Assembly (NCBI GenBank): GCA_021432635.1
Contig: MU270020.1
Location: forward strand, 1,009,202 to 1,073,201
DNA from: Thozetella sp. PMI_491
Taxonomy: Eukaryota; Ascomycota; Sordariomycetes; Chaetosphaeriales; Chaetosphaeriaceae
Direction: 5' to 3'
DNA: 64,000 nt
Shown here in pieces: positions 1-64,000 of the stretch. The notes below the pieces were generated by a model that saw only the letters and a list, made by a program, of their open reading frames with translations, was not told the origin of the DNA and made no database searches. Position 1 is the first letter of the stretch. The number at the start of each line of letters is the position of its first letter. The translations under genes were made by a program, and so were the position numbers.

Positions 1-2
1 CG

Positions 3-587
3 GAAAATGCGTTAAGGTATTGCGAAGCCGAGAAACTTCGTTGGGCAAGGAAGCTCGAGCTGGCCGAAGAAATACGCCAAGAGATTCTAGGTAGAATCTG
101 GGCGGCATTGCTCGACCAACTGGCCTCTCAGGAAGCGCAATGCGAGGCATCGTCACATGGAGCACCTCCATTGAGACTACCGGCTGCTAAGGAGCCACCG
201 CAAGCGGCCAGCGCTAGCCGGATGACCTTAGTCGAGCAGAATCTAAAGCAGAGGATCCTCTCAACGGCTAGCCTCTTTTCTGTGAACCCAGGCTTGACTA
301 CGCCTCAGGCTATGGCAGCCTCTCTAAAAACGCCCAAACTTAGCTCAGTCTCTACTAGGCTAGGTAGGTGCAAGACACGCGGGCAGGATCTCACTTGCAC
401 CGAGGATATTCGGGAGTGCACCAAGTTTGACATCACGCGTCTTCGGAAGAGAAGTTCAGAAACAAACTTTGATACTGGAAAGCGCTGGCGTAGAGATGAT
501 GTATCTTCCGAATTCGGAGGCGATCGACCGGCATTCAACACGCGTTCCCGTGCACCGGTGATATCCTTTTCTCGGCCAGGGAACTGA
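3..587 (+). CDS. 3' end of an unidentified gene, cut by the left edge
   Basis: An open frame enters from the left edge and runs without a stop to a TGA at 585-587, about 194 residues. No ATG is needed inside the window, so the start lies upstream. The first 45 residues are charged and look helical, with many Glu, Arg, Lys and Leu (for example LELAEEIRQEILGRIW). The rest is rich in Ser, Thr, Arg and Pro and looks disordered. I recognise no domain. It could be the C-terminal tail of a nuclear or regulatory protein, but that is only a guess. Codon use is less G/C-biased than in the well-supported genes to the right, so it may also be a chance open frame or a decayed gene. Confidence 0.35.
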   Translation, partial: ENALRYCEAEKLRWARKLELAEEIRQEILGRIWAALLDQLASQEAQCEASSHGAPPLRLPAAKEPPQAASASRMTLVEQNLKQRILSTASLFSVNPGLTTPQAMAASLKTPKLSSVSTRLGRCKTRGQDLTCTEDIRECTKFDITRLRKRSSETNFDTGKRWRRDDVSSEFGGDRPAFNTRSRAPVISFSRPGN

Positions 588-3260
588 TGTTTACGCGAGT
601 TTGGATTCTCGAATTCTCCATGGTGAACCGGCTAAGCGGATGTCACGAATAGACGGCAGGAGTTAAGTCGACGTGGAAGGACTGGGTCGCCTGTATGATA
701 GAATGCTCGCTGATGGCTCTTTCAATGATGGTGGGACCTGTGCGCAGTTGACTGGTTCAGATATGTGCCGGAGGTTTGTTCGAAGCGATTTGCGAGTTTG
801 GAGCTGGACTCCTGTATCTTCGGAGGATTGAGTCGTGGTTTTCTTTATCTGCTGCCTAAGAGAATGGTAAGAAACAGGCAAATTAAATTGTGGAGAGAGT
901 GTAACTAAGCTCTAGTTCGAGGGAGCTTCTGGATACTGCCTCTGATTCTGAGGCCGTAGCCACGTCGATCGGCCTTTTCCCCCTCCATTACATCGGGCCC
1001 GCATCTTCTGGAACGTCCCATCTTGCTACGAGGTTTTGCCCTCCGCCACAACAGGAGCAGTGTAGCATTTAGACGGAAGTGAAGGCCATACTGGATTTGT
1101 TCCTGCATCTCTGACTACGGTTCTGTTCTTCCCAATCTCCCGCAATGGTCTCCCAGTTTTCTTGGTAGCACAAAAGTCGTCCGCTTGATTGGTTCTGTGA
1201 AGCTCGATCAAACACAACCTACCTACCCATAAGCCTCTCTCCCGCGTCGGTTTGCACGGCGGCACGCCACATGCACCTTGTCGGGGTCCTGGCACCCCCT
1301 AGAATCGCCTTTTTCACAAATTTCTCCTGAAAATTGGGAGGCTAAGAGAAGCCTCACGTTTACAATTGCCCTTACCATAATATATGTCCATCATGTGTTA
1401 TGAGGGCAGGTCGTGCCCCCAGGTAGGCCATCGTCGGTATCGTTGTTCCTCTACGCCAAGCGTTCCTACCTAGACTCCGAGGCTCTGCAGTAGTACCATC
1501 ATCGTTAGAATTAATCATCTCCTGTCCCTCTTTCCTTTCTTTTTGTTTCCTTACCCTGCGAATTAATTGCAGGACTTGGTCGGTTGCATACTGCGGCCTG
1601 GGAAAGTAAGAGCTAGCATTGTGGTGCACTGGGTGGCTTCTCAGCTGTTCCATTTAGAGACATAAATTTCGGACCTATTCAAGCACGGATAGGCACTTTT
1701 ACCGCCTCAGTATCGCGCTTATTTCGCCAAGACCGCCTCTATAGAATTCGCAGCGCCTGCATCAACCGGAGTTTTTATATAATGCCCTTGGGCCTCAGGG
1801 GTACTCTGTGCCGGGGCCTCGTTTCTCCAGGAGATCGACGCCACTATGCATGTTAGGCTGTTGTGTGAGGCGGCTCATCCGTTTTAGGTAGCCTGGGACT
1901 AAGGGTGCTCCGCGATGGTAACCCGATGTAGGAAGCTGAGCGAGGCTGGTGCGCGGCTGGTGGTTTTCCATCTGTGCCCAAGGATCTGACGAGCTGAGCA
2001 AGGCGGCCTTAGCAGTGGTTGAAGGGTGGCGCCAATGTATGCCGCATAGTTCTTTTAGTCAAACGTTAATTCAAAATTCCCGTGTAAGTGATGCATGGTA
2101 GTTGGCACATGTCGGGGCACATCTGAATCGACGCGCCCTCCTAACGGTGACACCCCGGTTCACAGAACCCGTATTCGGTTAGATATCTACCCGTTTTCTG
2201 GTCTAGCTCAATTTTCATTCTAGAACTTATTAATAGCAATGCGTGACGGTAGTTTTCCCACACGCATCGACCCCGGTTATACTTCAAGCAGTACTAGTAT
2301 GCCCGGTGTTTGATAATGTTGCCTCATCTGGTCAAGCTGCCATCTACATACGCCTGCCGGCCAAGGATGTCTCTCAGCCTTACCTAGCGGTACAACGTTG
2401 CTAGCAAGGAGCATTTTCCCCGGTACTTCCAGCTTTAAGTCTCGAGTATCCAATTGGCCGAGATGCGACTAGACACAGTTCCCGACCTCATACCGGGGCC
2501 ACCATGCAGAGAGGAAGGAGGAAGGGACAACACGACCACTTACAGAGGGCTGCAGCTGGTACTCTAGCGCCGAATACACGGTCTACCCCTTGCAGTAGTC
2601 TCCTTTTCTTCGCAGCTGTCCGTTTATGTTCTTTTAAGGTGGCGCCGGGGATGTCCCAAGCTTCCTCGCATGACTATCGGGCACGCCTGCTTGCTCATCG
2701 GTCGACATCGCCACCTCCCAGTTCATAATCCAGCCGTCCAGGGCATTGAGCTGTGTTACGGCGAAAGGGGGGCCAAATTTCCCCGACCGCTCGGTTTTCA
2801 ACTCCAACGGCCTCCCAGCATCTCATGTCGTCTGCAGCTGAGGCGCATGCTCCTGAAATGAACCTGGTCTATCCAGGGAAGTGCCTTGCCACACACGGGC
2901 GCTTGCAAATTATGCCCTACAAGATGGCCGCGGAGAAGTTTTTCTGATGAGTTCGAGGAGAGCCATTTTGGGATGCAATTCGACCTCAAGCCACCGGGGT
3001 CAGTCAAGATGGGTTCGAGCTGGCCCTGCTCTCCTAAGTCGCCGAGTATAAGATTGATGACAGCCTCCCACATCATTCTCTTTTCCTCCTTGGTTAGACG
3101 CTCAAGTAACTTCCGACCGTCAGTCTCTCTTTCAACCATCATTCGTTACCTCGGCTGGTTCTAGCTAGACCGGCCATTCCGCTCTTTTCATTGCACACCA
3201 CGCGTGTGCCTAATCGTATAACATAAAATCTTGAGGCCATAGTCTCGTGCTTCTTTCACT
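588..3260. other. Intergenic spacer, nothing recognised
   Basis: About 2.7 kb with short overlapping open frames on both strands, none with a recognisable domain, a good start context or a splice pattern. Base composition is nearer to even than in the genes. The last few hundred bases should contain the promoter of the GPI-protein gene that starts at 3261. I see no clear TATA box, repeat or mobile element. Confidence 0.4.
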
Positions 3261-5198
3261 ATGCGTCCCATCGTCGCCGGTCTCGCCGGGCTCGCCATCT
3301 TGGCCTCGGCCGAGGATATCCTGATCCCTCCGGACATGGGCGGCACTGAGCAGTTCGCCATTTTTGGCAACGACAACCTGGAAAATGGCGAGCCCCGGCT
3401 CGACTTCACCGGTAGGTTCCCGCCGTTTGGCCCCCACAAGTGTTTACTTCGTCGATGAGACAGCACAGGCTGATCACAATGCACTGCAGTGGCAACTCCC
3501 GATGCTGATGAATGGGCGGCTATGACTGTCGATGACTTCAAGAAATTCAAGGCTATTGTTGTGGGCGACAAGTGCAAGGGCGACGACGACTGGGCGACTT
3601 TCGCCGATGCTAAGGACAAGTGGTCGGCCGCTATCACGGGCAACATGGCTATTGTCGGCATCGAGTCCATCGTGGAGCTCCGTGACGGCTTCTCGTACAA
3701 CGTGCTCCAGAAGAACATGATCAACTTCGCAGCGAGCGGGAGCGGCACCGGGCTGTACTACGCTGTGCCCTGCCACGACGTCGACACGCCCCACGTACTC
3801 GATGAGCTCTCCAACTTTGGCAACTTCACGGTCCAGACTAACCCGACCAACCTAGCCCGCGGCTCCCTCAGCAACACTCCGCACCTGGTGGCCCACTCGC
3901 CTGCTTTCATCACGTACCCGGACGACAGCGTCATCAAGGTAGACTTCATCCAGGATGTCTCTAACCTCTTCCTTGACTTCCCCGAGCATGGCCCCAACGG
4001 ATTCGAGGTCGCCGTCATCACCACCAATACCGGCAACACCCTCGGCTACCGCAACTTCGCTGACGGCTCTACCGGCGCTCCCTTCGTAGTCACCCGCGGT
4101 GCCGTCCCCGTCGGCTGCTCCAACGGCGTCTATGAGGGCCAGTTTGGTGAGGAGTGTGATCCGCTCTCCCCGCTTCTCTCAAACGCAACTGGGATCTGCG
4201 ACAAGTCGTGCAAGTGCCTGAAAGATTTCCCTGGCGTTTGCCCTCCTCCCGCTGTTGTCTCCTCGTCCGTCGCCCCCAGTAGCACCTTGGCTGGTTCTGG
4301 ATCTTCGTCGCTCGGCGGCGGGGCCTCCACTCAGACCGGCGTCTACTCCCCAACTGGCGGACGCGGTGGGAACGGTGGATACACGCAAAGTGACGTCTAC
4401 ACAAAGACTGGCGGATCTGGCCCGGATCATGGCCACACGGATATCTACACTAGCACCAAGGTCTACTACCCCCCGACTTCGGTTGGTGGGTATCCCTCCA
4501 CTGTGACTGAAGTTCAAGACGTGGTGGGTGTCGAGATCGTCTTCATTGTCGAGATCGACGAGAGGTGCCCCGAGGGCCAGACCGGTGAGTACCGTGCCGT
4601 TCAGTCCCCTATACCCGTGTCCACTTACTCATGTGTCGTTAGTGACCGTGACCGAGACCAAGACCGTGTCTACCGTGACCCGAGAGATCCACCGGACTCG
4701 GACCGAGGGCTACCCTTGCTACCCATGCGCTTTTGGACAGCCCAAGGGAGAGATCACCACTGTCTTCTACGTAAGTCTCCCCATAGACCTCCCCGACCCC
4801 CATCTCCTACGAAGCGCGGGCGAAGACGGCTGATTCACATGTCTTAGGATCTGTGCCCGACCCGGACCGACTACTATCCGACCTACACCGCTCAGCTCTG
4901 CCACTCGTGCCCTTACTCGATCTACACGACGGAGTTGCCAGGCTACACTCCTGGCCCGTGCCACGATTGCTCGACCTACGTGTGCCCGGCCTCTTCGACA
5001 CTGTACATCCCGACTTACGTCACTGAGACTGGCAAGATCTACCCGACGAACACGTACGCGTCGGGTTATCCTCGTTACACGTACACCACGACCGCGAGCG
5101 CCAAGTATGTCCAGTTCACCGGGGCTGCCGCGGCTCCGACCGGCAACCTCGGCATGCTCGGCCTCCTCGGCGGTCTTGCTGTCGCTGCAGTGCTTTGA
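3261..5198 (+). CDS. Secreted GPI-anchored cell-wall protein, Cys/Tyr/Ser/Thr-rich
   Basis: Four exons (3261-3411, 3490-4584, 4643-4770, 4848-5198) give 574 residues; all three introns (78, 58 and 77 nt) are GT-AG and the joins keep the frame. Residues 1-17 form a signal peptide (MRPIVAGLAGLAILASA). Residues about 50-310 are a globular domain seen in many large fungal surface proteins, with KFKAIVVGD, a WSAAITGN segment and an FAASGSGTGLYY segment. It ends in a Cys-rich knot (GCSNGVYEGQFGEECDP, then CDKSCKCL). A Ser/Gly/Thr/Tyr-rich stalk follows, then a Cys/Tyr-rich region with repeated CxxC pairs (CYPC, CHSC, CHDC). The C-terminus is a hydrophobic GPI signal. It probably sits in the wall or outer membrane leaflet as an adhesin-like or structural protein. 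The domain family is known to me only as a recurrent fungal pattern; no function is established here. Confidence 0.85.
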
Positions 5199-5720
5199 AC
5201 GATGGTACCATCTCTTTCCGGATGAGAATCGGGGGCCCTGAATGCGCGCGCATGGCAACTTTTAACCATAATTTCGGTACTGGATAGAGAAGCACCGCCA
5301 CGGTACCTGTGGTGGTTGCATCGAACTTGTTAATATAATCCGTGCCACCCATTTTGTCGAGTAGTGTCCCATGCTCAAGTTCAGCATTGTCAAGTGTGTT
5401 GGCATTTGATGCGAGTAGAGTATTACAATGCGGGCATCCTGCTGTCCGGGGAGGTTATATAGCAGGGCCTAGAGGCGCCGCCCCCGGTATCGCGCGGGGT
5501 CCGTAGTTTACATTTGATACAGTAGAGGTACAATGAATGTTTGTACAGAGAACCTCGATCCAGCCAATGTCCGGTGCTTCCACCACATGTTACGGAGCTA
5601 GCTCTCGCCCGCCCCCCTGCACTCCGGTTAAGTTACTGCTCGTGTGGTGTGAAAGGCGCGCACATCTTCATCTCCTTAGCCTTTAAAGTCCTCTATATAT
5701 AGATGGCCGAGGCAGTACGC
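5199..5720. other. Shared 3' spacer between convergent genes
   Basis: About 520 bases between the stop of the GPI-protein gene (+) and the stop of the BolA-type gene (-). It must hold the 3' UTRs and polyadenylation signals of both. A TATATATAG run at about 5694-5702 lies downstream of both genes and so is more likely UTR sequence than a promoter element. No coding potential is seen. Confidence 0.4.
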
Positions 5721-6227
5721 TCATGGCGTTCTCGTCCGCAGCTGCAGCCCATGCCATTCCTTCACCATGTCGGCTAGCAATGCGTTGACGACGCGCTGTT
5801 GCTTCACCATGTTCAAGCCACGAAACTTCTCCGAGGTGATATCGATGCTGTACATGGAGCCGCAGCCGCCGGACACGTCTTGCACGACCAGCTGTGTTGG
5901 TGCCAGCTCGGCCGACAGGAGATCCCATACCGCCGCCTCTCCGTCGGTCATGTCGCTGGGTCTTTCAAGTGGGAGGGTTTGCTCCGAGGAGGGCGGTGTC
6001 GTCGAGTACGATCGGCGCATAGCAGATGGTGGGAGGCATCGCGTCGTGCTCGTCGAGCGCGGGGAATCTCGTGCCGCAGAAGGCGTGGGAAGAGGGAGGG
6101 ACGAGGGTGCGGACGAGGCGAAGCGCGCCAGTAGCAACCGTCTAGAGGTTGCGATGCGGGATGCGGATGCGGCTTCGCGTGTGTGCCAGCCTACCCTGGC
6201 GGCTGAAAGACACCTATGGCAGATCAT
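5721..6227 (-). CDS. BOL3: BolA-like protein, mitochondrial (BolA3/Aim1 type)
   Basis: A single exon of 168 residues. The first ~85 residues are rich in Arg, Ser and Ala with almost no acid residues, as expected of a mitochondrial targeting sequence. The BolA domain fills about residues 98-165: it has the GGCGSMYSI strand-turn and ends with KEWHGLQLRT. In the BolA3 family the Cys of GGCG and the His of (W/M)HGL are the candidate Fe-S ligands shared with a monothiol glutaredoxin, and both are present. The family helps pass [4Fe-4S] clusters to mitochondrial client enzymes. One oddity: the usual QH pair before the MVN helix reads QQ (VKQQRVVN). The frame stays open upstream to 6563, but that part reads through a poly-T tract as poly-Lys; I chose the ATG at 6227 because the presequence begins there. 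Confidence 0.85.
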   Translation of the reverse strand: MICHRCLSAARVGWHTREAASASRIATSRRLLLARFASSAPSSLPLPTPSAARDSPRSTSTTRCLPPSAMRRSYSTTPPSSEQTLPLERPSDMTDGEAAVWDLLSAELAPTQLVVQDVSGGCGSMYSIDITSEKFRGLNMVKQQRVVNALLADMVKEWHGLQLRTRTP

Positions 6228-8429
6228 GATGGCTCGGGTTGCGACTCTGGTCAGCAAAAGGGCGACAGTAAGTAAGGTTCGGTGAGTCGCTGGCTGGGGT
6301 GTGAAGAGCTTCTGCGTGATGAGGTCAGCAACGGAGTTTTTTTTTTTTTTTTTAACAAAGCTCTTGGGGACCTGGGAATGTCGGCCATTCGCTAAACGAT
6401 GATTGGCCAATGCGGCAAGGGCAGTGAGATGACTCCCCCTGCAGTGCAGAGGATCTACGGAGTACTGGTGAGTAATTTCACTGCGATTTTTTGTCCCTCC
6501 AGGCAGACAACCTTCTGTTTTCACTGCAATTCTCACCTGTTCGGGCTCTTGCATCATGTCCACACTCAGACTACGGATTGCAACCCTTCAGTCTAGCCTT
6601 TCTTCTTTTGCTGATCGATGCTCTTGAGAAGGATTAATTCCACGGATCTAGAACACTTATCTGAAGGAAGATACTGTAGGTATTTCACATCAACTGCATA
6701 CTGTCGTCCCATGCCGCGATAGTTAAGCGACCAAGTTGGACGCACGCAACTTGCCGGCTTATACTTACCCAACGCCTCTATTGCATCCGTATCGCTTTGT
6801 CTCACCGATAAACGTCCGACTCACCATGAGAGATTGGCCTCACATTTACTTGCTTATTTGCCTACAAGTTCGACTTGTAATCATATAGCTTGGCTTTCAA
6901 GTGAGGGAGAAGGCCACGTCCTTTCCTTTCCTTGCCTTGTGTTGCTACGTCTGAGACTCTTGCCCTCCAACCACCGCGACTGCTCCTGTTCAGAATCTCG
7001 TTGAGGTGCAACGGGCCAGTATTCCCGTTGCCCAACCGTCCGATGCGGGACAGTTCAGCCAAGACCGGCAAGCTCAGATCCGGCTGCGGGGTTCCAGCCG
7101 TTCATTCCAGCAGTGGCCTCCCTCTGTTGTCTGGTGACGGGCGAGCGATGCAAGGGGGCGTCTGGTCCTCCGCATTCCACCCCGGGGGATGCCCCCATCC
7201 TCCCTCCTCTACAGAACCACACCTCCGGGAGGGCTGAGCAATGGCTGCGGGTCATCCACCCGGGTGTGAACGTAGTCCGAATAGATAGGGGATGCTTCTC
7301 GGCGTCTAAGTGGCTTTTCTATCGTGGTCTTCCCGCTTCCCGGACCCGACCTTGCCGCAACAATGCAGGGGTAGGATGCGATCGAGACCACCTCCATCTT
7401 CCTGTAAACCTTGACAACCTTGATGGCTCCCATCCCCTTCCCCCTTGTAAGTCTCGGGGCCGCCCTGCGCTCGGTTGCTGTACGACCCTGTGCACAGGAG
7501 CCTTGGGGGATCACGTCAATCGCTCCTCATTTCCCCTCGCCGAAGGGGTACGGCGCCTGGCGGCCCCCACGCACGGCTAAACAGGGGGACTCGGGACCTC
7601 AACGCCGCGACTTATATTGACCGGATGTGGGGCTGGCAATGCCGCCCTGGGAACTCGTCGCGGTGCCTTGCCAGTACCACATCGTCCCTGATGAGAGCAT
7701 GTCCGTATGTGCCGCTTGCCTGGGCGGTCGGTGGCCATAAAATGCGGCTTGCTTGTCCATCCCTTGGCACCAAATGCATTGGCCGTTTACCAAGGAAGAG
7801 CACATCGTCAAGGCATTAGGACGCAGACGACGACAAGCCCGGACCTGACCTCCTGGACGCTGGCCGACGCCACGAGCACGAGCGCTTTTGCCTACCGGAT
7901 GGGAAATATCCAGACGCCGGCTACACAATCTAATATGGCCTAAGTTCTATGCCGCGGGTCCTCGACATCCTCTCCTTCCCCCGCTCCCCAAGGAAGAGGC
8001 ACGGTACTACCCCAATATCTCTTGGCTTATCTGGACCCCCCGGCGGCGCGGAAGTCGTGCACCAATATCGCCCAATAAGGTCGGCTAATCGTCGTGTGGA
8101 GGTTTATGGGTAAAGGCAGCAGGCGACTCCCCGGGAGCTACAACCTTCTCGTCCGCAGAAGCTGCCCGAGCCGGTCCGAGGCGGAGCAGCTGAACCCAGG
8201 TAGCTATATATCGCGGTGAGACGAAGGACAGTCGCTCGGTCGCGTGGCCACCATGTAGTAGGGCCACCGACCGACCGAAAGCGGAAGCAAAGAAAAACCC
8301 AAAGGCATTGCTCTAACGCTCTTGGGCCGTTGGTGCTGAGTCGGACCGCGACCACAGCAGCGAGAAGTTAAACCTTCTCTCATACCCGCGGCTGACTCAC
8401 GAGACTCCACACGGGATTGCAAAGACAAG
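6228..8429. other. Divergent promoter region of the BolA and subtilase genes
   Basis: About 2.2 kb between two divergently transcribed genes. It has a homopolymer T tract of about 20 bases at 6336-6354 and, near the right end, a TATA-like element. Several open frames of 60-155 codons occur on both strands in the stretch 6860-8360, but none shows a domain or conserved splice pattern, so I treat them as chance. Confidence 0.4.
8205..8210 (+). promoter_or_regulatory. Possible TATA element of the subtilase gene
   Basis: TATATA lies 220 bases upstream of the subtilase ATG in a GC-rich setting. This fits a core promoter with a 5' UTR of up to about 190 nt. Fungal promoters often lack a TATA box, so this is only a plausible element. 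Confidence 0.3.
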
Positions 8430-11314
8430 ATGGTTCGCGCATTGCTCGCCTTCGGTGCGCTCGCTTCGGGCCTTGCCGCTGCGAAGTCTACCTTGTCGTC
8501 GGCCGAGATCGAGAACCCGCCCGTGGTCCCCGGCGCGTACGTCGTCGAGTACGAGGACAACCATGTAAGAACGCACGGTGGGCCCGCGCGGTCTGAAGGA
8601 GGCTGGTGACTTCAGCAAGCTCGCAGTATGCTGACGAGGGGCCGGTGAGGTTTATAGGACCCGGACGCCTTCATCCAGCAGATCGGGGCGGATCATGATG
8701 CGTCCCTGCGCAAGAACCTCAACTTCAAGCTCTTCAAGGGCGCGTCGATCCAGTTCCCGGTCACCGACAAGGCCGAGGACGTGGCTGCCAAAATCGCCCA
8801 GATGCCAGCGGTCAAGAAGATGTGGCCGGTCAAGGTGTACAAGATCCCAGACTATACGATCCACTGGACGGGCAATCCGGGCGACAATTACGAGGAGCAG
8901 GACATCCTATCCCAGGTGCGACGTGACACGGGCAAGAACGACACCTTCTCGCCGCATGTCTTGACGCAGGTGAACATGCTGAGAGACGAGGGCATCACCG
9001 GGAAGGGTATCAAGATTGGCATCATCGACACCGGGGTTTGTCTTTCCTGGCTATGGCGCGAATGCCTCTTGCTAACGGGAAGTTACAGACTGACTACGGA
9101 CACCCCGCTCTCGGCGGCTGCTTTGGCCCTGGTTGCCTCGTGAGCTACGGCTACGACCTTGTGGGCGACAACTTCACGGGCTTCAACACACCAGTGCCGG
9201 GCCCTAATCCGCTCGACCAGTGCAACGGGCACGGGAGCCACGTAGCAGGCATCATCGCGGCACAGGCCAACAACTCGTTTGGAGTGATCGGCGCGGCGTC
9301 GGGCGTTACACTAGGCTCATTCCGAGTCTTCGGCTGCAGCGGCGAGGCGAGCAACGACGTGCTCATTGCGGCCTACAACATGGCGTACGAGGCTGGGAGC
9401 GATATCATCACGGCGTCCATCGGCGGGCCGTCCGGCTGGAGCGAGGACCCGTGGGCCGTGGCCGTGTCGCGCATCGTCGACATGGGTGTACCGTGCGTGG
9501 TGTCGGCTGGTAATGAGGGCAGCCAGGGCATCTTCTATAGCAGCACGGCGGCCACGGGGAAGCGCGTCACCGGCATCGCCTCAGTCGACAACACGCAGGC
9601 TCCGGCGCTGCTCGCCAATGCGAGCTACAGCGTCAACGGCAGCGCGTCGCAGTCCTTTGGCTTTACGGCCGGCATCCCGGGCTCGTGGGCAAATGTGTCA
9701 CTACCGCTGTGGACCGGTAACTACAACACCGCAGAGCCCGCTGACGGTTGTGACCCGTACCCGGCCTCCACGCCTCCTCTCAACAACACCATTGTGCTAG
9801 TCCGCCGCGGCAGTTGCACCTTCGTGCAGAAGATCAAGAACGCCGTGGCCCAGGGCGCGGAATACGTTATCTTCTATAACAACGCGGCCGGCACCGCGGC
9901 AGCCGAAGGGACGGTGCCGGGCATCAAGGGCGTCGCCATGGTCACGGCGGAGCAGGGCCAGGAGTGGGTTGGTCAGCTCAAGCGCGGCGCCAGACTGGTG
10001 GTAGGCATGAACGATCCGGACAAGGCGTCCAAGTATCTCGTCAGCTACCAGAACTCGGACACGGGTGGCTACGTTAGCACCTACTCCAGCTGGGGGCCGT
10101 CCAACGAGGTCGAAGTTAAGCCCCAGTTCTCGGCGCCCGGCGGCATCATCTTGTCGACCTACCCCCGCGCCATGGGGTCGTACGCCGTTTTGTCCGGGAC
10201 GTCTATGGCTTGCCCCCTGGCGGCGGCCGTGTACGCACTCCTCATGAATGTTCGCGGCACCAAGGATCCCAAGGAGATCGAGAACGTGCTGTCGTCGACG
10301 GCGCGTCCGGCCCTCTTCCACGACGGCAAGGAGGTCTACCCGGCAGTGGCCCCGGTGCCCCAGCAGGGCGGCGGCCTGATCCAGGCGTACGACGCAGCCT
10401 ACGTCACGACGCTCCTGAGCGTGTCGAGCCTCTCCTTCAACGACACCGACCACTTCACGCCCGTGCAGAACTTCTCCATCTCCAACACGGGCACCAAGGC
10501 GGTCACCTACAGCCTCGGCCACCTCGGTGCGGCGACTGCATACACCTTCCTCAACGAATCAACGGTCGAACCCGACACCTTTCCCAACGACCTCTATGCC
10601 CGATACGCGAACGTCAGCTTCACCCCGTCCGGCAACTTTACTCTCCAGCCGGGCCAGCGCAAGCTGATCTCGGTGAAGCTGACACCCCCGACCGGCCTCA
10701 GCCCCAAGCGACTACCCGTCTACTCGGGCTACTTCACCGTCAACGGAAGCGACGGCACGGCGCTCTCGCTACCCTATCTCGGCGTCTACGGAAGCATGCA
10801 CAGCACCGCAGTGCTCGATGTCCCGCGCACGCTGCTGAGCCGCAAGCTCGACCGCAACAACACGAGGGCGGCATCCAACATGACCTTCGCGCTCCCGCCG
10901 GCTGGCCACGCGAACGACACCATCTACGCCAACACCACGGACCTGCCCAAGGTGGTTGTCACGCTGGCCATGGGCACCGCGATCGTGCGCTGTGAGGTGG
11001 TGCCCGTCGGAGACACCAAGTTCGCCAACGCGACGACCGTGCTAGGCACCAAGACCATTGGCCAGCCCTCTGGCTTCCCCAGGGAGTATGAGTCTCGCGG
11101 CGTGACACCAACAACGTGGGATGGGAAGCTGGCGGACGGAGGGTACGCACCCGAGGGCTCGTACAAGTTCGTCGTCAAGGCGCTGAGGATATTCGGGGAC
11201 CGGGAGCTCGCGAGCGAGTACGACACGGCCGAGACGGTACCCTTCAACATTCGATATCTGCTGCCAGGCGAGCGTGGGACCGGACGAGGTCGGGTCACCC
11301 GTAGGAACCACTGA
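8430..11314 (+). CDS. Secreted subtilisin-like serine protease (S8A) with PA and Fn3-like domains
   Basis: Three exons (8430-8564, 8658-9035, 9089-11314) give 912 residues; the introns are 93 and 53 nt, both phase 0, and the second has a GCTAAC branch site. A signal peptide (about residues 1-18) is followed by an inhibitor_I9-type prodomain (about 35-115). The catalytic triad is complete: Asp169 in GIIDTG, His219 in NGHGSHVAG and Ser543 in SGTSMACP; the oxyanion Asn is N313 in SAGNEG. A protease-associated (PA) domain is inserted at about 370-470 (VLVRRGSCTFVQKI). After the catalytic domain comes an Fn3-like beta-sandwich region with many N-glycosylation sites. The order matches the large Vpr/C5a-peptidase-like subtilases that fungi secrete to digest protein or attack hosts. 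No C-terminal anchor is seen; the tail is basic. Confidence 0.93.
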
Positions 11315-13575
11315 GAGAATGGGTTGGCATGCTTGGAACTGTAGGGGCGGGTACATACGTGCTGCCCTGAGACACTGTCCCAGGCATTCCCTGACAAGGA
11401 GAAATGGTGGTGTAGACCAAAGACGCTAAAGAAATTAAACGCGCATCGAGAGTACAGAAACAAGACAGAAGCCGGTTTCCAGATGGTCAGGGAGCACAAG
11501 AGGACCCGGTCTAATACTAGAGAAATAACGCCCTCGGTGAGATAATAAGCATCTGAGAGCATATTGTATGTCAGCACCCCCAGTGAACTGAGCGAGTCGT
11601 GGCGTGGGGTGTGCCATCCCAGTCCCCAACAAGTGATGGGGAAAAGTCCCGCCGGAGAGATTATCACCAGCGCCCGTGCTTCTTCATATTTCTTCTTTGG
11701 GGCGCGAGTGACAACTCATCTACCGCCCATGCCAAAAGGAAGAGCTGTGACGTAGTTGAGTAACACCGGCTCGGGAGGAAAAAAAGTTTGGTAGACTGTG
11801 ACATAACAACCGGTCAGCCGGGCCAGCTGGGGCACCAGCGAAGATGAAGAGGAACGGCGGCACATCTCGCGACGAGGGCGATCGCAACCTGCGGTGCCCA
11901 GATTGCGCTTCCACAGCGTTAATTGCCCGTGGGTACCGAGCTGATCATGCCGCTAGTGATATCGCTTCCTTCCAGTGTGAGATGCTCTGATCTTGCAGAC
12001 CTATCGTCTTTTGGGCAGATGATTGACGGAGCGGCACACGACGGTGCTCTTGATCGCGGACAGGGTTCAATGACACGGTCCGTTAGCAAGTGCATCGCGT
12101 CTCGTCTGGTAGTCCTGGCAAGCAGGTAGGCCGATATAGGGCCGTCCTCGACTCAACGAAGAAGGTAATGCAAGATACCCCGGTTGTCAGGCAAAGACCA
12201 GGCAAGCCGGGGAACCAACCCCAGCCGAACCAGACAGAGGCCGGGGTAGGGGCGATGATTACATTCTTGCCGTACAGAGTAAAGCTAAGCCTATGCTTCG
12301 GAATAGGCAGGCGAGTCGGGATCAGGTAACAAGACTAAGAAGATAGAGATGTCCACCGTTGGTCCCCTGCGAACTGGCATTGCCCAAGAGCCGGGGTTGC
12401 AAGTCAGGACAAGTTCGATCCCTAAACGCCTTCTTGTCCAGGGTCCTCTGCAGTCGCCCCCTGGTCTTGAAACTTCTCGGCAGTCGATCTCTGAGGCGAA
12501 GTGGTACTACGGCGCGTGAGGAACAGGCAAGTGATCGACGCTAGCAGGGCACGTTTGGGTGGTTCGTGGAGAGCCCCCAACCTTAACTGCCCGCCGCTTG
12601 GCTTGGCCTGTGCGCTGCTCCTTGGCTCGTTGGCCCTTACACACCGGCCTTCCTCCAGGACCAAGTTCCAGTGCTACCCCCGCGTTTGCTGACACAAGAC
12701 AGACAGCGGCTACGGCCCGCTAAGCAACGCCATTTTGCGCCACTTCGGGGAGCCTCAAAGCCCTAAAGAGCAAGCGGAAAGAAAGCCAACGGCAAAGGCC
12801 AATAGTTACAGGCTCGGCATCAGCCCTCGGCATCTCTCTCGGCACCCACCATGTCTACCATGCAGACGCCTGAGGCTCCAGAAGGACGAAACGCATCGTA
12901 TGTGGGCAGCGTGCCTTCTGTTTGTGCCAGCTGGGTGGACTACCGGTTCGCCCCCAGCGTGGAGCGTGGGTCTGCACGGCCATGTAACCCCCCCAGTCTC
13001 CCATTGTCAGGCTGGTATTGAGATCTGCGCCGTTGTGGCCAGGGACCCCTGGGCTCTCCTCCAGACTGCAGGTGCCGACCCAAACAATCCGAACCGCTCC
13101 CTCCGCATGACATCAGGTCCCCAGCCTTTTTCAGAAAGGCGGAGTGAGGATCCTGAGGGCCGCCCCCTCTGCGATGCATGAGGGATGGAAAGACGGAGGG
13201 AAAAGGGGGCTGCCCATCGCTATCCACGCCCAGCGCGCAACCGCCGGCCCCGGCCTGCGCCCACCACTCCACTGCGATCCCTCATCTCTGACCGCCATGG
13301 GTTGGGAGATGGGATCGACGTGCCCGTAGACCACCGCCAGAGACTGCAGAGGGCTGCCTCTGCCGCCTCTCTCATCGCATATTTATACGGGTGTCTCGCC
13401 GGCCTCAATGGTCTTGGCTCTACCACTTCTTCACCACCATCTTCTTCACGATCCAAGCAGATCCTGACCCAGTCGTTCTCTACATCGCTCCAACTACAGT
13501 CATTCCTTGCTCCAGTACACCTTCGTCTTTTCTCTCACATATCCGCTTTTTTCAATACCTTTCACCACCGCCACT
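11315..13575. other. Intergenic spacer with the promoter of the small secreted protein
   Basis: About 2.3 kb. Several open frames of 60-150 codons occur on both strands but lack domains, codon bias and splice sites. The last ~250 bases carry CT-rich and CCACC-rich sequence typical of a fungal 5' UTR. A TATTTATA box is listed separately. Nothing else is recognised. Confidence 0.4.
13380..13387 (+). promoter_or_regulatory. Likely TATA box of the small secreted protein gene
   Basis: TATTTATA stands out in GC-rich sequence 189 bases before the ATG at 13576 and is followed by a pyrimidine-rich leader. That spacing fits an abundant, strongly transcribed gene with a leader of about 130-150 nt. Confidence 0.45.
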
Positions 13576-14317
13576 ATGAAGTTCACCATTGCCGCCGCTT
13601 TCCTCACCATCGGCTCCGCCGTGGCCGCCCCGGTCATCGGCAGCACCAAGGCCATCACTGGTACCCTCAGCACCGCCATGACTACCGTTACCACCATCAA
13701 GACAACCGTCGAGGGCGAGCTCTCGACTATCAGTATGTCTTCCCGCGTTACACAAATCTTCCCATACTTGGAACTAACACCCCCTTCCCCAGCCGGTCTT
13801 ATCCAGGTCGGAGGTCTCACCCAGGAGGTTGTGCCCAAGGTTGCGGCCAGCCTCAAGGTTATCGAGACCACCCTGGGCGGTGCCACCAAGACCGTCATCC
13901 CTATGCTGAGCAACCTCTCTCTGCCGCTGGTTGGCGACGACCTGCAGCTGGTCGGCAGCCTCGTTAGCGAGTTCCAGACCGTCGTGCAGGGCGTTCAGAC
14001 CACCCTGACCGGCCTTGTCAGCACCGGTGAGGCCGGTAAGTGCACACTGCCTTCCCCAAGATCCTACCTTGCTTAGGTTTACTGACCCCGTCTCAGAGGT
14101 TCTCGCCCTCATCAAGCCTGAGGTCCAGCTCGTCCTCGGCACCGTCCTCCCCATCGTCGGCCCTCTTGCTCAGTTTGCCCTCAGCGCCGTTGCCGGCATC
14201 ACTGATGCTCCCGAGCTCGTCTCCCAGATCGTTGGCAGCGTTAGCGGCCTTACCTCGCTTGCCAACGGCCTCCTGAGCCCCCTCGGCTCCGTCCTGGGCC
14301 TTCTCGGTGGTCTTTGA
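13576..14317 (+). CDS. Small secreted helical protein, function unknown
   Basis: Three exons (13576-13732, 13793-14035, 14097-14317) encode 206 residues; the introns are 60 and 61 nt. A clear signal peptide (MKFTIAAAFLTIGSAVAAP) is followed by a protein made almost only of Val, Leu, Ile, Thr, Ser, Gly and Ala, with no Cys and few charges. Helical segments recur with a loose pattern (VVPKVAASLKVIETTLGG, TVVQGVQTTLTGLV, VLALIKPEVQLVLGTVL, PLGSVLGLLGGL). It resembles in style, but not clearly in sequence, hydrophobic surface-binding and other small secreted fungal proteins. The first intron is a multiple of three and has no stop, so an unspliced mRNA would still give a protein with 20 extra residues. 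The strong TATA box suggests high expression. Confidence 0.8.
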
Positions 14318-14634
14318 AAAGCCTAACCGCTCGGTGTGACGAAGAGATCTGATTCGAAGTGTACTTAGAATAATCCATCCAGGCGTTTCCGGGAGAGCTT
14401 GGGTCCCGCGTACAATTTGTACATCAGTCAATGTAATGGTGTTAAGAAAAGCATAATATGACTTGCTTCACTGCAATTGCTGGCCTGTGATGCTTCGGGA
14501 CTGACTCTAGTACTATTATTTCGGAAGCCGCTAGTAGTTCATGAACCCGAATATCTGAAACCGCTTTCCTGCCCCTTTGAAGAGCGCAAACCACGCAATT
14601 ACATGAGAGTTTGGCCATGCCTCGCCCCGGTACA
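14318..14634. other. 3' spacer between convergent genes
   Basis: About 320 bases between the stop codons of the small secreted protein gene (+) and the GH43-like gene (-). It should hold both 3' UTRs. Nothing else is recognised. Confidence 0.4.
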
Positions 14635-15927
14635 TTATGCGTAGACCGGACTAATCCAAGTCTGCAACTGTGCGTCGGTGGCTTCTGACACTGTCACGTT
14701 GGCCGGTACGTTCACTTTCAGATCAATGTAGAATGGCCGCCTGTGCGTACCCAAGTACGTGCCATCAACGTCCCCAGGCGGCGCGTCGTTGGGCTTATAT
14801 CCACAAAAGGTCAGCACCCAGCTCTTGTTGACCCCAATGTTTGCCACCATGGCTACGCCGGGGGCGATCACTTGGCCGCCGACATAGTTCCAACCGGCGA
14901 CGTTCATGTCGGACTGTATCAGATAAAGGGCCTCCTTAGCGCCTGTCGAGCCGTAGAGATGGTCCGGGTTGTTGTTCATCACCTTGCGCCAGGTTGTGTC
15001 CGGCTTTTGGGGTAGGAAGGTGTCCGACCAGGCGAGGCCGGCCTTATACGTGTTGCGGTTGAAGGATCCCGTCGAGTAGGTCATGACAAACTTGCCTTGG
15101 ATGGCGCGGATATTGCCTGTCTCAATCACCTTGGAGCCGCTGTTGCCGGTCTCGTAGTCTTGCGAGTTCAGGCCGTCATCAGACTTGAGCAGAAACGTAG
15201 GGCTGCTACCGGCCTTGATTGTCGAAGGATTGTCCAGGGGCCATGCGACGACGCCGTCGCGGGCCGGATGGGTCATGTAGCTTTTCTGATAGATGAGATA
15301 GAGCTGCGACTCTGGCGCCGGCGTGCGGAAGTACTTGCCATCGTAGTTGGCGGCTTCACTTTTTGCGAGGGAGCCGACAAGAACTGCGTCGCCGATCCAA
15401 GAAGTGGGCGGCGCGTCACCATCAGAGGTGGCTGGGTCGGCAGGGCGAGCATGCACGATGACGCTCCAGCGCGCGTCCCGGTCGCCGGTGCATTTGCCAG
15501 TTGTGTTCTCCACGTGCAGCGTGACGGCCGCATCCCACGACTTGGTGCTGCCCGAGACGGTTTGATGGGGCTGGAGGTTAAACCAGCCGCATATTTTTGT
15601 GCCGGCGGCCTGTGTCTGGCTGAACAGGGCCTGGCTGCTAGTGTAGTTGACAGGTACGGTGTAATTAACTGCGGTCTTAGGGCCTGAGGCACAGTTGGGC
15701 TCCAAGGCGTTGTCACACTTGAGGTATCCGTGTGTCGTGCCCGCGATCCACACTCCTTCGCCAGTGTGCTGGATGGGGTAGGGGTCCGCAAAGTAGTTCG
15801 TGTGGCTGGTCACGTTGACGCTCGTGATAGGATATACAGTTATCTTGCCATGGACTTCTCGCGCCGATTGGGTCAGCTGGAGAAAATGCACCAGGGTAAG
15901 AAGACAGCTGCGTGATAAAGTCAACAT
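14635..15927 (-). CDS. Secreted glycoprotein, GH43-like beta-propeller fold suspected
   Basis: A single exon of 430 residues with an N-terminal signal peptide of about 22 residues (MLTLSRSCLLTLVHFLQLTQSA). About six N-glycosylation sites (for example NVT, NYT, NTT, NKS) fit a secreted protein. An early NYFADPYPIQ segment followed by WIAGTTHG resembles the ADP-containing first blade of GH43/GH62 glycosidases, where that Asp is the general base. Later, VIETGNIRAIQGKFVMTYST followed by YKAGLAWSD resembles the blade that carries the general acid Glu and the YYLTYS strand. This is similarity by eye, so the enzyme class is an inference; a non-catalytic sugar-binding propeller is also possible. A TATA-like run lies about 75-90 bases upstream. 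Confidence 0.78.
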   Translation of the reverse strand: MLTLSRSCLLTLVHFLQLTQSAREVHGKITVYPITSVNVTSHTNYFADPYPIQHTGEGVWIAGTTHGYLKCDNALEPNCASGPKTAVNYTVPVNYTSSQALFSQTQAAGTKICGWFNLQPHQTVSGSTKSWDAAVTLHVENTTGKCTGDRDARWSVIVHARPADPATSDGDAPPTSWIGDAVLVGSLAKSEAANYDGKYFRTPAPESQLYLIYQKSYMTHPARDGVVAWPLDNPSTIKAGSSPTFLLKSDDGLNSQDYETGNSGSKVIETGNIRAIQGKFVMTYSTGSFNRNTYKAGLAWSDTFLPQKPDTTWRKVMNNNPDHLYGSTGAKEALYLIQSDMNVAGWNYVGGQVIAPGVAMVANIGVNKSWVLTFCGYKPNDAPPGDVDGTYLGTHRRPFYIDLKVNVPANVTVSEATDAQLQTWISPVYA

Positions 15928-17517
15928 AGTCGCGACTGGGAGATGGGCTCACGAAAGAATGGTGAGAAGCCAGTCTTTCCAAGATTCAGAAGAAAAGATG
16001 GATATATAAATATATGCACTCTTAGTGGCCTAGGGCATCTGGAGTCTAAGTGAAAGTGAGCTGCCGAGGGTGGGTAAATGATTTAAATACCTTGGTGTTG
16101 TGGTTCCAGCTTTTGGCAAGGCGCGGCAACATTATCGGCGGACTAGATTTGGCTGCTACTTGACATAGTCCTGCTCACACGGATCCTTTTGGGGCGAATA
16201 ATCAGCCTTTAGGCGCGTCATAGAAGAAAAATTGCCCAGCGGGTGGTTGCAGTGGTAGCCTAAGGTGTGCTATAATAGCTCCCCAATAAACGCCACCAGG
16301 CAGTGATAATCCTAACAGGATTGTTACCGCGCTACGATTGGAAGGTAAGGCGTTCATCAGTACTATTCTCTAGAGCTCTTTCTCGTACCGATGTCCCGAG
16401 TCTCCCCCTACCGATAGGCCGGACCTTTCCCGTAGCGATGGCCCGACACAAGCGGGAGTAGTATTATACACAGCCGCGCTCCTCTACAAACTAGACGCCA
16501 ACCAAACCCTTTGTACTGCGGCCGTGGCTCAGAGACAACCGGCTTCGACACCAGATCCTCTTGCAGATCTTGGTTGAGGCGCCACAATGCGGTCGCTGGG
16601 AATATAAGTTGGTGTTTTGGCGTTCGCGAGGCCGCAACCACAGCCCTTAGCTTCAGGCCAGCACTCGATTCCGGCCTCGATGCACTCTACGAACGCCAAT
16701 GTCCCAGCACCTAAGAGGTTCTCATCCTATCACTACAAGTTCTCGTCATAACTAGATGTAGAGAAGGGAAATGAGTAGAGTATGGTCCAGCTATTAACAT
16801 CTAAACACAAAGACTTGTTGGATATGCGTTACTATACCTGGATGACTCGACCACTGTAGCCTAAGCACCAAACACTGCTGGATCTATTGTACATTTTATG
16901 GAGTATAACTGAGGTGGATATTGAACTAATGACTGGCACTCGTTTGCGGTGGGCAGCCCTAAACCCCTCAGCAGAAGGGAGATTTGAGGTTAACAGGAGG
17001 AAAGGTAGACTTTTTTGTCTTTTACTGCAAACTCCATTTCCGTAACGATTCAAACACGCTTTCGGTCAGGCGAGCCAGTCAATCAAATCGCTACACTTTT
17101 TCAATAAGTCCTTACAAATGAGAAAGGCTTTATTTCTCCCACAAACCTTGTTAACCCCTGTAGCCTGCCACTGCGGGAAGCGAATGTGCCTATGTGCTAC
17201 CAAGCACCAGGTCTAAAATGAGCGTCGCACGCGGTGCCTATTTGGGGCTTCTTTTTTGGGATGTTGATCTTGGAACAGCTACAGTACCGCGTTCCTTCAG
17301 GCACAGCTTGTCCTCTCCTACCCAAAAAGGGAGTCAACCGATGCAATGCGCGAGCCCCTCTTACCAAGATATACAATCCAAAGCCGAACTGATCTTGCTC
17401 TCAGCATCACATTCCGCCTACTAGAGCTGTATCATAACTACAGCTTATTTCTCTCCTGCTCGGCACGGCAGCACGCCTCTTCCCCACGCATTACTAGGCG
17501 TATGAGATACTGTCCTC
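15928..17517. other. Intergenic spacer, AT-richer, nothing recognised
   Basis: About 1.6 kb between two divergent genes. It is richer in A and T than the flanking genes. Short open frames are present but none is convincing. The part next to 15928 contains the promoter of the GH43-like gene. Confidence 0.4.
16003..16015 (-). promoter_or_regulatory. Likely TATA box of the GH43-like gene
   Basis: On the minus strand this reads as an unbroken run of T and A (TATATTTATATA), 75-90 bases upstream of the ATG at 15927. Position and composition fit a core promoter with a short leader. Confidence 0.45.
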
Positions 17518-19286
17518 ATGATGTGGCCCTTTACAAGAGCATACCCCGAGCGCAAGTGCAAGGATGTCGCTGACAAAGAGTTTGACTACATTGTGATCGG
17601 AGGCGGCACAACCGGCTGCGTCATTGCTTCACGGTTGAGCGAGGATCCCAACGCGACTGTGCTCTTGCTGGAGAAGGGCATGGTCAAGGATGCATTTATG
17701 GGGACGGTGCCCATGGCGTCGCAAGGACCACACGCCAACGATCAGCGCGCAACTCGACGCTCGGAGCCGATTGCGTCACTCGCGAACCGGAGCATTGAAA
17801 TATTCACGAGCGAGTCATTAGGAGGAGCAATCAGGGTGAACAGCATGCTGTGGACGCGAGGAATACCGACAGGCTACAATGACTGGGCCGAGAAGGGACA
17901 CCCCGATTGGAGCTGGTACAAAGTCGAGCCCTTTTTCATCAAGGCGGAAAATGTGCAGCACCAGCCTAAGGCACCCCATCGCGGGCACGGTGGTCCAGTA
18001 CGGCTTATCCAGCATCAGCCCGTCTTTGAGGCTCAGCAGTACTTCGCACATGCCGCCGAATCGCTTCGTCTGCCTGTCGAGGCTGATGGGAATTGTCCGA
18101 CCGGGCCCGCCATGGGCTATTTCAATTTCGACCATGTCATCATGAGCGACGGGACCAGGGGATCCAGCTACTCCGAGTATCTTCCCAAGGAGCTTGCGCT
18201 GGCAAGAGAGGCGAGGCTGACGGTTTACACCGGCACAATTGCCACGAAGCTGGAGATCGACGTGGAGGCTCGACGTGTCACTGGTGTAGGTATCAAGTGC
18301 ATGAAGACACAGAAGGGGTTTTTCGTAAGGGCACGTCGAGAAGTTGTCGTGTCTTGCGGAGGCATTCGCAGCCCACAGCTCCTCATGCTTAGCGGCATTG
18401 GCCCTTCGGAGCATCTCGAGGCGCGAGGCGTCCTAGTAAAGCGGCACCTGCCTGATGTCGGATCTCGATTATCAGATCATCATGCATGCCCGATAACCGT
18501 CGAGGTCCCCATCACCGAGTCGTATCACCGCCTCCTTGCCAACCCGCTATTCGGCTTATGGCAGTTTATGCTATATGCGTTTCAGGGCACTGGGTGGCTG
18601 CATAGCCCTAACACCACGAATCACATCATGGTAACCAGCTCGCACATTGATGACGACACGCTCACGGTGAAAGCAGCTCCTGGGCCCGCGAATTCGTCGC
18701 CTCGCTTCCCGAGAACAACCCTGATATTGAGATATCGTTCTTTGCTAATACCGCAAGCGAATACGCACCCATCGGCCAACAATCAATCTATGTCGTCCTC
18801 GTACGCCCCGAAACAACAGGCCGCATAGAATTGGCCTCCTCTAACCCCGAGGACGAGGTGCATTTGTTCTACAACATGCTAGAGAGCGCGCAAGACCGGG
18901 TGGTCATGTGGAAGGCCCTCCGCTTTGGCCTTTATTTGCTTGAGAAATTTTAAGCTTCCGATTACCGGCACGAAGTGAAACTCCTGCTCGTACCAACTGC
19001 TTCCGATGAAAAGTCTTGGAGACAGATCTCGGACGAGGAACTGGTCAGTTACATGGAGGCCAACTCCGGCTCGTCGTTTCATATTGCCAGCACATGTCCC
19101 ATGCGACCAGAAATGGACGGCGGCGTGGTCAACGATCAGTTGCAAGTGTATGGCTTCGACAACCTGCGTGTTGCGGACGCTAGCGTGTTTCCTTTGATGC
19201 CGGCATGTCACACCATGGCCCCGGCGGTCATGATTGGTGAGCGATGCGCAGACTTCATCCAGCAACGGTGGCCCAATTCTATATAA
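17518..19286 (+). pseudogene. GMC oxidoreductase (choline/alcohol dehydrogenase-like), apparently decayed
   Basis: The N-terminal part begins MMWPFTRAYPE and has the FAD dinucleotide fold (FDYIVIGGGTTGC, then VLLLEKG), the GMC signature region (ESLGGAIRVNSMLWTRG) and the second signature (SCGGIRSPQLLMLSGIGPSEHLE). The C-terminal part has the family's last motif, with His and Asn equivalents in FHIASTCPM and LRVADASVFP, and ends ADFIQQRW. The two parts are not in one frame. The reading frame shifts between about 18660 and 18680, and an in-frame TAA follows at 18951-18953 with the coding similarity continuing straight after it. No GT-AG intron that would remove either was found. If whole it would be about 589 residues, the usual GMC size. 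I call it a young pseudogene; a sequencing error at one site cannot be excluded. The family oxidises alcohols or sugars with FAD. Confidence 0.75.
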
Positions 19287-20409
19287 CCTTGGAACCATTA
19301 GAGCCGGAAAGAAATGCTGCCTTCAAATATAGAGTAAACTGCGTAAGGACGTCAGTTTGGTGACCAAGGATATTTGCGAGCTTATCTGTTACCTGGCCAA
19401 GGGGTCATTCAGCCCTACACCACTAACGTGCAAAGTGGACCAACGGCCCAGTAAGTCCAAACATAGATGCCCAGGGCTGAAATCTCTTTTGGAAGGCATA
19501 ACTGGGCTACATGCTGGATTTCTGCACTTCAAATCGGTTCGTGCCCGTCCCAGTCTGAAGCTGCTCCAGCACCGTGCCACGTGATTTGGGTAGGGTTGTG
19601 CGACGTCCCTCTGGTCGCAAAGGGGCATCAAGTACCTCCCCCAGCTCATTGTCACACATGGAAAAATCAAATTTCATTGGGCCTAGCTTTTCCTCGACGC
19701 CCCAATTAGAGACCACGGGGCTTGAGGGGCAGCTCAGAGCACCCCTCTTTTGTGCCTTGAGGCCAGTATCTAGATGTCATTATGGGGCGCTTCGCTGTGC
19801 CCCTCTGCATGAGGAATTTATGGCCTATGACTTGCTGGTAGCCTGCTTGTGAGGAAGCCTTGTTATCTAAACGGCGGATTTAAATATCCTAGGACACGCC
19901 CCAAGCTACAGCTGACGCTCAAGCAAGTTACATTATCGCGGCGCCCTCCTCATCTAGGTAAGGCATCGTAGCTCCTGCTCCACTTCCCCTTCAACTTCCT
20001 TTACTTCCAAGGCCCTAGTCGATTGGACCGGGGCACATAACCTTGAACAGCGAAGAATATGGACATATCTGAGGACTATTGGCCGGCGGTTTTCGAAGCA
20101 GATGGGCTCATGTGCGTAACCCCTAAACTCCACGAAGATGAGGCACCAACTCTTTCCTTTTCTCGGAAATTAATATAGCTTACCTGGCTTGTGATACTCT
20201 CTGTTTGCTAACACATTAGGATGGGGGGCATTTCGAATCTACCAGCGTTGCTTCAAACGACTCCACAAACATGAGCAAATTGAAAAAGAAATTGGCCTAG
20301 GCCAAGCTCAGTACTAATATGAAGGATAAATAAGGGGATCGTCTATGACGTGATCCTTCGATACATTGAGTCTGAGGAGGGCGCCATGGCAACCACTAGC
20401 GATATTGTA
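19287..20409. other. Spacer with possible 5' exons of the zinc-finger gene
   Basis: About 1.1 kb. A start at 20059 opens a short frame (MDISEDYWPAVFEADGLM) that meets a GTGCGT donor-like site, and an acceptor-like ATTAG is at 20215-20219. Beyond it one frame reads WGAFRIYQRCFKRLHKHEQ, which looks like genuine protein, but the join does not keep the frame. This could be a decayed or misread 5' part of the C2H2 gene, or a separate broken gene. The rest of the stretch is unremarkable. Confidence 0.3.
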
Positions 20410-21154
20410 ATTACACCTTGGACTTTCGATTAATTACGCGAAGCGCTCGGCAGCCGTCTTGCCCCCCATCAATGTATCTAGACAAACATCAATTTTGTCG
20501 AACTCAATCATTCAGCAGCCGCACCCAGCCTTACCAGTCCTGCAGCTACAGACTATAGCATTTCCCACAACGCCAGAGGTTAGCGTACCCGAGGAATACC
20601 TGTCCCTACGAACTTCCTCGATCAGAGACACGGGAGACTTGGGGGGCGGAGGCGGATTAGAGGACCCAACATGTCATACCGTGGCAGCTATCCACGCAGA
20701 GCTTCTTACCCCATATCCAGCAGACTACAGGGAAGATCAGATTATACCCCCGACAATCTGGTCCCCGGCCTCCCTTACAAACCCTTTCATCTCTCAGCAA
20801 TTGAGCCACGTTCAATATTCATTGGACTTCGCAGATGTCTTGGGCTTGAATTCGGGGGCAATGGCTGAGGGACATCCAGTAGCGCCCGACACGACTCCTA
20901 CGAATATGAAGTCTGTAGGGGACAATATGATTTGTGCAAAACTCGACGATGGCACCTGGAAGTGCATGCGTGGCGCTTGTTCACGTCGCTTTCCCCGATA
21001 TCAAGACTTAGCCCGGCATCAAAACTCGGTCCATGCTCGAACCCACTCGTTTCCCTGTCGAGCTTCTGGCTGCCTGCGTGCACTGCGCAGCTTCCCTCGC
21101 AAAGACAAGCGTGATGCGCACGAGAAGAGAGTTCACGGGAAAAAGCTTGAGTAG
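20410..21154 (+). CDS. C2H2 zinc-finger protein, 5' end not resolved
   Basis: The open frame runs from just after a stop near 20406 to TAG at 21152-21154, about 245 residues, but has no ATG before residue ~150. An upstream exon is therefore expected. The first ~140 residues are Pro/Ser/Thr-rich and look disordered. Near the C-terminus is a fungal-type finger, KCMRGACSRRFPRYQDLARH followed by a second His (C-x4-C-x12-H-x4-H). A second Cys/His cluster (CRASGC, then HEKRVH) has 15 rather than 12 residues between the second Cys and first His. It ends with a basic tail. Such proteins usually bind DNA as transcription factors. If the upstream exons are decayed, this may be a pseudogene. Confidence 0.6.
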
Positions 21155-22193
21155 GCCAGGTGAGTACCTAGAGCCTTGGGGCTTGCTTGGTTCGCTCTTT
21201 GTGGGAGAGATGCAGTCATTGTTAATTTTACAGTAGTTACTAGCGATGAGGAACATACAAGACAGGGTGGTCTAGGACACTAAGGATTATTTATGAGGTT
21301 ATATAACAGGGATCTTTCTTTTCGCGGCCGTCTCAATCAAGGAGAATAGCATCCAGCAGATCGCAACCCAAGCATCACGATCATTGGCTCCTTTCTAATA
21401 CACTCGTCACTCTTTCAGCTCTAAGTGTAGGAGAAGCCTTCTTGACCACTCCAGACCTTGCTCTACATCCTTCATGGCCTTGATTATGGACCCTAGAGCT
21501 CCCCTGGTTGTATAGGATAGCCGCCATATGTGTAGCTTGACGACCTTGCGAAGTCAGACGCTCAACATAGGGGTTTCAGAAAGTCCATCAGACGATCGCC
21601 GTGATTACCAAGCGGTATTCTGTGTTTAATTTTGCTAGCCAAACTGATCCCTCGCCAATAGCACTTTTATCATAAACTACACCAGGCTACAATGAATATG
21701 AGAACACGGAAGAGTATGAAGACATTGTATGTATCATCTAGAGGGCGTATCAAAGGGTTAGCGAGTGTAAATCGAATGGTAGACTGATAGGTACTTGGCT
21801 CTGAGCAGGGATGTTACATCAACTGTAGCGTGGGGTGTCCCGGTTAGATCTCTATAGTAGAAGCGCCAAGCATAGGTAGGTGTGTTAGGTGAGGAATAAT
21901 TATCTCTAGAGCTCAGAATCGTGCGCGAAATCGGGACATAGCCATGGAAAAAGGATAGCACCGGTCTTCTGGACACACCAATGTCCACTGACTAATGCGA
22001 AAACAGGCAATGCAAACTGGGATATAGTAGCAGCCCCTCCTCTCTATCTTGGCTTGGAAGCCTCTTCGTTTTGCATACAACACCAGCTCACCCACGCGTC
22101 CCCCAGAAACGGGGGAGATATCATGTAGAGAGTAATTAGGAAGAAGACATGCCCGCACGGAAAAAAGACAAATGTGACCGTCACACCGCTTCA
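21155..22193. other. 3' spacer, AT-richer, nothing recognised
   Basis: About 1 kb between the stops of the zinc-finger gene (+) and the P450 gene (-). It is richer in A and T than its neighbours and holds only short open frames. It should contain both 3' UTRs. Confidence 0.4.
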
Positions 22194-24299
22194 CTACCAT
22201 GCACCAGGGATGGCCGGCACCTTCTGCGCAGGCTCAGCGACGTGTGGATCCTCCTTGGCCGTCTCCTTGCTGCCCCCTTCCTCCGGGCTAGACTCGCGCA
22301 CGTTGATCAGGACGTCATGGTCGCTCTCGCTGTCGGTGGAGGGCGCAGTGTCCGGCTTGGGGCGCTTCTGGATCTGGCCGGCCTCGCCGGTCGGCAGATT
22401 GTCGTCGTACGTGCCGATCTCCTTCTCCATCTTGCGCGCCAGCCGCTCCTCGTCGTTGTCGGCGGCGGCCTCATACATCTCGCGCATGAGGGCCTTCTTC
22501 TCGTCGCTGCGCGGCACGGCGTCGAACTCGAAGCGCTTGGGCTTGGCGATCAGCAGCGGCGTGTAGTCGTTCCAGTGCACGGGAATCTCGTTGCCCGCGG
22601 CGTCGCGCTTCTTGAGGATGTCGAAGGCCCAGGCCAGGCCGCCGAAGCCGAGGAAGAGGTCCTGGTCCACGATCGGGACGCCCTGGCACGTGCGGCGGCC
22701 GAAACCGAACTGCGAGAAGCCGTTGAGGTTGGGGAACTGCGTAAGCGGCTCACGGTAGGTCGGGAATGCGGGGTCGAGCCACCGCATGGGGTTGAAGGTA
22801 TCGGGGTCCGGATACATGGTCTCGTCTCGGGTGATGCCCCTGTTTATCCCATGTCAGTTCCTCATGCACACTGGCACCTCGACTAGCTTCCGTCAAAGCG
22901 TCGCACAAAACTTACCACTCCAAGGCGTGAATTGTCGCACCGGCGGGGATAAAATAGCCGTTGTACACGTCGTCTTTCTCAATCGCATGGGGAATACCTA
23001 GGTGTGGCGGGCGTGTAAGCGATGACTGTCAGCAGTGGTGTGGGGCACATCCAACGACACTCACCAGTCGGCACAGGGGGCCTCCAGCGAATGGTCTCTT
23101 TGACCACAGCTCGCAGCATGGGTAGCTTCTCCCGGTCCTCCCACTGCGGGCAACGACCCCCAAGCACCGTGTCGATCTCCTCTTGCAGCTTCTTCTGCCA
23201 CTGAGGGTAGTGGCACATGGCGAGGAAGTAGCTCTGGATCGGACTTCCGATGGTCAGGGCTCCGGCGATCGCCATCTGGCCGACCACGTACATGGCCTCG
23301 TGCGTGCCATCCCAAGGTGCAGCTAGCTTCTCGTCAGCCGTGCTGGACTCTAGGAACGTGCGAATGAAGCTCGGCTCGGCGCGATCTTCGGCCATCTCGC
23401 GCTTGACGAAGTCGACATTGGACTTGAAGAGCTTGTTCTCGAGCTCGTGGCGGGCGTACTCGCGCTTTTTCCAAGGGCTAACAAGAGCGGGGACGTGGCG
23501 GAGGAAGCTGATGACGTTGGGAAGCGCGCCCGAAGGAGAGATGGTTTCAAGGAGCCCGAAGGTCGTGCGTCGGAGGACCTGGGCCGGGTGCGCGCTGCCC
23601 CAGCTGAGACGCGAGACGGTGCGCGAGGTAAACTGCTCAATCCACTCGACGTACTCGGACGGGTTCTGCCACATGAGATATAGGAAGCGATTGCGCTCGC
23701 GGGTCGGATACGAGTGCAGCGAGGCACGATCGCTGGCGACCATGAGCTGGTTAGCGAGCTTGCGCTGTCGCTTCCAGGTTTCTGCCCGACAAGAGTGAGT
23801 AAGACCAGCCTCGCCAGTGCCTGGAACGCTACTTACCGGTTCGCCCTTGCAGAGCGAGGTAGTCGCCGCTGGTGCGGTTGTCTGGGAGGTTGGGGATCAT
23901 GGGCCGGTCCGAGTATATCGGTGCCCGCTTGGAGAGGAGGTCATGGGCAATCTGCTCGGAAGAGATCCAGACGTGTATGCTGCCGAAGATCTCCATCTGG
24001 TAGATGGGCCCGAACTCCTTGCTCCATTCATAAAACTTCATCCACGATGCCTCCTCCGGCACGTCATGGACGCGGCCGATATAGGGGAGGCCTTGAGCCC
24101 CATGGTCAGCACATGCTTCTTGGGGGCCGGCATCTTGGAGAGAGACGGTATTGGTGAGAGCAGTCTATGGACTTGTCGACTTACCCCATGGCCCTGGGAG
24201 CGGTCGAGACCCCGGTGGGAGACGCCTCCGCCGTGCATACGAGCTCACCAGCCATAGCGCAACGGCAAGGCCGGCGAGAAGAAAGAAAGAGAAGGCCAT
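22194..24299 (-). CDS. Cytochrome P450 monooxygenase with an acidic C-terminal extension
   Basis: Five exons (24299-24185, 24091-23837, 23781-23065, 22997-22916, 22839-22194) encode 604 residues; introns are 93, 55, 67 and 76 nt. An N-terminal membrane anchor (MAFSFFLLAGLAVALWLV) and a basic/Pro hinge (RRRRLPPGSRPLPGPWG) place it on the ER. The K-helix ExxR (KETIRWRPP), the PERF-like region (DTFNPMRW) and the haem-binding loop FGFGRRTCQG with Cys about 441 are all present. In helix I the usual acid-Thr pair reads AGALTIG: the Thr is kept but the acid is Leu. After the normal end of the fold comes about 100 acidic, Ser/Asp/Glu/Lys-rich residues not usual for the family. Layout resembles the fungal CYPs near O-methylsterigmatocystin oxidoreductase. 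No other biosynthetic gene adjoins it, so the substrate is unknown. Confidence 0.92.
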
Positions 24300-27200
24300 A
24301 CGGGTTATGGATGCTCTGCTGGGCAGGCACGACGGAAGGAACTGCTTTGTGCAACGAGAGACTTTGGGTAGCTTATTTGGCAAGCTGTGCGGGATGCAGA
24401 AGCGGAGGGAAGCTAGGAAAAAAGAAATCGAGCGAGGGGAACGGGAAAGCGACGATCACTCTGGCATCATCGCGGAGGGGGAGCCAAGGGAGTGGAGGGA
24501 GATGGGCATGCTGATATGGGGAGTGGGTAGCGTGACACCGGGCGTCGTGGCTGCAGATGTGTGACGATCCTTTCCCATCCCAAGGGCCGCCCCTTGTGGA
24601 CTTCGGTCGAAAGGTACGGGCGAGGGAAGCTTGGTAGCTTGGACCCGGGACCAGGGGGACCCGTGAGGACGGGGAGGGAAGGGGGAGGACGACGCGCGCC
24701 TGCCCATGCCCAGAGCCCCAAGGCTGACCGTGGCGCTAGGCGCGTATGGGCAGCAAGCACGGAGCGGTGGGCCCTCAGGTCGACTCACTCTGGGCGTATA
24801 CGAGACCCCTTGATTCGAGGGTGGCGACGACGTGTCTCGGACTCGGCCGCCAACGCAGTCCCGAACCCATCCCTTTGGGTCGCTCGCGTCTCGGCTTCTC
24901 TCGAGGAGGAAACGCTTCCGCTCGGAATGGTGGGGGGGAAGAGGGGAGTTCCCTCTGTCAGTGTTTCGGGAGACCCGTTGAAGGTAGAAGCTGTCAGGAA
25001 GGATTGGAAACTCGGCATCGCGAGGCAGGTCCACTTCCTCGCGACTCCATCCTGGTGCCAGCAAGTTGCTGAGCTGAGGGGCGGAAGCCGAGCGCTTCTG
25101 TACTGGAGGTGGGGAGAGAGACCATCTCTCCGCCTGTCTGCTGGCTCCTCTCCTCTACTCTCATACCGGTGGCGCCAACCCCCGGACCCCAGCTGTTGTT
25201 CCTAGCTCCTGGCTTTGGGCAGCTGCTAGTCAGCGCTGCTCCAAGATCCAGCATATCTTGTGCGATCTGCACGCAGTTCAGCCGCGCCTGTGTGTGCGCG
25301 CTCGTACACGAGCGAGTGTGCGTGCGTGCGTGTGTGTGTTTCCCCCGAAGGGTTAAGAGTGGTAGGGCTTGGCCGACCACACACACTACTACAAGGTTTC
25401 GGCGTTGGGGCCAGCAGGGCCGGGCGAATCTATGAGCTCAGAGGTCCTTCGGGGCTTATGTCGGGCGATAAAATAGATGTGCATCCCGGCATGTGCTACT
25501 CGGGAGATTGTGGGTGCAGGTGACCGGCCAAGCCGGCGTCTGCAGCTTTACGTGGTAGAGCCTCGGCTCCGTTCCCGGGAGATCCTGGAAGCAGATCCCA
25601 TGGAAAGGCGGCCAAGGCAGTGTAGCCTCGCTCGGCATTCGGCTGGTCATAGCTTCTTTTGAGGTGGGTGGCTTTTCGCCCACATTAGACTGCTATCTGC
25701 CGCCACAGGGGTAGGCCAGCCAAAGCCAAGAGAGCAAGCCAACCCACCAACTGGGATGCCCAGATTGACTAGGCCGACAGGGTCCCACGTGGTGGCACGG
25801 GATCGGGCTGGGGGCCCGCCTACCTATTGTGGCCTGTGTGGTGGGCTAGCTTTTGGCTTTATATGCACTACTATCGCTGCCTACCTTGTGCTACATGCTA
25901 CGAGCTGCGTGCTACATATAGTGCCCTACAGTTGCAGCAAGCTACTGCTTAACTCCTTGCGGGCGTCTTGGGTCAGACGAGTCATTCAATGGCCTCCCGA
26001 CACAAGGCGTTGGAAGCCGCGCGCGGCGCCAAGGTGTCAGCGATGCAGAGAAGAGTGGAGGACGAGAGAGAGAAAAAAAAAAAGACACAGTAGTTCCGGT
26101 GTCAGGGAGGCGGCCCTCGAGTGTTGAAAGGGAAGCGCCGGAAACATGGGCTGAAGTTTAGTGGTGTTCACAGGGGCTACGCGCGGACGATCGTTGTTTC
26201 TATTGATACAAGACGCGGCCGTACGGGATTGGCCCAATACAGCAGCACAGAGGCGGCGGTCGGGTCTAACGAGGCCTTAAGGGGGGCGTCTAAGGGGTAC
26301 GAGTCCCGAGACTGGCCTGAGGGGCCTCAAAGTGGCAGGAGGCGTGCCGAGCATTGGCAAAGTGAGTGCGATGCGGCCTCGGGCCTGATCCGATGTTGTC
26401 TTGTTCTTGGCCACGGCTCCCGCTCAGGCGTGGTTGGCCTGTTGCTTAGGCCCAAAAAAGGAAATGGGTGGTTTTACAATATGCAGCTTTCGGTGATTCA
26501 TTCCCGTGGCTCGGGCTAGTGTCGGGACGATCGCTCGGACGCGGCTCAGATAGCACTAGCGATCAACGCTGCAACGACCGCTGGCCCAAGGCTGACTGCT
26601 GCTTGCTTTTCTACGCGCGCATCTCTCTGCTACGCTGGCCTTGGCCGCGTCGAGCAAAATGCATATTTGGTAGGCTGCAGCACGGCGCTTCTGAAGATGG
26701 TCAGGGACCTGCCTATGTGAGAGATTTATGACCTCGCGAGCTTCGGAATCCCCCACAGCAGCTGCCGTAGTCTTATCTGTCTGTGTCACATGCACGGCAG
26801 CGTGGTCGTGTGGGAAAGGGGAAGGAGGATAGACAAAAGAAAGCGCCGCAGTCGCACCGCAGGATAGCCTCACGGCGTCAAAGCCTCTCCCGCAGCTGGC
26901 GCTCTCCCTGCAACCAATAATACTAAATATAATAGCTCGGCCTCGACAGCCACGACGGCTGGCACATAGCATGGCGTTCTCGCTCACCCGGCTGGGGCTT
27001 CTGCGAATCGTATTTTTATTGACTTGTCTTGTGCCGCTTCAGGCGGTTGTCTAAACTCTCTCTCTATCTGACTCTGTGCAAAGGATCGCGGAGGACCAAG
27101 GCCAACCCCTGCGGGGAAGGGCGACCAGGCGAACCAGGCGAACGCCCTATCCCTTGGCCCCTTGGCAGCCGATCGATGGTCCTGAATTTTGATTCCTTTG

Positions 27201-27370
27201 GCTCTTCTGCCTCGTGAAAGCTCGGGTGAGCGACCTAGCTTGGCGGCCCTGGTACCATGGCTTGCATAGTCGACGGGTGCCGGGGTCTAAATGACCTGAA
27301 ATTTTTCTTCCGGCGCCGCACCACGCCCAAAACCACACCGCCAGCGACACATTCGCATCCCCTTGGTGTC
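24300..27370. other. Long spacer (3.1 kb), no gene supported
   Basis: GC-rich, with many overlapping open frames on both strands of up to about 215 codons, as expected by chance in such sequence. None has a domain, a signal peptide or splice structure. It contains a GT-rich simple repeat (listed separately) and an A-tract at about 26070-26081. The promoter of the P450 gene must lie in its left part. A non-coding transcript cannot be excluded. Confidence 0.4.
25311..25341 (+). repeat. GT/GCGT simple-sequence repeat
   Basis: A run of alternating purine-pyrimidine sequence (GTGTGCGTGCGTGCGTGTGTGTG). Such tracts can adopt Z-DNA and vary in length between strains. No coding role is visible. Confidence 0.7.
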
Positions 27371-29644
27371 TCACATCCGCTCTACAGGGGTCAGACCGAG
27401 GAGGCGCATCCCGTTGCCCAATACAATGTGCGCTGCGTCATACAGCGCCAAGCGGGCTTTCATCACCTCAGGCTCGCTGCCCACGATCTGCATTTGTTCG
27501 TAGCTACTGCTGAGGGCGTGTGTCATCTTGAAGAGGAAGGTAAGGACTGTCGTCGGCTCGGCCGTCTTGAACGTGTTCTGGACAACATCGGGCCACTGCG
27601 CAATCAAGCGGGCGAGGTTGATGGCGTGCGTCTCCGTCAGCAGCGACAGGTTGGCCGTGTCCAGGTCCTCCTTGCTGAGTCCGGCTTTCCGCTTGATGGA
27701 GCAGATGCGGGCGTAGGCGTACGACAGGTATGGGCCAGTGTCACCCTCGTAGGCCGTCATGGTTTCTAGGTTGAAGGTGTAGTTGTTGATCCTGCAGGAG
27801 CGGTCACTTGTCAGTACTGCAGAGAAAGTGCAAGCAAGGGCCGCGATTTCAGCACAAAGGAGACTGACCTCTTTCCACTCATATCCTGGACCATGACGCT
27901 GTTGATACCAAGCGTGTCCGCGACCTTCTGGGGTTCCTCAACCTGCTGGAACTTCTCGTCGTTCTTCTTCATGACCTCGAGCATCTTGTCACTGACATCG
28001 TTCAGGATATCGTCCAGGAACTTGACGGTGCCTTTTCGGGTGCTCATGCCCAAAACCATGCCAAAGTTGATGTGCTGGCAGCGGTCGGCAATGTCCTTGT
28101 GTCCCAGCAGCTCGACGATCTTGAAGAGCTGCTTGAGGTGGAGGTCCTGCTGCGAGGCTACAACGTAAATCATCTGGTCGAACTTGTACTTCTCGTACCG
28201 TCCGAGCAGCTCGCTGATGTCGCGGGTCAGGTACAGGGCTGTGCCATCCCGCTTCCTCACGATCGGCCGCTCGAGCCGCTTACCCTCCTTGCCCGGGATG
28301 AGTTCGGCGAAGTTGACGATGACGGCGCCGTTGTCCTCGGTCGAGATCTTCTTGTCCCGCAGCGCGTTGCCTGTCTTTTCCATCGCCTCCTCCGTTACTT
28401 GACTCTCTCCGCTGTACTCGTCGAAGTGGATATTAAGGCGGGCATATGTTGCCTTGTAGCGGACGATGCTGAGATCTCGGAACCGGCGCCACTGTGCGAG
28501 CTCTGTCTCGTCCCGCTCCGTCATCTTCTTGAAGTACCGACGGGCCTGTTCGTCGAGGCTGTTGGCCTCCAGCTCCGTCACATCCTTGCCCTCCTTCTTC
28601 TGCGCCTCGATCGACTCCTTCTCTGCGGTGAGCTCCTGGTTGATACGGACGTACAATTGGAAGAGGTGGTTGATGGGATCCTTCTTCAGCGCCTCCTCGT
28701 CGCCGTATCTCTGGAAAGCGAGGGCAAGCAGACCATACTGCTTGCCCCAGTCGCCAAGGTAGTTGATCCTGATGACGTCCCACCCCCCACCCTCGTAGAG
28801 ATTGGCGAGGAATCCACCGATGATTGTGCTCCGTAGATGGCCAGCGTGGAAGGGCTTGGCGATGTTGGGGGAGGAGAACTCGACGATGATGCGCTTCCTG
28901 CCCTTGCTCGGGTCCTTGGGGTCCCGCATGCCGTTGAAGCGGTTGCGGCCGTACTCCTCCCCGAGCCCGCGGATCATGGGTACGAGCGACTCGACCAAGG
29001 GGGCGCCCTTGAAGTAGAACGTAATGAAGTAGTTGAGGACGGTAGGCTTCTCGAACAGGAGGTCTTCAGGGAACTATGTAGTGCGATAAAGTCAGCAGGG
29101 CATGGCATTGGCGTAAACGGTGCGCGCCCGGGGCATGGCAAACCTTCTCTACCCATTCCTGGGCGAGCTGATCGGGCTTCTTGCCCTTGAGGCGAAGTGC
29201 CGGGGCGGCGAGCACCAAATCGCCCTTGTCGAGGCTGCTCGTCCATTGCAGCTGCGGGTAAATGATGCTCGCGTCCACGCCGGTGATCTCGGTCAGGATG
29301 TTCGCCAGATGCGCGCGGTAGAACTCGAAGACGTTTATCTCAGGATGACAGCCCGGATACTTCTCCCGGAGCGAGTCAAGGGTCAGGCCCTCGACCTTGG
29401 AGATGAGAGGATCCATGGCGATTTCGGAGCGCTCGAAAGGCAAGCTGCGGTACGGAAGGATGGTGTAGTGGGCTTTGGGGCAGGCTAGCCGCGGGCTTCC
29501 GAACGGAGAGGGCTTGGAGGGGTTGTGGGTGTGGAGCGCGACGAGGGCGGCCGGGGAGAAGAACCGAGACTTGCTCGGGTAATTGAGGGAAAGGGATGAT
29601 GCACGAAGAGAAGTGAACGAAGTGGCTGCCCGGCAGGCAAGCAT
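27371..29644 (-). CDS. Arginyl-tRNA synthetase (class I), likely dual cytosolic and mitochondrial
   Basis: Three exons (29644-29144, 29073-27869, 27791-27371) encode 708 residues; introns are 70 and 77 nt. It charges tRNA-Arg. The class I HIGH-like motif is HAGH at about 243-246 within SSPNIAKPFHAGHLRS; the KMSKS-equivalent region is GMSTRKG. The C-terminal anticodon-binding DALR-type domain ends MRLLGLTPVERM. The first 76 residues are rich in Ser, Ala, Arg and Pro with few acids and look like a mitochondrial targeting sequence; the conserved protein begins at Met77 (29416), MDPLISKVEG. The first ATG has a weak context (T at -3, C at +4) while the second has a strong one (GCCATGG), so leaky scanning could give both forms from one mRNA, as is known for several fungal synthetases. 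Confidence 0.95.
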
Positions 29645-30338
29645 AAAGCAATGTCGCCGTGCAGTGAGCTCGGTAGCAGCGTGAATAGCGTTGACAGTAT
29701 AGGAGGTATCTTAATGCTTCCAATTCTTGCCCCCTCGCACCTCCCTTAGGAGTCGTGTGTTTGTTTGTGACTCAAGCTCAAATTTTTTGGAACGCGGGGC
29801 AGCTGTTGGATGCCGACGTTTTGCCGCTTGGGATTTGCAAGGCCCCTGGCAAGCTTGAAGCCCAAGCTCCAGGGGTAAATTGTTTACAAGGCTACGGAAG
29901 TACTTTGGGCACATTCATGTCGGCCCAAGTCGATTTTTGTTTCTCCCAGGTTAACCGCCATTAATGCCACTGAGTCGGGGGTCACCCTCCTTGGAATAGC
30001 CCTCTAACCAGCTAAAGCAAAGCCGCAATATTTAGGCCTCGTGCATCCTGTGCGACCAGACAAGTCTTGGGACTTGGCAGCCAAAGTCAAGAACACCAAC
30101 GTAGGTGGAAAACTCCTTCGGGTTGGGGGCAGAGCAGATGGATCGGCTTGTTTACTTGCGACAGGTAAATTTTCTTCCAGAGGTATCTCGAACAAACCGC
30201 AATCCCAAGGAATTACATAGCCAAGAGTGTACACACTCATGCCCGGGAACGCCCAAACGCCCTTCATGATGATAGTCCCATATCCATTCTTTAAGCCCCA
30301 AGTTGCCCAGATTCCCACCTTGCCAAGCATGGCCCCCA
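29645..30338. other. Spacer between two minus-strand genes
   Basis: About 700 bases holding the promoter of the arginyl-tRNA synthetase gene and the 3' UTR of the ferric reductase gene. No feature beyond short chance frames is seen. Confidence 0.4.
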
Positions 30339-32294
30339 TTAGAAACAGTATTCTTCGACATGGAGGTGTATGCCCTGCGCCCCGGTGCCCTTGTGCACGG
30401 CCCGTTCGTCTGACAGGGCGGCCACGCAGTTCCTAACCCGGGCGACGAGCGACGGTCCGCCGCAGACCACCACACTCGTCTCACCGCCGGTGGCCTCGAC
30501 GGGTGCCCGGATGAAAGCCTCAATGTCAGGTCGCACACTTGAGTGGTGGACGTGCGAATCGGTGCTCGCATTGCTCAACCGCTTCCGCCGCGTGTGGCCG
30601 GCAGCCGTCATCTCAATGTCGATCGCAGCCGCCTCAGAGGCGTTCGCGAGGGCGCCCTTCTCACCCAGCCCGCTCGCCGAAGTAGACGTGCTATTGGATG
30701 AAGCGACGCCCCGGACTACCGTGTCCTCGTGGATTGACGGTGTCGGAGACGCACCCTGCGTGACAGCGACGTGCACGAGGAGCTCGATGCCGACCTCCTG
30801 CGCGCGGTCGATGAGGTCGTGGAGCCGGCCGAGATAGAAGTCGATCTCCTCGCCCTGTTTCGCTGCTAGCAAGAAGTCGATGCGCTTGGTGCAGTTTGCC
30901 CTTCGGCCCTGCAGCACGCTCTCGAGGATAGGTAGGGTGAAGGATGCGCCGGTCGAGGCCGAGATGAGGACCAGCGTCTCGTAGATATTCCAGCTAGGCG
31001 GCACACCGTATGGGCCGGACACGAAGGCCGTCAGGGTCTCCTTCTTGCCGCTAGCCTGGGCCTTGGCCGCGAAATTGTGCAGGCGGCGGGAGAAGCCATT
31101 GTGCGTCCGGACAACGAGCTGGATGCTATTGCAGATACACGTCTCCGGCAGGGTGTGCGCGCAGGCGATGGTGTAGGGGTGGGCCTCGGCGGGCCCGATC
31201 TTGGGCATCCAGAGGTAGAGGTGCTGGCCGGCCTTCCAGCGGAAGTGAACGTCCTTGATCGTTATCACCGTGATCATTTCCCCGACCGCGCGCACCTGCG
31301 CTAGGTGCCCGACGCGCTGGCCGCCCTTGCACCGAGACTTGTTGGGCATGACTTTGATGTTCTGCCATAGTAGCATACCGATGCGGGCGACGCGGTCGAA
31401 GCAGAGGGCGGCGATCGCGAACCAGACGTTGTACTGGGCATAGACCGGGACATGGACGTAGATCAACCAGAGGAAGAGGACGGCGCTAAGGATGTGCTGG
31501 GCGACAAAGATCTCGTAGGCCATGCGGCGGAATGGCCCCAGCGACGATACCAGAGTCCACAGCAGGACGCCCCAGGCGCCGATGCCGTACTTAATCATCG
31601 GCATCATCTGGATTTCCAAGTCCAGAATTTCGCCCAGCACATACTCGGTGTAGAAGTGCCAGCCGTGCAGCGAAGCCGTGACGAAGATGGTGCGCCCGAC
31701 CCAACGATGCAGCCAGTTGAAGCGCTCATAGCTGCTGCCTGAGAGAAGGCCGAGGATGCTGCACTTGGACGACAGGAGGAAGAGGAGCGGCACCTGCATG
31801 ACGGTGACCCAGGCGTTGCGGAAACCGATGCGCTCCCAGAAGTTGATATCGCTGATGATGGCGTTGGCGGTGCTCATGTAGATGACGATGGCCCAGTATA
31901 TCAAGAGCACGACGCATCGGCCCGTGGAGGGCGGCGTCAGCCACGTCAGATAACGAACCGGGACACGGAGCTGCGAATAGCTTAACTCTCGTCCCACGGC
32001 CGTCAGGGTCGCCCATGTCTCCAGCAATCGGTTGCTAGGTTTCGTTGGGAATTCGATCGAGCTAGACGCCCGGCGCCGTAACCTATTGAAACGATGAGCA
32101 GGCCATCGCGCGGAGCTGCGCTGGCGGGAAGAGGAGTCTCACCTGGTCTCCGACTTGTAAAAGTTGAGCACGCGGACCGCCGCCATGGCCCCCAGGACAC
32201 CGGCGATGATGTACCAGAAATCGCGGGCTAGCGCCATGTTGTCGGTCTGGAACATATTGGTCCCCATATCCATCCCGCCCATTGACATGTCCAT
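30339..32294 (-). CDS. Ferric/cupric reductase transmembrane protein (FRE type)
   Basis: Two exons (32294-32143 and 32082-30339) with a 60-nt intron encode 631 residues. The N-terminus is outside the membrane and unusually rich in Met and Asp (MDMSMGGMDMGTNM), a composition that can bind Cu or Fe. The ferric-reductase membrane domain follows, with haem His pairs in the helices containing RWVGRTIFVTASLHGWHFY and EIFVAQHILSAVLFLW. Then come the FAD-binding domain (RWKAGQHLYLWMP, EAHPYTIA) and the NAD-binding domain (FVSGPYGVP, SASTGASFTLP, VVVCGGPSLV). A low-complexity Ser/Ala/His insert of about 65 residues lies between the NAD-binding strands, common in fungal FREs. It moves electrons from cytosolic NADPH to extracellular Fe(III) or Cu(II). 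I chose the ATG at 32294 because the frame upstream of it starts only at non-ATG codons. Confidence 0.93.
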
Positions 32295-35200
32295 CTCGGC
32301 GGTGGGTGGTGGGTTGAATCCCCTCTCACGCCGTATAGGGTATAATGCGCGGGTTGCGCAAGACACTCTCCGAGGGGCCGCTCTCGTGCGCTTTCAGCAG
32401 CGAACAGAGGGTGGTGGACGAGTTCTCGCTCCTGTAATGGTGTCTGGGAGCTGAGCTTCGTATACGACCGTCTACGTTTCTCCTGTTCCTAGCGAGGCAG
32501 ACAATTATCGGGACCAGCCGGGGTGCGAGGAAAGCCTTTGTGCGTAAGCGCGGGTTAGGTTGCAATCGCCTCGGGAGGGGGGTCTTGGTGCGCCTTTGTT
32601 TGTTCAAGCGGGCATTGTACACAAATGAGGGATATAGTAGACTAAGAGTTCTAGGGCGAGCGGCTTCAGGGCTAGACACACGGTGTCAGAAGCTGATACG
32701 GCGTTTGACGGGGCGATCTGCCTGGCGAGGGGGATTGAGCATGTAAGAAAGATGTTCGATGAGGACGGACGGCGGGGGAGGGCTTGCTCGTTCCAGCAAG
32801 GGCCGGGGGCGGGCGGGCTGGGACTATCGGTGTATCGGGGGAGGGGGGGTGGTGGTGCGGGCGGGTTCCAACGTGGCCGAGAACTACCTACCACCTTGAA
32901 AGGCAAAGTTCGCCGCACCTTAGCTAAGTTACCTCCCGGTTCCCTGCATTGCGTTGCTCCGGCCTAAAGAAGTGTTATTCTCACACCGTTTTCGTTCCGC
33001 TGCTCCTCGGCTCCGGGGCCAGTGCAGGATGTCGTCTGTATAAGGCGAGGGAGCAGACCAGGCCGGGCCCGACCAGAAGTAGGCATGGAATTGTGGGATT
33101 GAAGCCTATATGCAGTCCCAGATATGCATCACCCTGCTGTTGTATACCGGAAACGTCACTGGCCTGCCCCAGGTTCGCAGTCAAGCCTCGGGATATTTAG
33201 CCTTGTGGTAAAGGCCACTCTAGATAAATTGGCTCCCCAGGCCCGACCGACATGGTCGGCATCTAGCAAGCTCCGACCTCCATAGAAGCCCGCCTCGGCA
33301 GCTCAGGCCTGGCCAGGCATGCCGTACCAAGCAAGGTGTGCACTTCACCAACGTTACTCAGAGTCGTCGTGGGCACGGCCATTCCTGGCAGCCACAAAGA
33401 GAGGACAAAGACAAATCCCCATCCGGGATGTCTCGCGTCCGGCCGTGGGCTCCTCTCTCTCTCTCTCGGCAAAGCGGCACTGAGCAACGGGATTAAAAAT
33501 AAAGCCTTCGTCCCTCCCGCCACCTAAGCGTGCTCTGGTACCGGCGACCCAGCAAGCAGAAGCGTGCTAGGCGGCACCAGACCCAACGCGCAGCGAGGGA
33601 CCGCATCGCAACCGTCCCTCGCAGCACCAGTTGTCTTGGACGAAGTCGCATTGTGAGCGGGCAAGGGTGCGGGATGGCGGGGCACGGCCGGCAGGGGCGT
33701 TCGTTCGGAACCCGCTGATTGGCCAGATGGCGCCGCAGACTCGGGGCGCTAGGACGCCACAACTTGCTCAAATACTCTCAACTTGCGCAGCGCGATGCTG
33801 CAACGGGCCAAGTGTAGCACCAGCGAGGAAGGAAGCGACAAGACCCTGCGGCCACCGAGACCACGAGAGCGCGATGGACGGCTCCAGACGACCCGGGCAT
33901 AACGTGCGCAGGTTTCCTCTCCAGCGGGACAATGCAGCCTGGCCTGCCACCGACCGGGTCACTGTCTCCCTCGCGGTGGATGCGACAAATACCATCCCGG
34001 GCTCTTCTTTTTCTCCAACACCGGCTACGCTTGCCGGGTCAGCGTTGGGTGGCCGCGCTCGCATTGCGAGCGGGCGTGCAGCCTATCGGCAATTGCGACG
34101 AACTAGGAGGAAAGATCAGGGTAGACTGAACAAGAAATCTGCTCTTTTTGGGTCGTCTCGACCAGCGTAGGACGGACAGGGGGGTTTCCCTGCCGGAGAG
34201 GCTCTGGCTCCGGAGTGGGGGAGGGGTAACTTAGATCTCCACAGCGTCAGTGCTTATCCTTTCGACTCCGTAGGAAGCTGCAGGGTTGATGGCACGACAC
34301 CCGCGGTGCTAAGCCCGATTTGGGAGCTTCACTGGCTACGGCCAACGACACTCCAAGCGGCCTCGCCTCCAAACTGGAGCAGGAACTCGTGCCTCTGAGA
34401 GGACCAGCCTTCCCCGAGGTACAATGTAACCAAGCCCGGCTTGAAACGACGCGAGGAGGATGAAGGGGCCCTTCAAAACATGCCAAACTTTGTGCAGGGT
34501 CTTCCCTCTTCTCACCTAGGAAGACAACGTGCTCACCCTGTAAGCCGCTGGCGTGCCGTAACCGCCGTTGTGACCGGCGGCATTTTGACCCTAGCGAGGC
34601 GGCGCCTGCGGTAGCCACTACCAAGGGGGCCCATCTGTCGCGCGTTTCGCAGAGAGCACGTTTTAGAGCTTCCCGATAGATGGAAGGGGGAAGGGGGGGG
34701 GGCCGTAGTCCGCGGGAAAGGGAATGGAAGCCGCTCACGCTGGAGTAAACGTCCTCCTTGTCCGACGCCTCCTGCCGGACCCCTTCCCCTCCCCCCCAAG
34801 TAAGGTAAGGTATAAAGAGACGGACCCGGGCTGGCGGGCCTGCAAATTGGCCTGAGAACTATCACCCAACTCCAACTCTATCTCGCGCGTGAAACAAGCC
34901 ATCGACTCGTGCCGACCACAGCGATAGCGTTTGCGCTTGTGCATATCTGATGTCAGTGACCCGTCCCAATTTTTTGGCACCAAGGGCACCCTCCCTCTCT
35001 CCCTGGCCCGAATCTGCAGGTTCCTTCACATCACCCGGCTTGGCACCGCTGCCCCTAACGAGCTCCCCCTTCGTCACCTTGATCCACTTTCCTCAAGTTC
35101 CCCCCCCTTCTGCGCTACTAGCTCGCGGCAGGAGCTGCATGTTTTTAAAAAGCTCTCGTAGCTCCCCTCCCTCTCCGCCCGTATTCGGCCATCGTCCTCC

Positions 35201-35332
35201 TCTCTTCCCGCCTCGCTCTCCTCCTCGTCCTCGCTTCTCTGCCCACTTGTTGGACGTCAATTGACCTCCTTCGCAGCTCCCATCTTCGTTCTCCTCAGCG
35301 TAACCGGCCCTAGCGCACCCGCTCCGTCCACA
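32295..35332. other. Long spacer between divergent metal-related genes
   Basis: About 3 kb. It contains the promoters of the ferric reductase (-) and the BIM1-like gene (+). A CT simple run is at about 33450-33468, a G-rich run at about 34686-34701, and TATAAAG at 34809-34815 lies about 520 bases upstream of the BIM1-like ATG. The last 250 bases are strongly pyrimidine-rich, as in a 5' UTR. I looked for ATCWGATAA-type iron-repressor sites near the ferric reductase start and found none. Confidence 0.4.
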
Positions 35333-36107
35333 ATGGCAGTTCTTTCTTTCCTGGCCTCTGGCCTGTTCCTGTCGGGTATCGCAAACGCCCACTTCAATCT
35401 CAACGCCCCGCCGACGATTGGCTTCGATGAGGACAGCGAAGGCACCGCGCCGTGCGGCGGCTTCACCCCGGACTTCTCCAAGACCTTGACAGACTTCCAT
35501 GTCGGTGGGGAGCCGATTGGGACATTGCTCGGGCACCCCCAGGGGAACTGGCTGTACCGCGCCACCCTCGACCAGAAGGCTAGCGGCAACTGGACGCAGC
35601 TCTTCCCCATCGTCATGCAGTCAGGACTAGGCCTGTTCTGCGAGACCAGTGTCACCGCCCCTTCCAGCTGGGTGGGCCAGAAGGGCGTCGTGAGCGTCGT
35701 CGTTGACGCGCCTGACGGACTCCTTTACCAGGTATGCTGCTTTTTCGACCTCCCTGGCGCCCTCCAAACGAGTCCTAACATGCCATGTGTAGTGTGCCAT
35801 TGTCAACTTCGTCAGTGGAACCGGTACGGTTGACAGCAGCACTTGCAAGAACGCCACCGCCGTCCAGGCGTCTTTTGTCGGGGATTCATCGCTCTCATCT
35901 CTGGTCAGCGGCAGCGGCAGCTCATCTGGCGGCGGCGCGAACACGACTGGAACCACAACCCCCAGCGGAACCGCAACCGGGACCGGCTCCAGCTCAACCC
36001 CTTCTACGTCTAAGAACGCGGCTCCTAGCTTCGGTCAGGTCGACCTTTCACCCACCGGTCTCTTCGCCGCTGCCATGATGGTTGTGCTCGGTGCCGCGTT
36101 GCTATAA
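35333..36107 (+). CDS. Copper acquisition factor BIM1-like (X325) GPI-anchored protein
   Basis: Two exons (35333-35731 and 35793-36107) with a 61-nt intron encode 237 residues. The signal peptide ends at Ala19, leaving His20 as the new N-terminus (HFNLNAPPTIGF), which is the first ligand of the copper His-brace in the LPMO-like X325/BIM1 fold. The family hallmark PCGGF follows, and a DFHVGG segment offers the second His. A Ser/Thr/Gly-rich stalk and a hydrophobic C-terminus give a GPI anchor site. The family binds copper at the cell surface; in Cryptococcus BIM1 helps copper import in the host, and other members show no polysaccharide oxidation. The start has a good context (CACAATGG). Confidence 0.88.
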
Positions 36108-36930
36108 ACGGTTTGGAGGATTGGGCAGGCTGGCGTTTTATTTTTCCAATGATGATTTTGTTTTAAGCATGTATGATGACAAATATCCCGGTCCGAATAA
36201 AAGAAAGCGCATCATTTAATAGTATGTACGTTTTCGTGCTTGTCCCCGTGTTCATGTCATTGTTTGCCGTAAAGGAAGCCGTAGAGGCTGCGACATGGGT
36301 GTTCGCTTCGGCGCGACACGTTACTTGTGTTCCAGCTTAAGGGCCAAGGAAAGCTCTAGCTACAAGACCCCTTGTCTCCTTGGGTCACTTCTCATACACA
36401 CACCATGGGAATGACCGACCGTGCTCATTGTTTATCTCATGGCTGTTTTGGGCGTATTCACCTCAGCCCTAGCTCGACCCATCGTCGCCGGGGCCCTTGG
36501 ATAGCTGGAGCCAGAGGCATGTCCGGGCAAGAAGTAGACCTGTGACAGCCGCCGGATATGGAACAGGCACCAATAGTATGGCAAGATTCTTTGGGAAGGA
36601 CCTAGGACTCGCGACTGCGAAACATCCGGCATCGCTTGCGCTTGCTGCGAGTGGATGGGAAGGCGCGCCCACTACGGCAGATACGAGAGCCAGGCAGGCA
36701 GGCACGCTGAGGAGGACAACGCAGAGTCTGGGACGCCCCCCTCGCTCTCCATCTACATCGACTTCTTAAGTTGGCCACTTCCTTCACGTCATCCCCCGCC
36801 GCTCGTTGTTCTCCCTCTAGGTACTCAGCATCGCGATAGCATCCGCAATCTCCTGTGCCCTCTCTGGTCTCCGTGCCATCTTGTCTCACCTGGTCGTATT
36901 TCGCAACTCAATCTCAGCTCAATCTCAGCC
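36108..36930. other. Spacer between two GPI-protein genes
   Basis: About 820 bases with the 3' UTR of the BIM1-like gene (AATAAAAGAAAG at about 36197 resembles a polyadenylation signal) and the promoter of the next gene. A frame open from 36655 joins the next gene but lacks a signal peptide at its start, so it is taken as leader. Confidence 0.4.
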
Positions 36931-37704
36931 ATGCACTGTCATCGCCCCCTCCTGTTCGCCATGACCGGTGCCTTGGGCGTCGCACTGGCAAGCCAGGCCG
37001 AGGCCTCGGGATCGCCTGATATCGCCAATGCCCTCCCAGCAATATTGGGACATCATGCCGTTGACGTGACTACTGTGATCGCCATCTCCACTATCACAGT
37101 CCAGGGAGGCACCGTCACTATCGGTGGAGGAACTACTACTGTCACGGCTGGTGCCACTGGCCCAGTTGCCTCACCTCCGCCATCGCCGCTCACTGACCTC
37201 ACTACCGGCACCGATGCGACCGTGCCTTCAACCTCATCAACCGAGGATAGCGTGACAACCATCACTGTCCCCCCTTCCACGAGCTCAACCGCCTCGGATA
37301 GCATCTTCACTGGTCCTAGCCTCGCCTCAGCTAGCAGCGAGATCCTGCCTACTGTCCTCACGGAGAATACCCCAACCATTGTCGCTTCCGGTGGCTTCAG
37401 CACTAGGTTTCTGGGCCCCCCAACCAGCAATGGCACTCTCAACGTCTCGATGACTCCGACCCCGGCCCCTACTTCAGTGTCGGATGGAGACTCTGATGAC
37501 GGAAGCGGCAAGTCGGAATCGACGGGTGCGAAAGGCAGTTCCTCCAGTGCCAAAAACGCTGCCTCTCTTGAGACTAGTTCTCCTCTCCACCGGTCAGGCC
37601 CCAAGTCCTTTTGCCCGCAATTTATATTGGAGCTAACGAAGTCGCGGTCTAGGCGTGCCGCTATCCTTGCCGCCGCCATCCTCGTCCCTGCCATGGCGTT
37701 CTGA
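36931..37704 (+). CDS. Ser/Thr-rich GPI-anchored surface protein
   Basis: The ATG at 36931 starts a signal peptide (MHCHRPLLFAMTGALGVALA). The mature part is almost all Ser, Thr, Pro, Gly and Val and should be heavily O-glycosylated. Near the 3' end a 60-nt GT-AG intron is likely (37593-37652): it has a CTAAC branch site 20 bases before the TAG acceptor. Splicing joins the Ser-rich stalk directly to RRAAILAAAILVPAMAF, a normal GPI signal, giving 237 residues. Without splicing the frame stays open and inserts 20 residues including a Cys and a basic patch, giving 257. No catalytic domain is seen; a structural or adhesive wall role is likely. Confidence 0.75.
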   Translation: MHCHRPLLFAMTGALGVALASQAEASGSPDIANALPAILGHHAVDVTTVIAISTITVQGGTVTIGGGTTTVTAGATGPVASPPPSPLTDLTTGTDATVPSTSSTEDSVTTITVPPSTSSTASDSIFTGPSLASASSEILPTVLTENTPTIVASGGFSTRFLGPPTSNGTLNVSMTPTPAPTSVSDGDSDDGSGKSESTGAKGSSSSAKNAASLETSSPLHRSGPKSFCPQFILELTKSRSRRAAILAAAILVPAMAF

Positions 37705-38055
37705 TCTCGGTCGTCAAAGTATCGTATGGACGTAGACCACAAGGGAAAGAAGAGTAATACAAGTCAGCTGCACGTTCGATCGGCAGAGTTAGCTGGGCGT
37801 CAGCAAGAGTAGGTGTTCTTGGAACGGAGGCTCGAGATCCGGCGTCATATACCTTAGCTAGCTTGTGGCCACTGGGAGCACTCGGCGACGAGACGGTTCA
37901 AGGGAGAGTTGGTATGTTTTGATGCGACAACTTGCTGCCGACATTTGTTCATTAACTATGCATAAGCTTACTAGACCGGCGCGAGAGTCGCTGTAGTTGC
38001 AGCCGGCGATATCCCATGGTATCTAAAATGCCCCTGCCCTGTATCCTAATTCCAT
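37705..38055. other. 3' spacer between convergent genes
   Basis: About 350 bases between the stop codons of the GPI-protein gene (+) and the protease-fusion gene (-). Nothing is recognised beyond the expected 3' UTRs. Confidence 0.4.
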
Positions 38056-41000
38056 CTACCGCACATGCCATCGCTCCGAAGGTTGCTGCATCGATTGTGT
38101 GGAGAATCGCAGCTTGCTTAGGTCGTGGGTCAGATCAACTTCGACCCCCTCATCGTACGAATCGTCACCATCATCCTCCTCGTCCCTCATATATCCTTCC
38201 TCTCCTGCCCCCCGGCTGCGTTGCTGCGTGTGTCCTAGACGCTGGCTCTGTCCTTGCTCCCCTTGGGAGGAAGGCCCGGGCGCATTGCCCTCAGTATTGC
38301 CCTCGCCTAGCTCGGTGACCCTGCTGGCCCTGGCCTTCTTCAGGTAGAAAGGATCTCCCTTTATGACGGTCTGTCCGCCGGGGAGCCTGATCTCGCTGGC
38401 CTCCAGCGTCTCAATTATGTCCTCCAAGAGCACCTCCATTGGGCAGATGTAGGCGACTCTTTTGCGCTCGCTCCACGCTAGGATGTGGCCGCAGAGCTTG
38501 CCCTGCTGCCGGTCGACGATCCAGGCACCGCTGTCACCCGGGATGCCCATCGGAAGGGCGCTCGTGCGCGGACCACCCCCTCCGGACACTTGGTATGTGT
38601 GACTGGCCGACGTGCGCCCGTAGATCTTGACCGAAGTCAAGGTTGGCAGAATGAGGCCGGTCTGGAGCCCGCTCGTCCGCGCCATGCACTGCACCTCGAG
38701 CCCAGGTAAGCTCGAAGCAGGCACGACAGCAGTCGGATGCACCACATCGTTGGTGGCGGCCTTAGCTGGCACACAGGGAATCGAGTTGTCGTCGGGCTGC
38801 CGGTCGTCGTTGAATTCGAACAGCGCCCAGTCAATCTCGTGGATTAGGCCGGCGTCGTCGGATCGCCGGCGGATGCCACTTGAAGCGTACACCTCGCCCA
38901 GGCCGTAGGTATCTAGATGGTCTTCGTCCTGGGTTTCGGATGATGGGTAGAAACCCTCATCCACATCGTCGAGGGCCGGCTGGGTCACAATATATCCCTC
39001 ACCGCAGCCTGGCTCGACGCCAGGGATGTCGCCGGTTTCGAAGTACTGGCCGTCGTCGTCCTCGTAGTCCTCCTCCGAGGACTGGCTCGTAATAGCCGAC
39101 TCGGAAAATGTATCAGAATCTGAATCGGAGAATTCACAGGCGTAGTCCTCGCTACCGGAGCTGTCACCCTCGGAATCGGCCCCTTGATACTGTGAAGCGT
39201 ACCAGGCTGCTAGGTCGTTGACGTCGCCCTGGCCTCTCGCCATGCTTCTAGGCACTACCTCCTTCGTCTCGGGAGTGCTCTCCTCCTGATCGGGATCGTC
39301 CAGCATGTGGTGAACCGTCATACCGTAAGGCTTGTCGTCGACCATGATGAGACCGCCAAAGCTCACAGGCGGCAGGTGCCTGTCGCCGATCCACGCGCCA
39401 ATGCTGGCTCCATTATGCGGCCGCTCCTGGAAGTCGGGGTTTGCTGCCGTGACCTCTTCGCCATCCCCCCCCGCCATGCTGCGCCCAGCCTTGTGATTCC
39501 GCGACCGGAGCACCTGACCTCGGCAAACCTTGAGCGCGAACCCGGTCGTGCCATCGAAGAGGGCTCCCAACTTCTTCTTCAAGATCGCCCGCACCTTGCT
39601 AACTGACGTGCAGACGACCAGCACAGTAGGCTTGGTCTTGAGAGGGGACTCGCCGATCGACTCGAGGGAGATTTCGACAGACTCTAGGTTCTTGTGGTAG
39701 AAATGGCGCAGAGCGATGTTGATCTGCGGCATGAGTACCTTGTTCCATTGCTCTACGGCGTCGGGTGGGAGAGGAACTTGGGGGTATAGCCGCGTCTTGT
39801 GTGAGGGCTCCTTCGGTTTCGCTTCGGCTGTCTTCTCATTAGCACTGCTCGTAGATGCCCAGAATGGACCGCTCTTACGTTCGGCACCGCTAACAAGTCC
39901 CTCGCTAGCTTGGCGGAGCGACAACTTCTCAGTTCTCCCGCTGTTGGGCGAGGTGGGGGTGGCGAGTTTTTCGGATTTCATCTCTTTAGATGGGCCCGCA
40001 GATGAAGACGTGTTGAGGCGCGGCGGGGCTGGCCTCTCCTCCCCGAGGTCGTCACCGAGACGCTCCTCGAGGTTGCTGACGCCGTCCAAGATGCAGCATG
40101 CCTCGAGGTACCGGCTCGCCTTGAGCTGGACGCGTGCAACGACCTGCTCGCTGGTGAGCTGGCCGGTCATCTCTTGGTCCACAGCTGTCCAGCAGGTCTG
40201 CACTGCCTTCATGTAGAGCGTGCCACAGCGGATGGCGAGCTGCTCTAGCACAGACTCGGGGACAGCAGGCGACGAGGGGTCCGGCACGAGGTTCTCGAGG
40301 TTTGTCCACAGACCGATCGAGAGAAGAGCCATGGCCAGGGAGTACAGATCAAAAGTCTTTGAGTCGGCGTTGTTTGCCAGCGGTGATTGTGCGGTGCTAC
40401 GTGGGTCGAGAGGGTGTTTGTATAGTGAGACGGTAGACTCGTCTTGAGACGCTGGCTCGGAAAACAAGTCGAACGACGAGATGAGCGGCCGCCGGATATC
40501 TACCTCGCCTTGGCTAATACCGCTGACACCTGGGTCGGTCCCGACTGCGTTGCAAAATGACACATTGCTGCCGATGAGGTGGCCATGGGTAATGCCACGG
40601 GCATGCATGTCGAAGACCGTATTCGCCAGGTTGGCAGCGAGGCGGAATTTGGCCTCCAGCTTCGGCTCGAAGTCCGGCCGCGATAGGAGGTCGGCCAGCG
40701 AGCAGAGGTTGTAGAGGGGGTTCTGGGTTAGGTGCTCAAAGGAGACCGGGTTAAAGGTGGCCGGGAAGTGGTAGACCAGACCGAGGCGCGAGTGCTCCAT
40801 ATCCTCAAAGTAGCCGAGCAGGCGAGGCAAGCCCGTCCACGAGCCCGGCGATCTCTGGGGCTCTGTCTGGAGGCCCGAAGAGAGCCTCTCGAACCTAGTC
40901 ATGGGCGGCATGATGCCAGTCGTCGAGTAAATAGAGTCGAACGGCGCAAACTCGAGGAGCAGAGGCGCATATGTCGGTCGGCTGGCCGAGCTCTGCGTGA

Positions 41001-41721
41001 GGGCCGAATACGCTTGCTTGCTCATGAAGACGACCTCGCGGGAGCGCTCCTCTTCTCCCGCCTCCGTCATGGGCTCAGCCTGCATGGAGCGGAGGTTGGT
41101 CAAGGTGGAAGGGTCGATCTGCTGCGGCGTCTGCATCCTAGACGACTCGAACGGCCGCAGATCCTCGACGGACGAGGCAGACTTGAACAGACGCTCGCGA
41201 GCGGCAGCTGAAGACTGTGCGTATGAGGACCGGGTCCTCGACAGGTCGTAGAGAGTGTCGATAGAGGTGGTGAGGTCGCGCACCAGGTCCTCGAACCGGT
41301 TCTTGTCCCACACGACGAGCTGGATCTTCTCGCCCCGCACCGGGGCCTTCTCCGTCTCGACCCGCTCGCCGGCGAGACGTCGAGAGCTGTTCCATAGCGG
41401 CTCGGCCTCGGCGAGGATGTCCTTGATGGTGGACATGATGCTGCCGACAACCTCGCTTAGGCCTGCCTTGGACAGGGACGAGTCGATCAGCACCTCGGCG
41501 GATTGCTGGTTAGGGTCGGACCACTCCAGACCCCAGCTGACCAGACGGTCCTTCTGGATGCGGAGCTTCCGGTGCAGCGCCTTGATCTCCGGGTCGGCCT
41601 CGGAGGAGCTCTGCACCGGCTCCTTGACGAAGTCGGACGACTTCTTCGTGTCATTGTATAGTCTGCTGAGCCGCCGCTGGAAGGGCATCTGGAAGCCCCC
41701 CATGGGGATGATGGAATCCAT
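38056..41721 (-). CDS. HeLo-like / pseudokinase / trypsin-like protease fusion
   Basis: A single exon of 1221 residues. Residues about 45-160 are helical and resemble the second half of the fungal prion-inhibition/HeLo domain (KLRIQKDRLVSWGLEWSD, then a long SIMSTIKDILAEAEPLW helix). Residues about 255-545 resemble a protein-kinase fold without its catalytic residues: the HRD-N loop reads GITHGHLIGSN and the DFG position SSFDLF. Residues about 650-740 are a conserved-looking linker (KPTVLVVCTSVSKVRAIL). The C-terminal part has a complete chymotrypsin-type triad: His804 or His805 in YGMTVHHML, Asp964 in HEIDWALFEF and Ser1064 in GIPGDSGAW. A strongly acidic Ser/Asp/Glu insert (about 845-935) separates His and Asp. 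There is no signal peptide, so it acts in the cell. I infer a regulated protease in a signalling or self/non-self pathway; the HeLo and kinase assignments are by eye. Confidence 0.8.
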   Translation of the reverse strand: MDSIIPMGGFQMPFQRRLSRLYNDTKKSSDFVKEPVQSSSEADPEIKALHRKLRIQKDRLVSWGLEWSDPNQQSAEVLIDSSLSKAGLSEVVGSIMSTIKDILAEAEPLWNSSRRLAGERVETEKAPVRGEKIQLVVWDKNRFEDLVRDLTTSIDTLYDLSRTRSSYAQSSAAARERLFKSASSVEDLRPFESSRMQTPQQIDPSTLTNLRSMQAEPMTEAGEEERSREVVFMSKQAYSALTQSSASRPTYAPLLLEFAPFDSIYSTTGIMPPMTRFERLSSGLQTEPQRSPGSWTGLPRLLGYFEDMEHSRLGLVYHFPATFNPVSFEHLTQNPLYNLCSLADLLSRPDFEPKLEAKFRLAANLANTVFDMHARGITHGHLIGSNVSFCNAVGTDPGVSGISQGEVDIRRPLISSFDLFSEPASQDESTVSLYKHPLDPRSTAQSPLANNADSKTFDLYSLAMALLSIGLWTNLENLVPDPSSPAVPESVLEQLAIRCGTLYMKAVQTCWTAVDQEMTGQLTSEQVVARVQLKASRYLEACCILDGVSNLEERLGDDLGEERPAPPRLNTSSSAGPSKEMKSEKLATPTSPNSGRTEKLSLRQASEGLVSGAERKSGPFWASTSSANEKTAEAKPKEPSHKTRLYPQVPLPPDAVEQWNKVLMPQINIALRHFYHKNLESVEISLESIGESPLKTKPTVLVVCTSVSKVRAILKKKLGALFDGTTGFALKVCRGQVLRSRNHKAGRSMAGGDGEEVTAANPDFQERPHNGASIGAWIGDRHLPPVSFGGLIMVDDKPYGMTVHHMLDDPDQEESTPETKEVVPRSMARGQGDVNDLAAWYASQYQGADSEGDSSGSEDYACEFSDSDSDTFSESAITSQSSEEDYEDDDGQYFETGDIPGVEPGCGEGYIVTQPALDDVDEGFYPSSETQDEDHLDTYGLGEVYASSGIRRRSDDAGLIHEIDWALFEFNDDRQPDDNSIPCVPAKAATNDVVHPTAVVPASSLPGLEVQCMARTSGLQTGLILPTLTSVKIYGRTSASHTYQVSGGGGPRTSALPMGIPGDSGAWIVDRQQGKLCGHILAWSERKRVAYICPMEVLLEDIIETLEASEIRLPGGQTVIKGDPFYLKKARASRVTELGEGNTEGNAPGPSSQGEQGQSQRLGHTQQRSRGAGEEGYMRDEEDDGDDSYDEGVEVDLTHDLSKLRFSTQSMQQPSERWHVR

Positions 41722-43370
41722 GTCTGGATACTAAGGCCGCTCGACGGCAGCAAGGGATGTGCGGCAGTAGACAGGAAAGGCAAGGCGATGGGAGTTTCCC
41801 TGATCAGTCTCGAAGACTGTCACAGCATCGCCGAGGCCAAAAGGGCGACACAGAAGAAGGGGAAAGCGATAGCGATGGGGGAACAGGGGTACCCAAAAAT
41901 AGTCTTCAAGGCTGCGCGGGCTCGTCTGTGACTCTGAGACTGACGAATGAGGGTAAGTACAGCCGTGTAGGCGAGAGCGGTTGGTGATGGGCGTTCGGCT
42001 TTGGGGGTCAAGAGAGAGAGAGAGATCGAGAAAGGAGGAGGGCTTGAGGTTCACACGAGGATGTGTTCAGGACATTAACGGCAACTGACTTCCAGGCACA
42101 CAGAAACGGATGCCATCACGGGTAACTGTGCGACCACGGTTATTTCGTTGCCTATCGTAGGCCCATCTCATTCGCATGCCCGGGAGTCGCCCGTCTCGGC
42201 CGTCAACGCATTGGCTCGTTTTGGACGGCCCAAATGCTGCTGCCTGGCTTTTCGGCGGGGTGCTTGCAGGCTTGGCCAATCACAGCCCGGTGGGGTACGC
42301 CAGGTCGCACGCCTCACATTTGGCTGCCTTGGGCATCCACGTGAGGGGAAACTTAAACGCCGAAGCCTTGTGCCTAGCCTGCGTTGAACTTAACTTTGCC
42401 TGGGAAGCCTGGCAACCTGGCTTGCTGACCTAACCCAATTGCCACTTTTCGCTCCGAGCAGCCCAGAAGTGTTTGAGGCCTTATCGATAACGTCCATCAG
42501 CTCCACTCTCTCGTGCGGTTGTGCTGCTTTCAGGGGGCAGTAAACATTCTCGCCATGGCGAGATGCCTCGCCCTCGGCCCATGCTTACCGCGCTTCTCGC
42601 GTAAGGTAAGACGTCATCATTGCACATACAGACTATTTGATATAAACTGCAAACTTCGCGCTCTCGATATCTGTTTTTACTCGCGCGGCGGTGGGGGCGG
42701 CTGCTCTCAACGCTGCTTTTAGATTGCGGGCTTTCAGTATACGGAGTAACGGACCTCCTGCCTGCTTTCCTCTAACCGAGAGTGGGGGCGGCTGTTCCGA
42801 GCACAGGGTTCATTCTCTCCCATATTTGGTAAGGTACACGGTATGCATACATCCCTAGCTCGCAGACTACACAATAAGGAAACAGAGGGGACCAGGCCTC
42901 GTTCAGTTGGTCAATCTTACACCTTTGTGTGCTCCCAGTACCATGAAACAAGAACGTTTGGGGGGATTTGGGAAAGGAAGGAGCGGCGAGAAAGAAGCAC
43001 AAACTCCAGAGACAAGGAGAGAAAACACATCCGAACGGTACGCATCCTCGGTGGGGGCAGGGTATATGCTATGGCAAGAAAATGCAAACAAACGAGACTC
43101 TTCCCCGCAGCTGCCGCCACCGATTTGTGTCGTTGAAACGCCTTGTTGCCTTCTCTTTCTGTCAACGTCGAATCACAGTCATCTATGCACCGGTCGCGGC
43201 GGAATTCCGGTCATGGCGGGTGGTGAGCCGAGTTTCTGTGGTATCCTATTATACCGCGGCCCGATTCCGCTATCCCCGCCGACGTGCATGTCTGCCATCC
43301 ATTCTCCCATGCAGGGGCATTATCATTAATCCATCCCGTAGCGCCGTATCTGCCGGCGTCAACTAGTGGC
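41722..43370. other. Spacer with the promoter of the protease-fusion gene
   Basis: About 1.65 kb. A GA simple run is at about 42011-42025. The 42100-43370 part holds the 3' UTR of the next minus-strand gene. No gene is supported; the open frames found lack domains. An upstream exon of the protease-fusion gene, carrying the missing first half of a HeLo domain, was looked for and not found. Confidence 0.35.
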
Positions 43371-46300
43371 CTAGAGCTCATCCTTGATGTGAGCGGCCTT
43401 CTCCCCGGCAGTCTTGACTGCTTCGTGGGCATCGCCGGCAATGCTCTGGATGGAATCGGTGCTTGCTGCATACGCGGCGCTAAGCCTCGAGTAGACGCTC
43501 TCGACAAATGTCTGCTCCTTGCCGACGAGGAGCTCTGACACGATGCTGTGGACGGCCTCGTACTGCCTGTCCGCCTCCTTGGGCGCAGCGGTGGCGTATG
43601 ATACAGCCTCCGCGGCCACCGAAGCGGCCGACGAGGCGTACTCCCCGGCTGCGCTGTACACGCTTTCGTACCACGGGGTCGGGGTCGGCGCGCCGTACAC
43701 TTGGACGCTAATCTTGGTGACCAATACCTCCCAGGTGTCCGCTAGCTTCTCGGCAGCCGCCGAGGCCACCGAGGCCGCGGATTCGCTGGCGACCGACGCC
43801 ACCGACGAGAGGGAGCCGGCCACGTCTGTCGGGGTCGGGGTCGGGGTAGCGGTCAACGAGCTCATGGCAGAAGAAGCAGCCGCGAGGAACTCGGTATAGC
43901 GGGCATGGGCGATGCCCAAGCCCGCGTAGTAGTTGTGCCGAGCATTCTCGAGCGCCTTGTTCATGTGCTGGCCCGGAGTGGACGGCGTGGGTGTGGGTGT
44001 GGCTAGGCCGATCGCAACCTTGGCACTCTCGTATTGTTCTTCCGCCCAGTTTCGGCCCTGTTGCAAGCGCTCTGCCGCAATAGATTCTATCTGCGCCCAG
44101 TTGATGTCGGGCAATGCGGTTGGGAGGAGCTTCTTTGTCGGGCTCGCGGAACTGTGGAGGCGCTCCTGTGCGACCCGGAGAACGCTCTCCAACTTCACAC
44201 TCGCAGAGGCTATGGCATTGCTGTAGGCCGAGGTCACAGAAGCCAGCATCTTCTCCTCAGCAGGCTCAGGGGGGCCACGGATTTGAGCCGAAATCATGGA
44301 AATGGCTTGTGTGTACTGCTTGTCGGCACGCGACAGGGCAGCTGAGTACGCCGAATGAGCCATGGAGGACAGCGAAGCGGGCAGCTCGTCGAACTGTTCG
44401 TCGAGGATAGGCTTCCTGCTCGGAACAGACTGTGCCGCAGCGCCGAGGAATGCCGGCTTGACTGAAGTTGTGGAAGTGGAAGGAGGCACGTCCTCGATGG
44501 GGAGCTCGACCAACGGCTCTTCTAGCTCTGGTTCCAGCTCGATTTCGGTTGGACTCTCTACGTCCTCTGCTGATACGATGTTTTCGAGCATCGGGTCGGC
44601 CAGGATCGGGGCTGACGCAAGGTCGGGCGTTACCTCGGGCTCTTCCTCGGCCACAGTGGATGTCGAGACCGCCGGGTCCTCGGGCGCGGAAGAGGTCGCT
44701 TCTTCAATTGCCTCCGAGGCCGACAAAACATGCTCTGGCAACTCGGATGCGCTTGCTTCTTCGGTGGCGGATGAAGGCTCTTCAGTAGAAGCGGTGGTAG
44801 GCTCACTCTCGACTGAGGAAGCTACCTCTGGCGTGACAGTTTCGGCAGAGCTTGAGACGTCGGAGACAGGTTCCTCTGGAATAGAGCTTTCCGTCACAGC
44901 CTCATCGGCAGATGAGGTGGCCACGGCCGGAGCCTCGCTCGCAGCCTCCGCAGCCTGGGCTTCCAAGGCGGCACTCTCAGCAGCGGCCGCCTTGCTGCTC
45001 TCGGCAGCTTCGGCCGCCTGCCTCGTGAGGTCACTGTCGAACTCCTCGCTACCGTCGCTAGCAGCGATCTTCCAGGCGGCCACCTGCTTGAGGCGTCCGA
45101 GCTCCTTAGCCGCACTCGCCGCCACCTTCATCGCCTGGTCTTCGATGTCGGCCCCTGTGTCGTGAGCGACGATGAGCCCAGGGTGCGTGACGATGAGCTG
45201 CTTAATGTCCTCCTGCCACTCATCGAACCGATCCTTCAGGAGGTGGTATTTGGCCCAGTCCTTGTAGGTAACACCTTCCATCCAAGCCCACTTCATGCCG
45301 ATCTTCTGCAATGCAAGATCCCTGATGCCGTCGAGGATTCGGAAGTGCTCGTCGGCGGCCTCGGTGATGGAGCTCTGCATCTCCATCTCAAAGTCCTCTC
45401 TCCACTTTCGGATGTCCTGCGCCGCCTGCTTGATAGACATGCCCGCCTGCCGGACGACAGTAGTCACCTGCTCCAGTCCTTCCTCGGGAGACGCGCTCCC
45501 CTTGGCCACAGCGCCGACAATATTGAGGATATGGCGGCGCAGCGTCATCAACTCCGAAACGACCGTGGTCTGCAGCTGCTCGACCAGAGACTTACCCGTG
45601 GTGCGTGCGTTCCGGCGGACCATGCGCTTCGTAATCTCCTCGATGCGCGACTCAATCTCAGCGGCGCCCTCGTCGGCAGCCTTGGCATACCTCTCCTGCC
45701 AGTCCTTCAGGTCCTCCGTGACCGTCTCGCGCGCAATCCGGCGCACCTCGCTCTCGTCCTCGTCGTCTCGCTCAGGGGCAGGAACGGGCTCTGCTCGCGA
45801 CCTAGGCGCCTCAGATGAAGCGGCAACTGGCTCGGTCGTCACGGGGGCCTCTGAGACAGGCGGCGGGGACTCGACCGGGACTTCCGATGAGATAGGGGCA
45901 GCCGAGCTGGTGGAAACCGAAGGAGATGGCTTCGCGAACGATGACGACGCCTTGCTCGCCGAGCTGGGGAAACGTCAGCGGAGATGCGCAATTGCGACTC
46001 GGGAAACTTACCCTGGGGTCGAGTCGATCACATGCTTTTGGCTCGGCTTCTTCTCGCTGTACCGCCCAAGGCGTTGCCCAATCTTGACAAGCTGAGGCTC
46101 GACATTTTCGACGTAAACAACCCTCAGCTGGGGCAGGACAGTGCTGTCGAGGAAGAGGTAGGTCTTGTTCCAAGCCCACACGATGGATGGAACAGCCACA
46201 TCCGTAGTGAAGGCCGACGCCGTCTCGTAGCCCTGATGCGCGTATGGCTGGAGGTACACGATGGTGGGAAGGAGAACCTCATGGTAGGTCTGCAGCGCGC

Positions 46301-47048
46301 TCGTCCGGGCGATGTCGTAATATGGCCCGACGGCAGTGGACGCGCGCTCGACGTGCGGCGCAAGCGTCTCGTGGTACTTGGCTTCGGCCAGAGCTTGGTA
46401 TTTGACCAACAGCGGCTGGACGTTCTTATCCCACTGCGCCTGGCTATATGCCTGGCCCTGGGTCACCAGCGGCTGTCCGTGCTTCGTGGCGTAGGCCCAT
46501 CCAGGGGTGATCACATGGTTGTCCAAGGTCTGGTAGTACGGGCTCGCCAGCTCGACATACGGGGCTGCGTAGGTCTCGTAGTAGGGCTGGAGATGCGGCG
46601 ACACCGTCTGCTTGAGGCGGAAGTACGGCCTGCAAATGCGAGGAGAGGTCTCGTCGCACGCCTCGAGGGTAGGAGGGCACCGAAAGAGGACGGTGAAGAT
46701 CGAGTACCATGTCAGTAGCCTAGGAAGAAAAAAAATACTCGCGTCAGCATATGCGTGTCAATAAGTCGAATGTGAGAGATTGAAAAACAAGCCAAACTAT
46801 ACTATTCGCACCTGGCAGCAGCCGAGGTGTCGGCTCTCGAGCACACAATATGCTTCTGCCTGCGCGAAGCGGGAGTGGAGGAAGGCTCACCTCGCAATAC
46901 CGTTCAGCGCCCGCGCGAGAAGGCTAGGCCCAGCCTTTACCCTCCTCCTGGTGCCGATGGCATGGCCGTTCAGGCCAGACTTGAGGCTCCCGTTGATGCC
47001 GTTGGCAGCTTTGGGCCCCTTGAGCGACCCGTTGCTGGTGTCCTCCAT
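43371..47048 (-). CDS. Large amphipathic-repeat protein with one membrane segment, function unknown
   Basis: Three exons (47048-46891, 46719-46012, 45963-43371) encode 1152 residues; introns are 171 and 48 nt. Exon 1 gives a basic N-terminus (MEDTSNGSLKG ... GTRRRVKAGPSLLARALNGIAR); exon 2 opens with a hydrophobic stretch (LLTWYSIFTVLF) and then Tyr-rich helices (PHLQPYYETYAAPYVE). The middle (about 360-520) is charged and helical with Trp-rich segments. A Ser/Glu/Ala/Val-rich acidic stretch follows. The C-terminal 350 residues are Ala/Ser/Tyr-rich amphipathic helices with recurring YT/YSxAxAxA patterns, broken by TPTPTP spacers. The layout recalls apolipoprotein- or perilipin-like lipid-surface proteins. 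Related fungal proteins often carry the label hoxa13-like, which I think is spurious since there is no homeodomain. Function unknown. Confidence 0.82.
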
Positions 47049-49301
47049 GCTTGCGTAGGTGAGTGAGCGCGCAGGTCGGTCGGGTCAGGTCGCGCGCACG
47101 CAGCTCAAGCAGTCATCTAGACTGGGACAGAGGCTGCGAGGTGGGAGGTTTCGGTGTCGGTATAGGACGGCCGATCACAGGCTCGCTGTTGCAGGACAAG
47201 GAGGGACAGGGAGGGGGAGGGGGGCGAGAAGGGCGGCCCGTTGAGGTTGGTGTTGTTGTGTGTTGATTATTTTTATTTTACGTTATTTTTCCAGGTCTCC
47301 CCTTAACCAGTCTTGCTTCCTCTGCGCCGTCCAGGCAAAAAATGGAAGGTGGCCGATGCGACGAAAGCGGGTCGCGGCGTGAAAGCTTGGGGCACCGAGG
47401 CTTGCGAGGTCACACCTGGAGCTGTCCTGTGGCCCCGCCCATGCAGGGGATGTCAGAGCCCGGGGGGTTGTGTTCCGGCCGATGTTCCCTGGCCGTTAGG
47501 TCCAGGAGTGTTGCTACAATCTGCACGGTCGGGGGCGGCGGCGGGACAAGACAGCAGAAGGGGCTCGGGATCGCTCAACAGACGGCGTGAGAAAGTTGTT
47601 GCAAGGTCCAAGAACACCATCGTCTGTTATCTCTGGCGTGCAGGAGACAACCTCCGAGGTAAAGACGGCGCCGGTCGCGCCAAGCCCAAGAGTGAGTTTA
47701 TTCTGTCACCACCCCCGAATAACGTCATCATCCAGCTAGCTCCCCCGCTACCTCCTGCGGGCTTTCCCCCAAAACCTGCCCGTCTTCCCTCCACCAAGGG
47801 GCTTCGGCCGCCCTCATTGGTGTTTGATGTCTCGATCCCTCAGCACCACCGGTTGCAGAACATCACACGGGGGCATCCCCATCCCACAGAGGTGGATACG
47901 GTACGGTACGGCATAATGATGAGGCTGGTAGTATCTGTCGCGGTCGTTTCCCGATCGTCTTTTGCGTCTCTTGCGTTTCTTGCGTCTCCTGCTTGGTATC
48001 TGGGGTGGCTATGGGCTTATCGTGCATCGGAGTGTTGCATTCCATGCCTTCGATCCGCTCTCGGCTTTAAACATCGCCGTCGTCTAGATGCATGGAATGA
48101 CGGCCGACCCTTGCCTCCCGAAAACCTGGGAACAAATCCAGGTTGCCCCATGTCTTGGCGAACTTGGTGTCGAGTCGCGCTCCATCTATGAGCCGCCTAC
48201 AAAATTTAGTAGATCGGCCACTATCTGGACGGCAGCATGCTTTTGAGGGGATACGTGTGGGCCCGGTCCTCGCTGTTGAGCAAAAATGCACACTTGGACT
48301 TTGGCGGCCGAGGACCCTTGAACCAAATCACGGTCCGCTAGATACACGGCGCTCAGACAAGCTAGCAAATCGGTGCAAGCCATGCTCAGGGGTTGGCGTA
48401 AACGCACAAGGACTGATTGCTTGGAAGCACATCTACCCGTAGAAATTTGTTTTCCTTGCTGGAGAATAGAAAACGATATCCTGGCCATCTTCGGCTGATC
48501 TTGCCCTGGTTCGGCGACGCCCCGATGTGTGGCAACATGACGTCTGGCTTTCCTTGACACCGTCGCCCGTATCAAGTGCTCGAGTCACACAGTTTGCACC
48601 AGACGTGGCTCTGCCATTTCAGCCCTGAAATTCGCTTCGGAGCCATGCGTGGCACGTGCGTCATCCGCTAACAGTGGAGTCTAGACTCTGCCACCTCCAA
48701 ACTGCTTACTGGTGTAAACCTGGCGTGGACCCCCACTTGGGCTGCCGGATTCCGCAGCGATTTTGTTCGCCGAACCACATCGAAACGGAGCGTTCGTGCA
48801 AGATAGCCACTATCCACCACCGCCGGGACTGTCTTGTTGTTCTTCCCGTGCTTCACGGCCCGACTGCGAGCTCTTCTCCCCATCACCCAAATACCAGCCA
48901 CCGCGGCCGCAGTCACCGCCACGACCCCTGCACTTCGGCCACACTCGCGTGCGAGCCCCGAGCCAACGCGAAATAAAGACGTCCGTCGACCCCGAATCCC
49001 GACGTCCCGTCGTGTCACTCCGCTCGACACTATCCAACAACGGTCCTCTCCCTCGAGACCTGCTTCCTGCGTATCGCGTGTTCCCGAGGCGTGCCCCCCT
49101 CCCACCGCCGCTCGACATCTGACTCTCGGCGAAGACCCCTACGTCACGACTGTCGATGTGTCCCCCTTGCATCTGATGCGTCGACCTTAAGGCCCCTCTT
49201 GTTGGCGCATGCCTCCCTGAAGCCGTATCCAACCACCGGCCAGCCGCCCACTCCTCTAGGCCAAACCCAACCTTCCGGCTTGCTGCCGCGACGCCGCCGT
49301 C
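47049..49301. other. Divergent promoter region (2.25 kb)
   Basis: Lies between the amphipathic-repeat gene (-) and the Doa10 gene (+). Open frames of up to 292 codons occur but read as GC-rich chance frames without domains. A short T-rich run at about 47267-47290 is the only sharp change of composition. Nothing else is recognised. Confidence 0.4.
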
Positions 49302-52300
49302 ATGGGGGACATCCGCACCGAGACCTCCACTATGGGGGATATGCGCACTTTGGCCGTGGATCCCGACACTTGCCGCATCTGCCGAGGGGAGGGGACGACC
49401 GAGGAGCCTCTGTTCTACCCTTGCAAATGCAGCGGCAGTATCAAATTCGTTCATCAGGAGTGCCTAATGGAGTGGCTCTCACACTCTCAGAAGAAGCACT
49501 GCGAGCTCTGCAAGACGCCGTTCCGCTTCACCAAGCTCTACCACCCAAACATGCCCAAGGCCCTGCCCTTCCACGTCTTCGCTGGCCATATGGCCAAATA
49601 TATCCTCCGGAACCTCATGGCCTGGCTGCGGGCGGCTCTGGTGGTCAGCGTATGGCTAGGGTGGCTCCCTTACCTAATGCGCTCCGTCTGGTCCTTCTTG
49701 TTCTGGATCAGCGACGAGGGCCTAGCGGGTAACTCGTTCCTCTTCGGCAGGCATGCCGCGGCGAACAGCACCGAGGCTCTGTTTCCCGTCGGCAGTGCTG
49801 GGGTCTGCCCCTCGAGCCCGCTATTCGCCGCCACAACCACAGTTGCCACCATCGGCGGCGTCCTCGAGCAGCTTCCGCCAGAGTCGGCTCAGTTAGTCAA
49901 GCGGCTATCCGGATTCAACCTCACCTCGTCGGATCCGCTCTACTCTACCATCTTGCGTCTACTGTTTAGCAATGTCGGCCCGGCCGAGCGGGATGCCTCC
50001 TTGAACGCTACGCATGCCGTCATCGAGAACGTTGCCCTGCCGCCCCCGGCTCGCAAGTCGCTTCTTAGCGATGTCTCTTTCCTCCGAAACCTGACCCGGC
50101 ATGCTACCATCAACCAGACCATCGTCCAAGTTCTCGAGGGCCAGATCATCACCATCTTGGTCATCGTGTGCTTCATTCTTATAATCTTGGTCAGAGACTA
50201 TGTTGTACAGCAGCAGCCCGAGATCAACATGCGGGCCGCCTTCGCGGCCGCCGAGAACGCTGCCCAGCAGCCAGTCCAGGAGGAGATCCGGCAAGACGAG
50301 CATGCTGTCGACCACCATGCGTGGGCCGATGTTGAGGATGCGCATCAAGCACCGGTCGATGACTTCGAGCATCAAGTCCCGCTCGTCGACGAGCCGTGGA
50401 TGATAGGGGACAACTTCCGCCCAGAAAGGCGGGACCCTGGTCCAGCCGCACTTCCAAGCGAGGGCCTTCACCGACGCCTCCCGCGCCGAGAAAGCACGCC
50501 GGAGCCCGATCGCACGCTTCCGGCCGAGCTGCCAGGCGAGACACAGTGGCGCGTGCCACCCAGCTCCTCCCCCCAGTACAGGAGCACAGAAGGCTCCCCT
50601 TCTACCACACCATCTGCTGCTCCCGAGGGACAGCATCAGCTCTCTGTGGACTACTCCCGAAGCGACGTGGAAGAATCCACCGTCCAAGAGTATTTGAAAA
50701 TATACCGAGAGGCGGGTGGAGATCCCGAAAAGATACTAGATATGGTCAAGGAGAGGCATCTCGAGGACAAGCTGGATTATTGGATCCGTCTGACAAAATC
50801 CATGATGGATCGCCCCAAGTCCGTTGATCATGACCGCCGAGACCCGAGCCATGGTGGCAGCTCAATATACGACCGGTATGCACGCGCCACTGGCTACATA
50901 CCTGAACTTAACGTTCCGGCCTCGTCCCGGGAATCTGACCGATCTTCCGATTGGACCTGGCCGGACGAGCAGGCAGAAGACACGGCCGATGCAGCTAAGG
51001 GGAAGGGGAAGCTCAGAGATGATGTGCCAGATTCACCCACTTTTCGGGCGGCATCTTCACGGCCAAGGTCCAACACGGACGGCCCAAAGGTCGCTGCCGC
51101 CATCAACCCGCTCGCCAACAACAACTGGTCTTTCTCTGACTTGCCCGGCGACCCAGTCACCGCGACCACCAGCAACAACAGCTGGTCTTTCTCCAACCTA
51201 CCCCACGAACCGTCGACGGCCTCGACTTCGGACTCGTTCGGAGAGCCCTTGTACAAGATGCATATTGACCACAGCGCGCCAGGTCTGGACGCTCCCTATC
51301 GCCTGGGCCCCTTCGACCGCGAATCCAGTGTTCAGGCAGAGAGCGGATCTCCGCCGCCAGATGCATCCAGTGTGGAGGTCGAAGTTGACCACGGCTCAAT
51401 CTCGTCCGGACATGCCGATACGACAGCGTCGGATGATCTGCTAACAGATGCCGAGGAAGCGGGCACGGACACCCGGCCAGACATAACCAACTTCGACTTC
51501 AATACCGCGCCAGCTCCACCAGAAGCTCCTCCGCGAAGACGACAGCCAGTGGGCCTAATGGACCATGTGGCCGACTTCATGTGGCGAGACGTCGAGGCGA
51601 TCGACCCGGCCGAGCTTGCGGGCCCTAACGGATTGGACATCTTCGACGAGAACGACGACGCGGGCTTTGGCGACGGTGGCCAAGAGGATGGGATGGGCGA
51701 CGAGATGGAACGGGACCAAGAGGTCGTAGAGGCCGCGGTCGCCGCCGGGCTCGACCCAGAGGCGATCGAAGACGCTGAAGATTTGGAAGGCATCATGGAG
51801 CTCCTGGGCATGCGGGGCCCGGTCGCCGGCCTCTTTCAAAACGCGATCTTTTGCGCCTTTCTCGTCTCGGTTACCATCTTTGTTGGCATCTTCGTGCCGT
51901 ACAACATTGGCCGCATTAGTTTCTGGACTATCGCCAACCCGATGCGCCCTGCGCGCATGCTCTTCAGTGTCTCCAAGTTCCTGCAGGACTGCGCCCTGGT
52001 TGTAATCGGCACAGGCTCGTGGACTTTCTCCTGGCTCGTCCAGGCTGTGGGCAGCCGGCTTGGCCTTCGCGCCCTCAGCGAGTATCTACCGCGTCTGATC
52101 GTGACCTCCAAGCAGATGTCTAGCAGAGCAGGCAGGAGGATTCTGGAGAGCTTCATGTCAGAGCTCCCCCTGATTTCGGCCAGCGAAATGCGGAACTTCT
52201 CAGCCCTAAGCCACGAAGCGCTCTTGACGGTCAAGGCACACATCGCGTTTGTGATTTCGACCATCGTCCAGGCCTTCAACTTTGTCTTTGCCGGCGATCG

Positions 52301-54644
52301 CTCTGTCGGGGCTGCCGATGCCCTGTCTCTGGCGACCAATGCAACGGCCGCAGCGTGGCAAGAGTTGCGCAACGTGACCGAAGTGCTCTCGAACCCGACG
52401 TCTTGGGTCGTCAACTTGACTCTCCCGGACGCAGCGACTCCGGTGGACCCGGAGCTGGCGTTCTGGAGTGGTACCGACAGATTCTACGCCATCACTGGCG
52501 GTTACATCTCTCTGTCGGTCGCCGCTGCGCTTTATCTCCGCCGCGGCACTCCGTTCTCGTCCGGCCAGACCGGCCAAGAGTGGGAAGCATCCATCATCGA
52601 TGGGCTGAACCAGGCTAGCGGGGTCATGAAGGTCATCCTCATCATTGGCATCGAGATGCTCATCTTCCCACTGTACTGCGGCTTGCTCCTTGACATCGCC
52701 CTTCTCCCTCTGTTCGAGAGCACCACCATCAAGTCACGGTTCCTGTTCAGCGTCAACTATCCCCTGACGTCTATCTTCGTGCACTGGTTCGTGGGGACGG
52801 GCTACATGTTCCACTTTGCCCTGTTTGTATCCATGTGCCGCAAAATCATGCGCAAGGGCGTTTTGTACTTCATTCGCGACCCCGACGACCCCGAGTTTCA
52901 CCCCGTCCGCGACGTGCTGGAGCGCAGTGTCACCACCCAGCTGCGGAAGATTCTCTTCTCCGCATTCGTCTACGGGGCCTTGGTGGTCGTGTGCCTCGGA
53001 GGCGTCGTCTGGGGCCTCGCATGCGCGCTGCCGAACGTGCTCCCAATCCATTATTCGTCTAACGAACCCGTCCTCGAGTTCCCCATCGATCTGCTCTTCT
53101 ACAACTTCCTGATGCCCCTGGCCGTCAAATTCTTCAAGCCCGCCGACGGCCTGCATGCCATGTACACGTGGTGGTTCCGCAAGTGCGCTCGGGGCTTGCG
53201 CATCACCTGGTTCTTGTTCGGCGAGCGGAAGATCGACGAAGAAGGCACCTTAGCCATGAGACCAGACTCTCCGTACAGGGATCTCTCGTGGTGGAAGACG
53301 CTGTTCCTGGAGCTCGACAGCACAGGCGAGGTGATCCCGAAGACGTGGCGAGATACCTTTGAGGGGGGCACGGCAAAGCCGACGTCCACTACTGCCACCG
53401 ACGAGGTCATGGACATCGGCGCCCGGAAGGACGATCTAGTCTCGTCGCACCAGCTGCGGCCTGACGGTCGGTTCGTACGCACGCCGGCCTCCGACCAGGT
53501 CAAGATCCCCAAGGCCGGGCGCGTGTTCCTCGAGGTTACGCAGGTCAACGAACGGCTAGACGGCAAGCCGGACCGCCCCGACACGGACCTCTATTCGACC
53601 AATCAGTATCAGTTTGTCTACGTCCCACCCTACTTCCGCGTCCGCATCTTCCTCTTCATCATGTTCATCTGGCTTTTTGCTGCGGTGACGGGTGTGGGCA
53701 TCACGATCGTGCCCCTCATGTTTGGCCGGCGCGTCTTCCAGCTCGTCATCCCCTCGCATATCCGGACCAACGACATCTATGCCTTCAGCATCGGCATCTA
53801 CGTACTTGGTTCGGCCACGTACGCGGCGTTCCACATCCGCTCCATTGGCGCAGCGCTCGGGCGCTGGGCCTTGACCGCCATCCGCGCCGTATCGAATCAG
53901 GATGCGATCCGCAAGGTGGGCCAGATTGTGTTCCGCGCGGTCAAGCTGGCTTATGCCTACTTCTTCCTGCTTGTCGTGTTCCCGCTGCTCGTGGCCTCCC
54001 TGCTGGAGCTCTATGCGCTGATCCCGCTGCATACCTACATGTACAACGCGCTGCTCACGGGCCAGGCGGACCCGAGCACGCTCGCGAACCAGAACCCGAG
54101 ACACACCGTCCGGGTCATCCAGGCGTGGACCATCGGCCTCTTGTACCTGAAGCTGAGCGCCCGAGTCGTCACAACCTGGATGGAAGGCACGCGCCTCGCG
54201 GCCGCCGTCCGCGCGGTCCTGCGCAAGGGTTGGCTTGAGCCCGACGTCGCCGTCCTTACCCGGGCCTTCATCGTCCCTGCGGTCGGCATCTGGCTCGCGG
54301 CTGTCGGGCTGCCGCTGCTATTTGCCAGGCTGACGGTGGCCAATGGACTCGCCGGCCTGGTCGTGCAAGCCGTTGGAGGCATTCCGCCCCAAGATCCCAC
54401 CACGCAGCTCCTGCCTGACGAGTACCTGGTGCTCATATACCGCCTCAGCTTCCCCGTCATGGCGCTCGCCGTCGTGGTGGTCCTGACCATTTGGAACATG
54501 ATCGGCATTTTCCGTGGCTGGAGAGTCCGCATCCGAGATGAGGCTTACTTGATCGGCGAGCGTTTGCACAACTTCGGCGTCGCCAACGCGCCGCTCCACG
54601 CTAAGGGCGCTTGGAAGGCCCAAGGCACTCGACTCCGTGAGTGA
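49302..54644 (+). CDS. SSM4: Doa10/SSM4-type RING-CH E3 ubiquitin ligase of the ER
   Basis: A single exon of 1780 residues. The N-terminal RING-CH (C4HC3) finger has Cys24, Cys27, Cys41, Cys43, His51, Cys54, Cys67 and Cys70 (CRICR, CKCS, HQEC, CELC). About a dozen or more membrane helices follow in groups near residues 107-140, 285-310, 845-900 and 1060-1750. The long cytosolic stretch 310-840 is acidic, Ser/Pro-rich and looks disordered. Size, N-terminal RING-CH and polytopic layout match Doa10/SSM4 (MARCH6 in animals), which marks misfolded and degron-bearing proteins of the ER and inner nuclear membrane for the proteasome. A second ATG in frame follows 10 codons later (MGDMRTL) and would keep the RING. 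It lacks introns, unusual for a gene this long in this window. Confidence 0.95.
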   Translation: MGDIRTETSTMGDMRTLAVDPDTCRICRGEGTTEEPLFYPCKCSGSIKFVHQECLMEWLSHSQKKHCELCKTPFRFTKLYHPNMPKALPFHVFAGHMAKYILRNLMAWLRAALVVSVWLGWLPYLMRSVWSFLFWISDEGLAGNSFLFGRHAAANSTEALFPVGSAGVCPSSPLFAATTTVATIGGVLEQLPPESAQLVKRLSGFNLTSSDPLYSTILRLLFSNVGPAERDASLNATHAVIENVALPPPARKSLLSDVSFLRNLTRHATINQTIVQVLEGQIITILVIVCFILIILVRDYVVQQQPEINMRAAFAAAENAAQQPVQEEIRQDEHAVDHHAWADVEDAHQAPVDDFEHQVPLVDEPWMIGDNFRPERRDPGPAALPSEGLHRRLPRRESTPEPDRTLPAELPGETQWRVPPSSSPQYRSTEGSPSTTPSAAPEGQHQLSVDYSRSDVEESTVQEYLKIYREAGGDPEKILDMVKERHLEDKLDYWIRLTKSMMDRPKSVDHDRRDPSHGGSSIYDRYARATGYIPELNVPASSRESDRSSDWTWPDEQAEDTADAAKGKGKLRDDVPDSPTFRAASSRPRSNTDGPKVAAAINPLANNNWSFSDLPGDPVTATTSNNSWSFSNLPHEPSTASTSDSFGEPLYKMHIDHSAPGLDAPYRLGPFDRESSVQAESGSPPPDASSVEVEVDHGSISSGHADTTASDDLLTDAEEAGTDTRPDITNFDFNTAPAPPEAPPRRRQPVGLMDHVADFMWRDVEAIDPAELAGPNGLDIFDENDDAGFGDGGQEDGMGDEMERDQEVVEAAVAAGLDPEAIEDAEDLEGIMELLGMRGPVAGLFQNAIFCAFLVSVTIFVGIFVPYNIGRISFWTIANPMRPARMLFSVSKFLQDCALVVIGTGSWTFSWLVQAVGSRLGLRALSEYLPRLIVTSKQMSSRAGRRILESFMSELPLISASEMRNFSALSHEALLTVKAHIAFVISTIVQAFNFVFAGDRSVGAADALSLATNATAAAWQELRNVTEVLSNPTSWVVNLTLPDAATPVDPELAFWSGTDRFYAITGGYISLSVAAALYLRRGTPFSSGQTGQEWEASIIDGLNQASGVMKVILIIGIEMLIFPLYCGLLLDIALLPLFESTTIKSRFLFSVNYPLTSIFVHWFVGTGYMFHFALFVSMCRKIMRKGVLYFIRDPDDPEFHPVRDVLERSVTTQLRKILFSAFVYGALVVVCLGGVVWGLACALPNVLPIHYSSNEPVLEFPIDLLFYNFLMPLAVKFFKPADGLHAMYTWWFRKCARGLRITWFLFGERKIDEEGTLAMRPDSPYRDLSWWKTLFLELDSTGEVIPKTWRDTFEGGTAKPTSTTATDEVMDIGARKDDLVSSHQLRPDGRFVRTPASDQVKIPKAGRVFLEVTQVNERLDGKPDRPDTDLYSTNQYQFVYVPPYFRVRIFLFIMFIWLFAAVTGVGITIVPLMFGRRVFQLVIPSHIRTNDIYAFSIGIYVLGSATYAAFHIRSIGAALGRWALTAIRAVSNQDAIRKVGQIVFRAVKLAYAYFFLLVVFPLLVASLLELYALIPLHTYMYNALLTGQADPSTLANQNPRHTVRVIQAWTIGLLYLKLSARVVTTWMEGTRLAAAVRAVLRKGWLEPDVAVLTRAFIVPAVGIWLAAVGLPLLFARLTVANGLAGLVVQAVGGIPPQDPTTQLLPDEYLVLIYRLSFPVMALAVVVVLTIWNMIGIFRGWRVRIRDEAYLIGERLHNFGVANAPLHAKGAWKAQGTRLRE

Positions 54645-56258
54645 TTTGCCGCTCACGGCGCTTGGCCCCCTTGTCCGGGCCTCTATAAATTTATTTATTC
54701 GTCGAACTACTATACCAAGCACAAGGAGAGGACGCCTCGCCATCCCTCTTCGAAATTCTTCTAATCCATTTTGACCGCACTGGGAGACGGACGGCGGCAT
54801 AGATGAGAGGGAAAAGGGATTGGCTGGCAGGCGTTAGTAAAGTGATTGCGCGGAAGGGGCCAGAAGCGCCTCGGGCCTTGTACCTAAAATAGTGACAGTT
54901 GTATTTTACGATCGGATGAAGCAACGAATATTAAGATCAACCCAAGGCCTCGCCGCCATTTTGCTACGTGTTTTGGGCATATGGGGCGTGCCAAGCGCCT
55001 CCTGCCGAATTCTCCCGGCCCACGCTTGGCCCTGGACGCGTTGCAAAAGCCCAAAGGCCCTGGCCGCTAGGGTACCTTATCTAACGGGATCGTCCGGAAC
55101 ACCGGGCGAGCAAGCCCAGGGCACCTACTATTGCCGCTGTAATGTCCTTTTCGCTATGTATGTATGAACACGTAGGGACATGTGCACATTTGGCCCAGCG
55201 CGGCTCCTCCTAACTGCGGAGAGCCGGCCGGCATATGTGCAAGCACTCAACAACCCCAACCCAACATGTGGTGCAGAACCTATTTCAGGCGCTAATTGTG
55301 ATGGACTCAAATAGATAAGCCAGCTCCGTGGCACTCTTGGCAACGTCCTATCAAGGGGCTGGCGGCACACGAGTCATGGCTGGGCTTCGGGAGCTTCCAG
55401 GCTCGTAGCTCCCGGGAAGCTTTGACGTCGATCATCGGCGGCATCTGAGAGCTGCAAGCTGGGCACCCGATTGGGCAAGTGATCCTCGATCAGGTCTGGG
55501 ATTGTGTTTTCAGCGTGGGGGTCCAGCCCTGGTCGATGCCTCAGTCTCGCCAGAGGGCCCCTGCCGCGCACCAAGGTGCAAACCACCAGCCAAGCCGCCG
55601 AGTGCATCCAAGATCCATCACGCTTGGCAGGCCGCAACCTGGGACGTCCAGCGCCACGCCTGGCCCCTCCCAAGGTGTCTTACCCGTCGGCAGGGTGGGC
55701 CACCGCCTTGACACCTGAAGGCCCTCCCACGCGGGCTCGGGCTCGTTCCTACTGGGCGCGCCGCAAGGCTGGCGGCCTCGGCGTGTTTGCCGTTTGGTTT
55801 TACACCTCCCGCCCAGAGGTCTGCAGTGCACCGGATCGCCAGTGCATCCCTGGGCAGCGCGCATCGCGGCCCGCACTTGGCTCCAGTCTGCCTTCTTGGC
55901 TCGATAACAGCACCTGGTCCGCGACCGCGCAGACGCCGCCGGGATCCTGAGGTACAGTAGCGAGAAACAACAGCAGACGCAGATGTGGATCGGGAGTTCA
56001 GACAGTTCCAAGAAATCAGTCTGTCTCGTCCTGGCCTCTTCCGGAGTATAACTTCCCACGAGGACCACCCTCGTGGCTGAGTTCTGTATCTCGTGATATA
56101 AAGACTAATCTCTCGTGACGATCCCTTCGTATTCATTTCGCTCCCCCTGCTCCCTGCGACGAAACAGAGCTATACCGTGAGCTAAATAACACCTAACCCA
56201 CTTCAGGGCGTCGTCACAAGAGCCCGACCCGGCGTGTTTTGAACTCTTTTTGTTTACC
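54645..56258. other. Spacer with the transporter promoter
   Basis: About 1.6 kb between two plus-strand genes. It includes the 3' UTR of the Doa10 gene (an AT-rich TATAAATTTATTTATT run at about 54683-54698 near the expected end) and the promoter of the transporter. Open frames of up to 175 codons on both strands lack domains. Confidence 0.4.
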
Positions 56259-57581
56259 ATGGCGTTCCCGATGGATGTCAAGCAAGCGCCCAACTTTGCG
56301 TATCCCAACAACAGGAGAGCAACAGACCCGATGGAGGACGAGGGAGGCCCCTCGTCCCGCACATCCATCGACTTTGGATCGGAAGAGAAGCATCAGAGCC
56401 TATCCTCCATCACAGCCCTACGATATCCCGGTGGCGAGGACCCCAGCGCCCATGTCGACATCAACGACCCGAACCGGCCGAAGTTTCCCCTCCGGCAACG
56501 AATGCATCACTTCACATGGGCATGGTACACGTCGACGATGAGCACGGGAGGGCTGTCGCTCTTGATATTCGCCCAGCCGCACCAGTTCCCGGGCCTCCGG
56601 CAGATCGGCTTGGCCGTCTACATCATCAACCTCCTCCTCTTCACGGTCATCTGCACGGCCATGCTTACCCGCTTCTTCCTCTTCCCCGGCGACCTCAAGA
56701 AGTCCCTCACACACCCCCGCGAGGGCTTCTTCTTCCCGACCTTCTTCCTCTCCGTGGCCACCATCATCACCAGTACGCAGCGCTACGTGATTCCCGAGAA
56801 TGACGTGGCGCTGCTGTGGGCCATCCAGGTCGTGTTCTGGGGGTACGTCATCTTCACCACCATCCTGGCGGTGGGCCAGTACAGCTACGTCTTCTCTGCA
56901 CATTCTTTTGGCCTTCAGACCATGATGCCGACGTGGATCCTCCCCATCTTCCCCATCATGCTGTCCGGGACCATCGCGTCTGTCATCGCGGCCACGCAGC
57001 CTGCCATTGCCGCGGTCCCCATCATCATCGCCGGCCTTACCTGCCAGGGTCTAGGTCTGTCGGTAGCCGTCATGATGTACGCCCACATGGTCGGCCGGCT
57101 TATGCAGTCGGGCCTCCCGAACCGCGAGCACAGGCCGGGCCTCTTCATGTGCGTCGGCCCACCGGCCTTCACGGCGCTGGCCTTTATCGGCATGGCGCAG
57201 GGCCTGCCAACCAACTTCGACGCCGACATGGACGGCGCGCTCGATCTGGGCATGCTCCGCAACATGGCCATCGTGGGTGCCGTCTTCCTGTGGGCGCTCA
57301 GCTTCTGGTGGTTCTTCATCGCCGTGCTTGCCGTCCTGCAGAGCCCGCCCAAGTACTTCCATCTGGGGTGGTGGGCCATGGTGTTCCCCAACACCGGCTT
57401 CACGCTGGCGACCATCAGTCTGGGGAACGCGTTCCAGAACGAGCCGGTGAAGTGGGTGGCCAGCGTCATGTCCATCGGCATCTTGCTGACATACTCATTC
57501 GTGCTGTATCATAACGTGCGGGCCTTTTTGATCCAGGACATCATGTATCCTGGGCGAGACGAGGACGTCGAAGACCACTGA
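56259..57581 (+). CDS. TDT-family transporter (malic acid/C4-dicarboxylate or sulfite type)
   Basis: A single exon of 440 residues. The first ~85 residues are polar and cytosolic. Then come about ten membrane helices, starting with HHFTWAWYTSTMSTGGLSLL and the PHQFPGL turn that are typical of the Mae1/Ssu1/SLAC1 fold. Central helices contain PTWILPIFPIMLSGTIASVIA and a conserved Phe-rich segment (SFWWFFIAVLAVL), and the C-terminus is cytosolic and acidic. Mae1 members take up malate and other C4 acids with protons; Ssu1 members export sulfite. The FTWAW...STGG start and the overall length are closer to the Mae1-type dicarboxylate group, but sequence alone does not fix the substrate. I used the ATG at 56259, which has a favourable ACCATGG context. 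Confidence 0.9.
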   Translation: MAFPMDVKQAPNFAYPNNRRATDPMEDEGGPSSRTSIDFGSEEKHQSLSSITALRYPGGEDPSAHVDINDPNRPKFPLRQRMHHFTWAWYTSTMSTGGLSLLIFAQPHQFPGLRQIGLAVYIINLLLFTVICTAMLTRFFLFPGDLKKSLTHPREGFFFPTFFLSVATIITSTQRYVIPENDVALLWAIQVVFWGYVIFTTILAVGQYSYVFSAHSFGLQTMMPTWILPIFPIMLSGTIASVIAATQPAIAAVPIIIAGLTCQGLGLSVAVMMYAHMVGRLMQSGLPNREHRPGLFMCVGPPAFTALAFIGMAQGLPTNFDADMDGALDLGMLRNMAIVGAVFLWALSFWWFFIAVLAVLQSPPKYFHLGWWAMVFPNTGFTLATISLGNAFQNEPVKWVASVMSIGILLTYSFVLYHNVRAFLIQDIMYPGRDEDVEDH

Positions 57582-60568
57582 GAACGCCTTCTCACACTTG
57601 TAACACCGCATCGGCCATTCCTTGGCCCTCTTTTCGTTTGTTATTCGGTCACTTTTAGCGCGTTATGGAGAATGATGCACAAAACTGGGAGCACAGGACA
57701 CTCTGTCCGGCTGGATACAGGTTCGACGGGCACAATAGATATTAGACTGGATATCCAACGGGAACATGGACATAGATATAGAAAGATACCAGCCTAGCCT
57801 CCTACATCAGATTGATAGAATGGAGTACAAGATTTTTACTTCAATACGCTGTTAGACTGGAGTTAGAAATTTGGTGATAGCGCCCCAGGAGGCAACACGT
57901 TGATTCATTTACCAAATTCACCCATACGCCAAGCATCTTGAAACTTGGCCGGATACACACTCTTTGATTTTGCCTGCTGTGTGAAAGGGGCACAATCTAC
58001 CATGACCAGGATGATTTCACATGCCAAGTCTAATGGCCCGCATCGTATAGCGAAGGGATGGTTCTCACCCAAGCGGTCCTCGCATTGACTATATACTTCG
58101 GGAACTTCTTGTCCGAGCCTGGCCGCGAGGCCTTGGTTGATCCGCCCACTAGCCCGGAACACTTCCCGGCGCATCAAATTTGACCCTGTCCGGTCTTGCA
58201 TACTGTGTGCTCTTTGTGACCTTATCGAAGATAGCGATCGAGAGCCTTGCGGTGATCCTTCGGGGGTGTTAGTTTGAGATTTACAACCGGGTTCCACCCC
58301 TCTCCAACCTATTTACGCTCCTTCGTCCCAAGGCGCAGGGTGCAGGAACACCAAATCCCATTTCTCCCAGGCAGTCTTTTGCCCTTGCCCTTGCCCTTGA
58401 CCTCACAGTAGACAGGAATATAGTTCACATGGCACAACGAAGGAGCGACGAATAGGGGGAGTACCTGGGCCTACTGCCGCACCGAGGCCATGTGGTCCAA
58501 GAGTCTCGGGCACTCGCTCCTCTAGGAGGCAGCCCAGTTCCCATGGCAGGCGTCACATCGTGGTCATGGAGCTCAGTGGCTCAGAGGGGAGGTGCAGGTG
58601 CCGCATCAGTGCCGACAGCAAGTCATTCATGTCCCCTAGCAGAAGAAGCGGCGGCCACGGTAGCGGCATGCAGCACAGCACATGGACATTTCCGCATGCA
58701 CGACATGCGCGCCGGCCGATGCGCCGGGCGACGGCGCGGCGTGGTGCGGTGCTCGCGCGCGTGTGTGCCTGTGTCTTCCTTCCGGGTGACCTTTCCGCCA
58801 CAACGACGAGCTAGAGATCGTGCAGGCTACAGATCGCGCAGTCTGGGCTGCGGCGTGGAAGCAGCGATCGGGATTGGCCCTTAGCGAAGCGGCGCACCCT
58901 CCGGGCGGGCTGTGCCGTTGCTGTGTGTCGCATGCGGCTCATGATTGGCGGCCGGGGGGTCTCGCTAGGCGGCCGTAGGTGGCGACAAGTGGCAGTAAGT
59001 AGCAGTAAGTCGCAGTAGGTGGCAGTTGGTGACCCACCCGATCTGAACCCCTTTTCCTCTCCAGCGCCTTCATTGGCCCAGTGGTGGCCCCATTCATTGC
59101 CTTGTGAAACAGCCCGTCACCTGTCCAGAGCCCAACGGCTGGCTTTCGCTGGTCGTATTGCCCGCGCGATTCTGGTATAGACACCACCGCGGCGGCTTCG
59201 CGTGGGTCAGGGAACTTGGCCGGCAAGTCTGGAGCCCGGCTGCTTGCTTCTGGGCGCGTCGGCTGGCAAATGCGAGCAACAAATCCGGCTTTGGGCAGTC
59301 ACACCCTGCAGACAGGGGTTTTGTTGCCGCCTGCTTTGCCCCACTTCCCCAAACTTTGACGTCGGTCAGCCACCGCACCTACGCTGCAGGTGCACGTCAG
59401 GTGGCGGGAAATGAGCAAGAGAAAGGGAAGAAGGGAAGAAAAAAAGAGGAAATGACATAGTCGTTTGCTGGCGTGGCGGCCTCCTGTCCAACAAGACCCT
59501 GGTCTGACTGGTGCTTTGCTCTACTCTGCCTACTGGCCTTTTTTTTTTCTTCTTCTCTTTACTGTGGCTCCCTGTTCCCCCCTTTTCCATGGTGCAAGCT
59601 TGACTCTGCTTTCCTATTTTACGGAGGATAGAGAGAGGTGGAGGAGAAAGAGGGGCAGGGGTGGGTGCATTCGATTCAACGTTGCATAGCGAGGTAGGAA
59701 GTAGGTGCTATGTATGTAAGTAGGCACAGGCAGGCACGCAAGGCACGGTAGACACCCTTGACTTACTTAGGTAGGTTTTTTTTAAACACTAGTGCCCTGT
59801 TCCCCGGAGTCTTGGCGGGAGGTGCGTATGAGCGTTACCTTTGTTTAGGTACGATCCCACGTCATGCCCGTCCACCTTCCAGATTGAAGGAAGGCCCTTC
59901 TTGGGGCAGCATTTCGGCGCAATGTCCCAGAGACCAAGCCCGCTGCACCCTGAGGCCGTGGCATGCTGTAGGGCAATATTGGCAACCCACTCCACTTCCG
60001 GCCATGTCCAAAGACACAACGTTCAAACCGAAAACAAGAGCCTCGACTAGAGTCTGCCTTCCTAGTCACGGCCGACCAAAGTGTGGTCCAAAGCGACGCG
60101 AACGGTCAGCCATGGCGCGCCCTCACCTGATCAGTTGGTGAAATCACAGAGAGCCAAGGCCCCCAATGCAACGGGCCTAGTAGCGACGCCGCCTCAGAGG
60201 CTCAATCCGTGAAATCAGAAGGGACTCCCCTAACTCTTCATCTCGACCACCCGCTGCGCTGAGCCAATGGTGCCCTGCTGACCCCGGGCGCCGCCCCTGA
60301 CTAGCAGCTTTGCCAACCACCAACCCGAATCCCAGCTCGCCGCCTCGCCTCACAGGACCCCTCGAGCCCAGTTTTCTCTCCCCTCCCCCGTGCACACGGC
60401 ACACCTTTTATTTATTCCCCCCGGGCCGCCGCTCCACGCGGTCTCGCCCCTCCTTTTGTTTATTCCCAGGTGCACCAGTGACGTCGTCCCGCTTCCGCTT
60501 CCGCTTCCCGCCCGTCTGCCTTTGCGCACCTCCGAAGCCCTAAGCCCGTCGACCGCACCTAGCCCGCC
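57582..60568. other. Long spacer (3 kb), no gene supported
   Basis: GC-rich at its right end. Contains a short direct repeat of CCTTGC units at about 58383-58400, the 11-bp imperfect tandem repeat at 58975-59032, and homopolymer T tracts near 59540 and 59777. Open frames of up to about 150 codons lack domains. The last 250 bases are pyrimidine-rich and probably include the leader of the oxidase gene. Confidence 0.4.
58975..59032 (+). repeat. Imperfect tandem repeat of GGCAGTAAGT-like units
   Basis: Five or so units of about 10-11 bases follow one another, each a variant of GGCAGTAAGTA (GGCGACAAGT, GGCAGTAAGTA, GCAGTAAGTC, GCAGTAGGTG, GCAGTTGGTG). Several units contain GTAAGT, the fungal 5' splice consensus, but no gene is near, so this looks like a small minisatellite. 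Confidence 0.65.
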
Positions 60569-62236
60569 ATGGGCAACACTCCTAGCGCCCTCGAGACCTG
60601 CCTGAGCAACGTGTGCAACGGCAGGTCTAGCTGTGTGTCGTACCCGAGCGATCCCTTCTACCAGATCGCCTGGGTCAAGCCCTTCAACCTCGACGTCAGC
60701 GTCACTCCGGCCGCCGTCATCCGCCCGCAAACGGCCCAGGATGTATCTAGTATCATCAAGTGCGCCAATGACAACGGCGTCAAGGTCCAGGCCAAGTCGG
60801 GCGGTCATTCCTATGCGTAAGTGGTCCCCAGCTGGGAGCTTGGGGGTGCCATGAGATGACAGTGCTGACGATGAGACTAGTAACTATGGTATGTGCTGGA
60901 ACCTGGCGCTGTGTCTAGAAGAATCACAGGGGAACCCGTTCGTGGCGGCTGACTGAACCGTGCATAGGCCTCGGTGGCGAGGATGGAGCTGTGGCCATCG
61001 ACATGGTCAACTTCCAGGACTTCAGCATGGACAACTCGACCTGGCAGGCGACCATCGGCTCCGGCACCCTGCTCGGCGACGTGACCACCAAGCTCCACGA
61101 TGCCGGCGGGCGTGCAATTGCCCACGGAGTATGCCCTGGCGTCGGCATCGGCGGCCACGCTACTATTGTGCGCATGCTTCCCAGCTTCCTCTCTCTCGCA
61201 GTTTCCTGACCAGCAGCAGGGTGGCCTCGGGCCGATGTCTAGGATGTGGGGATCCTGCTTAGACCATGTCATCGAGGTCGAGGTCGTGACCGCCGACGGT
61301 ACCATCCAGCGCGCGAACAGCGACCAAAACTCGGATCTCTTCTGGGTACGCCGTGTCACCCGTACTTTGCACTCTGTTTGATCTAACCAACTTGCATAGG
61401 CGCTCAAGGGAGCAGGCGCTGGATTTGGCGTCATCACTGAGTTTGTCGTAAGGACGCACCCGGAACCAGGCTCCATCGTTCAGTACTCGTACACATTCGG
61501 ATTTGGCAAGCAGTCCGATATGGCTAGCACCTACCAGACATGGCAAGATCTGATCGCGGACCCGAATCTCGACCGTCGCTTCGGTACTGAGTTCATCATG
61601 GAGCCGCTCGGATGCATCATCACAGGCACCTTCTACGGCACCGTGGCTGAATATAACGCTACGGGCATCGCCGATCGGATGCCCAAGGGAGGCAAGGTGT
61701 CTAGCATCGCGAACGACTGGCTCTCGTCGCTTGTCCACGACGCCGAGAACGAGGCGCTGTACCTATCCAACCTCGCCACGCCTTTCTACTCCAAGAGCTT
61801 GGCCTTCAAGCCCCAGGATCTTTTGCCGGCGGCCGGTATCAACGATATCTTCCAGTGGATGGATACGGTCGACAAGGGCACGCTTCTGTGGTTCATAATC
61901 TTTGACGCGTCCGGCGGTGCCGTATCGGATGTGCCTATGGACGCGACCGCATATGCCCACCGAGACAAGGTCCTCTTTTACCAGTCGTACGCCGTCGGCC
62001 TCCCCCTCACCGGAACGACCAAGGACTTCCTCACCCAGTTCCACCAAAAGGTGCTCGATGCCGTCCCCCAGGACAACTACGGCACCTACCCCGGCTATGT
62101 CGACCCTGCCGTGACGGATGCCCAGTCCGAATACTGGATGTCGAACCTTCCGCGGCTCGAGCAGATCAAGCTCCAATGGGACCCGTTGGACCTGTTCCAC
62201 AACCCGCAAAGCGTCCGCCCCGCGGCGGCCTCGTAG
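60569..62236 (+). CDS. FAD-linked oxidoreductase with BBE domain (AA7/oligosaccharide oxidase-like), bicovalent flavin
   Basis: Five exons (60569-60816, 60881-60888, 60968-61167, 61220-61345, 61400-62236) encode 472 residues; introns are 64, 79, 52 and 54 nt. Exon 2 is only 8 nt but is needed to join SGGHSYA to NYGLGGEDGA in frame. The FAD_binding_4 domain has the 8-alpha-histidyl site (His in KSGGHSY) and the 6-S-cysteinyl site (Cys in HGVCPGVGIGGHATI), so flavin is probably bound at two points. The C-terminal BBE domain ends with LQWDPLDLFHNPQSV. Relatives oxidise oligosaccharides, other sugars or alkaloid-like compounds and release H2O2. There is no signal peptide; the start MGNTPS fits an N-myristoylation site, suggesting a membrane-associated cytosolic enzyme rather than a secreted one. 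Confidence 0.92.
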
Positions 62237-62868
62237 GCCGTGGCGCCCCACCTGAGGCTCGGTCGGCTGTTTGGCTTCTTTTCTCGCGGGATCTCTCGTG
62301 GGACTTCTCATTGCGTGGCGTTGTTGGGGGCTTGAATGGAGTGGGGGATTGTCACTGGTGCACACCTACGTGCACCGCTTACGAGTCCTGTTTCTCTTTA
62401 GACCAGTAGGATGCTACCAATAATACCACGAGTCTCAGGGCTTCCAGGGCCAAAGATTTGTTTTGGCCTGCCCTGTAGCTTTTAAATCTAGATGCCAGTT
62501 TCATTCTGGAATGAGATGTTAAGCGTTCCCGCGATTCCGAGCCCGATAGCCACCGAATGGTTTATTGCTGTGTCGACAACCTGAAGTGATGATATTCCCT
62601 GGCGTTCCACACATCCAGAAGCACCAATGAATCTACATCTAGTCTGAAGAACATGCGCCCGCTTGTCAGCAACATTCTCTGGCCCAATATTAGAATCTAC
62701 ACGTAGAGTTAGCTAGCGATGGCCCAGCTTATATCACGAGAATGTACAATTAAGTTGGAGCTAATTTCTCATTGTGCTATATAGAGCGTCGATCACGTCC
62801 AAACGGATCGGTTGGCACGGTTAGTATCTGGTTCGTGCCGATCCTCGTTAACTATGGTGCCTTCTACT
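62237..62868. other. 3' spacer of the oxidase gene
   Basis: About 630 bases. The first part holds the 3' UTR of the oxidase gene; the rest is AT-richer and without a recognised feature. It leads into the 54-bp tandem repeat. Confidence 0.4.
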
Positions 62869-63030
62869 CATATCCATCTTTATGCCCACCAAAGGGCGGA
62901 ACCGCCCTCTTGGACTCGCCCTCATACCCGTTTTTATGCCCACCAAAGGACGGAACCGTCCTCTTGGACTCGCCCTCATACCCATTCTTATGCCCACCAA
63001 AGACCGGAACCGCCCTTGCAGCAACGACAG
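62869..63030 (+). repeat. 54-bp tandem repeat, three units, each with a hairpin or inverted CGG site
   Basis: Units begin at 62869, 62923 and 62977; the first two are nearly identical and the third diverges after about 45 bases. Each holds CGGAACCG, an inverted pair of CGG triplets spaced by two bases, the kind of arrangement bound by fungal Zn2Cys6 factors. In units 1 and 2 this core lies in a longer inverted repeat (62889-62913 and 62943-62967) of 11 pairs with one bulged C. The two differ by a paired change (GGGCGG/CCGCCC against GGACGG/CCGTCC) that keeps the pairing. The unit length is a multiple of three and all units are open in one frame, but no gene start or domain supports a protein. 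Confidence 0.8.
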
Positions 63031-63891
63031 TCTCACCTTGGACTGTTCCACTCGTGAGCGAGCTGTGCTATCTAGAAACTTGTGAAATCATAAAGTGTCG
63101 TACCAGTAGGTGCCGCCAAGGTGACGGTCGAGAGTACGTTGACGCAGACGAAGAAAAGGACTTGAAACTGCATTTCGAGGAGGATGAAAATTATTGGGGC
63201 TTTAGGTTCGTTCTTGATGTCAATGATGTTGCGATGTTACGGATGGGCTCAAGAATATGGTCTTCACGCTGTCCTTTTATGCACCGAGTGAATATCCATC
63301 GCGATTTACAACCCTAGATTATAGCTATCATGAAAACTGTTTCTAGATAGAGTAGTGTAGCCTAGTCAGTTGATTAATCGTGTTATCCAGGCGGGGCACA
63401 TTTTTGGCCATAATAAGGAAGGTATTCCGAAGATGGACGGGAATATGCAAGCCTGACGCAGCCTGATGCAAGTCAGATGCGAATGTATCACCACTTTCGG
63501 AGCTCAAAGCCTGATACAGTAATCAACAGTGTGGTCCATTGGCCAGGACTCGCAATCGCATAATATTCAATCTTCCATCATGACGCTTTGTGTGACTGTG
63601 ATTAGGGTAATATCGCTTTCGCGACGGCCAATATTGATGTAATCACCACCACTTCGGGGAAAATAACCCCGTTTGCTGTGGCTTCATTCCACTCCGGAAC
63701 CTATCGGACGGCGTGCGTATAATTGCCACCTCCAAAGGCGGCAAGGCATGCGGGGCACTGACCATGACGATATAGTAGTAGACATTTGTCAGTTAAAGAG
63801 AGAATAAAGACTTGGCTATTCATACTGCTAGTACCAGTAAGCCCCTTTTTCTTTCTAATCTCGTGAAATGTGGAATTGGCCGATGGCAAGG
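63031..63891. other. Spacer before the right-edge gene
   Basis: About 860 bases, AT-rich compared with the coding regions. The open frame 62772-63317 that runs through the repeat ends here; its last ~80 residues are charged but match nothing I know. No other feature is seen. Confidence 0.35.
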
Positions 63892-64000
63892 TCAAACAAC
63901 AGTGAAGCTCTCGGGCTTCTTGAAGGAGAAGACGATCTGGAGAAAACGCGGGTCATCAACATTAAGACCTCGAGAAACTCTCTCAAATTCTTCCCGGTTG
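63892..64000 (-). CDS. 3' end of an unidentified gene, cut by the right edge
   Basis: On the minus strand a frame enters from the right edge and codes 35 residues to a TGA at 63894-63892. The sequence (starting NREEFERVSRGLNVDDPRF and ending with FKKPESFTVV) has the mix of charged and hydrophobic residues of a folded protein end, unlike the chance frames around it. The plus strand is also open over the same stretch from an ATG at 63868, so the strand choice is not certain. No family can be named from so short a piece. Confidence 0.4.
   Translation of the reverse strand, partial: NREEFERVSRGLNVDDPRFLQIVFSFKKPESFTVV

What the first reader, a model, noticed from the sequence alone, without database searches (positions are those of the whole stretch)
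38056..41721. A HeLo-like helical part, a dead kinase-like part and a complete trypsin-like protease in one intracellular protein
The triad residues (His804/805, Asp964, Ser1064 in GDSG) are all in the right order, while the kinase-like region has lost its catalytic Asp residues (HGHLIGSN, SSFDLF). HeLo-type domains are known in fungal programmed cell death and NLR pathways, and pseudokinases often act as sensors or switches (MLKL is an animal case of a helical killer domain plus pseudokinase). Joining these to a protease suggests an undescribed regulated proteolytic switch in fungal immunity or stress. The triad and fusion are seen; the HeLo and pseudokinase labels and the role are inferred.
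Basis: partly seen in the sequence, partly recalled or inferred. Interest (0 to 1): 0.88.

Follow-up and report, generated by a model that had tools for sequence, protein, structure and literature searches.

The report
Fungal three-part protein with probable protease
What looks like a fungal genome encodes one long intracellular protein that joins a cell-death-type helical domain (apparently without its membrane-attacking tip), a kinase-like part that has lost catalytic residues, and a probable serine protease; it could be a self-contained protease switch in fungal defence or stress, although its role is untested.

Summary
The ORF is real: 1221 codons, minus strand, uninterrupted. The HeLo label is right: Pfam PF14479, 36.6 bits against a cut-off of 23.2. 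But it matches in two pieces (profile 23-93 and about 147-203); profile positions 1-22, where the membrane-attacking helix would lie, are unmatched and the protein's N-terminus is not hydrophobic. The kinase label is weaker but in register: DUF7580 E 0.015-0.028, below cut-off, and a kinase profile whose best match is the catalytic loop, above 100 of 100 shuffles though at only 4% probability. HRD reads HGH; residues 236-345 hold no lysine. The protease rests on ordered motifs (His805, Asp964, Ser1064; 7 of 20,000 shuffles); no profile matched and structure prediction failed. No relative was reachable, so conservation is untested. Most likely a cytosolic serine protease gated by a HeLo-derived/pseudokinase module, rather than an MLKL-like pore former. 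No NLR or second HeLo gene was hit among window ORFs scanned. HeLo-type+pseudokinase and protease+kinase-like proteins are known; the triple fusion was not found in the papers searched.

The parts
38056..41721 (-). whole ORF, 1221 aa, single open frame, ATG start
41617..41721 (-). residues 1-35, where a HeLo domain would carry its N-terminal membrane-targeting helix; not hydrophobic here and not matched by the HeLo profile
41395..41616 (-). residues 36-109, HeLo profile positions 23-93
   Evidence: E 3.4e-4 on residues 1-130 alone, below the curated cut-off
41155..41331 (-). residues 131-189, HeLo profile positions 147/148-203
   Evidence: E 4.8e-6 on residues 120-200 alone
40027..41049 (-). 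residues 225-565, pseudokinase-like region
   Evidence: below curated cut-offs
40192..40662 (-). residues 354-510, weak DUF7580 match (profile 145-276)
   Evidence: E 0.015
40564..40587 (-). residues 379-386 HGHLIGSN, catalytic-loop equivalent (HRDxxxxN) with Asp replaced by His
40462..40479 (-). residues 415-420 SSFDLF, DFG-equivalent, altered
   Evidence: alignment by eye
39307..39318 (-). residues 802-805 TVHH; His805 is the catalytic His by the TxxH spacing
38833..39216 (-). residues 836-963, acidic insert between His and Asp (36 Asp/Glu in the 130 residues 836-965)
38830..38832 (-). Asp964 of IDWAL, putative catalytic Asp
38656..38679 (-). residues 1015-1022 RTSGLQTG, resembling stretches such as GRTTGNTCG of bacterial S1 proteases
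   Evidence: by eye
38527..38538 (-). residues 1062-1065 GDSG, putative nucleophile Ser1064

Best explanation
A cytosolic fungal regulatory protease. The C-terminal region (about residues 655-1125) is a chymotrypsin-fold serine protease with triad His805/Asp964/Ser1064 and a long acidic loop between His and Asp. The N-terminal half is a signal-receiving module: a HeLo-derived helical bundle that lacks the membrane-attacking helix, so more likely an interaction or oligomerisation part than a pore former, followed by a pseudokinase that acts as a ligand- or phosphorylation-sensitive switch. Proposed working: a trigger on the HeLo/pseudokinase part clusters or opens the protein, the acidic loop leaves the protease cleft, and the protease cuts itself and/or a partner. 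Specificity is probably not tryptic, because the residue six before the serine (the Asp189 position of trypsin, recalled numbering) is Met1058. Shown: ORF, HeLo profile match, unmatched HeLo N-terminus, altered kinase loop, ordered protease motifs. Inferred: protease fold and activity, gating, oligomerisation, substrate, role in immunity or stress.
For: HeLo above Pfam cut-off but profile 1-22 unmatched and N-terminus not hydrophobic. The kinase profile's best local match in this protein is the catalytic loop in correct register, score 24.4 against at most 17.9 for the six segments that do not hold it, and above 100 of 100 shuffles; weak DUF7580 match over residues 354-510; a very weak PADLOC MkoA match over residues 352-390. 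Ordered pattern TxxH / DxAL-type / GDSG, with 60-200 and 60-140 residues allowed between, in 7 of 20,000 shuffles; the observed Asp-Ser spacing is 100. The RTSGLQTG stretch sits where several fetched S1 proteases have GRTTGNTCG-type stretches (by eye). No transmembrane-grade hydrophobic segment in the protein (maximum 19-residue mean 1.25).
Against: No family model matches the protease region at E up to 10. hhalign gives at most 1.4% probability for the protease against S1/HtrA rows, with 2 or 5 of 100 shuffles reaching the score, and at most 4.1% for the kinase. Structure prediction without an alignment failed for both halves. The motif pattern was written after the protein was seen. No homologue could be examined, so neither the triad nor the fusion is shown to be conserved. 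Nothing found in the window ties it to immunity.
Confidence: 0.45

Rival explanations
1. MLKL-like killer with a built-in activator: the protease cuts the protein in the Ser/Pro-rich linker (residues about 566-650) and frees an active HeLo-pseudokinase piece that attacks membranes.
For: HeLo and pseudokinase-like parts in MLKL order; a review notes HELL proteins with kinase/pseudokinase domains (PMC12881547).
Against: The HeLo N-terminal helix is unmatched and the N-terminus is not hydrophobic; in the review the extreme N-terminal helix is what attacks the membrane.
Confidence: 0.12
2. Upstream sensor protease that cuts a separate pore former (gasdermin or HeLo effector) encoded elsewhere, as fungal S8 and CHAT proteases do.
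For: More than 80% of fungal gasdermin genes are reported to cluster with genes for a protease domain, some of these fused to kinase-like domains (PMC12881547; also PMC10197012).
Against: The proteases named there are S8 or CHAT, not chymotrypsin-type. No NLR or second HeLo was hit among the window ORFs scanned; a gasdermin could have been missed, because I did not check that Pfam models the fungal ones and genes split by introns can escape.
Confidence: 0.18
3. House-keeping or stress regulator not tied to cell death: HeLo and pseudokinase parts serve as scaffold, and the protease processes a signalling target, as Ssy5 does in yeast nutrient sensing (Ssy5 recalled, from no call).
For: Window genes with Pfam matches are ordinary: arginyl-tRNA synthetase, DOA10-type ligase, SLAC1-type transporter, P450, ferric reductase.
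Against: The HeLo domains with a described function in the passages read act in cell death or NLR signalling.
Confidence: 0.15
4. Pseudo-protease or chance motifs: the C-terminal part has no protease activity or is not of the chymotrypsin fold.
For: No profile or fold evidence; GDSG alone arises in 973 of 20,000 shuffles.
Against: All three motifs in order in 7 of 20,000 shuffles, plus the RTSGLQTG stretch.
Confidence: 0.15

Closest known systems
HET-S-type HeLo domain proteins (Pfam PF14479)
   Same: HeLo profile matched above the curated cut-off
   Different: profile positions 1-22 and about 94-146 unmatched; no hydrophobic N-terminal stretch; fused to a pseudokinase-like and a protease-like region
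MLKL and fungal HELL-kinase/pseudokinase proteins
   Same: helical domain followed by a kinase-like region without catalytic residues
   Different: killing helix apparently absent; a protease-like C-terminus added
DUF7580 (PF24476)
   Same: weak match over the C-lobe-like part
   Different: below the curated cut-off (14.5-15.4 against 27 bits)
Chymotrypsin-fold (S1/HtrA, PA clan) serine proteases
   Same: TxxH, DxAL, RxxGxxTG and GDSG in order; Asp-Ser spacing of 100 residues
   Different: 159 residues between His and Asp; no profile match; Met at the Asp189 position
Fungal gasdermin-activating sensor proteases (HET-Q2-like S8, CHAT)
   Same: multidomain intracellular protease; fusions to kinase-like domains reported
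   Different: different protease type; no gasdermin partner seen, but this was not properly testable

Membership tests
HeLo (PF14479) | profile score above gathering cut-off | tested here: met
   36.6 bits against 23.2, E 5.4e-9; 42.8 bits on residues 1-240
HeLo (PF14479) | N-terminal membrane-targeting helix | tested here: not met
   match begins at profile 23; no 19-residue window starting in residues 1-45 above hydropathy -0.01; a distant upstream exon is not excluded
HeLo (PF14479) | full-length helical domain | tested here: inconclusive
   profile about 94-146 unmatched; single-sequence model helical here, but ten-residue blocks reach only pLDDT 60-76 at best
HeLo (PF14479) | cell-death activity | not testable with these tools
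   needs expression
Protein kinase-like fold / DUF7580 | profile score above cut-off | tested here: not met
   DUF7580 14.5-15.4 bits against 27; no Pkinase match listed
Protein kinase-like fold / DUF7580 | catalytic-loop region in register | tested here: inconclusive
   hhalign score above 100 of 100 shuffles, but 34 columns and probability 3.6-4.1%
Active protein kinase | HRD Asp, DFG Asp, beta-3 Lys | tested here: not met
   HGH at 379-381; SFD at 416-418, with D418 as a possible alternative DFG Asp; no Lys in 236-345 (placement partly by eye)
Chymotrypsin-fold serine protease | His-Asp-Ser in order with flanking motifs | tested here: met
   7 of 20,000 shuffles
Chymotrypsin-fold serine protease | profile match (Pfam, NCBIfam) | tested here: not met
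   none at E up to 10
Chymotrypsin-fold serine protease | double beta-barrel | tested here: inconclusive
   single-sequence model failed, mean pLDDT 32
Chymotrypsin-fold serine protease | triad conserved in orthologues | not testable with these tools
   no fungal collection; no relative in genome contigs or viral contigs
Gasdermin-activating fungal protease (Q2L) | S8 or CHAT protease domain | tested here: not met
   neither listed for this protein
Gasdermin-activating fungal protease (Q2L) | gasdermin gene nearby | tested here: inconclusive
   no such family among 91 ORFs and six neighbouring ORFs, but it was not checked that Pfam holds a fungal gasdermin model, and split genes can be missed

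The most novel reading that the evidence does not exclude
A one-protein death or defence switch: HeLo-derived receiver, pseudokinase relay and chymotrypsin-type protease in one chain, i.e. a fungal class of immune protease beside the known S8 and CHAT types, working without an NLR partner.
Probability: 0.2. Interest if true: 0.8.

Novelty: new variant of a known kind. Interest (0 to 1): 0.5.

Why it matters
In the reviews consulted (passages of PMC12881547 and PMC10197012), fungal death pathways open pores with HeLo/HELL proteins or cut gasdermins with S8 or CHAT proteases. A HeLo-derived domain wired through a pseudokinase to a chymotrypsin-type protease would join the two designs in one chain, and would show a HeLo domain kept for signalling after losing its membrane-attacking tip.

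Tried and rejected
Relatives: genome contigs with residues 660-1125 and viral contigs with the whole protein gave none; tblastn of residues 780-1125 in plasmids (best E 0.8, an integrase record) and of the whole protein in phages (best E 3) gave no credible match; no whole genome is held for the window. HeLo rang in 0 of 14 prokaryote control genomes, which the tool says shows nothing about absence. The second genome-contig scan and seven viral scans were not used, because those collections are prokaryotic and viral.

PDB sequence searches: whole protein none, residues 688-1110 none, kinase-like region none, residues 1-240 six chance-level matches, best E 0.24, a ribosomal protein.

Structure: both single-sequence AlphaFold jobs failed (mean pLDDT 32 and 38), so no fold search was run on them.

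Profile comparison: one search gave 20 kinase loci (L019-L038). L038, below the family cut-off, was not tried; L027, L031 and L032 lacked the motif searched for; the other 16 gave 18 rows (L035 and L036 lie close together and each gave a second, shorter row). The protease set was 10 of 14 loci tried; L043-L046 lacked the motif pattern; L015-L017 repeat L012-L014 and were not used; L048 was left out.

Upstream exon: of 19 ATG frames of 12 aa or more in the 1.65 kb before the next gene, two nested ones 1.3 kb upstream are hydrophobic (maxima 1.85 and 1.52) but do not look like a HeLo start (by eye). DFG reading 'DLF' (Asp kept at 418) was considered; SFD = DFG fits better by eye, but this is not settled.

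Papers: all ten searches used. 'HeLo domain' with 'trypsin-like': 0 papers. 'DUF7580': 0 papers. Seen as passages: PMC12881547 (plus its whole section 18), PMC10197012, PMC4986451, PMC9815663, PMC12258605, PMC7885112; all other papers only as listings.
Full report
The gene. Window 38056-41721, minus strand, is one open frame of 1221 codons from ATG to stop. Under the window's base composition an open run that long has probability 3.5e-19, and GC at the three codon positions is 0.607/0.462/0.757 against 0.608/0.452/0.760 for the DOA10-type gene nearby. It is a protein-coding gene, apparently without introns in the frame. No whole genome is held for the window; gene content and Pfam matches look like a filamentous ascomycete (inference).

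The HeLo part. Pfam-A gives HeLo (PF14479) as the only match of the whole protein at E up to 10: 36.6 bits, cut-off 23.2, E 5.4e-9; 42.8 bits on residues 1-240. Cutting the segment shows two stretches, residues 36-109 on profile 23-93 (20.9 bits alone) and residues 132-189 on profile 148-203 (27 bits alone). Profile positions 1-22 and about 94-146 are not matched. Among 19-residue windows starting in residues 1-45 none exceeds a mean hydropathy of -0.01, and the whole protein has none above 1.25. A 2025 review states that HeLo domains rely on an extreme N-terminal helix to attack the membrane (PMC12881547, passages; section 18). So the domain is a HeLo relative, but its killing tip seems to be missing. 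Of 19 upstream ATG frames before the next gene only two nested ones, 1.3 kb away, are hydrophobic; RNA data would be needed to exclude a distant first exon.

The kinase-like part. Residues 225-565 match in Pfam only DUF7580, at E 0.028, or 0.015 for residues 325-565, below its cut-off; PADLOC lists one very weak match, MkoA, E 0.014 and 11 bits over residues 352-390. I built a profile of 18 rows of bacterial protein kinases from plasmids and aligned eight segments of the protein with hhalign. The best local match is the catalytic loop, 34 columns, MHARGITHGHLIGSN opposite the loop with HRDIKPxN; the score 24.4 exceeds 100 of 100 shuffles of the same segment and the six segments without the loop (at most 17.9), but the reported probability is only 3.6%. 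In this register HRD reads H379-G380-H381, with N386 kept. The DFG position most likely reads S416-F417-D418, although D418-L419-F420 is possible. Residues 236-345 hold no lysine, so the usual ATP-binding lysine seems absent. FDLYSLAMALLSIGLW (from 457) looks like helix F of a kinase (by eye, recalled pattern). A pseudokinase is the best reading, at moderate confidence.

The protease part. TVHH (802-805), IDWAL (Asp964) and GDSG (1062-1065) lie in order. By the TxxH spacing of chymotrypsin-type proteases the catalytic histidine is H805. Asp-Ser spacing is 100 residues, against 93 in chymotrypsin numbering (recalled). His-Asp spacing is 159, because of an acidic insert with 36 Asp/Glu in 130 residues. 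In 20,000 shuffles of the protein GDSG alone appears in 973 and the ordered pattern in 7; the pattern was written after seeing the protein. RTSGLQTG (1015-1022) sits where several fetched S1 proteases have stretches such as GRTTGNTCG (by eye). Against this, no Pfam, NCBIfam, PADLOC or PDB sequence matched the region at E up to 10, nor did a version with the insert left out match Pfam; hhalign against 10 S1/HtrA rows was within the range of shuffles (2 or 5 of 100 reach the score), and AlphaFold without an alignment failed. The protease call is therefore motif-level. The residue six before the serine is Met1058, so 'trypsin-like' should mean the fold, not cleavage after Arg or Lys.

Surroundings. 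Six neighbouring ORFs were scanned and 91 ORFs of 120 aa or more (of 143 such ORFs in the window; those left out overlap genes or ORFs that were scanned, or the gene itself). Matches are a subtilase with PA domain, a DOA10/MARCHF6-type ligase, a SLAC1-type transporter, and arginyl-tRNA synthetase, P450, GMC oxidoreductase, ferric reductase, BolA, BIM1-like and berberine-bridge-like proteins. No NACHT or NB-ARC, CHAT or second HeLo was listed. Gasdermins were not properly tested: I did not check that Pfam models the fungal ones. Genes broken by introns can be missed.

How it most likely works. A gated cytosolic protease: HeLo-derived and pseudokinase parts receive a signal, the acidic loop may shield the cleft, and the protease cuts itself or a partner. 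The pore-forming, MLKL-like reading is less likely because of the missing N-terminal helix. The immune role is an inference from the HeLo label.

Novelty. [quoted passage not shown] The triple fusion with a chymotrypsin-type protease was not found in the papers searched: 'HeLo domain' plus 'trypsin-like' gave 0 papers, and five passage look-ups for 'trypsin' gave no occurrence or one in a reference list. Protein databases with fungal architectures could not be searched, so the fusion may be common and simply unwritten. I rate it a new variant of a known kind.

Noticed in passing
window 36655-37704 (+): Ser/Thr-rich ORF with a signal-like hydrophobic stretch and a hydrophobic C-terminus (by eye), perhaps a GPI-anchored wall protein; no Pfam match at E up to 1.
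   Followed up: no
window 49302-54644 (+): DOA10/MARCHF6-type RING-variant ligase of 1780 aa in one open frame, with DUF7889.
   Followed up: no
window 43371-45842 (-): 823-aa Ala/Ser/Glu-rich, coiled-coil-like ORF without a Pfam match above cut-off; the next long ORF upstream on the same strand.
   Followed up: no
window 9038-11314 (+): subtilase with PA and Fn3-like domains; by its extra domains a secreted type rather than HET-Q2-like (inference).
   Followed up: no
window 39427-39744 (-): residues about 660-765, before the protease motifs, look like a small strand-helix-strand region (PTVLVVCTSVSKVRAILKK...LKVCRGQV) that may belong to the protease unit (by eye).
   Followed up: no
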